Shown here piece by piece: positions 1-45,646 of a stretch of 45,646 bases of DNA. A program made the translations under genes and the position numbers. The stretch is from the IMG/VR virus record IMGVR_UViG_3300045978_000095, positions 1-45,646 of that record; one strand, given 5' to 3'. This DNA is from a virus. The stretch's first letter is position 1. Each line of letters starts with the position of its first letter. A model generated the notes under the pieces. That model was not told where the DNA came from and did no database searches. It saw nothing but the letters and a program-made list of their open reading frames with translations.

Positions 1-1220
1 CATTCAACAGCCCCTTCCTCCGTATCGCTGTACCCTATCCTCACCTCCAGCCCGCCAAACGTTCCCGCAAACAGTAGATAATCCCACTGCTTATACATAT
101 TTGGAGCGCCAGCATCCATCGGATTCGAGACAAGACTACACTCCGGCGCGCTCTCCGTCTCGATCGAGGCATATTGCAATCCAGAGGAACTCGCGATGAT
201 CGGATACTGGAGAACTTGTTTCTGTATCCCTGCGGTGAACGTGCCAGAGAGTTTCGTAAACGCTTTGCTCTCAGGATGAAACGCAATCCGAGTCGAGCCA
301 CCACCAACAACCGGCACAGACCAGATCAACAGCCCAAGACGCTCGTCTGAGTAGCCAAAAATCTGCTCCTTCAGACTCCAATCCACATTATCCCTTAGCC
401 AAGTATTCATCGCCGGGCGATCAACAAACTCAAACTGTACGCCATCAGTTATGAAAATCCCCGCCATGTTCAGGCCGTAGTTCTTCCGACCTCTTTCAAT
501 CACGCTCCGTTTCGACAGCCCGCCAATATCATTCAGCGCAATCCTGTACCCAAACACATTCTGCCCACCAACCCAACTCACAAGCGCCATCGAGTCTTCA
601 GAGTAAACCGCGTGGTTCTGCCCAAGCTGACAAACCGTCTTTACCTCTGAGTCAAACTCAATAATCGCCTGCATTCCAGCACGATTGGCGAGCGTCTGAT
701 CCCAAATGTCTGGCGTGTCGAAGCCAGACCAGTGGTAGCCATTCGGCAGGACATCTGTACCATAGGCAACAGCAAATCCCTGGAACTTTTTAACAATTCT
801 CGCCTTTGAGAATTGCGACCCTCCCACGTCAATGAAAGTGTCAGCATTCTTCCAGAGCTTTAGCGCCCCAATACCGTCTGTTGCGAGGAGCCAATTCCCA
901 TAAGGCTCCAGCACATAGTCACCAGCAGTATCCAGCTGACCGATAACATTAGAGATACTTCCATTCCAAGAAAACACATATCCGTTGTCTTCATAGTACA
1001 GTCGCGCCTCCTCACCTGCATACGCCTGTGCGAGTGCTTTCGGTGATCTCCCAAGTCCAGTCTTGAACGTATCGTTTCCTAGCCCCTGTTCAAGTCCAAG
1101 ATCGCGAAAGAGCACATTACTCCCATCTCGCCAAACCGGCCCGACTGTCTTCTCCAGCGACGGGAAAAGGCCAGCGAGGAGGCCTTGTGCCGAATTAATC
1201 TCTATGATCTTCGTAGGCAT
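1..1220 (-). CDS. Tail nozzle-like virion protein (N-terminal 406 codons; continues at 45646)
   Basis: An open frame starts with ATG at 1220-1218, overlapping the stop of the fibre gene upstream (TAATG), and runs without a stop off the window at base 1. It begins MPTKIIEINSAQGLLAGLFP. It then has repeated short beta-rich blocks with Trp and Gly (for example NVLFRDLGLEQG near residue 33 and several W-D/G turns), as in the beta-propeller tail nozzle or tail tubular B-like proteins of podoviruses. Its place after capsid, adaptor and collar fibre fits such a role: closing the tail tip and channelling DNA. If the window is circular, the last two bases here and base 45646 make a TGG codon and the protein ends at 45418, giving 482 aa. 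The family assignment is by context and fold impression, not by a clear motif. Confidence 0.75.
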   Translation of the reverse strand, partial: MPTKIIEINSAQGLLAGLFPSLEKTVGPVWRDGSNVLFRDLGLEQGLGNDTFKTGLGRSPKALAQAYAGEEARLYYEDNGYVFSWNGSISNVIGQLDTAGDYVLEPYGNWLLATDGIGALKLWKNADTFIDVGGSQFSKARIVKKFQGFAVAYGTDVLPNGYHWSGFDTPDIWDQTLANRAGMQAIIEFDSEVKTVCQLGQNHAVYSEDSMALVSWVGGQNVFGYRIALNDIGGLSKRSVIERGRKNYGLNMAGIFITDGVQFEFVDRPAMNTWLRDNVDWSLKEQIFGYSDERLGLLIWSVPVVGGGSTRIAFHPESKAFTKLSGTFTAGIQKQVLQYPIIASSSGLQYASIETESAPECSLVSNPMDAGAPNMYKQWDYLLFAGTFGGLEVRIGYSDTEEGAVE

Positions 1221-2653
1221 TATTTTCTGATAATCACGTTGAGTACGATCGACGGCTGGACGTTCGGATGAGGATTACCGCCACCGAAGCTGGTATGAGT
1301 GTGCGATCCACTCTCAGTTGTCGTTGTAGTACCACCTGGGATGTTTGCAGTCTTCGCTCCACCTGTACCCTGATTAACACCATCAGTGCTTCCAAGTGGA
1401 ACGGTGTGAGTATGCGTTCCAGCTGCACCATGATCGTGCGCAGGAATGTGAGTGGCAAGAAGTGTGAACTCCTCTACACCACCTACCGCGCCGAGCGTTC
1501 CACCATCCACTCCACCCTTCGCAGTCGTCAGTCTCCCCGCCGCGCTGCCGCCCATGTTGTCCTTGCCAGCAGACACTCGGCCCCGGCAGTCTGGCACATT
1601 GAACGTCGTAGAGCCATCACCTGCACCATAGGTCGTCCCGATCACATTGAAGAGCCTGGACTCAGTCGTCCTGCTAACCGCCTGTCCATGACACAGCAGA
1701 TACCCACTCGGCGCGGTGGCTCCGGCAAAGTTGAACATCGCACCAGTTGGAACCGGATTGGAAATCTGATCTAGCGATCCAGCGAGAACCCATGCTGACT
1801 GGCTCGCGCTATAACTCGCAGTATAGGTAACATTAGCGACAAGCGTACCTTCCGGCAACGCCGTGCCAGGTACGATATGAATTGCCCTCGCTCCAGTACC
1901 ATCCTTATTTAAGGTCGCCGCTGCGCCATTCGCTACATGCGGCCGAAAGGTAATTCGTATTCCATCTGAAAGCGCTGTGTTCCGTGCAGTGTCCAGAACA
2001 TAGGCAGTTGATGTGCCAGTTGTTAGAATGCCATTGCTGTCATTGATCTGATCTTGAAGCACAGTATTCGCATTGTCTGCATAGGTCTTCGTCGCAGGCG
2101 AACTTCCAGCTACCGGAGTCGGCAAATTCGTAATAGCCTGACTGTTCATATTAATAACGCCAGCCATCGTGAAGCCAGCTGTCGTCACCATACTTGCAAT
2201 CAGTCCATCCACATACGCCTTGGTCGCCGCGATAAGTGCGCTGCCAGGAGAGCCGTTCAGCGTCAGCGCCCCAGTCATCACGCTACCAGCAAGTTTCACA
2301 TATCTCGCATCGCCAACAGTAGTTATGTCCCCCACTCCCGCCAGCGCGGCATTGATGACTTCAGCCGTGAGTGTGGAGATAACCTGCGTTCCAGCGGGCC
2401 ACTGTTTCGCAGTCGTACCCTCCTTCGCTCGGACTATTGTGAGCGTCCCGGAGAGATCATTAACTGTAACCGCTACACTCTCCGGCTCTTGCTGGCCATT
2501 ATACAACACAAGTCTGGTCTCAATATCATCAACCAGCTCATACTCACCAATCTTCACCGCCTCGCTCGGCGTGACCTTCATCGTCAAGGAGCCGGAGGCG
2601 ATCAGTTCGATCAATTCCGTCTCGAAGAAATTGACATGCCTGTAGGTGACCAT
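1220..2653 (-). CDS. Tail fibre with phage tail-collar domain, 477 aa
   Basis: The N-terminal third looks like a virion-attachment region. The middle holds short repeats of the type VKLAGSVMTGALTLNG and ATKAYVDGLIA, seen in trimeric tail fibres. From about residue 300 a collar domain follows: PTGAMFNFAGATAPSGYLLC, then TTYGAGDGSTTFNVPDCRGR, a His-rich loop (AHDHGAAGTHTHT) and the closing NPHPNVQPSIVLNVIIRK. This domain is usual at the receptor-facing end of short fibres and often binds metal through the His cluster. The ATG is 2 nt after the stop of the 110-aa gene upstream, and the stop overlaps the start of the nozzle gene. It is one of two fibre genes here and a host-range candidate. Confidence 0.88.
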   Translation of the reverse strand: MVTYRHVNFFETELIELIASGSLTMKVTPSEAVKIGEYELVDDIETRLVLYNGQQEPESVAVTVNDLSGTLTIVRAKEGTTAKQWPAGTQVISTLTAEVINAALAGVGDITTVGDARYVKLAGSVMTGALTLNGSPGSALIAATKAYVDGLIASMVTTAGFTMAGVINMNSQAITNLPTPVAGSSPATKTYADNANTVLQDQINDSNGILTTGTSTAYVLDTARNTALSDGIRITFRPHVANGAAATLNKDGTGARAIHIVPGTALPEGTLVANVTYTASYSASQSAWVLAGSLDQISNPVPTGAMFNFAGATAPSGYLLCHGQAVSRTTESRLFNVIGTTYGAGDGSTTFNVPDCRGRVSAGKDNMGGSAAGRLTTAKGGVDGGTLGAVGGVEEFTLLATHIPAHDHGAAGTHTHTVPLGSTDGVNQGTGGAKTANIPGGTTTTTESGSHTHTSFGGGNPHPNVQPSIVLNVIIRK

Positions 2654-2654
2654 T

Positions 2655-2987
2655 TCAGTAAACCCTTATCGGTTCGCCAGCATCAGAGACAAGCCACACA
2701 CCATTCTCAGTCGCAAGCACCGGGCGAAGATCAGTTTCCTTAAGCGGAGTGAAGTCAAGCTGAGACTCCTCTCGCGTGTCGAGTCCGACAGGCGGATAGA
2801 AGTCAACGACACTTGTCTCGAGAACGGCTGTTCCCTCTACACTTTCCAGAACCAGCCGCGACCTTTCACTCAGAGCCGTCTGCTCTCCAACCGCATCCCC
2901 TCGACCGAGCTTCGCGCTCGTAAGGCGCCGGTGTTGGAACTCATCTGGAAGTGTAGAAGGGTCTGTACCCCATCCTGAGATCGGCAC
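2655..2987 (-). CDS. Hypothetical late protein, 110 aa
   Basis: It lies between the head-tail adaptor, with which it overlaps by about 47 nt, and the collar fibre. It has no membrane segment and no Cys, and a mix of short acidic and hydrophobic stretches (for example RLVLESVEGTAVLETSVVDF). The function is not recognised. By position it could be a small connector or fibre-attachment protein, but nothing in the sequence proves it. Confidence 0.75.
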   Translation of the reverse strand: MPISGWGTDPSTLPDEFQHRRLTSAKLGRGDAVGEQTALSERSRLVLESVEGTAVLETSVVDFYPPVGLDTREESQLDFTPLKETDLRPVLATENGVWLVSDAGEPIRVY

Positions 2988-3573
2988 CAGTGTACCTCAT
3001 TTCATCGTCTGTCGAGAGCATAGTCCGGATCGACTCTTCTCTCAACACCCTAAACCCTTCGATCATCTTCGGATCGCGCAGGATCGTCACAGCAAGCATC
3101 ATCAGCGTCTGTGACAGCAGCAGGTCCGTTCCAATGTCCAAGAGATAGTGACGGCTATCATCTGCCGTCGGCCAGTCTGTGAAGGCGGTCAATTCAACCT
3201 CACCTTCATAAGCAATATCAGGTATCGGATTGAAGACTAACTTGTTATGACCGAGAATGTAAAACTCGGCAGGCACTCCGCTCTCCGGCTTCACCACATT
3301 CACATTATCCACAGGGGACAGATACGTGTAGTCTGCAATATCACCAAAGGGAGTGAAGCGAACAAACTTCACCCCCTTGATGTAGCGATCGAGTTCCACA
3401 ACCCTGTCCGCGGCGACCAACCTCAACGTCGCAAGCTGCTCCATGTATTTGAACGACCAGTTACGTTCAATCCACGTCACAGCCATCTTGACGTAGCGGG
3501 GGATCAGAGTGTCAATCGTGTCACCACGCTTGGCACTATCACGAACAAGATCGTGGAACTCGGAGAGTATCAT
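2941..3573 (-). CDS. Head-tail adaptor/connector protein, 210 aa
   Basis: I take the ATG at 3573, which overlaps the capsid stop (ATGA), rather than a longer frame that would run back into the capsid gene. The protein begins MILSEFHDLVRDSAKRGDTI and has the pattern of podovirus adaptor proteins: an N-terminal helix bundle (IPRYVKMAVTWIERNWSFKYM), a central beta part with FTPFGDIADYTYLSP, and a C-terminal helix set (LLLSQTLMMLAVTILRDPKM). Adaptors bind under the portal and join the head to the tail. It sits directly after the major capsid gene, as in SU10-like genomes. The role is assigned by position and fold pattern. Confidence 0.72.
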   Translation of the reverse strand: MILSEFHDLVRDSAKRGDTIDTLIPRYVKMAVTWIERNWSFKYMEQLATLRLVAADRVVELDRYIKGVKFVRFTPFGDIADYTYLSPVDNVNVVKPESGVPAEFYILGHNKLVFNPIPDIAYEGEVELTAFTDWPTADDSRHYLLDIGTDLLLSQTLMMLAVTILRDPKMIEGFRVLREESIRTMLSTDDEMRYTGADLRMGYRPFYTSR

Positions 3574-4829
3574 GCAGCAGCGTCCTTCTTGCCGCCACGC
3601 AGGCCGGTCACGATGAAGTGCGCCGTCGGATGATGGACTTCCAGACCGCATTCCGCGATATAGCCTGCCTTCATCGCGTCCTGGCCGACCGCCTGCAGAT
3701 CACCCTCGTACTTGAGGTCCTGCAGATAGCGATAGCGAATGAACGGCATGTCCAGAACGTAGACGTTATTCGCCACCGCGTTGAACTGCGTGCCAGCAGT
3801 CGTACCGCCACGCATCTGGTTGAACAGCGGATGGACCTTGAACATCATAGTGCCGAAGGCGCCGGTGATGCGAGTGAACTCCATCCCGTATTCCTTGACA
3901 CCTGTGTCGATGTTGAAGGTGCCGTTCTTCCGGACTGCTGTCGTGAGCGCGAGGAGTGCGACATTGCTGCCGAACGCCACCTTCTCACTCGAGCCATAGC
4001 GGAACGCCGGCTCCATCAGCACCTGCTCGATCCAGTCCAGGTCGATCCGACCATCAGGATCGTAGTCTGCGACGGAGATCACGTTCCCAGGGGCACCGGC
4101 GGTGATCTGAGAGATGATGCCGTCTGTGTAACGGAGAGGCTTGCCGTTCAGTGTAGTCGCTGCCTTCTTGCCGAACCAGAATGCCCGCTCCATGTCGATG
4201 CCAACGTATTCAAGGCACTCACGACGAGCCTCTTTTACTTGGTCACCTGTACGGAGACGGGACTGCATGGCGGTTCGAGTCATCTCCATCGTGGAGCGGA
4301 AGATTTGCGTGTAGTTCGACTTCTCATTCGGATCGTAGTTCACGCCGCTCGGGGCGAGTGAACCTTCCTCGAACGCTGATCCCACAACGACCATGTAGGG
4401 ATTTGCCCCTGCGGCAGTCGGATCGTGAGCGGTGGCCGAAGTGCCGGCAACGCCGCGAGTGACTGTGATGGAAGTTGCCGCAGTCGGATCACTGGCGACA
4501 CGCACCAGTTCACCAGTGCCCTCGATCATCAGAATGTCGCCGGCCTTGACGATGAACGCAGTCTTGTAGGTCTGGTCCACATCAATGCCAGTTTCGGAGT
4601 TGTCGAGGTCTTCGTTGAGCTTCAACCTCCGATCGTCAAGCGCCTTCTCCCACCAGTGGAAGATGGGGTCGTCGGTCTTCTCCGACTTCATCTTCGAGGT
4701 GAGAGCCGTGAGTGGCGCTTTCGCTGCATCAGGGCTGTTGGGATACAGCATGAGAAGCGTCTCACGCCAGTTCTCCGGTCGCTGGTTGGCGACGAAGTTT
4801 GCAGTAGTTCGCAGACCCAGAATGGGCAT
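3570..4829 (-). CDS. Major capsid protein, SU10/DUF5309 type, 419 aa
   Basis: Main shell protein of the head (HK97-fold class). It starts MPILGLRTTANFVANQRPEN. The N-terminal part has the LYPNSPDAAKAPLTALTSKM segment, with PIFHWWEKALDDRR after it. The middle has the long helix region QIFRSTMEMTRTAMQSRLRT and the QVKEARRECLEYVGIDMERA helix. The C-terminal half has VFGSNVALLAL-like and FGTMMFKVHPLFNQ segments. This order is typical of DUF5309 / SU10 major capsid proteins. The start is 11 nt below the stop of the scaffold-like gene, and the stop overlaps the adaptor start. It should be one of the most abundant virion proteins. Confidence 0.85.
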   Translation of the reverse strand: MPILGLRTTANFVANQRPENWRETLLMLYPNSPDAAKAPLTALTSKMKSEKTDDPIFHWWEKALDDRRLKLNEDLDNSETGIDVDQTYKTAFIVKAGDILMIEGTGELVRVASDPTAATSITVTRGVAGTSATAHDPTAAGANPYMVVVGSAFEEGSLAPSGVNYDPNEKSNYTQIFRSTMEMTRTAMQSRLRTGDQVKEARRECLEYVGIDMERAFWFGKKAATTLNGKPLRYTDGIISQITAGAPGNVISVADYDPDGRIDLDWIEQVLMEPAFRYGSSEKVAFGSNVALLALTTAVRKNGTFNIDTGVKEYGMEFTRITGAFGTMMFKVHPLFNQMRGGTTAGTQFNAVANNVYVLDMPFIRYRYLQDLKYEGDLQAVGQDAMKAGYIAECGLEVHHPTAHFIVTGLRGGKKDAAA

Positions 4830-4839
4830 GTTTCAGTCC

Positions 4840-5700
4840 TCAGATTTTGATGCCGACCGAGTCAAGGACACCGGCCATAGCATCTGCGTTTTGATCTGCC
4901 GTCGGAACAGGCGGCCTTGCCCCTTGGTTAGGGACAAACGGACGCTGAGCCGGCGGCGGCGATGGAGGAGCCGCTGGAGTGCCGAGGCCAGGGAACATAG
5001 CCCTCACATTCGCCGCGATCGCATCCTTCAGAGCAGGGGTCCAGCTGGTTGCCCCCATCTGTTGTGCAGTGTTGATCGCGACTTGTGCTACAATCGGCAT
5101 GAGTTGTGGAAGTTTGAACTCAGGATAGCTTCCATAGAAATCCCGAATAACCTCCTGTTGCTCATACGACTGAGCAATCTGATGCTGGACAATCTGGACC
5201 ACATGAGGAATGACGCTCTCTTGCACCATCTTCACATAGTCCTGTCGAATGGCGTTAGCCATTCCATTGACCAGTATCCCCATCGCAGTCGCTGACTCAT
5301 TCGGGTCTTCCGACCGCAACGCAGTTGTAAGCTGCGGCGGCAGTTGGAAGTTGAAATGAGGTTTCTCCGGCGCAGCTGGTGCCGAAGGTTGCGACTGGAT
5401 GAGCTGAGGGATCATTTCCCTTAGCGCTTGCACTTGACCAGCAAGTGCCTCCGTTGACGGCTGTGCAGGCGGCGTCGCAGGCGCAGGAGCAGGTGGGGGA
5501 GTTGCAGCAGGCTCAGCAGGCTTGTCCCCAGGTTTCGCTGGAGGAGTAGCCGCCGGTGCTGCTGGTGTCCCTTCTGCTCCCTTCTTCTCTGCGGGTGCAT
5601 CAGGCGTCGGAGCTGGTGCGACCGTTCCATCTGTCGAAGACGGAAACGGATCGAAAGCCATAATGTCCGAGATGGACTGTGGTGTAGGTTTATCGTTCAT
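4840..5700 (-). CDS. Scaffold-like protein, 286 aa
   Basis: The first third is low-complexity and rich in Pro, Ala and Thr (residues about 25-85). Helical segments follow (ALAGQVQALREMIPQLIQSQ; QDYVKMVQESVIPHVVQIVQ), then a second Pro-rich linker before a short C-terminal end, GVLDSVGIKI. It lies immediately before the major capsid gene. That position, plus the helical, disordered-ended make-up, is usual for head scaffolding proteins that guide shell assembly and then leave. It starts MNDKPTPQSISDIMAFDPFP. No protease motif is visible. Confidence 0.65.
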   Translation of the reverse strand: MNDKPTPQSISDIMAFDPFPSSTDGTVAPAPTPDAPAEKKGAEGTPAAPAATPPAKPGDKPAEPAATPPPAPAPATPPAQPSTEALAGQVQALREMIPQLIQSQPSAPAAPEKPHFNFQLPPQLTTALRSEDPNESATAMGILVNGMANAIRQDYVKMVQESVIPHVVQIVQHQIAQSYEQQEVIRDFYGSYPEFKLPQLMPIVAQVAINTAQQMGATSWTPALKDAIAANVRAMFPGLGTPAAPPSPPPAQRPFVPNQGARPPVPTADQNADAMAGVLDSVGIKI

Positions 5701-6019
5701 CTTGTGGGTCCTCTGCGAGTTTTAGAATAAGCTGAATAACCATATTGAGCCCTCGCAACTCACCTTGGTTACTAATAGCTTTGCGAATGTCCTCCTCTGT
5801 GAACAGAGGCTTCTGCGCGAAGAACTCCTGGCGCTCCAGATACAGCCCGTGGATTTGGTTCATAATGTAGAGCAGAGCGCCGCCCTCCGTCAGCAGAGTG
5901 CGAATGTCAGTGTGCAGCGCCTCAGGACGTTCCACGTCCTTCTGAATTGCCTGCAGAATATGCTCAGGGTTGAATGGGGACAACGTTCCCTCCCTGTGCC
6001 GCCGCAGCAAGCTGCTCAT
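5690..6019 (-). CDS. Hypothetical late protein, 109 aa
   Basis: It lies between portal and scaffold, overlapping the portal 3' end by 56 nt and the scaffold start by 11 nt. The sequence is mainly alpha-helical (MNQIHGLYLERQEFFAQKPL, then EEDIRKAISNQGELRGLNMV), with no Cys or membrane segment. The function is not known. A small head-assembly accessory protein is possible from the position only. Confidence 0.7.
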   Translation of the reverse strand: MSSLLRRHREGTLSPFNPEHILQAIQKDVERPEALHTDIRTLLTEGGALLYIMNQIHGLYLERQEFFAQKPLFTEEDIRKAISNQGELRGLNMVIQLILKLAEDPQDER

Positions 6020-7901
6020 CTGGCATTGCAGTCACATTCCCTACCATCGGCTGTGGAGTGGTCATTCGCTTAAAGTCGCGCAGGTTCTTCGCGCCTCCAA
6101 GGTCAGCCATGAACTCGAAAATTCCCTGCACGTCGTATTGTGGTCCGAGCTGTGGATTTGACGCGAGGGCGAGGAAGATTTCCTTCCAGACATCTAGCAA
6201 CGCTACGCGATCGAGTGGGAGAGTGCCGTCATGGACTGGGAAGTGGAAATCTCCGAGAACAGACTCAGGGGTGATAGGAGTTGGTTCAGCAGCACCTTCC
6301 TCTCCCACTATCTTGAGATAGTATTCCATGGTTTGGTTCTGCTGAATGTTACATGCCATCTGCTCAGCAAGATCAACCATCCCCTGGGACGATATATACC
6401 TTGCACGAGCGGCCAGACGAGACGCCCCGGCCTCTCCACTCGTCCGTACCTCTGTTGCCGTTTTTCGCCCACCAGCCTCTTGTATACCACGCAGGTTATC
6501 ATTCACCGCAGACATCGCGTCGCCCATTCGCATGAACGACTGCATCTTATCAATATGACCAGAGGTCACGTCTTGGACTTGCAGCTGACTCACTAGCGTC
6601 CGCACATCCTGCCCAATCGCAGCCCTTTTGATCCGGATCAACTTCCCCGGTCCCTGATCACGCAGGTCTTGCATTTCCACTAAGCTCGGATCAACTACAA
6701 ACATATTGTTCAGAGCAGAGCGGACGTTGTAAATATGGCTGTTCATAAACCATGAGAGAGCATCTTGGATCGGGCCAAGCAGGTCTGCTGTACCGGGCAT
6801 TCCAAAGCCATGTCCAAAGGCAAGCGGTTCAATCACACTAACTGGATGGCGCCCATGATCCAGGTCGAGGCGTTCCGCCTGCACGATCTGTGTCTTGTTC
6901 ACGATCGAGAACAGCCATTTCTCCGGCTCTTCTCCTTCGCCCAGCTTCCAGTCCTTCGGAATTAAATCCACTGTCCCCTGATCGTATTGGAAGAACGGGA
7001 GACTGCGATAGTCCTGCATGAATGGATTGCCAGGGTGCGCTTCCCCGCCGGAGATAAGGGAGCGTTCCGAGGAAGGCGTTGCTTCGGAGGTGTAACCAGG
7101 GGTAGTTCTACCTTCCTTAGTCGCCTCATGAACCCACTTTAGCGTACCTTTCGCAGCCTCCCGCCTCAGGGTGTGCTCACCTTCAAAGCTGCGCCAGAAG
7201 ACGAACTCACCTTTCTCATTAACCTTCGACATCGGCACCCGAGGGTCAGGGAAGAACATGAAGGGGTCGATATTCGCTACATCATTCCCCTCATAGACCT
7301 TTTTTCTCACCCGAGTTTTCATATTTTGTGACTTAATGCCCGGCATCGCCATTCCAGCGATCGAGCCCTGCTGCATCTGCGACCGGAATGCGAACTTTTC
7401 AGTCCAAAGCGTCCGCATAGCACCAACGCCGTAAATTTCTCCATCCAAGAACCACTGGAAGAACGCAGTTATCAGTCGAACTTGGTCGGCGTTGTATTGA
7501 AGCAGCGTCTCCATGTGCTTTGCAGGGTTCACTGCCTCACGGCTATGTGCCCCGACTTGGAAAATCGGCTTCCGGCCGCCGAAAGTATGCACCATGTAAG
7601 TGACGATGGTCCAGATTGTCGCGAAAGAGTACGGGACGATGATGCTCACCACTTCCGGCGCTTGCTTCTTCCCCTTCATATCCTTCAGAACACGCTCATA
7701 CTCAGGCAGGTCGATATAGGCCTGGAATTTGCTCTCATTCAAGTTCCATCTGGAGTAGAACTTGCTCATTGCACGCTCAGACATAGCGATGCGATCAGAG
7801 AGTTTGGTCAAGACAAACTGATGCAGATCGCTCTTCGGCTCGAGCTGCTCAATGACTGGCTTGTCATCATTCGCTGGCTTGATTTTGTCCGTATCAGCCA
7901 T
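5964..7901 (-). CDS. Portal protein, 645 aa
   Basis: The dodecameric ring at one head vertex through which DNA enters and leaves. I choose the ATG at 7901 (MADTDKIKPANDD), one base after the stop of the 78-aa gene, over an ATG 12 nt further up. Features seen: an N-terminal helical part (DRIAMSERAMSKFYSRWNLN), a central WFLDGEIYGVGAMRTLWTEK segment, a NIDPFMFFPDPRVP block as in many podovirus portals, a DLLGPIQDALSWFMNSHIYN helix, and TATEVRTSGEAGASRLAARA near residue 490, which matches the stem helix region. It follows the large terminase and precedes scaffold and capsid, the usual order. Confidence 0.87.
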   Translation of the reverse strand: MADTDKIKPANDDKPVIEQLEPKSDLHQFVLTKLSDRIAMSERAMSKFYSRWNLNESKFQAYIDLPEYERVLKDMKGKKQAPEVVSIIVPYSFATIWTIVTYMVHTFGGRKPIFQVGAHSREAVNPAKHMETLLQYNADQVRLITAFFQWFLDGEIYGVGAMRTLWTEKFAFRSQMQQGSIAGMAMPGIKSQNMKTRVRKKVYEGNDVANIDPFMFFPDPRVPMSKVNEKGEFVFWRSFEGEHTLRREAAKGTLKWVHEATKEGRTTPGYTSEATPSSERSLISGGEAHPGNPFMQDYRSLPFFQYDQGTVDLIPKDWKLGEGEEPEKWLFSIVNKTQIVQAERLDLDHGRHPVSVIEPLAFGHGFGMPGTADLLGPIQDALSWFMNSHIYNVRSALNNMFVVDPSLVEMQDLRDQGPGKLIRIKRAAIGQDVRTLVSQLQVQDVTSGHIDKMQSFMRMGDAMSAVNDNLRGIQEAGGRKTATEVRTSGEAGASRLAARARYISSQGMVDLAEQMACNIQQNQTMEYYLKIVGEEGAAEPTPITPESVLGDFHFPVHDGTLPLDRVALLDVWKEIFLALASNPQLGPQYDVQGIFEFMADLGGAKNLRDFKRMTTPQPMVGNVTAMPDEQLAAAAQGGNVVPIQP

Positions 7902-7902
7902 C

Positions 7903-8139
7903 TCACATCCCAAAAAGCTGCGACATCAGATCGCCACCAGCAGGTGCAGTAGCGTTCAGGTCCGCGAATAGATCACACACATCAGTCTCATTCACGGCGA
8001 TATTCAGCGCCCTGCACCACGAGGACGGCCCATCGAAGTGCATACACTTCCCACAGTTCGACATGACATCCCCTGGTCGGTAATTCACCGACGCAGGGTT
8101 GATTTGTTCAGTTGACTCACCTACGGAGCGCGTCGCCAC
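7903..8139 (-). CDS. Cys-rich mini-protein, 78 aa
   Basis: Its four cysteines lie in the order CGKCMHF...SSWC...DVCDLF (residues about 29-56), a spacing that suggests one metal or Fe-S site. Similar small Cys-rich proteins often sit next to terminase and portal in phages of this type, to my knowledge without a proven role. It overlaps the terminase 3' end by 19 nt and ends just before the portal start, so it is translated within the packaging cluster. Confidence 0.75.
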   Translation of the reverse strand: MATRSVGESTEQINPASVNYRPGDVMSNCGKCMHFDGPSSWCRALNIAVNETDVCDLFADLNATAPAGGDLMSQLFGM

Positions 8140-9794
8140 TGGCCTACGACCTCCTCAAGCGGTGGACTCTCGTCCTGCGCGAATTTCGCCTCTGCTTCTT
8201 CATCCATTGCAAGTGCTGCGTAGGGATCAAGCAGAGTCACAGCCATCGCAACCACATCTAAATCGTCGTCTTTCGCAAGGTCAGACTTCTCATTGAAGTC
8301 TACCATTTGAGTCTCTAACCTCCCGAAGCGCCGTTGATGCGTAATGTACCCTGCTGCGTATCGCGGCGCAAGTACTCCTTTGATGCGAGCCTTTTTTCCT
8401 ACCCTACCGTGGGTAATCGGAGTGATTTCGTGATAGACTTTCGGTCCAAAGACCTTCGCCTTGCGAAACATCTCCTCCTGGAGAAGGTGGATCAAGGCCC
8501 GCTGGTATGCGATCGCCTCAACGCCGTGATGTGTGGTATTCCAGCGAATTTTCAGCTCAAAGTACTTATCAATCTGATCTCGAGGAGACATACCGCGAGC
8601 GCTGTAAACATCGCAGACATGCAGGCGGCCCTTGTCCGTAATTCCCACCACTCCAAACGCACAAAAGTCAGACTTCTTGTCAGGTGAGATCGCTGGGTCA
8701 ACTGCAAGCGCACGAGCAGTAAAGTCATCAATATTCTTCGCCACATATATGATCTTAGAGGGGTCGAAGATTGCATCCTCGCCAGCGGTGCTCACAGACG
8801 AGGCATATTCCATGTAGAACTCTGGCAATTGCCCCAAGCGCTGGAAGGAGACCTTCTTCCTCTCAAACTCCTCCACCGTCAAATACTCATTCCAGAGTGC
8901 ATCTCCGTCTGGATCAATAGCACCGAAACGAACAGTGGCGAAATCCGGGTCTTCACTCATCTTCACAATGAGCGCCTCCGGGTGAAGGATTGTACCGAGG
9001 ACGATAATTTCGCCTGTCTTATCAATCTGTGGCAGGGCCGGCTCAACATCAGCCTTAAACCAAATCCGTGCCTTCTCTCTTTGCTCCTCCGTCTTCACAC
9101 TCTCCTTATCTTCAGCATCATCAATGATGATCTTCCGGGGGCGCTTACTATTCACGTTCAGTCCGCGAATTTGAGCGCCCCTCCCCTTTGCAACTACCAC
9201 CACTCCATCGAGTGTCTCAATGTGTTCCGCCGTCCAGCTTTGCAAATCGCTCCTATGCGGAACCTTATTCCCAAAAACCATCCTCATCAGAGAGTTACTT
9301 TCCAACTCTCTTTTCACGTTCCCTAGTTGCTGCTCTGCATGAGTGGCGGTTTCAGACGCATAGACAATAAACTCCTCATCATTGTAGTTAATGCTGTAGA
9401 GATTGGCAGCATTCACCAGAGTAGTTTTTGCAACTCCTCTAGGAAGGATGAGAAGGGTATTCTTTGGTTTACGCATACAGAGGCGCGATCCAACCCACTC
9501 AAAGATAGGAACACGTTCAGCAGCATCATTGGTAGGATCACTACTCCAACGGAATAGAGATAGTACCTTCGCAAGCTGCGCTTCTGTCCAAACATCCTTT
9601 CCACTTGGCCACACCTCCTCTCCGAACTTAGTGAGCCATTCGACTCGCTTTGTCAGTAGTGCGAGAATGCCCCTATGCACCCACGGCATAGGTTTTGGGA
9701 ACCACTCCGGCAAAAACGTGCGGCAGAACAGGCCTGGATCGGCGTATCCTGCCGCCGCGAGTTCCGCAGCTTCTTGCGGAGTCAGGCTCATCAA
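8121..9794 (-). CDS. terL: Terminase large subunit, 557 aa
   Basis: DNA-packaging motor and nuclease. The ATPase has a deviant Walker A at residues 117-125 (LPRGVAKTT) and Walker B IIIDDAED at 222-229, followed by a coupling-like GTIL at 267-270. The RNase H-like nuclease has a first acidic site in ALAVDPA (Asp366) followed by SDFCAFGVVG, and a late acidic cluster DDDLDVVAMA near residue 520. The length is normal for the family. The start (ATGATG, 9794) overlaps the stop of the 244-aa gene, and the stop overlaps the Cys-rich gene. All catalytic motifs appear intact. The packaging mode (headful or cos) cannot be read from the sequence alone. Confidence 0.93.
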   Translation of the reverse strand: MMSLTPQEAAELAAAGYADPGLFCRTFLPEWFPKPMPWVHRGILALLTKRVEWLTKFGEEVWPSGKDVWTEAQLAKVLSLFRWSSDPTNDAAERVPIFEWVGSRLCMRKPKNTLLILPRGVAKTTLVNAANLYSINYNDEEFIVYASETATHAEQQLGNVKRELESNSLMRMVFGNKVPHRSDLQSWTAEHIETLDGVVVVAKGRGAQIRGLNVNSKRPRKIIIDDAEDKESVKTEEQREKARIWFKADVEPALPQIDKTGEIIVLGTILHPEALIVKMSEDPDFATVRFGAIDPDGDALWNEYLTVEEFERKKVSFQRLGQLPEFYMEYASSVSTAGEDAIFDPSKIIYVAKNIDDFTARALAVDPAISPDKKSDFCAFGVVGITDKGRLHVCDVYSARGMSPRDQIDKYFELKIRWNTTHHGVEAIAYQRALIHLLQEEMFRKAKVFGPKVYHEITPITHGRVGKKARIKGVLAPRYAAGYITHQRRFGRLETQMVDFNEKSDLAKDDDLDVVAMAVTLLDPYAALAMDEEAEAKFAQDESPPLEEVVGQWRRAP

Positions 9795-10525
9795 TCAAGT
9801 CCCATCTGCATCCACGGAATCGCAGTACTTGCACCTTTCGTTGCCTTCACGATCGGCTTCGCCAGCAGGCCCCATGAGGCGAGTAGCTCCGATATGTCAA
9901 ACCCTAGCTGTCCGGCCGGGCCAAGCGGCTTGTACAGTTCCGCGCCTGTTAGGTTCCCAACAGCCTTCCTCACTCCCTTCCCTGTCGGCAGCATATTTAT
10001 CAGACTGTCCGGCACAGTCTCTTTACCAGTGAATTTCTCCGGAAGCTGCAACAGCCCTCGTGGAATGCCAGCAAGTTCCGACAGCCCACTCGCCCCACCC
10101 GCAGCCATGCTCCTCACAACATCATCCACCAGCTGTCCCGGCGTGAACACCCGCTTGAACATTGGGTCTTCCGAGAGCTTCTTCTTCGAGTCCATCACAT
10201 CGTCGATGTTCTCATACTCTCCGATCTTCGACTTGAGGAACTTCCCGACCGGCGGCAGCTTCTTCTTGGAGAACTTCTGTGGCGCTGGAGAGGGGGAGCC
10301 AAGAGGCTCGAACGGTTTAACGTTCTTTACCCCTTCCCAGGCCTCATCATCCACCGGACTGAAGCGGGACTGCCGCCCGTCCGCGCCGAGGCGTAGAGGA
10401 TCGAACAGGTTTGGTCCCGCTTGTGGAGTGATGAACCCGCCAAGGTAATTGTTCACAGGCTTCCAAATCGGCATCGCAGCCGGTGGCGGCGCAGTGAGCA
10501 CTTGCTCAAGAAGCGGATCAAGCAC
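9791..10525 (-). CDS. Virion-associated hypothetical protein, 244 aa
   Basis: It starts MLDPLLEQVLTAPPPAAMPI and overlaps the gene before it by 8 nt. It is rich in Pro, Gly and Lys in the first half (FSKKKLPPVGKFLKSKIGEY). The second half has ordered helices with Gly-rich turns (GGASGLSELAGIPRGLLQLP; PAGQLGFDISELLASWGLLA). The latter resemble segments of the 1314-aa ejection protein encoded near 43 kb (small amphipathic helices, Pro/Gly breaks). No enzyme motif is seen. An internal or ejected virion protein is a possible role. Confidence 0.7.
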   Translation of the reverse strand: MLDPLLEQVLTAPPPAAMPIWKPVNNYLGGFITPQAGPNLFDPLRLGADGRQSRFSPVDDEAWEGVKNVKPFEPLGSPSPAPQKFSKKKLPPVGKFLKSKIGEYENIDDVMDSKKKLSEDPMFKRVFTPGQLVDDVVRSMAAGGASGLSELAGIPRGLLQLPEKFTGKETVPDSLINMLPTGKGVRKAVGNLTGAELYKPLGPAGQLGFDISELLASWGLLAKPIVKATKGASTAIPWMQMGLD

Positions 10526-10862
10526 GGCGAAGCCTCGGTGATAGTGGGTTGTACGGCGGAGCAGAGATGCTCCCCAGGAGGGTAGACTGCGCGGACGGTT
10601 GCACCTGCGGCGTTGGCATTAATGCAGGCGTTGGAATGATGCCCGGCTGTGAGGGCTGCTGAAACATGCCTCCCATCAAGCCTTTCATCATCTGTAGCAT
10701 CTGCGGGTTCATCGCGCTGTTGGGCGCGGCGGGGAGTGGAGTTGGGAATGGGTTAGCATCGCTTCCCATATGCTGCGGTCCGAGTGGCGTTCCTCCGGTG
10801 GGAGCAGTGGGGGTGAACCCACTGCCACCGAGGCCACCCAATAGTTGGGTCAGCCATTCCAT
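10518..10862 (-). CDS. Pro/Gly/Met-rich small virion-like protein, 114 aa
   Basis: I choose the ATG at 10862 (MEWLTQLLGGLGG), 2 nt after the previous stop, with AAAGG about 8 nt upstream, over a longer frame with no such site. After a short amphipathic helix the protein is Pro, Gly and Gln rich, with a Met-rich stretch (MLQMMKGLMGGMFQQP). Its make-up is like the C-terminal tail encoded at 45418-45646, both rich in GGM runs. The function is unknown. The 3' end overlaps the next gene by 8 nt. Confidence 0.6.
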   Translation of the reverse strand: MEWLTQLLGGLGGSGFTPTAPTGGTPLGPQHMGSDANPFPTPLPAAPNSAMNPQMLQMMKGLMGGMFQQPSQPGIIPTPALMPTPQVQPSAQSTLLGSISAPPYNPLSPRLRRA

Positions 10863-10863
10863 C

Positions 10864-11334
10864 TTATGACCTTTCGTCGTCCACGAGCACCTGGAACGTC
10901 TCGCCGCTCGCCGGCGTGTACGCACCACGAGCTTCGACAAGCGCGTAGAGCACATTCGAATTGGACAGCTTGTAGAGATAGTCGAGAACGGCGCTCCAGC
11001 CAATCGCAGAGGCGGTGCCAAGGATCAGCACAATATCGCCGGAGTGGCCAATATAGTTATCTGCCGAGAAGACGATCGCCCCGTTGTCTCCGTTAGTCGG
11101 AGCACCCGGATCGGCCTTGAACAGATGCACTCGGAACGTGCCGTTGGTCACAGCGGTCGTGCCGGAGCGCTTCAGTCCAACCCGCTTGATCTTGCCGTTC
11201 CCGCTTCCAACAGAGACTTGATGAGCGGTAGTGCTCGCAGGCGTCGTGCTGTTCGAGACAAGATCGCCAGAGGCATACGCAGTGGTATCCGCCGGCCTGG
11301 CCTTCGCAGTCGATGATCTGTAGTTGACTCCCAT
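10864..11334 (-). CDS. Virion structural-like protein, 156 aa
   Basis: This is a beta-rich protein with many Thr, Ser, Gly and Asn residues: STTPASTTAHQVSVGSGNGK, then FRVHLFKADPGAPTNGDNGA and GETFQVLVDDERS at the end. The pattern is like head-decoration or tail-spike-head proteins that form small beta sandwiches, but no named family is recognised. It stands alone with 12 nt to the gene upstream and 1 nt to the one downstream. Confidence 0.72.
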   Translation of the reverse strand: MGVNYRSSTAKARPADTTAYASGDLVSNSTTPASTTAHQVSVGSGNGKIKRVGLKRSGTTAVTNGTFRVHLFKADPGAPTNGDNGAIVFSADNYIGHSGDIVLILGTASAIGWSAVLDYLYKLSNSNVLYALVEARGAYTPASGETFQVLVDDERS

Positions 11335-11346
11335 TTCTTCTCTCCT

Positions 11347-11727
11347 TCAGAGAATGTCCGCAGGTTCCGGCGACTGTGCAAGTTCGTCCCGAGCGCTGCG
11401 TTTCGCTTCACGCTTCGCGTCCTCCACGATGTAAGAGAGGTCGTTAAGCGCGTATGACGGAGGGGTGAACATGCGCTGCACTCGCTCCTCCGCCAGTTCT
11501 TTCGCCTTGCCCGTCAGGGCAGCGGCATCCGTGATAGATTTCCTCGCCTTCTGTATCTGATCATCCACGCCAAGTGCCCGCGAGAGGCCAGCGTCATCCA
11601 TCGACGCAAGCTGATCCAGCGTAGGTGGCGCGGGCCAGTCAAACTTAGGCGCGCTCGCGCTTTCTTGGTTCGACGAGTCCGGCGAGGACGAACTGGTCGA
11701 AGCGGTCTCCGACTGATCTAATGGCAT
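11347..11727 (-). CDS. Hypothetical late protein, 126 aa
   Basis: It has a Ser-rich, probably disordered N-terminus (residues 6-28) followed by helices with many charged residues (SITDAAALTGKAKELAEERV; LSYIVEDAKREAKRSARDEL). It overlaps the end of the membrane/coiled-coil gene by 83 nt. The AGGA 9-10 nt before the ATG supports this start. The function is not known. Confidence 0.65.
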   Translation of the reverse strand: MPLDQSETASTSSSSPDSSNQESASAPKFDWPAPPTLDQLASMDDAGLSRALGVDDQIQKARKSITDAAALTGKAKELAEERVQRMFTPPSYALNDLSYIVEDAKREAKRSARDELAQSPEPADIL

Positions 11728-12061
11728 CGTTTAGGTCCTGTTTTACATCTTGCAGATTTTTGCTGATCCGCTGCTCTGTCGCCATGAGTTCATTATTATG
11801 CACGAAGTCCACGAGAGATGTTTCTCGGTGCATCTTAACCTCCGCAGACACAGCCTGCATCTGCAAGGTTAGTTCTCTGTGCGTGGTGTCATGCTGCATG
11901 ATACGAGCCTCATACATTTTTTTCAACTCTGCTATCGCAAACTCCGCATCAGATATTCGATCCTTCATTCTCAGGAATATGCCGCCCCCGACAACCAAAC
12001 TCACTACCCATCCTAGCGTGATAGATAAGGTAGTTATGTTGATCTCGTAGACAACGTTCAT
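11645..12061 (-). CDS. Membrane protein with coiled coil, 138 aa
   Basis: I choose the ATG at 12061, which overlaps the stop of the gene upstream (ATGA). The protein is MNVVYEINITTLSITLGWVV, then a single membrane span (about residues 10-30, LSITLGWVVSLVVGGGIFL), then a long charged coiled coil with heptad-like spacing (ISDAEFAIAELKKMYEARIM and on to residue 120). A single span plus coiled coil is also seen in holin-accessory and spanin-like proteins. Its place in the middle of the structural genes is unusual for lysis, so it could instead be a virion membrane-contact protein. Confidence 0.7.
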   Translation of the reverse strand: MNVVYEINITTLSITLGWVVSLVVGGGIFLRMKDRISDAEFAIAELKKMYEARIMQHDTTHRELTLQMQAVSAEVKMHRETSLVDFVHNNELMATEQRISKNLQDVKQDLNDAIRSVGDRFDQFVLAGLVEPRKRERA

Positions 12062-12369
12062 TCCACCTCTGGCGGGACCATGCCCTGAGGGGCCTTCTCC
12101 GCCTTCCTCACTGCATTCAAGATTTGCAACAGCTCCTCGTCCGCTATTCCCCACGGATAAGTCTCGAGCGCCTGCGTGAAGGCCGCAGCATCCGCATCCT
12201 CCAGCACCAGATCGGCGGCGCCGTTCATCTTATCTATCATTCGAAGCAGCCTGCACCGCTTCTCCATCTCATCAATCGTGATCTGGCGGGTTGGACTATT
12301 CGCCAGCGCGTCCCGCAGCACGATCTTCGATTTCCACTTCTCGAACTCGTAGAACTTAATCAGCTTCAC
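12058..12369 (-). CDS. Hypothetical late protein, 103 aa
   Basis: It is a mainly helical soluble protein (EFEKWKSKIVLRDALANSPT; LLRMIDKMNGAADLVLEDAD) with a Trp-containing TYPWGIADEELLQILNAVRK segment. It overlaps its neighbours by 4 nt on both sides, so it is translationally coupled to the small genes after the large tail fibre. A chaperone-like role for fibre assembly is conceivable but not shown. Confidence 0.7.
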   Translation of the reverse strand: MKLIKFYEFEKWKSKIVLRDALANSPTRQITIDEMEKRCRLLRMIDKMNGAADLVLEDADAAAFTQALETYPWGIADEELLQILNAVRKAEKAPQGMVPPEVE

Positions 12370-12668
12370 GACTGTTGCTCCTTCAGCATATAGATGAACG
12401 CTTTCACGACAGCGGCAATCTCCGCACCGCTGTAGGTTTCTCCATTCACTTCCACTGTCTGCGCGGCGATCTGGGCGAATGATCTGGAGACAACACTGGA
12501 GCCGAGATTTACGTCTCCAATAATCTCACCAGCTTCATTTTTATAGTAAGTCTCAAAGACTGCTGTGAGACGCCAATCTCCTTGCGCCATCTCTACATCA
12601 GTCTTCAGCTCAACCCGCGCGATCGACTCGACTTGAGTCAATGTCATCGGTGCGCTTTCGATTGCCAT
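12366..12668 (-). CDS. Hypothetical late protein, 100 aa
   Basis: It starts 2 nt after the 883-aa fibre stop. It is beta-rich in the first two thirds (DVEMAQGDWRLTAVFETYYK; GDVNLGSSVVSRSFAQIAAQ) and ends in a helix with AVVKAFIYMLKEQQS. There are no Cys and no membrane span. The position directly after a tail fibre suggests a fibre-associated role, which is an inference only. Confidence 0.68.
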   Translation of the reverse strand: MAIESAPMTLTQVESIARVELKTDVEMAQGDWRLTAVFETYYKNEAGEIIGDVNLGSSVVSRSFAQIAAQTVEVNGETYSGAEIAAVVKAFIYMLKEQQS

Positions 12669-12670
12669 AG

Positions 12671-15322
12671 CTACCTCTCAAGCCTTGCGAGACGAGAGCC
12701 AAGCCCGTCTAATTCCTTCGCGATGCTGTGAATAGCGCCCGCCTGAAATTCCGCAGCTAGCCACAAACGATCTGTCATCTCACCTACAGTGAGTGTGTTG
12801 TGTTTCCAGGTCTTTTGTGATGGCATCCCTGGCAGCGCCTCATCCTCCATCATCTTTACGATATAGCTGCGATGGTTGCGCGGATCGAAGTTGTTGTTTA
12901 TCATGTTAATAAAAGCGTGTGCGAGCTTATGCTTTCCACCTGGAGCATAGCCATCCCACTTTACAAGATCAACTGACCCATATTTCAAATACTCAATACC
13001 AAAGCAGGTCAGCAGTGTGTTGTCGTCATAAACTCCGACCGCGTTGATCGTGCCAGTCCCCTTGTCGCCGCCAGTCGCCGCACCAATAACTAAACCGCCT
13101 GTTGAGTAGATCGTGATGCGAGTTGTTGGCGTCGCTGCGCCAGACGCGGTAGTGCGAATCTCCATCCGCGAGCCGCCCTTGCTTGTGCCAGGCGTCGCCT
13201 CGTCGTACATAACACGAATCTCTGCGGCTTGGGTGTTGTAGCTATTACCATCATCCAGAACCCACATAAGCGATCCAAGCCCATCCTCATCCGCAACGAT
13301 GCCACTTCCAGCGATTGACGTGGAGCGAGATTTGAAGAACAAGAACCTCGGAGAGGTTGCATCATTCGCCCACCGAGCGACAGTTATGGCTGCATTAGCG
13401 CCTGTGTGATGCACCTGAAAGCCAGCATGAAAGCCACTCGCTATTGGTATTGATGCAGTATAGCCTTGGATAATGCGCCCGCCAGAGTCGATTGCTACTG
13501 CATGTGTGCCAGCCGTTGCAATTCCGAGAACGTTAGTAGAGACACGATAGATGCCAGTCGTCGCGCTGTTGATAAATCCCTGCGACGGTAGGGCGGCGCT
13601 TCCATCCGCCGACAACAGCTGAGACGATTGATTGAGAACAAGCGCCTTGGTAAGCGCCCCACTCGCTCCTGGATCATTCGGCGTTATATAAAACTCAATT
13701 CCCATACCACCTTTAGTATCGGCACTCTGCGTCTCTGTGAAATACCCTGCAATGATCGAGCCAAACTTCGGATTTTGCGTTGTCAGATCAGCGTCAGCAG
13801 AACCAAATTTAATAGCTGGCGGGTGTTGATTAGCTGCAATCACACCAGTCGCGATAAGTTCAATACCTGCTGTACTGTTTGTAACAGTTCCATACACAGC
13901 AGAGGAAAGTGCAGTTGAACTCGGCGGCGCTACCCACGTTCCATCACCTCTCCAGTAGGTGGAGGAGGACGCGCCAGTGCCGCTATTCAAATTTCCAACT
14001 GGCAGATTTCCTGTAACACCATTCGCCAGATTCACCTGTGCCCACGCAGGATTATTCGTTCCACCTGTGTTGCTCAGATACCTCGTCGCGTTGGCGTCCT
14101 TCGCCAGCTTCGCGAGCGTGTTTGCAGCCGAGGCGTAAAGAAGGTCGCCCTGGGCGTACGTTGCAAGACCTGTTCCACCATACGTCTCTCCGAGCGCGGC
14201 CGTGAGGTTTAGCGTGTTGATCGCAACAGTAGTTGGGAACGAAAGAGTCGGATTGCCCGCGACCCCACTCCCATCAGCGACGCTAATCTGGTTCGCCGTC
14301 CCTGTAATCGTCCGCGTGGTCCAGGTGCTCGTTCCAGTCCGCACCGCGAGACCAGTCGTCGCGAGGCCCTCAAGCCCTAGAAGGTCATCCGCGAGCGCGA
14401 AGGTCGGATTGCCCGCTGCTCCAGCGTTATTAGATATAGTGAGACCAGCAGCAGGCGCTGTAAGTGTACGTGTCGCCCATGTATCAGCAGCAGTACGGAC
14501 GCCAAAGCCTGTGCCAGTGATAGCCTCCAGCCCTGCAAGATCGTCTGCAAGTACGAACGTCAGGTTACCTGCAATCCCTGCAGGATTTGTGATTGTGAAG
14601 CCTGCGGCGGGTGCAGTAAGCGACCGCTGTGCCCACGCATCCGTTCCAGTACGAATAGCAATGCCTGTGCTTGCGAGCGCCTCAAGTGCCGCGAGATCAT
14701 TCGCAAGTGCGAATGTCGGGCTACCTAAAACCCCATCATTATTCGAGATAGTGATACCAGCCGCTGGTGCGGTAAGTGATCTCTGTGCCCAGGTATCCGT
14801 AGTGGTGCGAACAGCAAAACCAGTGCTGGCGAGTCCCTCCAGCGCCGCCAGATCATTCGCGAGTGCAAATGTTGGAGCGCCTGCTGTACCTGCAGGATTT
14901 GTGATCGTAAGGCCATTCGCTGGTTCAACGAGTGACCTGATTGCCCAGGTATTGTCTGCGGTGCGAACAGCAAAGCCCGCGCCGGTGAGAGCTTCAAGCG
15001 CAGCGACATCGTTGCCGGTCGCGAGTGAGATTGTGGTGTTACCTGCAACACCGCCTGCGTTGGTGATTGTAAGGCCAGTGCCTACCGCGAATGTCCTCAG
15101 CGCCCAAGCGCCATTCGCAGTTCGTGCTGCATAGCCAGTTCCTGCAAGCGCCGCGACGGCGGTGAGGTCGGCGTCGAGCGGCTGCGACGTCGATCCAATA
15201 GAGTCAGCAATGATTGAAATTGCAGCCTTACCAAGCGCCCCGTTTTTTACAGAAAGAACATTATCTGTCAGCGACAGTGATGAGTGAGTTGGGAGGTCGT
15301 TGGCGGAGATGCTGTCAACCAT
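12671..15322 (-). CDS. Large tail fibre with six internal repeats, 883 aa
   Basis: The N-terminus is short. Residues from about 55 to 370 contain six consecutive copies of a 50-52 residue unit whose core is [AG]LE[AG]L..TG.AVRT...TW..R[ST]LT followed by GLTI[ST]N..G.AG.PTF.LA[ND]DL. Such units form triple-stranded shafts in phage fibres. A beta-rich region follows (LATYAQGDLLYASAANTLAK; TYWRGDGTWVAPPSS). The C-terminal 120 residues (GTINAVGVYDDNTLLTCFGI, later EMTDRLWLAAEFQAGAIHSI) end in a helix GSRLARLER that may trimerise. It is not an S74 peptidase end. The ATG directly follows the stop of the nuclease gene. Confidence 0.86.
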   Translation of the reverse strand: MVDSISANDLPTHSSLSLTDNVLSVKNGALGKAAISIIADSIGSTSQPLDADLTAVAALAGTGYAARTANGAWALRTFAVGTGLTITNAGGVAGNTTISLATGNDVAALEALTGAGFAVRTADNTWAIRSLVEPANGLTITNPAGTAGAPTFALANDLAALEGLASTGFAVRTTTDTWAQRSLTAPAAGITISNNDGVLGSPTFALANDLAALEALASTGIAIRTGTDAWAQRSLTAPAAGFTITNPAGIAGNLTFVLADDLAGLEAITGTGFGVRTAADTWATRTLTAPAAGLTISNNAGAAGNPTFALADDLLGLEGLATTGLAVRTGTSTWTTRTITGTANQISVADGSGVAGNPTLSFPTTVAINTLNLTAALGETYGGTGLATYAQGDLLYASAANTLAKLAKDANATRYLSNTGGTNNPAWAQVNLANGVTGNLPVGNLNSGTGASSSTYWRGDGTWVAPPSSTALSSAVYGTVTNSTAGIELIATGVIAANQHPPAIKFGSADADLTTQNPKFGSIIAGYFTETQSADTKGGMGIEFYITPNDPGASGALTKALVLNQSSQLLSADGSAALPSQGFINSATTGIYRVSTNVLGIATAGTHAVAIDSGGRIIQGYTASIPIASGFHAGFQVHHTGANAAITVARWANDATSPRFLFFKSRSTSIAGSGIVADEDGLGSLMWVLDDGNSYNTQAAEIRVMYDEATPGTSKGGSRMEIRTTASGAATPTTRITIYSTGGLVIGAATGGDKGTGTINAVGVYDDNTLLTCFGIEYLKYGSVDLVKWDGYAPGGKHKLAHAFINMINNNFDPRNHRSYIVKMMEDEALPGMPSQKTWKHNTLTVGEMTDRLWLAAEFQAGAIHSIAKELDGLGSRLARLER

Positions 15323-15676
15323 CTATCGCCCCAAAAAGTGCCAGGTCAAGAGTGTGCCCGCTGGGGCGCAAATCGCCGCCCTGGGATCGTCGATAACCGG
15401 GGGAGTTGTTAGTATCTTGCATACCTGCACCCCAACCACAGGCCTCTTCCACACAAATTCCACTAGCGGACGGTAGAGGTCCGTAATCTGTGTATACCCA
15501 GTAGCGCATTGAGTGTACTTGGACTCGAATACAACACACTTATCTTGCAGGAGTAGGATGGCATCGGCCTGCGCGAAGCCGTGCCCGTTGTAGTCATAGA
15601 ACTCGAACCACTGCCCAAGAATAATCGCTGGCCAGAACTTCTTGAGCGCCTTCGCGACCTTTTTCTCATACGTCAT
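15323..15676 (-). CDS. PD-(D/E)XK-type nuclease, 117 aa
   Basis: I choose the ATG at 15676, with a GAGGGG run just upstream and an 11-nt overlap with the gene before; a longer frame would run far into that gene. The motif is clear: Asp38 in GFAQADAILLL, then 12 residues, then Glu51-Ser-Lys53 in VVFESKYT, with hydrophobic strands around it. This is the core of Holliday-junction-resolvase-like and restriction-like nucleases. It lies in the late operon next to the candidate small terminase, so it may trim or resolve DNA before packaging. The substrate cannot be told from the sequence. Confidence 0.72.
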   Translation of the reverse strand: MTYEKKVAKALKKFWPAIILGQWFEFYDYNGHGFAQADAILLLQDKCVVFESKYTQCATGYTQITDLYRPLVEFVWKRPVVGVQVCKILTTPPVIDDPRAAICAPAGTLLTWHFLGR

Positions 15677-16352
15677 CCCCCTCGCGAATTTCCCGCGCAG
15701 GCGGGTCTTCGGCCACGGTGATGATGCTAAGCTCGCGAGCCTTAGGTCCACTATCGACCTGTGTGATCGTTCCGATCTCGCGACGCTTGATCTCATCTTT
15801 GATAATGTCCAGTTGTCGTGCATCCACCAGCGCGACGAGGTTCTGTGTCTTGGAAGTCGGGCCACTTCCACTCCGGTCCAACGTCAACTCTGCAAGGTCC
15901 ATGAGCTGCGAGAGCGTGAAGTTCTCCGGCTCTTCATCCAGCCTCTTCTGCAATTCCTCAATCGAGTCTATCCCTAGTGCCGCGAGGCGCTCATAGACGT
16001 TGACAAAGCACCGCTCGACCTGCTGCTTGTAATACGCCACGAGTTGCTTGAACGCCGGGTCAAGTTGCAGGATGGAAATGCGGGACGTGCTATAGCCAGT
16101 GATAATCGCCGCTTCCTCCCCACTCTTGCCGTCCGCGAGACACCGCGCCAGCATGTGATGGGAGGACTTGATGGATTTGAGAATTGGTGTAGCGGACTCA
16201 AGATCGCCCGGCTTCAAATTCCACAGCGCCTGAATATCCGACTCCTCCAGATCGCGGACGTAGGAAATCCGCGTGGAGATTCTCGCCCCACGTGATGCTG
16301 GGGGATGAATACCACCCCCCAGAACTTCGTCGATGAGATTCTCGATGCCCAT
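15666..16352 (-). CDS. Candidate terminase small subunit / DNA-binding protein, 228 aa
   Basis: The central region SSHHMLARCLADGKSGEEAA-IITGYSTSRISILQLDPAFK has a helix-turn-helix pattern in which a small-residue turn (TGYSTSRI) precedes the recognition helix. The KQQVERCFVNVYERLAALGI helix follows, then a charged C-terminus. Proteins with this pattern near the start of late operons act as small terminases that select DNA for packaging. It is the second gene of the late operon, 4 nt after the first. It is not next to the large terminase (which is 6 kb downstream), so the call rests on the fold and position. Confidence 0.62.
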   Translation of the reverse strand: MGIENLIDEVLGGGIHPPASRGARISTRISYVRDLEESDIQALWNLKPGDLESATPILKSIKSSHHMLARCLADGKSGEEAAIITGYSTSRISILQLDPAFKQLVAYYKQQVERCFVNVYERLAALGIDSIEELQKRLDEEPENFTLSQLMDLAELTLDRSGSGPTSKTQNLVALVDARQLDIIKDEIKRREIGTITQVDSGPKARELSIITVAEDPPAREIREGDDV

Positions 16353-16356
16353 GCTG

Positions 16357-16911
16357 TTATGTATTCGCCGGGATAGTGGGAGTGGAAGGAGCAGGCTTCG
16401 GCGGAACCTTGTTCACCGGCTCCTCAACCTTCTTCTCCTCGGCCCCGACTGCGCTTGCCTCCGCGCCAGTCGTGCGGGCTTCTGGTGAAGCCGTAGTCGA
16501 TGGAGAACTTGCCGGAACTGCGACAGCCGACGCTGGCGCATTCACCCGACTCGGCGGTGCGATCTTCGGGGAGATGACCGCGCGAGGGTCCACGACAGTA
16601 TTCGGATTTTCCGTCCCGCTCGAGCCGATCAGTTGCGGCCGCTTGGACTCTTCCTCAATGAGCCGTTCCGTTGAGGGATGCTTGTTCTGCGCGCCGTCCT
16701 TATCGAGCGGCTTTTGCGCACCGCGCGCCTTGTAGTCCGCCTCCCGAACCTCATCCGAGTCCACATTCGGCGCCGCTTGAATGGTCAGATGCTGCACGTC
16801 CAGCACTTCCAGTTCCGCCTGTTCCCCTTCTCGCAGCACCTTTTCGCCGCCGGTATGGCCCAGGCCGACCTTCACGGCCCCGTCCAGAACCTGCACCCTG
16901 ATCATCGCCAT
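16357..16911 (-). CDS. First late-operon gene, unknown, 184 aa
   Basis: It has a strong ribosome site, GGAGG, 7 nt before the ATG at 16911. The first 55 residues look ordered and beta-rich (MAMIRVQVLDGAVKVGLGHT; AELEVLDVQHLTIQAAP). The rest is low complexity, with Ala, Pro, Thr, Ser and Glu (VNAPASAVAVPASSPSTTAS; EEPVNKVPPKPAPSTPTIP). It is probably disordered and perhaps a surface or assembly-linker protein. No known family is recognised. It is the first gene behind the candidate late promoter at 16964-16992. Confidence 0.72.
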   Translation of the reverse strand: MAMIRVQVLDGAVKVGLGHTGGEKVLREGEQAELEVLDVQHLTIQAAPNVDSDEVREADYKARGAQKPLDKDGAQNKHPSTERLIEEESKRPQLIGSSGTENPNTVVDPRAVISPKIAPPSRVNAPASAVAVPASSPSTTASPEARTTGAEASAVGAEEKKVEEPVNKVPPKPAPSTPTIPANT

Positions 16912-16963
16912 CGCCTTTCCTCCTCAAGTTTGCCCACGCAACGCCTGTTGCGAGCGTCCCAGT

Positions 16964-16992
16964 AGCGTAGCACAGTCTGAGAGGGGGGTCAA
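16964..16992 (-). promoter_or_regulatory. Candidate late-operon promoter
   Basis: On the minus strand the sequence reads CTTGACC, then a 17-nt spacer from the last C, then TACGCT. The -35 occupies 16987-16992 and the -10 occupies 16964-16969, about 50 nt before the 16911 start codon. CTTGAC is the -35 form common in Alphaproteobacteria. The -10 is weak (3 of 6), so an activator may be needed. Confidence 0.5.
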
Positions 16993-17116
16993 GTGCTGGG
17001 TTTGCACAGCCAGGATTTGTGGGTATATCAAAACTGGGGGGATTTTTTTAGGCTGGCAAGAAGCAAGTTCCATGCCAACCTCATGGGGGGTTGCCCATGC
17101 TGCAGTTGCATACCTC

Positions 17117-17154
17117 GTTGGCACGGCCCTTGCATTAGCATCGCCCGTGCCAAC
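17117..17154. repeat. Perfect 10-bp inverted repeat, 18-nt spacer
   Basis: The arms GTTGGCACGG (17117-17126) and CCGTGCCAAC (17145-17154) match fully. The spacer contains TGCATTAGCA, a small nested dyad. The element lies between the two divergent promoters and outside both predicted transcripts, so a protein-binding or cruciform site is more likely than a terminator. Confidence 0.7.
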
Positions 17155-17160
17155 ACTCAA

Positions 17161-17174
17161 TCACAATGTTGTGA
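17161..17174. promoter_or_regulatory. 14-bp operator-like dyad TCACAATGTTGTGA
   Basis: The half sites TCACAA and TTGTGA are exact inverted copies with a 2-nt centre, which fits a dimeric regulator. It sits about 113 nt upstream of the early -35 box and 170 nt upstream of the late -35 box. No second exact copy was noticed. Confidence 0.4.
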
Positions 17175-17216
17175 TTTGCAGTTTCCGTTGGGCGAGTTTA
17201 TATTCAAATCACTGGC

Positions 17217-17251
17217 GATTGCCCATGTTTGATTTTCAAAAGTGGGCAATC
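17217..17251. repeat. Long dyad, copy A (33-35 bp family)
   Basis: It reads GATTGCCCATGTTTGA, then TTT, then TCAAAAGTGGGCAATC, with arms matching at 14 of 16 positions. It is the reverse-oriented member of a four-copy family (also at 21115, 28548 and 39557). It lies 35 nt upstream of the early promoter -35 box, which fits an operator. Confidence 0.8.
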
Positions 17252-17286
17252 GGTAGTGGCGGGTTCCGGCAGTAACATTTCGTGAT

Positions 17287-17315
17287 TTGACTTTCGGACT
17301 CGCGGCGATTACATT
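17287..17315 (+). promoter_or_regulatory. Candidate early promoter
   Basis: TTGACT (17287-17292), a 17-nt spacer, then TACATT (17310-17315), followed by the GGAG ribosome site and the ATG at 17344. Spacing is ideal for a sigma-70-type factor; 5 of 6 and 4 of 6 positions match consensus. It heads the whole early arm. Confidence 0.65.
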
Positions 17316-17343
17316 CATCGAGTCAACAACGGAGAACGGACTC

Positions 17344-17832
17344 ATGGTCAAATATACCTACGAAAAGTTCGGCGTGAAGTGGGAACGCGAGATTGATCCC
17401 GCGACAGTTTCGGAGAATGTGAAACTGTACGGCATCAGCCGCGGCATTCACGAAGCGCTGAAGGATACCTTCGCCGGTATCGCTGTGGCGGAAGGCTATT
17501 CCGAGTCCGATGCGGCGGCGGATTTCGTCGCCGGACTGGACAAAAAGTTCCAGCAGGTCATCGACGGAACTCTGCCGGAATATGTGCCCGGCGGTCGTGG
17601 CGCCGGTCAGCCGAAGGATGAACGCAGCGAGATGATCGCTCGCGTCTGCGCCGAAGGCGTCCGCAAAATGGCGAAGGGTTTGGGCAAGAAGCTGCCCAAG
17701 GTCGCGAGCGACGAATACAAAGCGATCTTCGCCAAGTTCCTTGAGCGGAACGCTGACAAGATCGCGGCCGAGGCCGACAAGCGTCTGAAGGCGCAGGCTA
17801 AGATCGAGTATGATGCAACTGGCATCATGTAA
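17344..17832 (+). CDS. First early gene, unknown helical protein, 162 aa
   Basis: I choose the ATG at 17344 because GGAG lies 9 nt before it and the early promoter would not cover a start further up. It is MVKYTYEKFGVKWEREI..., with a loop PGGRGAGQPKDERSEMIA in the middle and long charged helices at the end (KFLERNADKIAAEADKRLKA). There is no membrane span and no enzyme motif. The C-terminal pattern resembles that of the 193-aa protein at 28658, also placed directly behind a dyad and promoter. Its position suggests high early expression. It could be a host-takeover or nucleic-acid-binding protein, but neither is proven. Confidence 0.8.
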   Translation: MVKYTYEKFGVKWEREIDPATVSENVKLYGISRGIHEALKDTFAGIAVAEGYSESDAAADFVAGLDKKFQQVIDGTLPEYVPGGRGAGQPKDERSEMIARVCAEGVRKMAKGLGKKLPKVASDEYKAIFAKFLERNADKIAAEADKRLKAQAKIEYDATGIM

Positions 17833-17844
17833 GATCGCACAGCG

Positions 17845-17870
17845 TCCGGGGATTGGAAACAGTCCCCGGA
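17845..17870 (+). terminator. Hairpin after first early gene (terminator or mRNA-end element)
   Basis: A perfect 8-bp stem TCCGGGGA / TCCCCGGA with loop TTGGAAACAG, 12 nt after the 17832 stop. There is no U-tract behind it, so it is not a classical intrinsic terminator; RNA protection or protein binding are alternatives. Its GGAAA loop recurs in the hairpins at 21722-21812. Confidence 0.4.
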
Positions 17871-18124
17871 ATGCTGGTGAAGGCGCCTTTAAAGGCGGTG
17901 AATATTGCTCAACCCAGTCATGCCTCAAAACTCAGCCCTTGGGCACTCAGCCGCCCAGCCTTGGGGGAACTCTCTCTTTCTTCTAAGTATATATTTTTTC
18001 AGCTAGAAAGAGGAAGGGGGACCCACTGGTGGGTAGTCTGAGTGGATTTTGGTCATGGGCGGGTTCGGCAATAATCACCGCCTTTAATTGCACCTTTACA
18101 GGCGATTTTTCCTCTACCGCGCAC

Positions 18125-18153
18125 TTGACAGCCTTCGCGATGCGTGGTATGGT
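18125..18153 (+). promoter_or_regulatory. Candidate early promoter
   Basis: CTTGACA (TTGACA at 18125-18130), a 17-nt spacer, TATGGT (18148-18153). It lies 28 nt before the ATG at 18182. Its TTGACAGCCTTC start is the same as that of the promoter at 28596. Confidence 0.65.
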
Positions 18154-18181
18154 CGTCCAACACTGCAGAGGAGAACAGGAC

Positions 18182-18388
18182 ATGCTGATTGCGAACTACC
18201 CCACCAAGAAAGCCTGCCGCGAGTCGATCGGCAAGCCACTCCGCTATATCGAAACCTCCGTCTTCGGCGCGGAATACAAGCCAGACGGAGAACTGACTGT
18301 CGCCAACCGGCCGCACATTACTCGCCAAGGTCGCGAGTGGTTCGGCATCATCACCATGAAGGACGGGCTGATCGTCAAGGTCGAGTAG
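18182..18388 (+). CDS. Hypothetical early protein, 68 aa
   Basis: GAGGAGA lies before the ATG. The protein MLIANYPTKKACRESIGKPL... is a small basic, beta-rich protein (LTVANRPHITRQGREWFGII). The sequence SIGKPLRYIETSVFGAEYKP recalls small proteins seen in many Proteobacteria phages, with no known function. It is the first gene after a promoter of its own. Confidence 0.78.
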   Translation: MLIANYPTKKACRESIGKPLRYIETSVFGAEYKPDGELTVANRPHITRQGREWFGIITMKDGLIVKVE

Positions 18389-18443
18389 TACCAACACCAG
18401 CAGGGGCGCAAATGCCCCTGCCCTTTCAACAGGGGAACCAGAC

Positions 18444-18626
18444 ATGACCAAAGAGCAAGCCCTATTCGCCTCCTACATCATTGCGGAAGCCGTGAACGAC
18501 GACGACTTCCGCGCCAAGCTTCAAAAGCTATTCGGCACATGGGGAGTCGCAAACGCAGAAGCTGCCGCGAAGGAACTCGCCACTGAATACAAGTTCGACG
18601 CACCACTTTTCTCACGGAGGGACTAA
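18444..18626 (+). CDS. Hypothetical early protein, 60 aa
   Basis: AGGGGAA lies 8 nt before the ATG. It is a helical protein with acidic first half (IIAEAVNDDDFRAKLQKLFG). The stop overlaps the next start (TAATG), so the two are translationally coupled. The function is unknown. Confidence 0.7.
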   Translation: MTKEQALFASYIIAEAVNDDDFRAKLQKLFGTWGVANAEAAAKELATEYKFDAPLFSRRD

Positions 18627-18868
18627 TGGCACTTATCTCAACACCACTCGAAGACGGGCGGACCAAGGTAGTAGTGGACTTTCCCTACTACACTGTCGCG
18701 AGCAAGCGCAAATACTACCAGCACGGCACCAAGGACGAGCAGGAGATGCGCGCCACTCGCCACGCAGTCCAAGTGTCCGGCAACTTCCACAACGACAGCG
18801 TGGAAGTCCAGCACGACGAGCCTAACCAGCGTTGGCTGGTCATCAGTATCAACGCACGGAGGGACTGA
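18626..18868 (+). CDS. Hypothetical early protein, 80 aa
   Basis: ACGGAGG lies just before the ATG. It has basic and aromatic clusters (VVVDFPYYTVASKRKYYQHG) and ends in beta strands (VEVQHDEPNQRWLVISINAR). No family is recognised. Coupled to both neighbours by overlapping stop/start codons. Confidence 0.7.
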   Translation: MALISTPLEDGRTKVVVDFPYYTVASKRKYYQHGTKDEQEMRATRHAVQVSGNFHNDSVEVQHDEPNQRWLVISINARRD

Positions 18869-18975
18869 TGCGCCGCTATCGCCGGCCTTACGGCATGTCA
18901 CATCACAAGTGGCACCGCATCCGCCGCAGCCGCCTCTTGTGGCTGCTCTACATCATCGCCTACCGGCCACTCTAA
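18868..18975 (+). CDS. Very small basic protein, 35 aa
   Basis: The ATG overlaps the stop upstream (TGATG) and has ACGGAGGGAC before it. The product MRRYRRPYGMSHHKWHRIRR-SRLLWLLYIIAYRPL has 10 Arg, then a short hydrophobic run (LLWLLYIIAY), so it may bind nucleic acid or lie on the membrane. It is too short for strong support, but the ribosome site and packing into the gene row argue for it. Confidence 0.55.
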   Translation: MRRYRRPYGMSHHKWHRIRRSRLLWLLYIIAYRPL

Positions 18976-18985
18976 GGAGCAAGCC

Positions 18986-19156
18986 ATGTCACCAACCTGG
19001 GCTATCGACCGACTTCGCGCCCTACGGGACTCCGACGACACGGAGTCCGCACACAGCGAAGCTGACGACATTCTCTGCGACGTGCTGACGGAACTCGGCG
19101 GCGCCTACGCAGACGTGGCGGCCGAGTGGAAACGTGTTCCCAAGTGGTACGCATGA
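18986..19156 (+). CDS. Small phage protein, 56 aa
   Basis: AAGGAG lies 6 nt before the ATG. The product MSPTWAIDRLRALRDSDDTE... continues with HSEADDILCDVLTELGGAYA and ends EWKRVPKWYA. This pattern (acidic SEADD helix, end in WYA) is common in small proteins of phages infecting Proteobacteria, with no known function. The stop overlaps the next start (ATGA). Confidence 0.72.
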   Translation: MSPTWAIDRLRALRDSDDTESAHSEADDILCDVLTELGGAYADVAAEWKRVPKWYA

Positions 19157-19329
19157 CGCAGTACCCAACCATCACCAGAGAAGAAGCCGCCCGCCTTATC
19201 AAAAGCGGGCGGCTCACGAAGGCATCTCTGTACGAGCCAGATCACGCCAGGGACGGCTCCAAGTTCTGCTTTGTCGAACTCTCACCCGGATACAAGCAAT
19301 TCTATCGTCTCAGACCAGAGGAGAAGTGA
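19153..19329 (+). CDS. Hypothetical early protein, 58 aa
   Basis: The start overlaps the previous stop (ATGA). The product MTQYPTITREEAARLIKSGR... has a short helix resembling a DNA-binding-type EEAARLIKSGRL segment, then beta strands (FCFVELSPGYKQFYRL). The function is unknown. Confidence 0.68.
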   Translation: MTQYPTITREEAARLIKSGRLTKASLYEPDHARDGSKFCFVELSPGYKQFYRLRPEEK

Positions 19330-19536
19330 ATGATGCCCGACTGCACCTGCAAGTTCGTCGCCCCCAATCTGCCCATGCAGAACAAGGGCTGCCCCGTCCA
19401 CACCAAGCAGCAGTACGCTTGCGACTGCTGCGACTGCAACGACTACCGCCCCCGCAGAGCGCCAGACTTCACCAAGCATCCCCACTACATCTGGGGCAAC
19501 TGCGCCTGCGGCCACCAAGCACAGGATCACAACTGA
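19330..19536 (+). CDS. Cys-rich mini-protein, 68 aa
   Basis: It directly follows the previous stop (GAGGAGAAG before the ATG). It has nine Cys: CTCK near the start, GCPVH, then ACDCCDCNDY and a late NCACGH. Together with His this suggests zinc binding, perhaps two sites. Many phages carry such small metal-binding proteins that act on host proteins, but no target can be named. Confidence 0.72.
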   Translation: MMPDCTCKFVAPNLPMQNKGCPVHTKQQYACDCCDCNDYRPRRAPDFTKHPHYIWGNCACGHQAQDHN

Positions 19537-19919
19537 TGCACAACAACAAGGACTACTCCAACTCCCCCTGCAAGAACTTCGACGCTGTGCAGGACATCAA
19601 GGACTACCTTGGTAAGAAGAAGTGGGCCGAAATCTCACCACAAATGGCTCACATCAAGGACAAAGAGCAGTTCGAGATGTACTGCTCTGTCGCTGGCATT
19701 AGCGGCTTCCCTGTCCGCGCATGGTACGAACTGTACCACGGGCAGGGATCGTGGAATATGACTGCAGCGGAAGCAATCAAACTCCTTCAAAACCTGAGCG
19801 GCGATCCGGAAATAATCGACAGCGAAGCCGCATCCGTTCTCTGCAACTTCCTGATCTGTCTCGGCCACCAGTCCGTGGTGGACGCCTTTAATGTAGCAAC
19901 GAAATGGGAGCAGCCATGA
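19536..19919 (+). CDS. Hypothetical early protein, 127 aa
   Basis: The start at 19536 overlaps the previous stop (TGATG); a longer reading frame upstream is a shadow of two genes. It has helical segments (VQDIKDYLGKKKWAEISPQM; AAEAIKLLQNLSGDPEIIDS) and a Trp-rich middle (RAWYELYHGQGSWNM). The function is unknown. Confidence 0.68.
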   Translation: MHNNKDYSNSPCKNFDAVQDIKDYLGKKKWAEISPQMAHIKDKEQFEMYCSVAGISGFPVRAWYELYHGQGSWNMTAAEAIKLLQNLSGDPEIIDSEAASVLCNFLICLGHQSVVDAFNVATKWEQP

Positions 19920-20158
19920 CTCCGCACATCGCACTCACTGTCATCCGCCCCGACGAAGTGGCGGAATGTTGGGAAGGAGTAGACGACGAGCTCTGTCGCG
20001 AGCTCTGGTCTCTCGTGCCCTTCTACAAGAACAAAAAGACTCCAGAAGAAATGGAGGAACCCTGCATCGGGCTCGATTGCGTGGCCGACTTCTGGCACCA
20101 CCTCAGCGAAGAGACGCAGACGAAACTCAACAATCTAGCGGAGCGCATCAATGACTAA
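19916..20158 (+). CDS. Hypothetical early protein, 80 aa
   Basis: I take the ATG at 19916, overlapping the previous stop, with GGGAG 6 nt before it. It is acidic with many Glu/Asp and Trp (VIRPDEVAECWEGVDDELCR; ADFWHHLSEETQTKLNNLAE). The function is unknown. Confidence 0.7.
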   Translation: MTPHIALTVIRPDEVAECWEGVDDELCRELWSLVPFYKNKKTPEEMEEPCIGLDCVADFWHHLSEETQTKLNNLAERIND

Positions 20159-20405
20159 GGACCAATACATCCAGTGGAAAGCCACCAGAGGCGACGACGC
20201 CGGCCTATGGGACCGAGAGCAGTGCAAAGCCGCAGACTCACTCATTAAACTCGAGACACTCGGCGCACTGAAGAACTGGCTCGCCAAGAACATCACGAAC
20301 GTCACTATTCGCGATTACGTCTGGCTGATGACACGCTGCCACTTCGGCAGCTATGAGACAGACCAATTCCTTCAGAAACTCGGCATGTACCCGGACTGGA
20401 TGTAA
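20151..20405 (+). CDS. Hypothetical early protein, 84 aa
   Basis: It overlaps the previous gene by 8 nt and touches the next start. It is helical, with many Trp and aromatic residues (MTKDQYIQWKATRGDDAGLW; TIRDYVWLMTRCHFGSYETD). No family is recognised. Confidence 0.7.
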   Translation: MTKDQYIQWKATRGDDAGLWDREQCKAADSLIKLETLGALKNWLAKNITNVTIRDYVWLMTRCHFGSYETDQFLQKLGMYPDWM

Positions 20406-20941
20406 TGGCCATCTCCCAGTCACGAATGCTCGCGCTCCTCGATGAGACTAAAGTCATCGAGGAGCAGGTCGAAGCGATCAGGGATGAGCTCAAGCTGCTC
20501 ATTCAACTCACAGAGTCAGGCAAGTACCCAGCGGAAAGCTTCATCGCCCGCGTCCAGATGATGCTTGAAGGCGGGACGTTCAAGCTCGTGCTCAACAATC
20601 ACTACGCCGAGCGGGCGCACTTCCGCCGCTTCGCGAAGCGCAACGATCGCGAGCGTGCTCGCCAGCAGCAGCACCGCATGGCAAGGTTGATAGATGAGGG
20701 CATCCCGCAAGAGGAGCCGCTCCCACCGCCGCCTGCTCCTTCGCAGCCCACATTGGAGAGCATGTCCGCGCCAATCGCAGAGCCCAGCGATCTCCCTGCA
20801 GAACAAATCCTGGCCGCTGGATGGGAACTTATCGACGGAGAGTGGCTGCTATGGCAAGGCGACAAAATCGTTGGCAGAGAAGGCGACTCGAAATGGCGCA
20901 AGCTGCTCGCAGAGTTTTCCACGCCGACAAAGTCTGGATAA
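20405..20941 (+). CDS. Hypothetical early protein, 178 aa
   Basis: Residues 1-50 form a likely coiled coil (LLDETKVIEEQVEAIRDELK). A basic helix follows (RRFAKRNDRERARQQQHRMA, about residues 74-93), then a Pro-rich linker (EEPLPPPPAPSQPTLES) and a C-terminal module AAGWELIDGEWLLWQGDKIV that resembles small GWYF-like repeats. It may dimerise and bind nucleic acid, but this is inferred only from composition. Confidence 0.7.
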   Translation: MAISQSRMLALLDETKVIEEQVEAIRDELKLLIQLTESGKYPAESFIARVQMMLEGGTFKLVLNNHYAERAHFRRFAKRNDRERARQQQHRMARLIDEGIPQEEPLPPPPAPSQPTLESMSAPIAEPSDLPAEQILAAGWELIDGEWLLWQGDKIVGREGDSKWRKLLAEFSTPTKSG

Positions 20942-21114
20942 CGATGGACTTCGGGCAGGGGTCAGTCACCATGCTTGTCCCTGCCCGCCTCAACCAGCTC
21001 ATGTCGAAGGACAATCTTGGAATAAACATGCTGAGCATTGATGAACAGCTCGAGCTACATAAACTCTCGATGGACGCAGAGCTGAAGTATTGGAGGCATA
21101 TCAACCAAGCATGA
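20893..21114 (+). CDS. Hypothetical early protein, 73 aa
   Basis: The start is uncertain. The ATG at 20893 has AGAAGG 9 nt upstream and overlaps the gene before by 49 nt. An ATG at 20944 would give 56 aa but lacks a ribosome site. The strand VWITMDFGQGSVTMLVPARL crosses the second start, which favours the longer form. The stop is directly followed by the long dyad at 21115. Confidence 0.6.
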   Translation: MAQAARRVFHADKVWITMDFGQGSVTMLVPARLNQLMSKDNLGINMLSIDEQLELHKLSMDAELKYWRHINQA

Positions 21115-21147
21115 ATTGCCCATGTTTGAAAATCAAATATGTGCAAT
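21115..21147. repeat. Long dyad, copy B
   Basis: It reads ATTGCCCATGTTTGA, then AAA, then TCAAATATGTGCAAT; arms match at 13 of 15 positions. It starts on the base after the 21114 stop and ends 13 nt before the TTGACA at 21161. Confidence 0.82.
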
Positions 21148-21160
21148 CTGCACGCTCCCA

Positions 21161-21189
21161 TTGACAGACATGCAAAATCGTGCAATAAT
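21161..21189 (+). promoter_or_regulatory. Candidate promoter, cassette copy 1
   Basis: TTGACA (21161-21166), 17-nt spacer ending GTGC, AATAAT (21184-21189). The spacer holds ATGCAAAATCGTGC. From TTGACAG through ACACTGGAG (21201 or so) it closely matches the promoter at 23082, including sequence outside the hexamers. Confidence 0.72.
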
Positions 21190-21210
21190 GGTGGACACTG
21201 GAGAACGCAG

Positions 21211-21432
21211 ATGGGACACAAAGTCACAATCACACAACAGACAATGGACGCGATCCGTGCTGCCGCTCACGGCCCGTTCAAGCAGACGGCGGTGAAGAAT
21301 GCTGACGGCACCTTCACCCTTCTTCTCGAAGACGATGTATTCGAGGCCGTCACAACGCTCGCCCTTCCCGGCGAGTCACATGACGACACGATCTTCCGCG
21401 CGTTGAACGTGCTCAGGGGAAAACGACAATGA
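21211..21432 (+). CDS. Hypothetical early protein, 73 aa
   Basis: First gene behind the 21161 promoter; CTGGAGA lies before the ATG. The product MGHKVTITQQTMDAIRAAAH... has a helix, a beta hairpin (ADGTFTLLLEDDVFEAVTTL) and a C-terminal helix (ESHDDTIFRALNVLRGKRQ). The fold could be ribbon-helix-like, but no family is recognised. The stop overlaps the next start. Confidence 0.75.
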   Translation: MGHKVTITQQTMDAIRAAAHGPFKQTAVKNADGTFTLLLEDDVFEAVTTLALPGESHDDTIFRALNVLRGKRQ

Positions 21433-21542
21433 TCCGCTCCTTCATTCACGGACTGGCCGAGTTCATGGCGCTCGCCCTCCTCATCGCCACACTGATCGTG
21501 TGGGGAGCGTTGCTCACCGACTGGCTGGAGAAAATGCAATGA
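21429..21542 (+). CDS. Single-span membrane mini-protein, 37 aa
   Basis: The ATG overlaps the stop before (ATGA). The product MIRSFIHGLAEFMALALLIA-TLIVWGALLTDWLEKMQ is one membrane span (about residues 9-29) with few charged residues at the ends. The stop overlaps the next gene. It could be a small inner-membrane effector or a pinholin-like protein; its place among early genes argues against lysis timing. Confidence 0.62.
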   Translation: MIRSFIHGLAEFMALALLIATLIVWGALLTDWLEKMQ

Positions 21543-21706
21543 ACAGGAAGCCGTGGCACACAGGGATTGGCCCCCGCGACTGGCGCTGCGAGTTCTGCGG
21601 CTGCTGGTCCTCCAACGACTACTGCTTCGAATGCCAAGGCACGAGTTCCACCGCAACGTCGAAAGACGGACTTGGAGAGCTGGCTGTGGAGACTGAGAGC
21701 GGATAA
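21539..21706 (+). CDS. Zinc-ribbon mini-protein, 55 aa
   Basis: The start overlaps the stop before. Two CxxC-type pairs lie close together in CEFCGCWSSNDYCFEC, a zinc-ribbon-like knuckle. The rest is short and polar. Such small proteins often bind nucleic acid or host enzymes; no target is known. Confidence 0.65.
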   Translation: MNRKPWHTGIGPRDWRCEFCGCWSSNDYCFECQGTSSTATSKDGLGELAVETESG

Positions 21707-21890
21707 CCACAGCAGCCCATCTGGCAGGAGTGGAAAGCCTGCCATCGTTAGGGTCACGACGCCCGTAGGCGAGGGGAAATCGCCAAGTACCCGACAGCCG
21801 GGAAAGACCGGCACCTGAGAACTGAGTCCCGCGTACTCAGGCCTGCGCCCGCCACAGTCTGTCCCCTAGGCTGTGGCGGGCCTCTTAGTA
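21707..21890 (+). ncRNA. Hairpin-rich non-coding stretch, candidate structured RNA
   Basis: There is no gene in these 184 nt, but five stems follow each other. TGGCAGG/CCTGCCA (21722-21744) has loop AGTGGAAAG. GGCGA/TCGCC (21768-21784) has loop GGGGAAA and competes with CGCC-CGTA-GGCG. GCCGG/CCGGC (21797-21812) has loop GAAAGA. CTGAGT/ACTCAG (21822-21840) competes with CCTGAG/CTCAGG. The last is a perfect 11-bp stem GCCCGCCACAG/CTGTGGCGGGC (21847-21881), just before the ribosome site of the 21903 gene. Three loops show GGAAA-type sequence. It could be a leader/attenuator or a separate RNA. No promoter of its own was found. Confidence 0.4.
21847..21881 (+). terminator. Strong 11-bp hairpin before 21903 (attenuator or terminator)
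   Basis: The arms GCCCGCCACAG and CTGTGGCGGGC pair fully, with a 13-nt loop. CTCTTAG follows, so the U-tract is weak. It ends 6 nt before the TAGGAG ribosome site of the next gene and may shield it or reduce read-through. Confidence 0.5.
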
Positions 21891-21902
21891 GGAGAGCCAG
21901 CC

Positions 21903-22241
21903 ATGCAACGTGTCAAGTTTTTTGAAATCCGTGACTGCGGCACCTTCATTCCTGCAGTCGCGATCGACTGCTCCTTAACAGGCGACAGAGCTTCCGACTA
22001 CCTCCTCCGCCACGCAGGCTACGGCAGCGTCCGCTGCATCCTCCTCACCCCACTTGGAGGTGGGCGTAAGGCAGAGTACGATCCATATAACTGGAATTAC
22101 GGACGGACTCTTAAGATCGCACACTTCCACATACTAGATAACTGGGACAACCTTAAAGACGGAGATGTGATAGATGTCGAACATATCCTTGGTGAAAAAG
22201 CAGAGCCCCGTATCTCAGAACGAGGATCATATCCCTGCTAA
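21903..22241 (+). CDS. Hypothetical phage protein, 112 aa
   Basis: TAGGAGA lies 9 nt before the ATG. The product MQRVKFFEIRDCGTFIPAVA... has IDCSLTGDRASDYLLRHAGY, then a PYNWNYGRTLKIAHFHILDN part and ends GDVIDVEHILGEKAEPRISE. I recognise this pattern from hypothetical proteins of other Proteobacteria phages, with no known function. The 3' end overlaps the next gene by 68 nt. Confidence 0.75.
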   Translation: MQRVKFFEIRDCGTFIPAVAIDCSLTGDRASDYLLRHAGYGSVRCILLTPLGGGRKAEYDPYNWNYGRTLKIAHFHILDNWDNLKDGDVIDVEHILGEKAEPRISERGSYPC

Positions 22242-22353
22242 AGTGGCGGAACTCTTCTACAATTCCAGCAGACACAGCCCGCGCAGATGGCACGACCTGT
22301 CTGCTCATGAGCGCAGCCTGTGGCGGCAAATCGTGCGGCTCGCTCGTGCGTAG
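22174..22353 (+). CDS. Small phage protein, 59 aa
   Basis: GGAG lies 9 nt before the ATG. The product MSNISLVKKQSPVSQNEDHI... has a typical end: AELFYNSSRHSPRRWHDLSA, then HERSLWRQIVRLARA. The W..LS..ER.LW..IV pattern is common in short phage proteins. It overlaps the genes on both sides (68 nt and 47 nt). Confidence 0.65.
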   Translation: MSNISLVKKQSPVSQNEDHIPAKVAELFYNSSRHSPRRWHDLSAHERSLWRQIVRLARA

Positions 22354-22621
22354 TCTCGCCGCCCTGCTCCTTCTCACCGCATCCGCAAGCGCCGCGGACG
22401 TGAACACTTCGCGCGCCGTGAAGCAGCTCGAAGTGTCCGACTTTCTCAAAAACCCATGCCTATCCCGCGAGTGCCTGCTCTTCTGCAATCCGAAGAACGC
22501 CATGCGCCCCGGCTGGTGCATGTACTATCTCACCCCCAAGAGTGGGTATGAGACGCTCTCATTAGAGGAAATATGTGATGCGCTACTCATCACGAGGCCC
22601 GTATTTTGCCCGCCCTTTTAA
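22307..22621 (+). CDS. Secreted Cys-rich protein, 104 aa
   Basis: It has a clear signal peptide: a basic start, the hydrophobic run LAALLLLTASASA and a likely cut after ASA before ADVN (about residue 29). The mature part (about 75 aa) has six Cys (NPC, REC, LFC, GWC, EIC, VFC), an even number that fits disulfides in the periplasm. The start is uncertain: the ATG at 22307 has no clear ribosome site, and a GTG about 40 nt further down gives a tighter signal peptide. It lies next to the membrane-anchored thermonuclease, so the two may work together in the envelope. Confidence 0.62.
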   Translation: MSAACGGKSCGSLVRSLAALLLLTASASAADVNTSRAVKQLEVSDFLKNPCLSRECLLFCNPKNAMRPGWCMYYLTPKSGYETLSLEEICDALLITRPVFCPPF

Positions 22622-23072
22622 GCTGTGGTTCTTCGGCGGCGTCGTTCTTATGACTGCCGGAATGATCGGAGGAGTGGCAAACCATCTCCTCAAACCTTCC
22701 GTCAAAATTCTCGACGGCGACACGCTCGAACTCGCCACTGTCCGCCACCGACTCCACGGCATCGACGCGCCTGAGATGAAGCAGCCGGGCGGAGTAGAAG
22801 CGCGCGAGTTCCTCGTCAAGTTCGTCGGGCGCAACTCCGTCACGTGCAAGCCCGTCTCCCAAGACCTGCACGGCAGGCAGGTATCGCGTTGCTACGTCCG
22901 CTCCATGGATTTGAGCAGGCTTATGGTCTCGAGCGGCTACGCCATCGCCTATCGCCGCTATTCTACCGAGTACGTCCCTGAAGAGGTTGAAGCGATCTCT
23001 CACAAGCGCGGCCTGTGGGCAACGATCGGAATTGAGGTGCCGGAACAGTTCAGACGCCGATCTTCCTACTGA
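22578..23072 (+). CDS. Membrane-anchored thermonuclease (SNase family), 164 aa
   Basis: Staphylococcal-nuclease-like enzyme. An N-terminal membrane span (about residues 14-36) would place the catalytic domain in the periplasm. The active-site pattern is intact: DGDT at 46-49, Arg58, Asp63 and Glu66 in RLHGIDAPE (matching Arg35, Asp40 and Glu43 of the staphylococcal enzyme), and Arg100 in HGRQVSRCYV (matching Arg87). It ends with HKRGLWA. The ATG at 22578 follows GAGG by 9 nt; a GTG 3 nt upstream is also possible. It may degrade DNA at the cell envelope, for instance that of a second infecting phage; this is an inference. Confidence 0.85.
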   Translation: MRYSSRGPYFARPFKLWFFGGVVLMTAGMIGGVANHLLKPSVKILDGDTLELATVRHRLHGIDAPEMKQPGGVEAREFLVKFVGRNSVTCKPVSQDLHGRQVSRCYVRSMDLSRLMVSSGYAIAYRRYSTEYVPEEVEAISHKRGLWATIGIEVPEQFRRRSSY

Positions 23073-23081
23073 CCACCCATC

Positions 23082-23110
23082 TTGACAGTAATGCAAAATT
23101 GTGCAACAAT
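23082..23110 (+). promoter_or_regulatory. Candidate promoter, cassette copy 2
   Basis: CTTGACA (TTGACA 23082-23087), 17-nt spacer, AACAAT (23105-23110). The spacer ATGCAAAATTGTGC and the downstream ACACTGGAG match the promoter at 21161. It drives the 23129 gene. Confidence 0.7.
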
Positions 23111-23128
23111 GCCACACTGGAGGAGCAT

Positions 23129-23308
23129 ATGCACAACAGACGGATTAAACATTGGCTCAAGCGAGAGTTAAAATGGGACAGCCTCCACAGAGGCGGCGGA
23201 CATATTCCGCCGAGAGAGCGCGACAAATTCATTCGCAGGGAGGTCAAAAAACGTCGAATAGCTATAGACAAACTTGTAATTGATCTGGATGGAGTATTGG
23301 ACACCTAA
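23129..23308 (+). CDS. Small basic protein, 59 aa
   Basis: GGAGGAGCAT lies before the ATG. It has many Arg and Lys (MHNRRIKHWLKRELKWDSLH; RDKFIRREVKKRRIAIDKLV), then an acidic end DLDGVLDT. It is probably nucleic-acid binding from its charge only. It stands behind its own promoter. Confidence 0.68.
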   Translation: MHNRRIKHWLKRELKWDSLHRGGGHIPPRERDKFIRREVKKRRIAIDKLVIDLDGVLDT

Positions 23309-23384
23309 CGCCAGCCCCACAGCCGCCGGTTCGCAACACACTTCCCCAGTAACCTAGACGGGATGCATACTGCAAGGGGACGAG

Positions 23385-23426
23385 ATGTGGCTTGGAAGAC
23401 TGAACGAACTGTGGGGTTGGCGCTAG
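23385..23426 (+). CDS. Possible 13-aa Trp-rich leader peptide
   Basis: ATG at 23385 after a good ribosome site (AAGGGGACG). The product MWLGRLNELWGWR has three Trp in 13 residues and ends in TAG, 24 nt before the next gene (23450). It may be a leader peptide or chance; support is weak. Confidence 0.3.
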   Translation: MWLGRLNELWGWR

Positions 23427-23449
23427 GTGCCCCTAACACGGAGAGAAAA

Positions 23450-23641
23450 ATGGGACAAAAAACAATCTTCATCTGCGACAAATGTGAGAAGCTTTCCGAA
23501 GAAACTCACGTCCATTCCTGCGACGTGATACTCCGAAACACAACAGCAACACCCGGCCTGACTTGGAACGGTGAGCTGTGCACCTCCTGCTACACCAAGC
23601 TCCTAACCACTGTCAAGGACATGATTGGAGAGCGGGCATGA
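23450..23641 (+). CDS. Small Cys-containing protein, 63 aa
   Basis: The ATG at 23450 follows CGGAGAG. The product MGQKTIFICDKCEKLSEETH... has CDKC near the start and LCTSC later, with a lone HSC between them: a likely zinc site of the CxxC...CxxC type. The stop overlaps the next start. Confidence 0.7.
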   Translation: MGQKTIFICDKCEKLSEETHVHSCDVILRNTTATPGLTWNGELCTSCYTKLLTTVKDMIGERA

Positions 23642-23967
23642 ACGAGCCAGTCCACACCGCCCATATCTGGGCCGAAGGAGATAACTTCCACATCTCCTTC
23701 CCACCGCTCCCCGGCTTCTCCAAGTCCCACTCCATCGTTTTGCCACTCACAGTCAACGGCTTCACAGTCGCGGCGCAAATCCTGCGCGAGCGAGAGCGAC
23801 TCGCAACGAAGGCCACAATCGCCACTCCTGGATCACCAATCCAGTACGACATCGAGTCGATGCTCAAGAGCATCCGCAAAATCCCGCCCAAGTCTAAGCA
23901 GCTCGCCACGTCTGATCTATCACTCGACGATCTGGGCGATTTAGACCTGAGCGAGTTTGTGCCATGA
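23638..23967 (+). CDS. Hypothetical early protein with C-terminal LSLDDL motif, 109 aa
   Basis: The start overlaps the stop before (ATGA). It has a beta-rich start (HTAHIWAEGDNFHISFPPLP), a helix (NGFTVAAQILRERERLATKA), a Lys-rich linker (RKIPPKSKQLA) and the end SDLSLDDLGDLDLSEFVP. The end shares the L[TS][LM][DE]DL motif with the proteins at 28185, 29673 and 34960. The function is unknown. Confidence 0.68.
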   Translation: MNEPVHTAHIWAEGDNFHISFPPLPGFSKSHSIVLPLTVNGFTVAAQILRERERLATKATIATPGSPIQYDIESMLKSIRKIPPKSKQLATSDLSLDDLGDLDLSEFVP

Positions 23968-24440
23968 AACATCTCGAGTCTCTGACGAAAGAAGAACTGA
24001 TCGAAGAGATCGTCCGTCTCAACGAACTGCTCTTTCCTGACGACAGACTCGGAGCGATGCACTACCTCTTCGGCCTTACCACAATGCAGTCCAAGTTCCT
24101 CAACATGCTCCTTCGCCGGGCCTATGTGTCCGGTGAGCAGTTCGCCACGCTTATCGGTGGCGACAGTGATGTGCGGACAGTCACCGCGCACATCTGCAAT
24201 CTCCGCAGGAGAATGCGACAGCATGGGATAGTCGTTCCGAAATGCCGACCTGGGAATAAAGGGCTATGGTCTCTGCCCCGAACTACCAAACAAGAGATCG
24301 AAATGAGAATGGAGCTATACAATGCAGATCGTTGGCAATCTGGTAGGGATGCACTTCCGTCCACCAGCAAAGGTGGCAGTGGACAACATGCCCGCTTCCA
24401 CGGAGGTGATCGTCCAGCGCGAGCAGGACAATCCTCATGA
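23964..24440 (+). CDS. Winged-helix DNA-binding regulator, 158 aa
   Basis: Residues 1-22 form an acidic helix (LESLTKEELIEEIVRLNELL). Residues about 35-110 match the winged-helix output domain of response regulators: FGLTTMQSKFLNMLLRRAYV, then SGEQFATLIGGDSDVRTVTA, then HICNLRRRMRQHGIVVPK and a GLWSLP wing. There is no receiver domain. It is the best candidate for a phage transcription factor acting on the dyads or promoters in this arm. The last 40 residues overlap the next gene by 119 nt and look like low-complexity by-product. Confidence 0.7.
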   Translation: MKHLESLTKEELIEEIVRLNELLFPDDRLGAMHYLFGLTTMQSKFLNMLLRRAYVSGEQFATLIGGDSDVRTVTAHICNLRRRMRQHGIVVPKCRPGNKGLWSLPRTTKQEIEMRMELYNADRWQSGRDALPSTSKGGSGQHARFHGGDRPARAGQSS

Positions 24441-24726
24441 CGAGAACGCCTGCCGGGTGGTGCTGAACCTGGAGGCGATCCCGGAGCCGCTCCGTACCTA
24501 CTTTCTCAAGCTTCTCGAAGCGGAGAAGGACCGCCTAGTGATGGACGAGTTGGAGTGGCCCTTGCATCTAGGCTACATCAACCGAGACATCGCCGCCGAA
24601 CTCGCCCCTATCATGGACTCGGCCGGCTTCGAAGAACTCAAGGCTACCGCCTTCATCAACCCTGCAGGGAAGTGGCAAGTTCGCGTCGAGTTTGATGAAC
24701 CTGTTGAAGGTCTTGAAGACCACTGA
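24322..24726 (+). CDS. HIRAN-domain protein, 134 aa
   Basis: GGAG lies about 8 nt before the ATG. The pattern VGNLVGMHFRPPA, then EVIVQREQDNPHDENACRVV and a later HLGYINRDIAAELAPIMDSA matches the HIRAN domain, which binds DNA ends or damaged or stalled DNA in helicases such as HLTF. It stands alone here, without a helicase attached, though a UvrD-like helicase follows 600 bp later. It overlaps the regulator gene by 119 nt. Confidence 0.75.
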   Translation: MQIVGNLVGMHFRPPAKVAVDNMPASTEVIVQREQDNPHDENACRVVLNLEAIPEPLRTYFLKLLEAEKDRLVMDELEWPLHLGYINRDIAAELAPIMDSAGFEELKATAFINPAGKWQVRVEFDEPVEGLEDH

Positions 24727-24765
24727 GAAAGAGCGCCCGATCTCCGGCAAGCACAGGTGAGAACC

Positions 24766-25137
24766 ATGACCACAGAACTAGACGTACAACAGTTCCTCGA
24801 CAACCTCACAAAAGGCAAGAGCGAACACTCCGCTGGCATCGCTATCGCCAACGTAGCGATCATGACTGCAGTGATCTTTGCAGTCCGCTGCAAAGACGAG
24901 AAGATGATGAACGACGTGCTGAAGAAGGCCCTCCGTTGCCAGCACAGAGTCTCCCGTCTCGACACAATCAAGAAGATGCTCGATATTATCAAGGGCAACA
25001 CCGACACGCTGCGCCTTCGGCTTCTCGAAGCCGCCTACAGCATCGCAGGCGATGAAGCGATGGATAGTCTGGACGAGCTGATGAAGCTCACCGAGCAGGT
25101 CAGCAACGCGATCGACGTGCTGGGGGTGCGGTCATGA
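24766..25137 (+). CDS. Hypothetical helical protein, 123 aa
   Basis: I choose ATG 24766 (MTTELDVQQFLDNLTKGKSE) over a GTG 9 nt upstream. The protein is nearly all helix (DEKMMNDVLKKALRCQHRVS; ITRLD-type basic helix; SLDELMKLTEQVSNAIDVLG). There are no known motifs. The stop overlaps the next start (ATGA). Confidence 0.68.
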   Translation: MTTELDVQQFLDNLTKGKSEHSAGIAIANVAIMTAVIFAVRCKDEKMMNDVLKKALRCQHRVSRLDTIKKMLDIIKGNTDTLRLRLLEAAYSIAGDEAMDSLDELMKLTEQVSNAIDVLGVRS

Positions 25138-25340
25138 ATTTCAGCAGCGAAAGAGCATGTCACTATTACCACATGATGCTTGATGCAGTGGCAAGAGTTT
25201 CCATAATCTCCAAATCTGAGATGGAGGAAATTCGCAATCGGCTGCTCTCAGAAGCATCTCGCTCAAACGACGATGCTGACAAGCAAGCCACTCAACTCGC
25301 TGCTCAAATTTGTGAGGTATACATCAATGTCTGCGATTAG
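25134..25340 (+). CDS. Hypothetical helical protein, 68 aa
   Basis: The start overlaps the stop before. It is all-helical (MNFSSERACHYYHMMLDAVA; SEMEEIRNRLLSEASRSNDD). It overlaps the helicase gene by 14 nt, so the two are probably translated together. The function is unknown. Confidence 0.66.
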   Translation: MNFSSERACHYYHMMLDAVARVSIISKSEMEEIRNRLLSEASRSNDDADKQATQLAAQICEVYINVCD

Positions 25341-26886
25341 TCTCAACTCCATCATCCCATCCTGGACTCCAGAGCAGGAGGCGATCTTCGCCGCCGCTCG
25401 CGAGAAGGAGTCCGTCCTGATCGACGCTCTCGCGGGCACCGGCAAGACCACGACCCTCGTCGAGTTCGCCCGGCGCCTCCCTGCCAACGTCCCCTGCCTC
25501 GCACTTGCCTTCAACGTGCGGATTAAGAAGGAACTCGAGGCCCGTCTGCCGAAGAACTTCACCGTCAGCACGATGAACGGTCTTGGCCACAGTGCCTGGG
25601 GCCGGGCATTGGGTAAGCGGATGGGAGTGGAGGAGAAGAAGCTCGCCAATCTCGTCTCAGCAGCCATGAAAGAGTTTGGCTGGTTCAACATGGGCCAAGA
25701 CAAGTGGATCGCCCTGCTGAACCTTGTCCGTGCGGCAAGGTCCACAGGCATCGTACCAAATGAGTACCGCGGAGCGTGCATCCGCCTCACCCCTGACGAC
25801 GATGACATCTGGAAGGACATCGCTGATGACCAAGAATTTTCGCCCAATGAAGACGAACTCCGCTTCTGCCGCTACGTCCTTCTTTCCTCCATCAAGCAAT
25901 CCTTCGCCGGCACTATTGACTTCGACGACCAGATTTATATGTCGGCACTGTTTGGCGGAGTCTTCACTCGGTTCCCAATGGTCCTTGTTGACGAAGCTCA
26001 GGACCTCTCTCCACTCAACCACAAGCAAGTGGAAAGGTCTGCGTCAGATCGTATTGCGGTTTTCGGGGACCCTCGCCAAGCAATCTACGCCTTCCGCGGC
26101 GCTGATGCAGACTCTATGGGCAAGCTGCGCCGACTGCGGAAGGACTGGATTGACCTTCCGCTCAACACCACTTTCCGTTGCCCCAGGCTCGTGGTGGCAC
26201 GTCAGCACTCCCACGTCCCACAGTACCGAGCGGCTCCCTCGAATGCCGAAGGAGCAGTTCACCGCTTTGATGGCGCCTGGACCTGGGAAGACATCGAGCG
26301 ACTCGGCTCCCATTCCACCTGTGCCGTCATTTCTCGTAACAACGCGCCAGTCATCAGCGCGGCTTTTCGACTGATCCGGCACCGCCGCGCAGTCACTGTC
26401 CTAGGCCGAGACATTGGGAAAAATCTCATCACCCTGTCGAAGAAGATCATCCCAGATGATAGCATGAAGCAGGAACTCTGCTTCGCCGCTATCAACTCTT
26501 GGCAATCTAAGGAGATCAGCCTTGCCCGCGCGAACGAGAAGGAACATAAGGTTGCAGGTATCGAAGACCGGGCGGAGAGCCTCCTCGCGGTTTTTGAAAG
26601 CGGAGGAGCGGAAACGGCTGGCCACCTACGCAGGCTGCTCCAAGAACTCTTCGAGAGTTCATCATCCAAAATCGTCCTCTCGACCGGGCACAAAGCGAAA
26701 GGGCTAGAGTGGGACCTCGTTGTCCATCTGGACCCGTGGCGGGTGCCTTCCAAATACGCAAGAGCCGCTGCGGAACGTGGCTCGATGACACAAATGAACC
26801 AAGACCTCAATCTACGCTACGTCATCGAGACTCGCACGAAGAACACGCTCGTCCTCGCCAATCTCGAAAACTTCTACGGAGAATAA
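25327..26886 (+). CDS. SF1 (UvrD/Rep-like) DNA helicase, 519 aa
   Basis: I choose the ATG at 25327, with GAGG 9-10 nt upstream. Motifs: Walker A LAGTGKTT (35-42), motif II VDEAQD (221-226), motif III FGDPRQAIYAFRGA (246-259), and near the C-terminus STGHKAKGLEWDLV (motif V) and RYVIETRTKNTLVLA (motif VI). It is short for UvrD (about 720 aa), with reduced 1B/2B parts, as in phage and archaeal small SF1A helicases. It would unwind DNA 3'-5' in replication, repair or recombination. It stands after HIRAN and before the recombination genes. Confidence 0.88.
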   Translation: MSAISLNSIIPSWTPEQEAIFAAAREKESVLIDALAGTGKTTTLVEFARRLPANVPCLALAFNVRIKKELEARLPKNFTVSTMNGLGHSAWGRALGKRMGVEEKKLANLVSAAMKEFGWFNMGQDKWIALLNLVRAARSTGIVPNEYRGACIRLTPDDDDIWKDIADDQEFSPNEDELRFCRYVLLSSIKQSFAGTIDFDDQIYMSALFGGVFTRFPMVLVDEAQDLSPLNHKQVERSASDRIAVFGDPRQAIYAFRGADADSMGKLRRLRKDWIDLPLNTTFRCPRLVVARQHSHVPQYRAAPSNAEGAVHRFDGAWTWEDIERLGSHSTCAVISRNNAPVISAAFRLIRHRRAVTVLGRDIGKNLITLSKKIIPDDSMKQELCFAAINSWQSKEISLARANEKEHKVAGIEDRAESLLAVFESGGAETAGHLRRLLQELFESSSSKIVLSTGHKAKGLEWDLVVHLDPWRVPSKYARAAAERGSMTQMNQDLNLRYVIETRTKNTLVLANLENFYGE

Positions 26887-26887
26887 A

Positions 26888-27283
26888 ATGCCCTGCTTTC
26901 CCAACCAGCGCGAGATGCAACGGAGCATCGACAGCCTGCTCCTTCAAATCGCGATCTCTCATCCGCTCAACTACAGAGGCAAGGAGATCTGCAATCACTG
27001 CGTCATGGCCATGCTGACCTCGGCACTCAGGCAAGTCGTGAACAACGACAAGGAGGACATGCAGGTGGCGAAAGCCATGTTCAAAACGCTCTTTCGTGAG
27101 CCCGATCTCGAAGGCACCGCCTGCACAATCGCCTTCGTCTCATCAGACGGCTCTCTCCACCGCACCCGCGATGAGGCCGATCTGAACAACTACCGCCGCG
27201 CGGTGGAAGCCGGCGAGACCACTGATCTGTATGAGGAGTGGAATGAACGCAGAAAGAAGACAACTCGCCCGGCTGTTGATTGA
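26888..27283 (+). CDS. Hypothetical early protein, 131 aa
   Basis: It starts 1 nt after the helicase stop. It has a helical N-terminal half (MQRSIDSLLLQIAISHPLNY; VMAMLTSALRQVVNNDKEDM) and a mixed end (TACTIAFVSSDGSLHRTRDE). It overlaps the next gene by 41 nt. No family is recognised. Confidence 0.66.
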   Translation: MPCFPNQREMQRSIDSLLLQIAISHPLNYRGKEICNHCVMAMLTSALRQVVNNDKEDMQVAKAMFKTLFREPDLEGTACTIAFVSSDGSLHRTRDEADLNNYRRAVEAGETTDLYEEWNERRKKTTRPAVD

Positions 27284-27476
27284 GTCTGCCGAGCGAGGAG
27301 AGGCCCGCGTCAAGTTCACTGGGCCTCTCGCTCACAACGAAGCGAAGAACACGAGATGGATGATCTACAAGCTACGCACGACCCCCATCTCGTGTTCTAT
27401 CACATGCCACAGTTCGACGGAAGCAACACTTCACGTTAGAAAAGAAGGACTCCTTGCTAATGCCAAAGTTGGTTGA
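27243..27476 (+). CDS. Hypothetical early protein, 77 aa
   Basis: GAGGAG lies before the ATG at 27243. The product MNAERRQLARLLIESAERGE... is basic, with a central RWMIYKLRTTPISCSITCHS that could be a beta core. It overlaps both neighbours. The function is unknown. Confidence 0.6.
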   Translation: MNAERRQLARLLIESAERGEARVKFTGPLAHNEAKNTRWMIYKLRTTPISCSITCHSSTEATLHVRKEGLLANAKVG

Positions 27477-27711
27477 ACGCTCAGAGAAGTTCACATTCGC
27501 TGTCGGTGCAACTTGGGCCGCGCGAGCTATGATCGAAGCTATCAACGAGTCATATAAGAAATTCCCAGGCAACCACAACGCCCAGATGAACCTCGTTACC
27601 ATCGCTGCTATCGAAGTGGCACAGTCTGCAATAACCGAGGGCGAGACTCGCTACCCCTCCTACGAGATGCCTGACCCAACGAAGGCCTCTATGGGAGGGA
27701 TGGGACAATGA
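27460..27711 (+). CDS. Hypothetical early protein, 83 aa
   Basis: I choose the ATG at 27460 with AAGGA 10 nt upstream; a TTG 6 nt further up is possible. It is helical (AARAMIEAINESYKKFPGNH; NLVTIAAIEVAQSAITEGET). The function is unknown. The stop overlaps the next start. Confidence 0.62.
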   Translation: MPKLVERSEKFTFAVGATWAARAMIEAINESYKKFPGNHNAQMNLVTIAAIEVAQSAITEGETRYPSYEMPDPTKASMGGMGQ

Positions 27712-27974
27712 GAACTGTTTACAAGTACGGTATTCCAACTGCTCCACAGTTTTTCGAGTTAGCTCTTCCAGAGGATCACTCCTTCCTATACGTCGATATG
27801 AAAGACGGTCAACCGTGGGCCTGGCTCCTTGTTGATACGAAGAGCCCTGAACGTAAATATAAGTTCAAAATCGTCGGCACTGGCCATCCAATAGAAACCA
27901 GCGCATGGTACTGCGGAACTTGGCAAGACGGCCCGTATGTCTGGCACCTGTTTTCATACGGGCCTGTCACATGA
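27708..27974 (+). CDS. DUF7352-like protein, 88 aa
   Basis: The start overlaps the stop before. The pattern VYKYGIPTAPQFFELALPED, then AWLLVDTKSPERKYKFKIVG, then TGHPIETSAWYCGTWQDGPY and VWHLF matches small DUF7352 phage proteins: a beta-barrel-like fold, function unknown. It is among the best recognised small genes here. Confidence 0.72.
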   Translation: MRTVYKYGIPTAPQFFELALPEDHSFLYVDMKDGQPWAWLLVDTKSPERKYKFKIVGTGHPIETSAWYCGTWQDGPYVWHLFSYGPVT

Positions 27975-28198
27975 ACCATCTCGAGGAGAACGCTCGCATC
28001 TTCCGCACTGCCTCTCATGTCCCACTCTCCAAGTGGCCAAGAGGCTGGCTGATCCTTGAGATTTGCGGCATCATCAACTCTCCAGTCTACATGCTCATGA
28101 CTGACGACGAACGCCGAGGCCGCGATCTCCCCGTCTCCGACGACGAGATGCGCGCCTTTATCGCCCTTAGAAGGGGCATTCCTATTGGAGTACAGTGA
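27971..28198 (+). CDS. Hypothetical early protein, 75 aa
   Basis: The start overlaps the stop before (ATGA). It has one central hydrophobic helix (RGWLILEICGIINSPVYMLM) and an acidic/basic end (TDDERRGRDLPVSDDEMRAF). No function is recognised. Confidence 0.62.
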   Translation: MNHLEENARIFRTASHVPLSKWPRGWLILEICGIINSPVYMLMTDDERRGRDLPVSDDEMRAFIALRRGIPIGVQ

Positions 28199-28541
28199 TG
28201 TGGATGAACACTCCAGTCTCAATCCTCCGCTCGAAAGCGAAGCCAATTTTCCTCCATCCTGGGCACTGGAGTACCCAAATCTGGACCCAGTGCTCGTGCA
28301 AGAAGCACTGTCCGTCAAGTACTGGAGCCTCATCAAAATCGTCAAGCTCGAGTCCGGCCAATTTGCCTTCTTCGACGACAACTACAAGCTCAGCGCCATC
28401 GGCACCTGGGATGATCTCGCCCGCTTTGCGGAGGCATTTGTTCCAAGGCCGTACTCATATTCAGCACCATCCCCCAAGAAGACGGTGACGAAGAAGACTG
28501 CAATGGCAACACTAACCCTAGAGGACTTGGGCTTCAAGTAA
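28185..28541 (+). CDS. Hypothetical early protein with C-terminal LTLEDL motif, 118 aa
   Basis: The start is uncertain: TTG at 28185 (AAGGGG about 8 nt upstream) or GTG at 28200 (GGAG 9 nt upstream). The middle is beta-rich (VKYWSLIKIVKLESGQFAFF). A Ser/Lys/Thr linker (SPKKTVTKKTAMA) leads to the end TLTLEDLGFK, one of four copies of the motif. The stop is 6 nt before dyad copy C. Confidence 0.6.
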   Translation: MEYSDVDEHSSLNPPLESEANFPPSWALEYPNLDPVLVQEALSVKYWSLIKIVKLESGQFAFFDDNYKLSAIGTWDDLARFAEAFVPRPYSYSAPSPKKTVTKKTAMATLTLEDLGFK

Positions 28542-28547
28542 CTGGTA

Positions 28548-28580
28548 ACTGCCCATATTTGAAAATCAAATGTGTGCATA
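28548..28580. repeat. Long dyad, copy C
   Basis: It reads ACTGCCCATATTTGA, then AAA, then TCAAATGTGTGCATA; arms match less well than in copies A and B. It ends 15 nt before the TTGACA at 28596 and starts 6 nt after the 28541 stop. Confidence 0.78.
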
Positions 28581-28595
28581 ACCTAGCCATCCCTC

Positions 28596-28624
28596 TTGAC
28601 AGCCTTCCCGGTATATGCCACATT
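28596..28624 (+). promoter_or_regulatory. Candidate promoter before the 193-aa gene
   Basis: CTTGACA (TTGACA 28596-28601), 17-nt spacer, CACATT (28619-28624; weak -10). Its first 12 bases equal those of the promoter at 18125. Together with dyad C it would form an activator-type unit for the next gene. Confidence 0.55.
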
Positions 28625-28657
28625 CCCAATGTAACCAACTCAAAGGAGAACTCTCAA

Positions 28658-29239
28658 ATGGTTGCGTCCACTGATCAAACGCCGAAGGCATCCCTTACTA
28701 TCCAGGGTATGGAATTTTCCTACCCGACCCCCTACAAGGCCGGTCCCTACGAGCTTTCCGAAGGCGAAGCGTCCACTCTGAACCAAGTCCTGGGCGAAAA
28801 TCTCCGCAACAACTTCGCGGCCAAGATCAAGGCCAAGAAGGAGCAACTCGCGGAGGCGTATCGCAAGCAGAACGGCCTGGCGGAAGACGCGCCGGTCGAG
28901 GTCGGCAACGACTCGCTCGACAAGAACGAACTGGACACCGAGTTCGCTCAGTACGCCGCTGATTATGAGTTCGGCGTCCGTGCTCAGGGCACCGGGCCTC
29001 GCGTCCCTGTCGATCCTATCGAGCGTGAGGCCTTCAACATGGCCAAGACCGTCATCCGCAACGCGCTGAAGGACAAGAACATCAAGATCTCGTCCGTCAC
29101 TGACGAGCAGATGGAAGGTCTGATCAAGTCCCTGCTCGATCGCCAGCCGCAAATCCGCGAGGAAGCGAAGCGTCGTGTGGAGGCGACCTCCAGCATGGCT
29201 GCCGGCGACCTGCTTTCTGCACTGGCGCCTGCGAAATGA
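28658..29239 (+). CDS. Abundant-type early protein, unknown, 193 aa
   Basis: AAAGGAGA lies 6-7 nt before the ATG at 28658. It starts MVASTDQTPKASLTIQGMEF. A helical part (NNFAAKIKAKKEQLAEAYRK), a loop TGPRVPVDPIEREAFNMAK and long charged helices at the end (GLIKSLLDRQPQIREEAKRR) follow. The end pattern is like that of the 162-aa first early protein (FLERNADKIAAEADKRLKA), so the two may be paralogues. Both stand behind a long dyad and a promoter. The stop overlaps the next start. Confidence 0.78.
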   Translation: MVASTDQTPKASLTIQGMEFSYPTPYKAGPYELSEGEASTLNQVLGENLRNNFAAKIKAKKEQLAEAYRKQNGLAEDAPVEVGNDSLDKNELDTEFAQYAADYEFGVRAQGTGPRVPVDPIEREAFNMAKTVIRNALKDKNIKISSVTDEQMEGLIKSLLDRQPQIREEAKRRVEATSSMAAGDLLSALAPAK

Positions 29240-29502
29240 AGCAGTCCCAACTCCTGCTCGAGTTCTTGTATCGGGCCTTAGCTGCAAAGTACGGTATAGT
29301 TGTTAGAGTTGATAGCAGCAATACCGCAACTACAGTTCAGGCCCTTTACAAGGCTCGGCAGGAGTCGGGAGACCCGGCGCTAAAGCGCCTGCAAATTCGA
29401 CGCTCACCTGTCAGTCCGAACAGTGAACTCTGGATAGCAAAGAATGCCGAAGAAGAGGGCAGCCCCACTCAAGAGGCATCACGTCTTTTTGTACGAGGGT
29501 GA
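29236..29502 (+). CDS. Hypothetical early protein, 88 aa
   Basis: The start overlaps the stop before (ATGA). It has a helix (QLLLEFLYRALAAKYGIVVR) and a possible second (VQALYKARQESGDPALKRLQ). The C-terminal part SPNSELWIAKN fits a small beta end. It overlaps the next gene by 59 nt. Confidence 0.62.
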   Translation: MKQSQLLLEFLYRALAAKYGIVVRVDSSNTATTVQALYKARQESGDPALKRLQIRRSPVSPNSELWIAKNAEEEGSPTQEASRLFVRG

Positions 29503-29770
29503 CTGGGACGAACTCGCGGCCCTATTCGGCCCGCGTCATGTTCAGCCTGGAACCGCTGTGCGTGAGATCGTCCACACGTTCCTGCGTAGGATGCGTGAGA
29601 TTAAGAACGAAATCGCAAAGCCAGTGGAGATCGACATTGACGAACTTGACCTCACCGCTGCAGGAAGTCCAGATGGACAGTCTGGAGGACCTGTTCTCGA
29701 AGGACCCGAGGACGCTGGAGGAGAAGGACATCGAGAGGATCGTCACGACCCTGCGGATGCAAAAGGCTAA
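29444..29770 (+). CDS. Ribbon-helix-helix-like DNA-binding protein, 108 aa
   Basis: The pattern RHHVFLYEGDWDELAALFGP, then QPGTAVREIVHTFLRRMREI fits a ribbon (strand) followed by two helices, as in Arc/CopG proteins, which bind operators as dimers. An acidic IDIDELDL segment and a Gly-rich, probably disordered end follow; the end overlaps the next gene by 98 nt. It is a second candidate regulator in this arm. Confidence 0.62.
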   Translation: MPKKRAAPLKRHHVFLYEGDWDELAALFGPRHVQPGTAVREIVHTFLRRMREIKNEIAKPVEIDIDELDLTAAGSPDGQSGGPVLEGPEDAGGEGHREDRHDPADAKG

Positions 29771-29888
29771 GTGGGCCGACGCGGAGGCGAGCGGTAAGAA
29801 GACGCTGAAGCAGGCGAAGCCGAAGACCACCGCCACACCGCTGCTCACGCTCGATGATCTGATGAAGCCGGGGGATTTGAAGCTATGA
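29673..29888 (+). CDS. Hypothetical early protein with C-terminal LTLDDL motif, 71 aa
   Basis: I choose the ATG at 29673 with AGGAAG upstream. The product MDSLEDLFSKDPRTLEEKDI... has a helix IERIVTTLRMQKAKWADAEA, a Lys-rich linker and the end PLLTLDDLMKPGDLKL. Both ends carry an LxDL-type motif. The stop overlaps the start of the Cas4-like nuclease, which it may accompany. Confidence 0.65.
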   Translation: MDSLEDLFSKDPRTLEEKDIERIVTTLRMQKAKWADAEASGKKTLKQAKPKTTATPLLTLDDLMKPGDLKL

Positions 29889-30829
29889 GATTGTCATTCT
29901 CCCAAAAGCTCCCAAATTTCCAATTCGCGTGGGACTCCACGTCCCTTGGCCTTCTCAAGGAATGCCCACGCAAGTACTACTATTCCATCGTTCTCGGTTT
30001 TCGTCCGAGACACGAAAGCGTCCATCTTACCTTTGGTATCTTTGTCCACCAAGGCATTGAGTTCTATCATCGCTTCAAGGCGAACATTGAAGACAACGCT
30101 ATCGACGCCCACGAGTCTGCCCTTTACGCCACAGTCAAGGCCATGATGTGCGCCACCTGGGACAATGACAAGCTCCGCCCGTGGACCAGCGATGACGAGA
30201 ACAAGAACCGCTGGACCCTGATCCGCACTCTCGTCTGGTATCTCGATCACTTCGAGGACGACGCCGCTCGCGTGTACCATTTCCCTGACGGTCGCCCGGC
30301 GGTCGAGCTGTCGTTCCGATATGATCTTGGCCTTGTCCTTGCTGACGAGCACATTCTGATGTGCGGCCACATGGACAGGATTGTGGAGTTCCAGAACGAT
30401 CTGTACGTCGCAGACTCCAAGACCACCAAGAACACCATAACCGATCGCTTTTTCCTGTCCTTCAATCCAGACAATCAAATGTCCAACTACACGATCGGGG
30501 GCAAGGTTGCACTGCACGTCCCAGTCAAGGGAGTGATAATCGACGGGATGCAGGTGGCGGTGAACTTCTCCCGCTTCCAGCGCGGCTTCTGCTACCGATC
30601 AGACGACCAGATCGAGGAGTGGCTCGGGGACACCAAGTACTACATCACCCTTGCCTACAACTTCGCCACCAACAACTACTGGCCGATGAACGACAAGTCC
30701 TGCGACAACTATGGTGGCTGCAAGTTCCGAGACATCTGCGCGAAGCCAAAGGCGACGCGGGATAAGTGGCTCGCAGCGGACTATGTGAAGTTGGAGTGGG
30801 ATCCGCTTAAAACTCGTGGAGACATTTAG
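29885..30829 (+). CDS. Cas4/RecB-like PD-(D/E)XK nuclease, 314 aa
   Basis: The RecB-family motifs are in order: His55 in FGIFVHQGIEF, Asp164 in GHMDRI, Asp177-Ser-Lys179 in VADSKTTK, and Gln198...Tyr202 (NQMSNY). Four Cys could hold an Fe-S cluster: Cys27 (KECPRKYYY) plus Cys273, Cys279 and Cys285 (SCDNYGGCKFRDIC), as in Cas4/AddB-type nucleases. It would resect DNA ends with 5' or 3' polarity for recombination. It overlaps the Sak4-like gene by one base, which supports a joint recombination unit. Confidence 0.85.
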   Translation: MRLSFSQKLPNFQFAWDSTSLGLLKECPRKYYYSIVLGFRPRHESVHLTFGIFVHQGIEFYHRFKANIEDNAIDAHESALYATVKAMMCATWDNDKLRPWTSDDENKNRWTLIRTLVWYLDHFEDDAARVYHFPDGRPAVELSFRYDLGLVLADEHILMCGHMDRIVEFQNDLYVADSKTTKNTITDRFFLSFNPDNQMSNYTIGGKVALHVPVKGVIIDGMQVAVNFSRFQRGFCYRSDDQIEEWLGDTKYYITLAYNFATNNYWPMNDKSCDNYGGCKFRDICAKPKATRDKWLAADYVKLEWDPLKTRGDI

Positions 30830-31695
30830 TGCCATCTCTTTCTGAACACCAAAGTGGCCAAACGACCAAGCTTCTCTTTCTCGGAGACTCCGGAACCGGA
30901 AAGACCGGCGCCATCTGCTCTCTCATAATCGACGGCTACCGCCTTGGAGCTATCGACTTCGACAACGGGCTGGACGTGATCGTGCAGTCCCTTCGCCCAG
31001 AGCGACCACCTTACAATCTCACTCCTGCCCAATCTGCCGACTGCTTCTCTCGTGTCAAGTACGTCACATGCACAGACAAGATGCGCGTCGCAGGCGTGAA
31101 CATGATCCCTACCGAAGCAAATGCTTGGAAGAAGGCGATCGACCATCTCTCCAAGTTCGAAGACTGGGGACCAGTCCACACCTGGGGTCCGAAGGACATC
31201 CTTCTCATTGACTCCTTGAACTTCGCCGGTCGTGCAGCAATGCGCCTAATCATGAAGCTGAACAACCGTCTCGGCCAAGCCCCATATCAGTCAGACTACT
31301 TGGAGGCCCAGCGGCTCGTTGACAACCTGCTCGCTATGCTCTACTCCGACGACATCAAGTGCAACGTGATCGTGAACTCGCACATCAAGGAAGTCGGCCG
31401 AGTTGAAGACCGCACAGATTCCAAAGGAAACATCGTCAAGTACACCGATCCAAACACGCTCAAGGCATTCGCAGAGACCGGCACCGGCAAGGCGCTCTCT
31501 CCGACCGTTGGCCGCTCCTTCAACACCATCTTGCAGGCTGACCTGATGGGCACCGGCCCCGCCACCAAGCGCATCATCCGCACGCAGCCCAACGGGCTCC
31601 TTGCGCTCAAGTCCCCCATTCCGAAAGGCCTGCCCGCATTCCTTCCGATCGAGACAGGTCTTTCTACATTCTTCAAAGCAGTTCGGGACGAATAG
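30829..31695 (+). CDS. Sak4-like RecA-type ATPase, 288 aa
   Basis: A GTG start (30829) overlaps the stop before, with GGAG 8 nt upstream. Walker A is GDSGTGKT (19-26), Walker B is ILLIDSL (124-130). The region NSHIKEVGRVEDRTDSKGNI follows and an RTQPNGLLALKSPIP end. This matches the short Sak4 single-strand annealing/RecA-like proteins, found with an SSB as partner. It probably drives recombination-dependent replication or repair. Confidence 0.82.
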   Translation: MPSLSEHQSGQTTKLLFLGDSGTGKTGAICSLIIDGYRLGAIDFDNGLDVIVQSLRPERPPYNLTPAQSADCFSRVKYVTCTDKMRVAGVNMIPTEANAWKKAIDHLSKFEDWGPVHTWGPKDILLIDSLNFAGRAAMRLIMKLNNRLGQAPYQSDYLEAQRLVDNLLAMLYSDDIKCNVIVNSHIKEVGRVEDRTDSKGNIVKYTDPNTLKAFAETGTGKALSPTVGRSFNTILQADLMGTGPATKRIIRTQPNGLLALKSPIPKGLPAFLPIETGLSTFFKAVRDE

Positions 31696-31745
31696 TCCCC
31701 ACCGAGGTCCACTACTTGGACAATCAAACCCAAAGGAGACTTAAA

Positions 31746-32189
31746 ATGGCAGGCCCTGATTTCCGAAATCTTCTCTCTCGTCCAGCGGACAATGTGAAGC
31801 GCCCGGTCCCGGTTCCCGGTGGCACCTACTACGCCACCATCAAGAGCCGTGAGTTTGGCGAGTCGCCGGAGAAGAAGACCCCCTACGTTCGTTTCCATCT
31901 GGTGAACCTTCGCGCCGGCGAGGACGTTGATCCTGCCATGCTCACCGAGATCGACCTTACCAAGAAGGAAATGCGCGCCGACTTCTACATCACGCCGGAC
32001 TCCGAGTACCGTCTTGTCGAGGCGCTCGAGTCTATGGGCATCGACAAGTCTGGCCGATCGCTCGGAGAGATGATCGAAGACGCGATCAATCAGGACGTGA
32101 TGGTTGAAGTGTCGGTGAAGCCGAACTCGAAGGAGCCGGACGGACCTGGCTTCAACAACATCGACAAGGTGCGCGGCATTCAAGAATAA
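31746..32189 (+). CDS. Candidate ssDNA-binding protein (OB-fold-like), 147 aa
   Basis: AAAGGAGA lies before the ATG. The protein MAGPDFRNLLSRPADNVKRP... has a beta-rich core (VPGGTYYATIKSREFGESPE; TPYVRFHLVNLRAGEDVDPA) and ends VEVSVKPNSKEPDGPGFNNI-DKVRGI. Strand order and position just behind Sak4 fit a phage SSB; no acidic SSB tail is present. The fold call is an inference. Confidence 0.62.
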   Translation: MAGPDFRNLLSRPADNVKRPVPVPGGTYYATIKSREFGESPEKKTPYVRFHLVNLRAGEDVDPAMLTEIDLTKKEMRADFYITPDSEYRLVEALESMGIDKSGRSLGEMIEDAINQDVMVEVSVKPNSKEPDGPGFNNIDKVRGIQE

Positions 32190-32240
32190 CAATCTTGGGG
32201 ACAGGCTCATACCCTGTCCCCCAACTTCAGGGGAACTCCA

Positions 32241-33605
32241 ATGCTCACTAACAAGTACAAAAGGCTTCGCCTCGATGAAATCACTGTCGATCGAGAGAAG
32301 CGTCAGCGCAGAGACGTTGACGTTTCAGACCTGGTTGAGAGCATCTCAAGACGAGGCGTTATTCATCCAGTCGTCGTTGAAGTCAAGGATGGACAGAACA
32401 TGCTCGTCTCCGGCGAGCGGCGGTATCTCACGTCGAAGCTTCTTAATCTTCCAGATATACCAGTCCGTTTCGCCCACGACCTCTCCGAGCAAGAGCGGCA
32501 GATCATAGAGCTTGAGGAAAATCTAAAACGCAAAGATCTGCCGTGGCAGGACGAATGCGCCGCCGTGCTCCGTATTCATACAATCTATTGCGAGATTGAA
32601 CATGACTGGACACTCGAGAAAACTGCTACAGAGCTTTCAATCGCGGTTGGAACTGTCTCGATTATGCGACGAGTTGGAGAGGAGCTTGCTGAAGGAAATC
32701 CAAAAATCGCAGGAGCTACTTCGTATCGTCAAGCATACAACATCGTCGCTAGAGCCGACAGCAGAAAAGTTGATGATGCAATGTCTGACATTATTGCAGG
32801 CATTGGACGACCTCAAGTCCCACAGCAAGTCACAACAGCAATTCCAGGTGCATCTGCGGAAGCTCCGAAACAGACTCTTAGCATAATCCCGCCAGAGCAG
32901 TCGATCCACACGCTTGATTTCCTTACCTTCGCTGACAATTATACCGGCAAGCCATTCAACTTCATCCACTGCGACTTCCCCTACGGAGTCGGAATGAACA
33001 AGTCCGCTCAGGGGAACGCGAAGCAGTGGGGCTCATATGAGGACTCCCCTGATACCTACTGGCGCCTTTGCGCCTGCCTTGCGCGGAATGTAGATCGCCT
33101 TATGACCCAAAGCGCCCATCTCATGTTCTGGTTCTCGATGGAGTACTATGAAGAAACATTGGCCTTCTTTGCGGAGAATGCGCCTACTCTTGAGTTCCAA
33201 AAGTTCCCACTTATTTGGTACAAGAGTGACAACAAAGGCATCCTGCCGGATCACAATAGAGGTCCCCGGCGAGTCTACGAAACGGCTTTTATTGCCAGCA
33301 GGAACGACCGTTTCATTGTCAGGCCGGTATCGAATTGCTATCCGTCGCCTGCTGCTAAGGAAGATCATCAGTCCGAAAAAGCGGAACCGATGTTAGCTCA
33401 TTTCTTCCAGATGTTTGTTGATGAGAATACGAGGCTGCTAGACCCGACTTGCGGCTCTGGCACTTCGCTTCGCGCCGCTGAGCGCCTGGGCGCGTCACAA
33501 GTGTATGGCCTCGAAATCAACCCGGAGTATGCAGAAAATGCCAAAACGCGCTTACGCCAAACGAGAGTCCTCCGCGCAGCCGAAGGCCTCAAAAAACCTG
33601 CCTGA
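32241..33605 (+). CDS. ParB-like domain fused to DNA methyltransferase, 454 aa
   Basis: Residues 1-190 match a ParB/Srx-like domain: REKRQRRDVDVSDLVESISR, the SGERRYL motif (57-63) and a helix-turn-helix region (ATELSIAVGTVSIMRRVGEE). Residues 220-450 match a beta-class N4/N6 amino-methyltransferase: the catalytic site is CDFPYG (Asp245-Phe-Pro-Tyr248, where DPPY is usual) and the cofactor loop is DPTCGSGTS (401-409). It would methylate phage DNA to evade restriction, with the ParB part giving DNA binding. Known fusion type in phages; the target sequence is unknown. Confidence 0.86.
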   Translation: MLTNKYKRLRLDEITVDREKRQRRDVDVSDLVESISRRGVIHPVVVEVKDGQNMLVSGERRYLTSKLLNLPDIPVRFAHDLSEQERQIIELEENLKRKDLPWQDECAAVLRIHTIYCEIEHDWTLEKTATELSIAVGTVSIMRRVGEELAEGNPKIAGATSYRQAYNIVARADSRKVDDAMSDIIAGIGRPQVPQQVTTAIPGASAEAPKQTLSIIPPEQSIHTLDFLTFADNYTGKPFNFIHCDFPYGVGMNKSAQGNAKQWGSYEDSPDTYWRLCACLARNVDRLMTQSAHLMFWFSMEYYEETLAFFAENAPTLEFQKFPLIWYKSDNKGILPDHNRGPRRVYETAFIASRNDRFIVRPVSNCYPSPAAKEDHQSEKAEPMLAHFFQMFVDENTRLLDPTCGSGTSLRAAERLGASQVYGLEINPEYAENAKTRLRQTRVLRAAEGLKKPA

Positions 33606-33897
33606 GATGAGCAGAGAAGAACTCGGCCAGTATGTCGCGAAAATCATCTCGGACGACCGGAACTCTGTTCACGGCAATCCGCACAAGCAATTCTCGACAC
33701 AGGTCGATGTGTTCAATCGACTCATCCAAGACTGCAAGAGCCTGAATAGCACACAAGCCCACGCGGTCATGCAGATCACGACCAAACTCTCTCGCATCGC
33801 GAATGGTGATCCAGACCATCACGATCACTGGATCGACATTGCAGGCTACGCACTCATCGCCGCTGAGGCTTGTGGTAAGGACCCAGTAGAACTGTGA
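33538..33897 (+). CDS. DUF6378-like protein, 119 aa
   Basis: Start chosen at 33538 (GGAG 10 nt upstream; overlaps the gene before by 68 nt); a later ATG at 33607 lacks a ribosome site. The part SVHGNPHKQFSTQVDVFNRL, then THAVMQITTKLSRIANGDPD and DHWIDIAGYALIAAEA matches DUF6378 phage proteins (HG..., IARI..G, DNWVDIAGYA), of unknown function; some relate to nucleotide-binding MazG-like helix bundles. It stands between DNA modification and repair genes. The first 24 residues are basic. Confidence 0.68.
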   Translation: MPKRAYAKRESSAQPKASKNLPEMSREELGQYVAKIISDDRNSVHGNPHKQFSTQVDVFNRLIQDCKSLNSTQAHAVMQITTKLSRIANGDPDHHDHWIDIAGYALIAAEACGKDPVEL

Positions 33898-34958
33898 TTG
33901 AAAGCAATCCCTGCATCCGTGCCTTCGGGCCGAAGGACGCCAAGATCGCACTCGTTGGCGAGGCGCCCGGCGCTGAGGAGGAGAAAGTTGGCCTCCCCTT
34001 CGTCGGCTATTCCGGCAATGAACTCCGCCAGATGTGTACGGAGGCAGGGATTGACTTCAACAAGACCTACCGCACAAATGTCCTGTGGACTCGCCCACCT
34101 CTCAACAAGATCGAGAGCTTCTATGTCAAACGAGAGTCCCTTCCTTCAACCTATCCCTTTGGACCAGTTGCATCTGGCAAGTATCTATCCCCTGTCTTTA
34201 TCCCTGAAGTTAATCGACTTTATGAGGAACTCAAAACACTCCGCCCTAACATCGTCATCGCACTTGGCAATGTGGCGTGCTGGGCACTCCTTGCAACTAC
34301 TGGAATTAGCAAAATCCGCGGAACGACTGCCGCCAGCTCACCACTTGGCGGCATTAAAGTATTTCCAACCTTCCATCCGGCGAGCGTCCTCAGAAACTGG
34401 GAACAGCGGGTGATCGTCGTAGCAGACTTGATGAAAGCACTCCGTGAGAGTGCATTTCCTGAGGTCCGTCGTCCGCAGAGGTTCGTCACCATCAATCCAT
34501 CGCTGGAGGAAATCCGCGATTGGTACTTCCGATACGCCCTTGGCGCTGCGGCGATCGGTGTGGACGTAGAGACACGGAACGGACATATCACTATCGCCGG
34601 CTTCGCGTCCAGCCCAAAGCACGCCATAGTAATCCCACTCGCGGACTTACGACAGCAGGACTCCTGCTACTGGCGCACCCTCGAAGACGAGATAGAAGCC
34701 CGCCGCTGGATACAGAAGTTCCTACTCCTCCCACAGCCCAAAATCTTCCAGAATGGAATGTACGATATACAGTATTTCCTTCGCGAAGACTTCAAACTCC
34801 ATAACTGTCTCGAAGACACGATGCTTCAGCATCACGCCATTTTCCCGGAGCTGCCCAAGTCGCTAGGTTTCTTGGGTTCTATCTACACAGACGAGCCCGC
34901 ATGGAAACTCATGCGACCGCGGGCTAAAGAAGCAGATCAGCTAAAGAAGGATGAATGA
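33894..34958 (+). CDS. Uracil-DNA glycosylase + 3'-5' exonuclease (N-terminal part of split DNA polymerase), 354 aa
   Basis: GTG start overlapping the stop before. Residues 1-185 match family-4-type uracil-DNA glycosylase: motif 1 GEAPGAEEE...PFVG (22-38) and motif 2 HPASVLR (161-167). Cys residues that hold the Fe-S cluster in that family are mostly absent (RPP motif has TNVLWTRPP, without the usual Cys). Residues 215-340 match the family A exonuclease: Exo I DVET (Asp224, Glu226) and Exo II NGMYDIQYF (Asp291), then LQHHAIFPELPKSLGFLGSI. The third exonuclease motif lies in the polymerase gene at 35450, so this domain is broken over two proteins. The ends must assemble, or proofreading is lost. 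Confidence 0.86.
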   Translation: MIESNPCIRAFGPKDAKIALVGEAPGAEEEKVGLPFVGYSGNELRQMCTEAGIDFNKTYRTNVLWTRPPLNKIESFYVKRESLPSTYPFGPVASGKYLSPVFIPEVNRLYEELKTLRPNIVIALGNVACWALLATTGISKIRGTTAASSPLGGIKVFPTFHPASVLRNWEQRVIVVADLMKALRESAFPEVRRPQRFVTINPSLEEIRDWYFRYALGAAAIGVDVETRNGHITIAGFASSPKHAIVIPLADLRQQDSCYWRTLEDEIEARRWIQKFLLLPQPKIFQNGMYDIQYFLREDFKLHNCLEDTMLQHHAIFPELPKSLGFLGSIYTDEPAWKLMRPRAKEADQLKKDE

Positions 34959-34959
34959 T

Positions 34960-35463
34960 ATGGCAGTTATTCGAGTCATCATTGAGAGCCCATTTAAGGG
35001 CGAGACTGTTGAAGAGCGGATGGAGAACATCAAGTACGCCAGAGCTGCATGCCGAGATGCAGTTATGAAACAAGAAATTCCTATGGCTTCTCATCTCCTG
35101 TACCCCCAATTCCTGGCGGAGGAAAACCCGCACGAGCGGAACATCGGCATCCAGTCCGGCTATGTGTGGTGGGACATAGCTGACAAGATCATCTTCTACA
35201 TCGACCGCGGTATGTCAGACGGTATGATCGAGGCCTTCCGCAAGGCGGCGAATGAGAAACGTGTGTTTGAGTTTCGTTATCTCGAAACTGGCGTTTCGGT
35301 GAAGATGCCAGAGCAGGTGATGGAGAAGAAGGTCTTAAAGGAAGAGGAAGAATTGCCACTCGAGATGCCAGAACCTGATCACATGCCTTCTGGCGTTCTA
35401 ACGATGGAAGACCTTCTCCCGAAGAACGAAGTTCACAAGGTTCCCCCTCGTGCCCGTAGTTGA
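34960..35463 (+). CDS. DUF7768 protein inserted within the polymerase locus, 167 aa
   Basis: The start at 34960 is preferred (AGAAGGA 8-9 nt upstream, 1 nt after the stop before); an ATG at 34951 overlaps that stop. The part VIRVIIESPFKGETVEERME, then IKYARAACRDAVMKQEIPMA, SHLLYPQFLAEENPHERNIG and IFYIDRGMSDGMIEAF matches DUF7768, a Rossmann-like fold related to nucleoside 2-deoxyribosyltransferase-type proteins. After residue 115 it has a tail with SGVLTMEDLLPKNE, an LTLEDL-like motif. It lies between the two halves of the exonuclease domain. The stop overlaps the polymerase start by 14 nt. Confidence 0.78.
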   Translation: MAVIRVIIESPFKGETVEERMENIKYARAACRDAVMKQEIPMASHLLYPQFLAEENPHERNIGIQSGYVWWDIADKIIFYIDRGMSDGMIEAFRKAANEKRVFEFRYLETGVSVKMPEQVMEKKVLKEEEELPLEMPEPDHMPSGVLTMEDLLPKNEVHKVPPRARS

Positions 35464-36970
35464 CACTTCCACCCTAACCCCCGACTCGAAAGGTCACGAC
35501 AGCCACCAAGTCTACAACGGACTCGATGCCTGCGTGACCGTCGAGGTTTGGCGTGATCTGTGCTCGAAGATGGACGAGCGATCGCAGATCATTTATAATT
35601 TCGAGCGTGGAATGCAGGCGCCCGCTCTCGACATGATGAGACGAGGGGTTCTGATCGACCCCTATGAGAAGCGGAGCGGGATTGAAAAGATCACTGAGTC
35701 CCGCGAAAAGGTGCTCGCCATTTGGGATCGCTATTGCATCGCGACAGTCGGCCGGCCGCTCAAGATCACGTCCACAAAAGACCTATCTTGGCTGTTTTAC
35801 GAAGCCATGCGCCTTCCGGTGCAGCATGAGCGTCGGCCAAACGGAGAGCGATCGCCGTCGGTAGGTCGGAAGGCACTGGAGAAGTTGCAGCTATATCTCT
35901 ACGCCCGCCCCTTCATCGAGTGTATCTTCGCCGCGAGGGAAGAGAAGAAGCTCCTTGAAGTCCTCCAGAACAAGGTCGATGACGATGGCCGAATGCGGAC
36001 TTCTTATAACGTTGCGGGAACTGAGACAGGCCGCTGGTCCAGCTCCAAAAATGTCACCGGGGGAGGTGGTAACTTCCAGAACATTACCGCACAGTTGCGA
36101 CGTATGTTTATCTCGGATTACGGTAAGAAAATGTGTGGGATCGACCTGGAGCAGGCTGAGTCTCGTGTGGTTGGGCTCATTGTCTTCTGGCTTTTTGGAG
36201 ACACTAAGTATCTCGATGCCTGCGAAGCGGGTGACCTGCACACATTTGTCACGAGGATCATCTGGCCGAATCTTCCTTGGACCGGAAATGAGAAAGACGA
36301 TAAGGAAATCGCTGAGCGACAATTCTACCGAATGTTTACCTACCGAGACATGGCTAAACGTGGAGGTCACGGCACCAACTATTACGGCACGGCTTTCACG
36401 ATGGCTCAGAACCTTAAAGTTCCGAAGGGGATGATGGATGCGTTCCAAGAACAGTACCTTGGCGAAGGTGGTTTCCCAGGCATCCGCAAGTGGCACCGCT
36501 GGACGGCGGAGCAACTCCAAACTCTCCAGTATATTGATACTCCATTTGGTGACAGAAGGTACTTCTTCAGCCGACCGGGCGATGACTCAACTCTTAGAGA
36601 AGCGATTGCGCACGTTCCACAGAGCGTTGTTGGAAGACTGCTTAACCTCATCCTATGGCGTCTCTGGAGATACCTTCCTGAAGTCGAGCTACTCTTCCAA
36701 GTCCACGATGCAGTATATTTCCAGTACAACGACAACCCGGAAGTCGAGCAAAAAGTCGTCTCGAAAGCGTTAGAGTTATTCGCTGTGCCTATCACACTCA
36801 ATGGCCGCACCATGATAATCCCTGGTGAGGCGAAAGTGGGATGGAACTGGGCTAACGAGAAAGACAAACGTATCAAGAATTGGGTAAATCCCAATGGACT
36901 GAGAAAATGGAATGCGGACAAGCCCGATGACAGGAAGCGGCTCATCGGATTGGATCGACCAATATCTTGA
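35450..36970 (+). CDS. Family A DNA polymerase (C-terminal part with Exo III motif), 506 aa
   Basis: GTG start (35450). Residues 22-26 (YNGLD, YxxxD) are the third exonuclease motif, so the gene starts inside the exonuclease domain. Polymerase motifs: TETGRWSSS (191-199), motif A DLEQAESR (Asp232), motif B RDMAKRGGHGTNYYG (299-313; Arg299, Lys303, Tyr311) and motif C QVHDAVYF (His419, Asp420). The usual HDE of motif C is HDA here. The O-helix position equal to Phe762 of E. coli Pol I (Tyr526 of T7) is His307. Catalytic aspartates are intact, so it is probably active and would copy the phage genome. Confidence 0.9.
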   Translation: MPVVDTSTLTPDSKGHDSHQVYNGLDACVTVEVWRDLCSKMDERSQIIYNFERGMQAPALDMMRRGVLIDPYEKRSGIEKITESREKVLAIWDRYCIATVGRPLKITSTKDLSWLFYEAMRLPVQHERRPNGERSPSVGRKALEKLQLYLYARPFIECIFAAREEKKLLEVLQNKVDDDGRMRTSYNVAGTETGRWSSSKNVTGGGGNFQNITAQLRRMFISDYGKKMCGIDLEQAESRVVGLIVFWLFGDTKYLDACEAGDLHTFVTRIIWPNLPWTGNEKDDKEIAERQFYRMFTYRDMAKRGGHGTNYYGTAFTMAQNLKVPKGMMDAFQEQYLGEGGFPGIRKWHRWTAEQLQTLQYIDTPFGDRRYFFSRPGDDSTLREAIAHVPQSVVGRLLNLILWRLWRYLPEVELLFQVHDAVYFQYNDNPEVEQKVVSKALELFAVPITLNGRTMIIPGEAKVGWNWANEKDKRIKNWVNPNGLRKWNADKPDDRKRLIGLDRPIS

Positions 36971-38132
36971 GTTCACAGACGGTATACCTGCGCCTGACAT
37001 CTTTCGACTATGGAGCGGTATCGCCTGTCTTGGAGGGGTGTTGGAGAGGCGAGTTTGGGCGAAGGTCGGCAGGGGAGCGATTTATCCGAACCTCTACGTC
37101 CTTCTTGTCGGCGCGCCTGGAGTTGGAAAGTCGCAGGCCATCGCGAAAACGCAGGACTTATGGCGATCAGTTAAGGGACTCTATGTAGCACCAGATAATA
37201 TGACAAAGGCGGCACTTGTCGATGTGGTTGCCCGCTCTACCCGCCGCCTGATGATCGAGGGAAGGATGGAGGAATTTCATGCTTTGCTCGTACCCTCAAC
37301 TGAGTTTGGCGTTCTTGTTCCTGCTCATGACCTCGAGTTTCTTAATACTCTCAATAAGCTTTTCGATAATGAGAAGTATTACAGAGAAGAGCGAAGGCAC
37401 ATGGGAAATAAGCAGATTGACATTGCTTATCCTCAGCTCAACATTCTTGCTGGAACTCAGCCTTCTTATCTTGCTAATCTTCTGCCTGAACAAGCCTGGG
37501 GTATGGGCTTCATGACCAGGATAATAATGATCTACTCTAACACCCCCAAGAAGGTCAAGCTGTTCCATGAAACATCCTTCCCAGCCGAGAAAGAGGCAGA
37601 GCTACTTAAGCGGTTACGCGATTTTGCTAAACTTTGGGGGCCTGTCTCCTGGGAACCTGATGCCGCCGCTGCAGCGGAGCAGTGGGTACACGACGGTTGT
37701 CCGCCTATGCCTGACCATTCCAAACTCGAAGCCTATAATTCCCGTCGCATTCTACACACAATCAAACTGGCGATTATCGCCGCTATCTCCCGGACGGGGG
37801 AACGAGTCATACAGCTTCAGGACTTCACTCGTGCTCAAGACTGGCTGATTCACGCTGAGAAGTTGATGCCCGACATCTTCCGTGAGATGGTCAATCGGAG
37901 CGATTCTCAGGTGATCCAGGAAATGCACTATTTTATGTGGACAATCTGGGCCAGGAAGCAGGAGCCCATACACATTTCTCGAATCGTCTACTTCCTATCA
38001 ATGCGAGTGCCGTCGGAGAAGGTCAATCGACTGATCGAGATTTCTGAAAAGAGTGGTGTGATAAAGCGTGTGGCTGGCACCACTGACCAATTCATCCCTG
38101 TCGCACGCGAGCAACACGGAATGGATTTGTGA
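36912..38132 (+). CDS. DUF3987-type helicase/ATPase, 406 aa
   Basis: The start is at 36912, or at an ATG 15 nt later; the gene overlaps the polymerase by 59 nt. Pattern: WSGIACLGGVLERRVWAKVG, then YPNLYVLLVGAPGVGKS with Walker A at 67-74, then TEFGVLVPAHDLEFLNTLNK, a Tyr-rich segment EKYYREERRHMG, and the TQPSYLANLLPEQAWGMGFM finger. This is the DUF3987 (YfjI-like) family, found in phages as probable replicative helicase or primase-helicase ATPase. A C-terminal winged-helix-like end (EKVNRLIEISEKSGVIKRVA) may contact DNA. Confidence 0.82.
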   Translation: MRTSPMTGSGSSDWIDQYLEFTDGIPAPDIFRLWSGIACLGGVLERRVWAKVGRGAIYPNLYVLLVGAPGVGKSQAIAKTQDLWRSVKGLYVAPDNMTKAALVDVVARSTRRLMIEGRMEEFHALLVPSTEFGVLVPAHDLEFLNTLNKLFDNEKYYREERRHMGNKQIDIAYPQLNILAGTQPSYLANLLPEQAWGMGFMTRIIMIYSNTPKKVKLFHETSFPAEKEAELLKRLRDFAKLWGPVSWEPDAAAAAEQWVHDGCPPMPDHSKLEAYNSRRILHTIKLAIIAAISRTGERVIQLQDFTRAQDWLIHAEKLMPDIFREMVNRSDSQVIQEMHYFMWTIWARKQEPIHISRIVYFLSMRVPSEKVNRLIEISEKSGVIKRVAGTTDQFIPVAREQHGMDL

Positions 38133-38368
38133 GCACAGAAGCGGACGATCTCCGAAACCTTGCAACGCAGATCGAGAACCTCGCCCGTGCCCATCCTGCA
38201 TATTCAATGTCTTGGGAGATAATCCGCATGACTACCTCCCACATTCAATGTCTCGCTGCATTCATGGACGCCAATCGCAGCGTCTCTCTCCGAACTCATT
38301 ATGCTGCAAAATCTGAGTCGCAAGAGAGTCCGAGATCGCCCTTACATCCTTCGCCGTTGGACGAATAG
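38129..38368 (+). CDS. Last early-arm gene, unknown, 79 aa
   Basis: GTG start overlapping the stop before. It is helical in the first half (EADDLRNLATQIENLARAHP), with a Ser/Pro-rich end. It ends 17 nt before the stop of the converging Rz-like gene. No terminator hairpin with a U-tract is visible between the two arms. Confidence 0.6.
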   Translation: MSTEADDLRNLATQIENLARAHPAYSMSWEIIRMTTSHIQCLAAFMDANRSVSLRTHYAAKSESQESPRSPLHPSPLDE

Positions 38369-38385
38369 CACGGAAGCCGTCACAG

Positions 38386-38640
38386 CTAACCATCTGGCTG
38401 CATCCAGCGCTCCAAGCGCTTACGACGCTCATCAGGACCAAGTTTCGTAATCTGGTCATCGACCTTAACCCTTTCTCTCAAATTCTTCAGCGCCGCTTCC
38501 GATTGTCTCGCCTTTTCCGCTGCGCGTCCGGCAGAGTAAATCCGGGCAATTACCACCAGCACGAGAAGGACCGCTGACCCCCACAGAAGAACCTGCCGCC
38601 CAAGCGTACTCCCAAGCAGCCACGTCGCAATACCGATCAT
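38386..38640 (-). CDS. Rz-like (i-spanin-like) lysis protein, 84 aa
   Basis: An N-terminal membrane span (about residues 14-36, RQVLLWGSAVLLVLVVIARI) is followed by a charged coiled coil in the periplasm (GRAAEKARQSEAALKNLRER and on). This is the i-spanin layout, which links inner and outer membrane at lysis. It is short, and no overlapping o-spanin frame was identified. It is the last gene of the late operon, after the endolysin with a 4-nt overlap. Confidence 0.68.
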   Translation of the reverse strand: MIGIATWLLGSTLGRQVLLWGSAVLLVLVVIARIYSAGRAAEKARQSEAALKNLRERVKVDDQITKLGPDERRKRLERWMQPDG

Positions 38641-39545
38641 GGAGCCTCCACGTCTTCAAGCTTCCTTTTCTTCCTGATCACATCAACAAGCGCCACAGCG
38701 GCAAAACCAATAATCCCAACCACCGCTGCGATGATCAGTGCGATCAGAATGTACTGAACGAGCCATTGTGGCATTCCAGTAAACACAGCGATGTACTCGC
38801 TCCCCTTCTCCAGTATCGACAAGATCACTGTGATGATACCTAACCCGCCCGTCTTCGCCGCCACATTGCCCGCAGGTGTTTCTGTAGTTTTAGTTGAAGA
38901 CGGCGGCGCTTTCGCCATCTCATCAGCGCTAATTTCAGTTGGCGGCGCTGGTTGCTCCACAACTGGATCATCAGGTTCAACTGGCGGCTCTTTCTTTGGC
39001 TTGGCATCTCTCTCCGCCATGATCTTAGAGATACGTCTTACGTCCTTAACTCTCCTCCCCCAACCTTTCCCAAAGGTCGCCCACGTATCCAGTTTTTGAA
39101 GGAACCATAATCTCTGATTGCAAATATCCTCGATAAGCTGAATAGGATCAGCTTCAAGTACAGCCTCAGAAGTTTGAATACCAAACTGTCCATCAATTCC
39201 CCCCTCTGCATAGAGCCCCTGTCCTTTGAGCGCACGTTGCAGCCACTTAACCGCTTGCCTCACCCCAGAGTTAACCGCCGCATCAAACACACAGTAATCC
39301 ACACCAGACGGACTAATCCGTCCGCCAGATGGAGTCCAATAATAGCGATAATAAATATCTGTATACTCCGTTCCTGCCATTCTTCGCACATCTTGAACTG
39401 GCCGCCCGATCTGCCTTCTATACGCATCGTAGGTTCGCTGAGTTACGCCGCGGAATGTGGACCCTCCTGGATCACGAGGATGATTCGAGTAGCCTCCCTC
39501 ATGTGCAGCGAGGGGCTTCATTACCGTTTGAAAGTTCTTATCCAT
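38637..39545 (-). CDS. Endolysin, GH108 type with C-terminal membrane segments, 302 aa
   Basis: GAGG lies before the ATG. Residues 1-100 match the GH108 muramidase domain, with the catalytic Glu16 in AAHEGGYSNHPRDPGG, then STFRGVTQRTYDAYRR and YYRYYWTP. Residues 100-175 match the PG_binding_3 domain (GVDYCVFDAAVNSGVRQAVK; GGIDGQFGIQTSEAV). A Pro-rich linker (about 190-225) follows, then hydrophobic segments: about 235-255 and a clear membrane span at about 263-288 (WLVQYILIALIIAAVVGIIG). It ends in KKRKLEDVEAP. The enzyme is therefore probably tethered to the inner membrane, or carries a holin-like part. Confidence 0.86.
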   Translation of the reverse strand: MDKNFQTVMKPLAAHEGGYSNHPRDPGGSTFRGVTQRTYDAYRRQIGRPVQDVRRMAGTEYTDIYYRYYWTPSGGRISPSGVDYCVFDAAVNSGVRQAVKWLQRALKGQGLYAEGGIDGQFGIQTSEAVLEADPIQLIEDICNQRLWFLQKLDTWATFGKGWGRRVKDVRRISKIMAERDAKPKKEPPVEPDDPVVEQPAPPTEISADEMAKAPPSSTKTTETPAGNVAAKTGGLGIITVILSILEKGSEYIAVFTGMPQWLVQYILIALIIAAVVGIIGFAAVALVDVIRKKRKLEDVEAP

Positions 39546-39556
39546 CGAACCTCACT

Positions 39557-39589
39557 ATTGCCCATATTTGAAAATCAAACATGGGCTAT
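39557..39589. repeat. Long dyad, copy D
   Basis: It reads ATTGCCCATATTTGA, then AAA, then TCAAACATGGGCTAT. It lies between the ejection-protein and endolysin genes, overlapping the stop of the former (39588-39586) and ending 12 nt before the latter's start. No TTGACA box is next to it, unlike copies A-C, so an mRNA hairpin or processing role is possible here. Confidence 0.8.
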
Positions 39590-42500
39590 TCCGAGTTTTG
39601 CTGATTGAGCACTTGCTCAAACTTTCGAATCTGCATCGGCTTGAAGTTCCGCTCCAGAATATCCTTCCGGTCCTTATCGAGTCTGATCATCGCCCCACGA
39701 AGCACACTGCTCACGTCCACACCTGTCAGCATCGCCTGCTGCATGATCCGTGCCATCCCCTGCGAGTCATTCGAGCGTTGTGCTGTGGCCCATGCGGCAC
39801 TGAGTGAGCTGATCTGTGACTTCATCTTCTCTTTATTTTGAAACAGCTCTTCCGCAACCGCGAGGTTCCGATCAATCTCCACTGGATTGATGCCCATAGT
39901 GTAGAGCAACCTATCCGACGTACTGACATTCTTCATCAGCGGATAGCCAGTCCCAAGACTCTTGATCCCTCGATCGTCCCAGGCACCCATCGCGCGATAG
40001 AGCGTGGTTGGGGCGAAAGCGCGGGCGAGATAGCCCTTCGCTTCTGCACTTGACCCTGGATGCTCACCAGTCGCTTGCCAATGGTCGATCGCCGCGCCAA
40101 GGCCCTTGCCAAGATGCTTCATGCGATCCCATGCCACCACAGAGAATAGTTGATTAGCGTCCCTGATCGGGTTCGCGAGCGGAGAGGATGTGTTGGAGTA
40201 GAAGCTCATGCCGGTGAGGATCGCGGGCAGACCGAACATCACGCCATCTGCCTTCTCACCAAAGCTATCATAGCTCAACTGCAAAAGCGACTTGTCCTTA
40301 AACCCTCTCGAGAACCCATCCGCGATCCAGTAGAGCGGTGTTGCAGCCACTCCACCAACTGCTGCTGTCCCGGCGGTTTGCCAGAGGAGCGGTGCCCAGT
40401 TGTTATACTTGATCCCTTGACCTGTATATTCTGCCATACTGGCAATGTAATTGAACATCCAGTTTTTGAAAAGGCCCATAGCGGACCCGGCAGGAGTAGT
40501 GAAAATTCGTGGTCGATCTGCCGCACTATACATATACATAGTCTTCTCAGTAAATTGCTTTGCAAAAACATACGCACTTTCACCTGTGAGTGCAAGATAA
40601 TCTCTCGCAACCATATGTCCAACAGTGAATGCATGGATGCGACTCATCCGCTCCGTAGTCGCAGGGAGGAAATCACTGAGTGCTTTCACCCAGCTTCCAA
40701 AATCACCAATGCTTGAGAACGCCTTTCTCAACTCAGACACTTTGGTTGCTGACTCTCCAAAAAACTCTTCCACAAACTGCGGACTAATAACCCGCTCATT
40801 CGCTGCTCGTCCCATCGCCTCCGTCAGTTCAGGAGACGGCTTCCTCATCTCTCCAACACTCTTCATCATCAGCTTAATCGGAGAGAGCACACCAATCGCA
40901 CCAGCAGGGCCTTTCTCTCCTCCCGCCGCGAAGTACGAATACGTGCCCAGGCTCTCTTTTGGAGCGGTGCCGATCATCGACACTTCAGGAATAACAGTTT
41001 GAATGAACGTCATCGCTTGGGCGATTGGGTGCGACAGCTTGAACGCGCCAAGTTGGAGTGTGAAGAGACTAGTGTTCGTAGCACGAACGATCTTCTCGGC
41101 GCTATTACCACCAAGCATCGGAGCCATAAACTGATCGACGAACCTATTTTGTACCTTCGCAAAGTCAGACTTCCTTCCTGCAAAGTCATTCCATCTCGCC
41201 ACAGCCATTTTGTAAGCATGAGGGTCTTCAATCTGCAACTTCGCATAATGTGGCGAGAGTAAGTCCTCAACAGACATATCCGCCTGCATTCTTGCTCGGC
41301 CATAAGTCGCCCGCTCAAGTTCTTCCATTAAGGTCTTTCGATCCATTGCCTCCAGATCGCCCTTGAACCCACGCAGCCTATCACCCTCATGTATATATCC
41401 AGGGCGATTGATAAGTGGCGCTACGTCAGCAGGAACGTTGTCCATCTGTGAGGCGTTGAATGACTCAGCAACTCTCCAGCCTGGATTTTCAGCCGCCAGC
41501 TTCTTCGCATTGCTCTGCGCAGTCTTCTGTGTATGTCCTCCTACCAGCCCAACAGCATGACCGCCTTCATCCCTTACAACTATCCTGTGATCGCCGTCTC
41601 TGGTATTCATCAGGCCAAAATTACCCTTCGAGGCCTTTGTCTCCGGACGCCCGGTGGCAAGTTGTGTCAAATTCACATCTGCCCAATGCTTGTCAGCAAT
41701 CGCATTTAATTCCTCTGCTGCCTTCCTTACCTCCGGCGAGATGATGCCCTTTTGCTGCAACTCAGCATACATCGTCGGATCAACTTTGTGCTTGATAAGA
41801 TAGCCAAGCCCTTTCTCACCAATCTGTTCATCCGTCAGCCCATCGAGAATCGTCTTGATCGGCCGGAGCCCATCCACCAGCTCATCACCCTGCCGAACGC
41901 TGTTAAGAAGCAAATTCTTCCCCGGATCAATCTTGATCTCTCCATACATCATCTTCTGCGCGAGTGTATCTCCAGCGTCGAAGGTAAACTTAGTGTTCTG
42001 GACAACATAGTTTCCACGAGCAGATTTGAGGAACTGAGCTGCTCGTGGCGCAAAGTATTCCAGCATTCCCTCTCTAAGCCTCATTGCCGCTTCCTTCTGC
42101 GGCCCTCGAAGATTTTTCGGAAAGAGTTTTGCAAGTGCAAACTTCACATCGCCTGTGTGCTGCACAGCCATGTAGTCATTGAAGCCGATATTCTTAAGCA
42201 TTCCAGAGAGCGTGTTATACACCTGACCTCCGTCCGCCGCAACTTTCGCCGCTGGCATCCAGGAGTTCTTTGCCACCTGAAGGTCGGCCCACTTCTCTGC
42301 ATCAGGAACGAACTTTCCAGGATTGTCTGTTTTGAACAGAACCCACTTATCCGCTCGAGAACCAGCACCTGGCGATCCAGCGTACTTGCGAGCCATCACG
42401 AACAGCCCGTCTTCCGCTTCCTTCACCATAAACCAGTTCTGCCCAATCGCCTCCATGTTCTTAGTCAGACGTTTGTCAACTTCCTTCGCGACCTTATCCG

Positions 42501-43530
42501 ACCCACTAAAGTCCGCCAGTTTCGCCGCCCTCTTAGTATACTCCTCAAACGTCAGAATACCAGAGGCATGACCCTCCGCGAGCTTCTTCAGCTCTGTCAT
42601 CTGTTTCGCGGAGTCAATCTCAGTCTTGAACGAGATCGAGCGGAAGTACTGTCCGAACGGCTCGAAGTCGTCTGGCAGGCCTGCCTCTCGAGCCTCTGCC
42701 CGCCATTTCTCAATAGTCGGAAAATCCTTCTGCGCCATAACGAAGCGTTTAGATTGCAGAATGCTATCATCGCTCTTTTTATTGTAGAACAGACGGTTTA
42801 GCTGACTCTCGAGTTCTCTATCTGCCCCTCGTCCTTCAGGCACATCAATCGAAATCTTCCCCACATATTTCGCATTCCCTGGAACTTCCTCCGCTCGAAT
42901 GGCACTCGCCGTTTCCAGTATCTTCGCCGTCGCCCGGTCCTTATGTTCTCCTGTCACAAGCCCTGCATCAACCATCTCCCTCATCTTTCTCAACTGCAGC
43001 GGAAGCGGCATGGCAATGTCCATACCTGGGAAGACGGATTTCAACGTCGCCTCGCGTGTACCGGCGGCGGCGAGTCCGTGTAGAATGCCTGCCGCCCCAG
43101 AGCCGATCGCCAAGTTCAGCCCTGCCTCGCCAAGCATATCGGAGAGCGGCTTCTCTCCAACCGCCTGCGACAATCCAACACGTCCAGCCTCGAACGGAAG
43201 GAACCGTGCAGCCTCTTGCGCCGCGCCTGTTAAGAAGGGCGACTTCTCCATATTCCCTAGAGTCTTGACCGCCTTATCGAAAGTCGCCACCCCTTTCGTG
43301 GCCTTGAACCAGCCAAAGTACGGAACCATCATTCCCAGTGCCTCGGACGCAATCCCAGACACAGGGTTCTTCGCGCGAAATTGCTGCGTGTTCTCAGACG
43401 GATGAATACCGACGAGTTCAGGAATGGACTCTAGCCCACTCTGCAGAAAATCTCCAAACCACTGAAACGACGAAGTCGCGTCAGTGTTGGATGCATTCCA
43501 GTTAGGGAACTCGCCCAGTTTATCTGTCAT
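39586..43530 (-). CDS. Large internal virion / DNA-ejection protein, 1314 aa
   Basis: The start overlaps the stop of the transglycosylase gene (ATGA). The protein is very long, mostly helical, with no enzymatic motif seen. Hydrophobic patches lie in the N-terminal 160 residues (VSGIASEALGMMVPYFGWFK; LNLAIGSGAAGILHGLAAAG) and in the last 350 (FKNWMFNYIASMAEYTGQGI; LWQTAGTAAVGGVAATPLYW). It has a basic, Gln-rich end. Its size, place after the virion transglycosylase and membrane-active patches fit the ejection proteins of podoviruses (T7 gp16 or P22-type analogues) that enter the host envelope with the DNA. Confidence 0.78.
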   Translation of the reverse strand: MTDKLGEFPNWNASNTDATSSFQWFGDFLQSGLESIPELVGIHPSENTQQFRAKNPVSGIASEALGMMVPYFGWFKATKGVATFDKAVKTLGNMEKSPFLTGAAQEAARFLPFEAGRVGLSQAVGEKPLSDMLGEAGLNLAIGSGAAGILHGLAAAGTREATLKSVFPGMDIAMPLPLQLRKMREMVDAGLVTGEHKDRATAKILETASAIRAEEVPGNAKYVGKISIDVPEGRGADRELESQLNRLFYNKKSDDSILQSKRFVMAQKDFPTIEKWRAEAREAGLPDDFEPFGQYFRSISFKTEIDSAKQMTELKKLAEGHASGILTFEEYTKRAAKLADFSGSDKVAKEVDKRLTKNMEAIGQNWFMVKEAEDGLFVMARKYAGSPGAGSRADKWVLFKTDNPGKFVPDAEKWADLQVAKNSWMPAAKVAADGGQVYNTLSGMLKNIGFNDYMAVQHTGDVKFALAKLFPKNLRGPQKEAAMRLREGMLEYFAPRAAQFLKSARGNYVVQNTKFTFDAGDTLAQKMMYGEIKIDPGKNLLLNSVRQGDELVDGLRPIKTILDGLTDEQIGEKGLGYLIKHKVDPTMYAELQQKGIISPEVRKAAEELNAIADKHWADVNLTQLATGRPETKASKGNFGLMNTRDGDHRIVVRDEGGHAVGLVGGHTQKTAQSNAKKLAAENPGWRVAESFNASQMDNVPADVAPLINRPGYIHEGDRLRGFKGDLEAMDRKTLMEELERATYGRARMQADMSVEDLLSPHYAKLQIEDPHAYKMAVARWNDFAGRKSDFAKVQNRFVDQFMAPMLGGNSAEKIVRATNTSLFTLQLGAFKLSHPIAQAMTFIQTVIPEVSMIGTAPKESLGTYSYFAAGGEKGPAGAIGVLSPIKLMMKSVGEMRKPSPELTEAMGRAANERVISPQFVEEFFGESATKVSELRKAFSSIGDFGSWVKALSDFLPATTERMSRIHAFTVGHMVARDYLALTGESAYVFAKQFTEKTMYMYSAADRPRIFTTPAGSAMGLFKNWMFNYIASMAEYTGQGIKYNNWAPLLWQTAGTAAVGGVAATPLYWIADGFSRGFKDKSLLQLSYDSFGEKADGVMFGLPAILTGMSFYSNTSSPLANPIRDANQLFSVVAWDRMKHLGKGLGAAIDHWQATGEHPGSSAEAKGYLARAFAPTTLYRAMGAWDDRGIKSLGTGYPLMKNVSTSDRLLYTMGINPVEIDRNLAVAEELFQNKEKMKSQISSLSAAWATAQRSNDSQGMARIMQQAMLTGVDVSSVLRGAMIRLDKDRKDILERNFKPMQIRKFEQVLNQQNSE

Positions 43531-45416
43531 TCAGTTCCACCTGCCAACATGAGGGCTTCTGGCATAAACCTGCCGAGATGTCGAAGGAACGGTTGAGCCT
43601 GCTGTTTGTTCTGTAGCTCCGCTAGGAGCATACCAACTATGCGCCTGTTAACCTCAGGAAGCATGTCAGCCTTACCAACCAATCCAGGTGCAGATTTTGA
43701 AACTTCATCTATTGCAATCTTCTGCGCATTCTCAAACACTTTACCAAATTGCGATGCATAGCCGCCATCAACAGCTTTCTCAAGAACACTCTTAAGCCCA
43801 ATAAGATACGCTGTCTGCGGGTCTTTCTTTCCAACAGTGTCAGCAAGGAACAAAAACTTCAGATATTCTCCACCACCTCCAGGCATGAGCGAAGACATCT
43901 TGTCGATCAGCTTCATCTGCTGCTCAATCCCATCAGTCCGAGTCTGTTTGATGTCGATTGAGTCTGTTGCATGATTATATGACTGAGTGATAAAACCGTT
44001 CTCGTCAGCTTTGAGCAGCTTAGTATCGCTGAACTCTTTAACCTTGCCAAGCCACTGATAATGTGCCTGATCGTTTGCAGCGCGTGCTTTGTGCTCCTCA
44101 ATCTTATTGAGCACATCTGCCTTATACTGGTTCTCAGCATTCGTAACATTCGTGTCCCAGACGCTCTTCGCATTCTGGAATGCAATCTGCCTGTTTTGCT
44201 GTTCAATCTGCTGCTGTTGCTGCATCTGCTGACTAGCAACCTGTGCGCGCTGCAGATTGTACGAGACCTGTCGATCGTCGGAGGACTGGGCGAGCGCGAG
44301 TGCCTTCGCTTTGGCTGTCGCGAAGTCACTCGCACCACCGCCGCCAGCAGCTGCCAGAATGCGACCTGTGGACCCACCCTCAGGAGCAAACTTCGACGCG
44401 CCGGAAGCCATACCACCAAGGCCTGCAAGAAGTTGATAGCGCTGAAGCTCTGCCGGGTCCATAGGAGTCGGCTTCGCTTTGTCCAGCCACATATTCTGCT
44501 GAGAAAAGTCCATCCCCGGAGCCATGCCCATTTGAGGCGGTGAACCGAGCATGGGCGGGGATGGCAAGGTTTGAGGCTGTACTGTAGGAGGATAGGGTAC
44601 AGCCCCTGCACCAGGCATCTGCCGTTGTGCCCACTTTATCAGATCGCCAGCAGTCTTGTTCCCTCCCAGAACTTCAGGATTGGCGGCAATCTCCTTCTTA
44701 CCAACTAGCTGAGAAATTGGTGTATTCGGATCAGCTGCCATAACACGAGCAGCCACAGGGCCATCAAGAAAATGACCCAGGCGAAGACTCCAATCATTAA
44801 CAGGCTGCCCGGCTGCTCGCAGAGCCGCTGCATTCTTTCTAGCATACCAAGCAATAGCTTCTTCACCGTACTTCTTCCTGATCTCTTCAGAGTCCCAGGC
44901 ACTACGATCCGGCGCCTTGCCAGCCTTGTCGAAAACCTGCTGCCCCTGCATCAACTCAGGATGCATTTCTTTCATAAACTGTTCCCAAGTGCCTTCGATG
45001 AACTGTCCAGGTCCATAGGCACTCGATCGAGGATTCTTTGTAACACCTTCGCCTTTATTGAGATAGCTCATGTATCCGCCACTCGCACCTTGTGGCAGCG
45101 ACAGCACTACATTGTTCGACGCCCTGCTCGGCAGAGCCGGAGCGACAGGATTGGCCGGACGAACAGCGGCTGGAGTTTGCGGAGCGGGCTTCGGAGGCGC
45201 CCATGCGCCAGGAGTTGCAGCTTGCTTCAGGAAATCCCAAATCGGCGGGCCTGCCATTCGCCCAACTCCGACGCCAATATTCCCGCCACCAGTGTTGACT
45301 TGGAAGTTACCAAGTCCTCTGAGCATCGCCTCGATGAGCGACTGGTTGGTAAGGTCTGGAACACCGAGCGGACCAGACTCGTACAGCGGCATCATTGGTT
45401 GAAAGATGCTTGCCAT
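43527..45416 (-). CDS. Virion-associated lytic transglycosylase, 629 aa
   Basis: I choose ATG 45416 (MASIFQPMMPLYES), 1 nt after the stop of the tail gene, with GAGG 7-8 nt upstream; a longer frame runs into that gene. Residues about 120-270 show a lysozyme-like fold: the catalytic-type Glu in LNKGEGVTKNPRSSAYGPGQ, then FIEGTWEQFMKEM and the end AGDLIKWAQRQM. This enzyme cuts peptidoglycan locally while DNA is injected. A Pro-rich linker and a Gln-rich coiled coil follow (QMQQQQQIEQQNRQIAFQNA). It ends in the ejection-protein start. The SLT-type assignment is by pattern. Confidence 0.82.
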   Translation of the reverse strand: MASIFQPMMPLYESGPLGVPDLTNQSLIEAMLRGLGNFQVNTGGGNIGVGVGRMAGPPIWDFLKQAATPGAWAPPKPAPQTPAAVRPANPVAPALPSRASNNVVLSLPQGASGGYMSYLNKGEGVTKNPRSSAYGPGQFIEGTWEQFMKEMHPELMQGQQVFDKAGKAPDRSAWDSEEIRKKYGEEAIAWYARKNAAALRAAGQPVNDWSLRLGHFLDGPVAARVMAADPNTPISQLVGKKEIAANPEVLGGNKTAGDLIKWAQRQMPGAGAVPYPPTVQPQTLPSPPMLGSPPQMGMAPGMDFSQQNMWLDKAKPTPMDPAELQRYQLLAGLGGMASGASKFAPEGGSTGRILAAAGGGGASDFATAKAKALALAQSSDDRQVSYNLQRAQVASQQMQQQQQIEQQNRQIAFQNAKSVWDTNVTNAENQYKADVLNKIEEHKARAANDQAHYQWLGKVKEFSDTKLLKADENGFITQSYNHATDSIDIKQTRTDGIEQQMKLIDKMSSLMPGGGGEYLKFLFLADTVGKKDPQTAYLIGLKSVLEKAVDGGYASQFGKVFENAQKIAIDEVSKSAPGLVGKADMLPEVNRRIVGMLLAELQNKQQAQPFLRHLGRFMPEALMLAGGTE

Positions 45417-45417
45417 G

Positions 45418-45646
45418 TCAGAACCTCGTTCCAGCAGCCGCACCACCAGCAAGGCCGGCGAGCATAAGTGGCAAGGCTATCGGTTGCAGTCCAGGTATCA
45501 TCGAAGCCATCATTCCCATAGTGGCCATGCCGCCCATGCCACCTTGAATACCGCCAGAGATCGGATTGAAGCTCGGCTGCGACGGCATAGTTGTGCTAGT
45601 CCCCGACTGCTTACCAAACTGCGTTGCGAGCGGATTGACAACGCTC
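45418..45646 (-). CDS. C-terminal 75 codons of the tail nozzle-like gene at base 1 (or end of an out-of-window gene)
   Basis: An open frame enters at the right edge and ends with TGA at 45420-45418. The sequence runs SVVNPLATQFGKQSGTSTTM, then PSQPSFNPISGGIQGGMGGM, ATMGMMASMIPGLQPIALPL and MLAGLAGGAAAGTRF. Joining base 45646 to base 1 keeps the frame of the gene at 1..1220 (the junction codon is TGG). The Gly/Met-rich, weakly hydrophobic tail differs in make-up from the N-terminal part, so a separate gene beyond the window cannot be fully ruled out. Confidence 0.65.
   Translation of the reverse strand, partial: SVVNPLATQFGKQSGTSTTMPSQPSFNPISGGIQGGMGGMATMGMMASMIPGLQPIALPLMLAGLAGGAAAGTRF

Follow-up and report, generated by a model that had tools for sequence, protein, structure and literature searches.

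Family A DNA polymerases usually carry proofreading and synthesis in one chain. The window analyzed here, a 45,646-nucleotide stretch of viral DNA (IMG/VR record IMGVR_UViG_3300045978_000095), encodes one family A polymerase, and the motifs of its 3′-5′ exonuclease are distributed over two genes that flank a third. The sequence-only reading of this locus offered two interpretations, that the two halves assemble in trans into one proofreading enzyme, perhaps with the intervening DUF7768 protein as bridge or regulator, or that proofreading is off. The question is thus which of these describes the locus, and whether its arrangement extends beyond a single record.

Layout of the polymerase locus

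All three genes are on the plus strand. The first, the UDG-exo gene or exonuclease half (33894..34958), has a GTG start and encodes 354 residues. Its N-terminal part is a family-4-like uracil-DNA glycosylase domain (residues 11-171, nt 33924-34406), which matches the Pfam UDG family (PF03167, 2.3e-23); the family-4 model TIGR00758 matches it at 8.7e-28 but with 97 bits against a curated cutoff of 125. Residues ~197-342 form most of a Klenow-type 3′-5′ exonuclease domain, matching Klenow residues 15-122 in a profile comparison. The second gene, in the gap (34960..35463, 167 aa), encodes a nucleoside 2-deoxyribosyltransferase-like protein of the DUF7768 family (Pfam DUF7768, 4.5e-27; phrog_355, 3.8e-14), and an alternative in-frame ATG at 34951 would make it overlap the UDG-exo gene upstream. 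The third gene, the polymerase half (35450..36970; GTG start, 506 aa), opens with an Exo III segment (residues ~1-60), followed by the family A polymerase domain (residues 79-441), which matches DNA_pol_A (PF00476) at 1.5e-26, above the cutoff. Rereading the window upheld the coordinates given earlier for these ORFs and their assignment to three different reading frames. Because all three frames differ, no single indel can join them.

The outer two ORFs cover successive parts of one polymerase. Within PHROG_17 (DNA polymerase, 1445 columns), the UDG-exo ORF matches columns 477-796 and the polymerase ORF columns 809-1236. On the family profile, the first half corresponds to residues 13-121 of the Klenow chain and the second to residues 160-601; the 3′-5′ exonuclease domain is thus interrupted internally, after Exo II and before Exo III. 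Neither half matches DNA_pol_A_exo1 (PF01612) at E 0.001 in the window, whereas a single-chain relative (L003) does so at 4.4e-6, over the cutoff.

Conservation of the two halves and their predicted assembly

IMG/VR was searched with the polymerase and exonuclease parts, and the loci obtained were classified mechanically and pooled. The same break is present in 157 loci, some of them on contigs present twice, which represent 110 distinct polymerases and 91 clusters at 90% identity. The complete DEDDy set, Exo I D-x-E, Exo II N-xxx-D and Exo III Y-xxx-D, is present and spread over the two polypeptides, with Exo I and Exo II on the first protein and Exo III opening the polymerase gene at the very residues proposed from the sequence alone. 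The Exo I motif D224-V-E226 (34563..34571, plus strand) has its aspartate and glutamate in 155/155 aligned rows. In the Exo II motif N287-G-M-Y-D291 (34752..34766, plus strand), the asparagine is found in 157/157 and the aspartate in 155/156 aligned rows, while the tyrosine and aspartate of the Exo III motif Y22-N-G-L-D26 of the polymerase half (35513..35527, plus strand) are present in 157/157. The polymerase motifs are likewise intact: the motif A aspartate, D232 (36143..36145, plus strand), occurs in 156/156 aligned rows, the motif C aspartate, D420, in the sequence QVHD (36707..36709, plus strand), in 153/153, and the arginine and lysine of motif B are conserved. Alignment with single-chain relatives reveals no loss of motifs; together the two fragments are complete.

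The ends created by the break are also regular. In nearly every relative, the exonuclease half ends 19-23 residues past Y331, and its tail is usually K(K/R)(D/E)(D/E); that of the window is K-K-D-E (34944..34955, plus strand). The lysine and arginine codons of this tail differ synonymously among relatives, which argues for selection on the protein and not on a ribosome site alone; the tail thus looks conserved at the protein level. The polymerase half usually starts ~24-29 codons ahead of the Exo III aspartate (85 loci with starts listed). Purifying selection acts on both halves: in pairs with unsaturated synonymous sites, dN/dS is ~0.01-0.24 for the exonuclease core and for the Exo III segment.

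AlphaFold2 predicts the exonuclease half alone with a mean pLDDT of 91 and disorder in the last 11 residues. In Foldseek searches, this model resembles family 4 UDG/UdgX, the phiLo family A polymerase (9qhs) and the Klenow exonuclease domain. The two halves were folded together for a relative (L057) that is 46% identical to the window's polymerase half and was chosen because its halves share a frame, so that the 76-codon intergenic stretch could be read in frame as a linker. The linked-chain model has a pLDDT of 78 and a pTM of 0.73, with the linker below 50. The polymerase half opens with a short strand at its new N terminus (426-429), and its Exo III helix (441-468) is predicted confidently. 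Folded from an alignment of paired rows and six natural single-chain rows, which itself encourages a joined fold, the model superimposes on the whole Klenow fragment with a TM score of up to 0.78 (target-normalized, 726 alignment columns). The polymerase half spans ~74% of Klenow, giving a TM ceiling of ~0.74 for that half alone, so it could not have produced this match by itself.

We consider it likely that the locus encodes a stably split, replicative family A polymerase, which arose by one ancient split and whose two chains assemble into one proofreading enzyme. The first chain would supply the uracil glycosylase together with the larger part of the exonuclease domain, including Exo I and Exo II; the second would supply the final helix of that domain, which bears Exo III, and the entire polymerase domain. 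Upon association of the chains, the Exo III helix would complete the exonuclease active site in trans, with D26 and Y22 filling out the site of the other polypeptide, and the product would be a proofreading polymerase with a tethered glycosylase. The polymerase gene would have no reason to retain Exo III unless this motif supplied the missing part of the exonuclease site in its partner chain. The trans assembly put forward in the sequence-only reading finds good support in comparison, through the essentially invariant catalytic residues in 91 clusters, the low dN/dS and the resemblance of the linked model to whole Klenow; physical assembly, proofreading activity and the expression ratio of the chains are what we infer.

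A more specific form of this proposal, which we consider improbable, makes the UDG-exo half a proofreading subunit that can detach from the polymerase. An active exonuclease site would then form only upon assembly, and both the conserved K(K/R)(D/E)(D/E) tail of the first chain and the new N-terminal strand of the second would have evolved as docking elements. If so, the phage could tune fidelity, or link uracil removal to replication, by varying the subunit's dose or binding.

Less probable still is that proofreading has been lost or become optional, with the polymerase half working alone and the UDG-exo half acting as a separate repair protein. Separate genes could indeed be expressed at different levels, and the glycosylase domain by itself could justify keeping the first gene. 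Yet almost no variation occurs in the Exo I, II and III residues of the two genes, purifying selection acts on the exonuclease core as well as on the Exo III segment, and an Exo III motif on the polymerase gene would be useless without its partner half. Together with the Klenow-like linked model, the invariant residues and low dN/dS make the suggestion that proofreading is off unlikely.

Contents of the gap

The interval between the halves varies widely, from -1 nt (L066, TAATG) to 2793 nt (L064). Three loci (L066, L180 and L212) have no gap gene at all, the ATG of the polymerase overlapping the stop codon of the exonuclease half as TAATG or TGATG. Pfam searches of 101 gap ORFs from 55 lineages identified DUF7768 in 12, HNH_3 in 6, DUF1937 in 5, Nuc_deoxyrib_tr in 4 and DUF7220 in 3, with single cases that include a DNA ligase and a YfbR-like protein; pyrophosphatases are also among the gap ORFs with PHROGs matches. 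The deoxyribosyltransferase-like families account for 21/101 gap ORFs, a repeated use of the slot that is notable.

The closest named phage, Caulobacter phage Kuura (OQ067476), is split at the same site, with Kuura_029, annotated as hypothetical, as the UDG-exo half and Kuura_026 as the polymerase half. Its gap differs from that of the window in holding two small, unrelated ORFs. The portion of its published description available (PMC9959647) presents Kuura as a plaque-forming isolate and reports only a DNA polymerase for it; no mention of a split polymerase was found in that portion. Separate exonuclease and polymerase ORFs are also present in three bacterial MAG contigs from GTDB (L212, L213 and L217). 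To judge from these sequences, the split polymerase is a feature of a large, mostly uncultured phage group.

Could the coding parts be rejoined to yield one continuous mature enzyme? Mechanisms that could do so are a group I or II intron, a split intein, and programmed bypassing or frameshifting. Introns and endonucleases are frequent in phage polymerase genes, and an intron was suggested for the split PolA of OM43 phages by the authors who described it (PMC10580990). Against this, Rfam searches of the window and 13 related loci gave no intron and Pfam searches of the window halves no intein domain, and an intron- or intein-interrupted gene was rejected on these grounds. In addition, the stop/start overlaps of L066, L180 and L212 leave nothing to splice out, and both halves have the regular ends described above, a conserved tail and a usual start position. 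Rejoining is thus very unlikely.

An equally small probability attaches to a role for DUF7768 in structurally bridging the two halves or regulating the enzyme. It recurs in the gaps of 12/55 lineages, and the deoxyribosyltransferase-like DUF1937 and Nuc_deoxyrib_tr families fill those of further lineages, so a metabolic link is possible. These 12 lineages are nevertheless the only ones among the 55 with DUF7768 in the gap, the gap-free loci do without it, and the complete Kuura genome contains no DUF7768 gene. Moreover, DUF7768 relatives occur in 375 phage records, T4-like Yersinia phages included. The bridge or regulator that had been envisaged is therefore not supported, and DUF7768 as an essential third subunit was rejected, given its absence from Kuura and the existence of gap-free loci. 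As far as these comparisons reach, DUF7768 is an exchangeable passenger and not a bridge. In the two-chain enzyme that we favor, it would be one of many interchangeable small gap genes, often of the nucleotide-metabolism or HNH type, and unneeded for assembly. Sequence searches found no solved structure related to DUF7768, and the open-access literature yielded nothing on the family.

Although the adjacent ORFs lie in differing frames, a sequencing or assembly error has a negligible probability and is already refuted by comparison, as the sequence-only reading had anticipated: a second IMG/VR record (L005) contains the identical three ORFs, and the break recurs far more often than chance would allow, across the 157 loci, with varied gap lengths and genes among the 91 clusters, and in an isolate genome.

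Origin of the split and relation to known split enzymes

Single-chain UDG-exonuclease-polymerases (SPO1 gp31, Microcystis phage Mel-JY34, MW202489 and L120-L132) share with the window their domains, domain order, Exo I-III and polymerase motifs. In Mel-JY34, moreover, a DUF3987 gene follows the polymerase, as in the window. These phage enzymes are encoded by one continuous ORF, whereas the window has two genes with another gene in the gap. With MW202489, Mel-JY34 and L120-L132, all of which carry every motif in one ORF, as outgroups, the split loci form one branch in each polymerase tree: SH-aLRT support is 99 in a quick tree of 88 rows and 90 in a second quick tree of 85 rows, and a careful tree of 42 rows gives an ultrafast bootstrap of 95 and SH-aLRT of 99. 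The deep branching order within the split group is poorly supported. The single branch favors a single origin, that is, one ancient split within the sampled tree.

A locus inside the single-chain group (L134) suggests how such a split may begin. Its connection between Exo II and Exo III has been broken independently by a 145-aa HNH endonuclease gene (ORF 4043-4480; phrog_3377, 8.8e-28), while its nearest relatives, L129 and L131 (78% identity), are uninterrupted. HNH_3 endonucleases also account for 6/101 gap ORFs sampled in the split group; the window has no endonuclease gene at the break, its gap gene being DUF7768. The independent HNH insertion at the same site in L134 suggests a homing-endonuclease origin. 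Under this proposal, a single break, probably caused by a homing endonuclease gene, would have opened an ancestral single-chain UDG-exonuclease-polymerase in the surface connection that joins Exo II to Exo III, and the two polypeptides would then have been retained as separate genes throughout a large phage clade.

Known split enzymes offer parallels. In the T4-like Aeromonas phages 25 and 44RR, the replicative polymerase is made in two pieces, gp43A and gp43B (reviewed in PMC2988022); in phage 25, 43A and 43B copurify and are active, and the split is linked to a seg endonuclease (PMC2988022). These are family B polymerases, while that of the window belongs to family A. According to the available portion of the same review (PMC2988022), insertion of the HNH endonuclease gene mobE into a critical region divides NrdA of phage Aeh1 into two polypeptides, which together are fully functional as an enzyme. 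That case concerns a ribonucleotide reductase and, in this portion, a single phage example; the split in the window is clade-wide. L134 and the HNH-bearing gaps show the same pattern as mobE/nrdA of Aeh1 and seg/gene 43 of Aeromonas phage 25 (PMC2988022), and by this analogy we infer that a homing-endonuclease insertion may have begun the split of the clade.

Closest in polymerase family are the OM43 phages MEP401 and MEP402, in which, as in most members of their lineage, a family A PolA is encoded by two ORFs around a small ORF of unknown function (PMC10580990). Their break lies inside the polymerase domain and leaves the exonuclease whole in the first ORF, whereas the window is broken between Exo II and Exo III and its polymerase domain is uninterrupted. 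In the open-access literature, to which our search was confined, we found neither an account of a family A polymerase that is broken between Exo II and Exo III nor anything on family A phage polymerases with a UDG domain. The earlier statement that no described polymerase is laid out in this way thus stands for the exact layout within that literature and fails for split phage polymerases in general, which are known (PMC2988022, PMC10580990). A split replicative polymerase is of a known kind; as far as searched, division of a family A enzyme between Exo II and Exo III is a new layout.

The split accounts for annotations, such as that of Kuura, in which the first half is listed as hypothetical, and provides a natural split polymerase usable for engineering. 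The loci can also be ordered into a natural series that begins with a fresh insertion (L134), continues with a fixed split that has varied cargo (the clade) and ends with cargo-free splits (L066, L180 and L212); it would be useful for testing how an insertion turns into a permanent two-subunit enzyme. With the exonuclease site divided between two gene products throughout the lineage, either activity could be added, mutated or left out independently of the other, both in vitro and in infected cells.

Further interruptions of polymerase genes

In Vibrio phage VS-ABTNL-3 (4956-8090 of locus L009), PolA is broken at a different site, within the polymerase domain and directly past the LNLQNLPKGDG motif, and the gap holds a 184-aa ORF. 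The OM43 phages MEP401 and MEP402 resemble this phage in having the break in the polymerase domain and an ORF in the gap (PMC10580990). A further polymerase split, directly past Exo III, is found in MW202554 (L007, 1727-4364), where an 86-aa NrdR-like zinc-ribbon ORF overlaps the gap.

L134 belongs to a clade whose polymerases are otherwise single-chain. In this locus an HNH endonuclease gene (4043-4480) divides the polymerase at the Exo II-Exo III connection, where the split group is also broken; this insertion is a candidate recent homing event. In L053 (2857-3991) the exonuclease half is itself broken, with an early end of the UDG part followed by a separate 121-aa ORF; the polymerase here may consist of three pieces, or the interruption may be a frameshift error. 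Among the gap ORFs of the set, one has a match to DNA_pol_A_exo1.

Genes upstream of the UDG-exonuclease gene

Two genes upstream in the window, an ORF (32241-33605) fuses a ParB N-terminal domain to an N6/N4 DNA methyltransferase, and a similar ORF stands ahead of the exonuclease half in L006. The DUF6378 gene (33505-33897) overlaps the start of the UDG-exonuclease gene by four bases, and thus the two may be translationally coupled.

Deoxyribosyltransferase-like families in the gap

DUF7768, DUF1937 and Nuc_deoxyrib_tr are different deoxyribosyltransferase-like families, each recurrent among the gap ORFs (L014, L042, L054, L060, L062, L090, L092 and others carry such ORFs). Because several of these families recur there, the gap contents hint that certain functions are favoured in this slot and that its cargo is not random.
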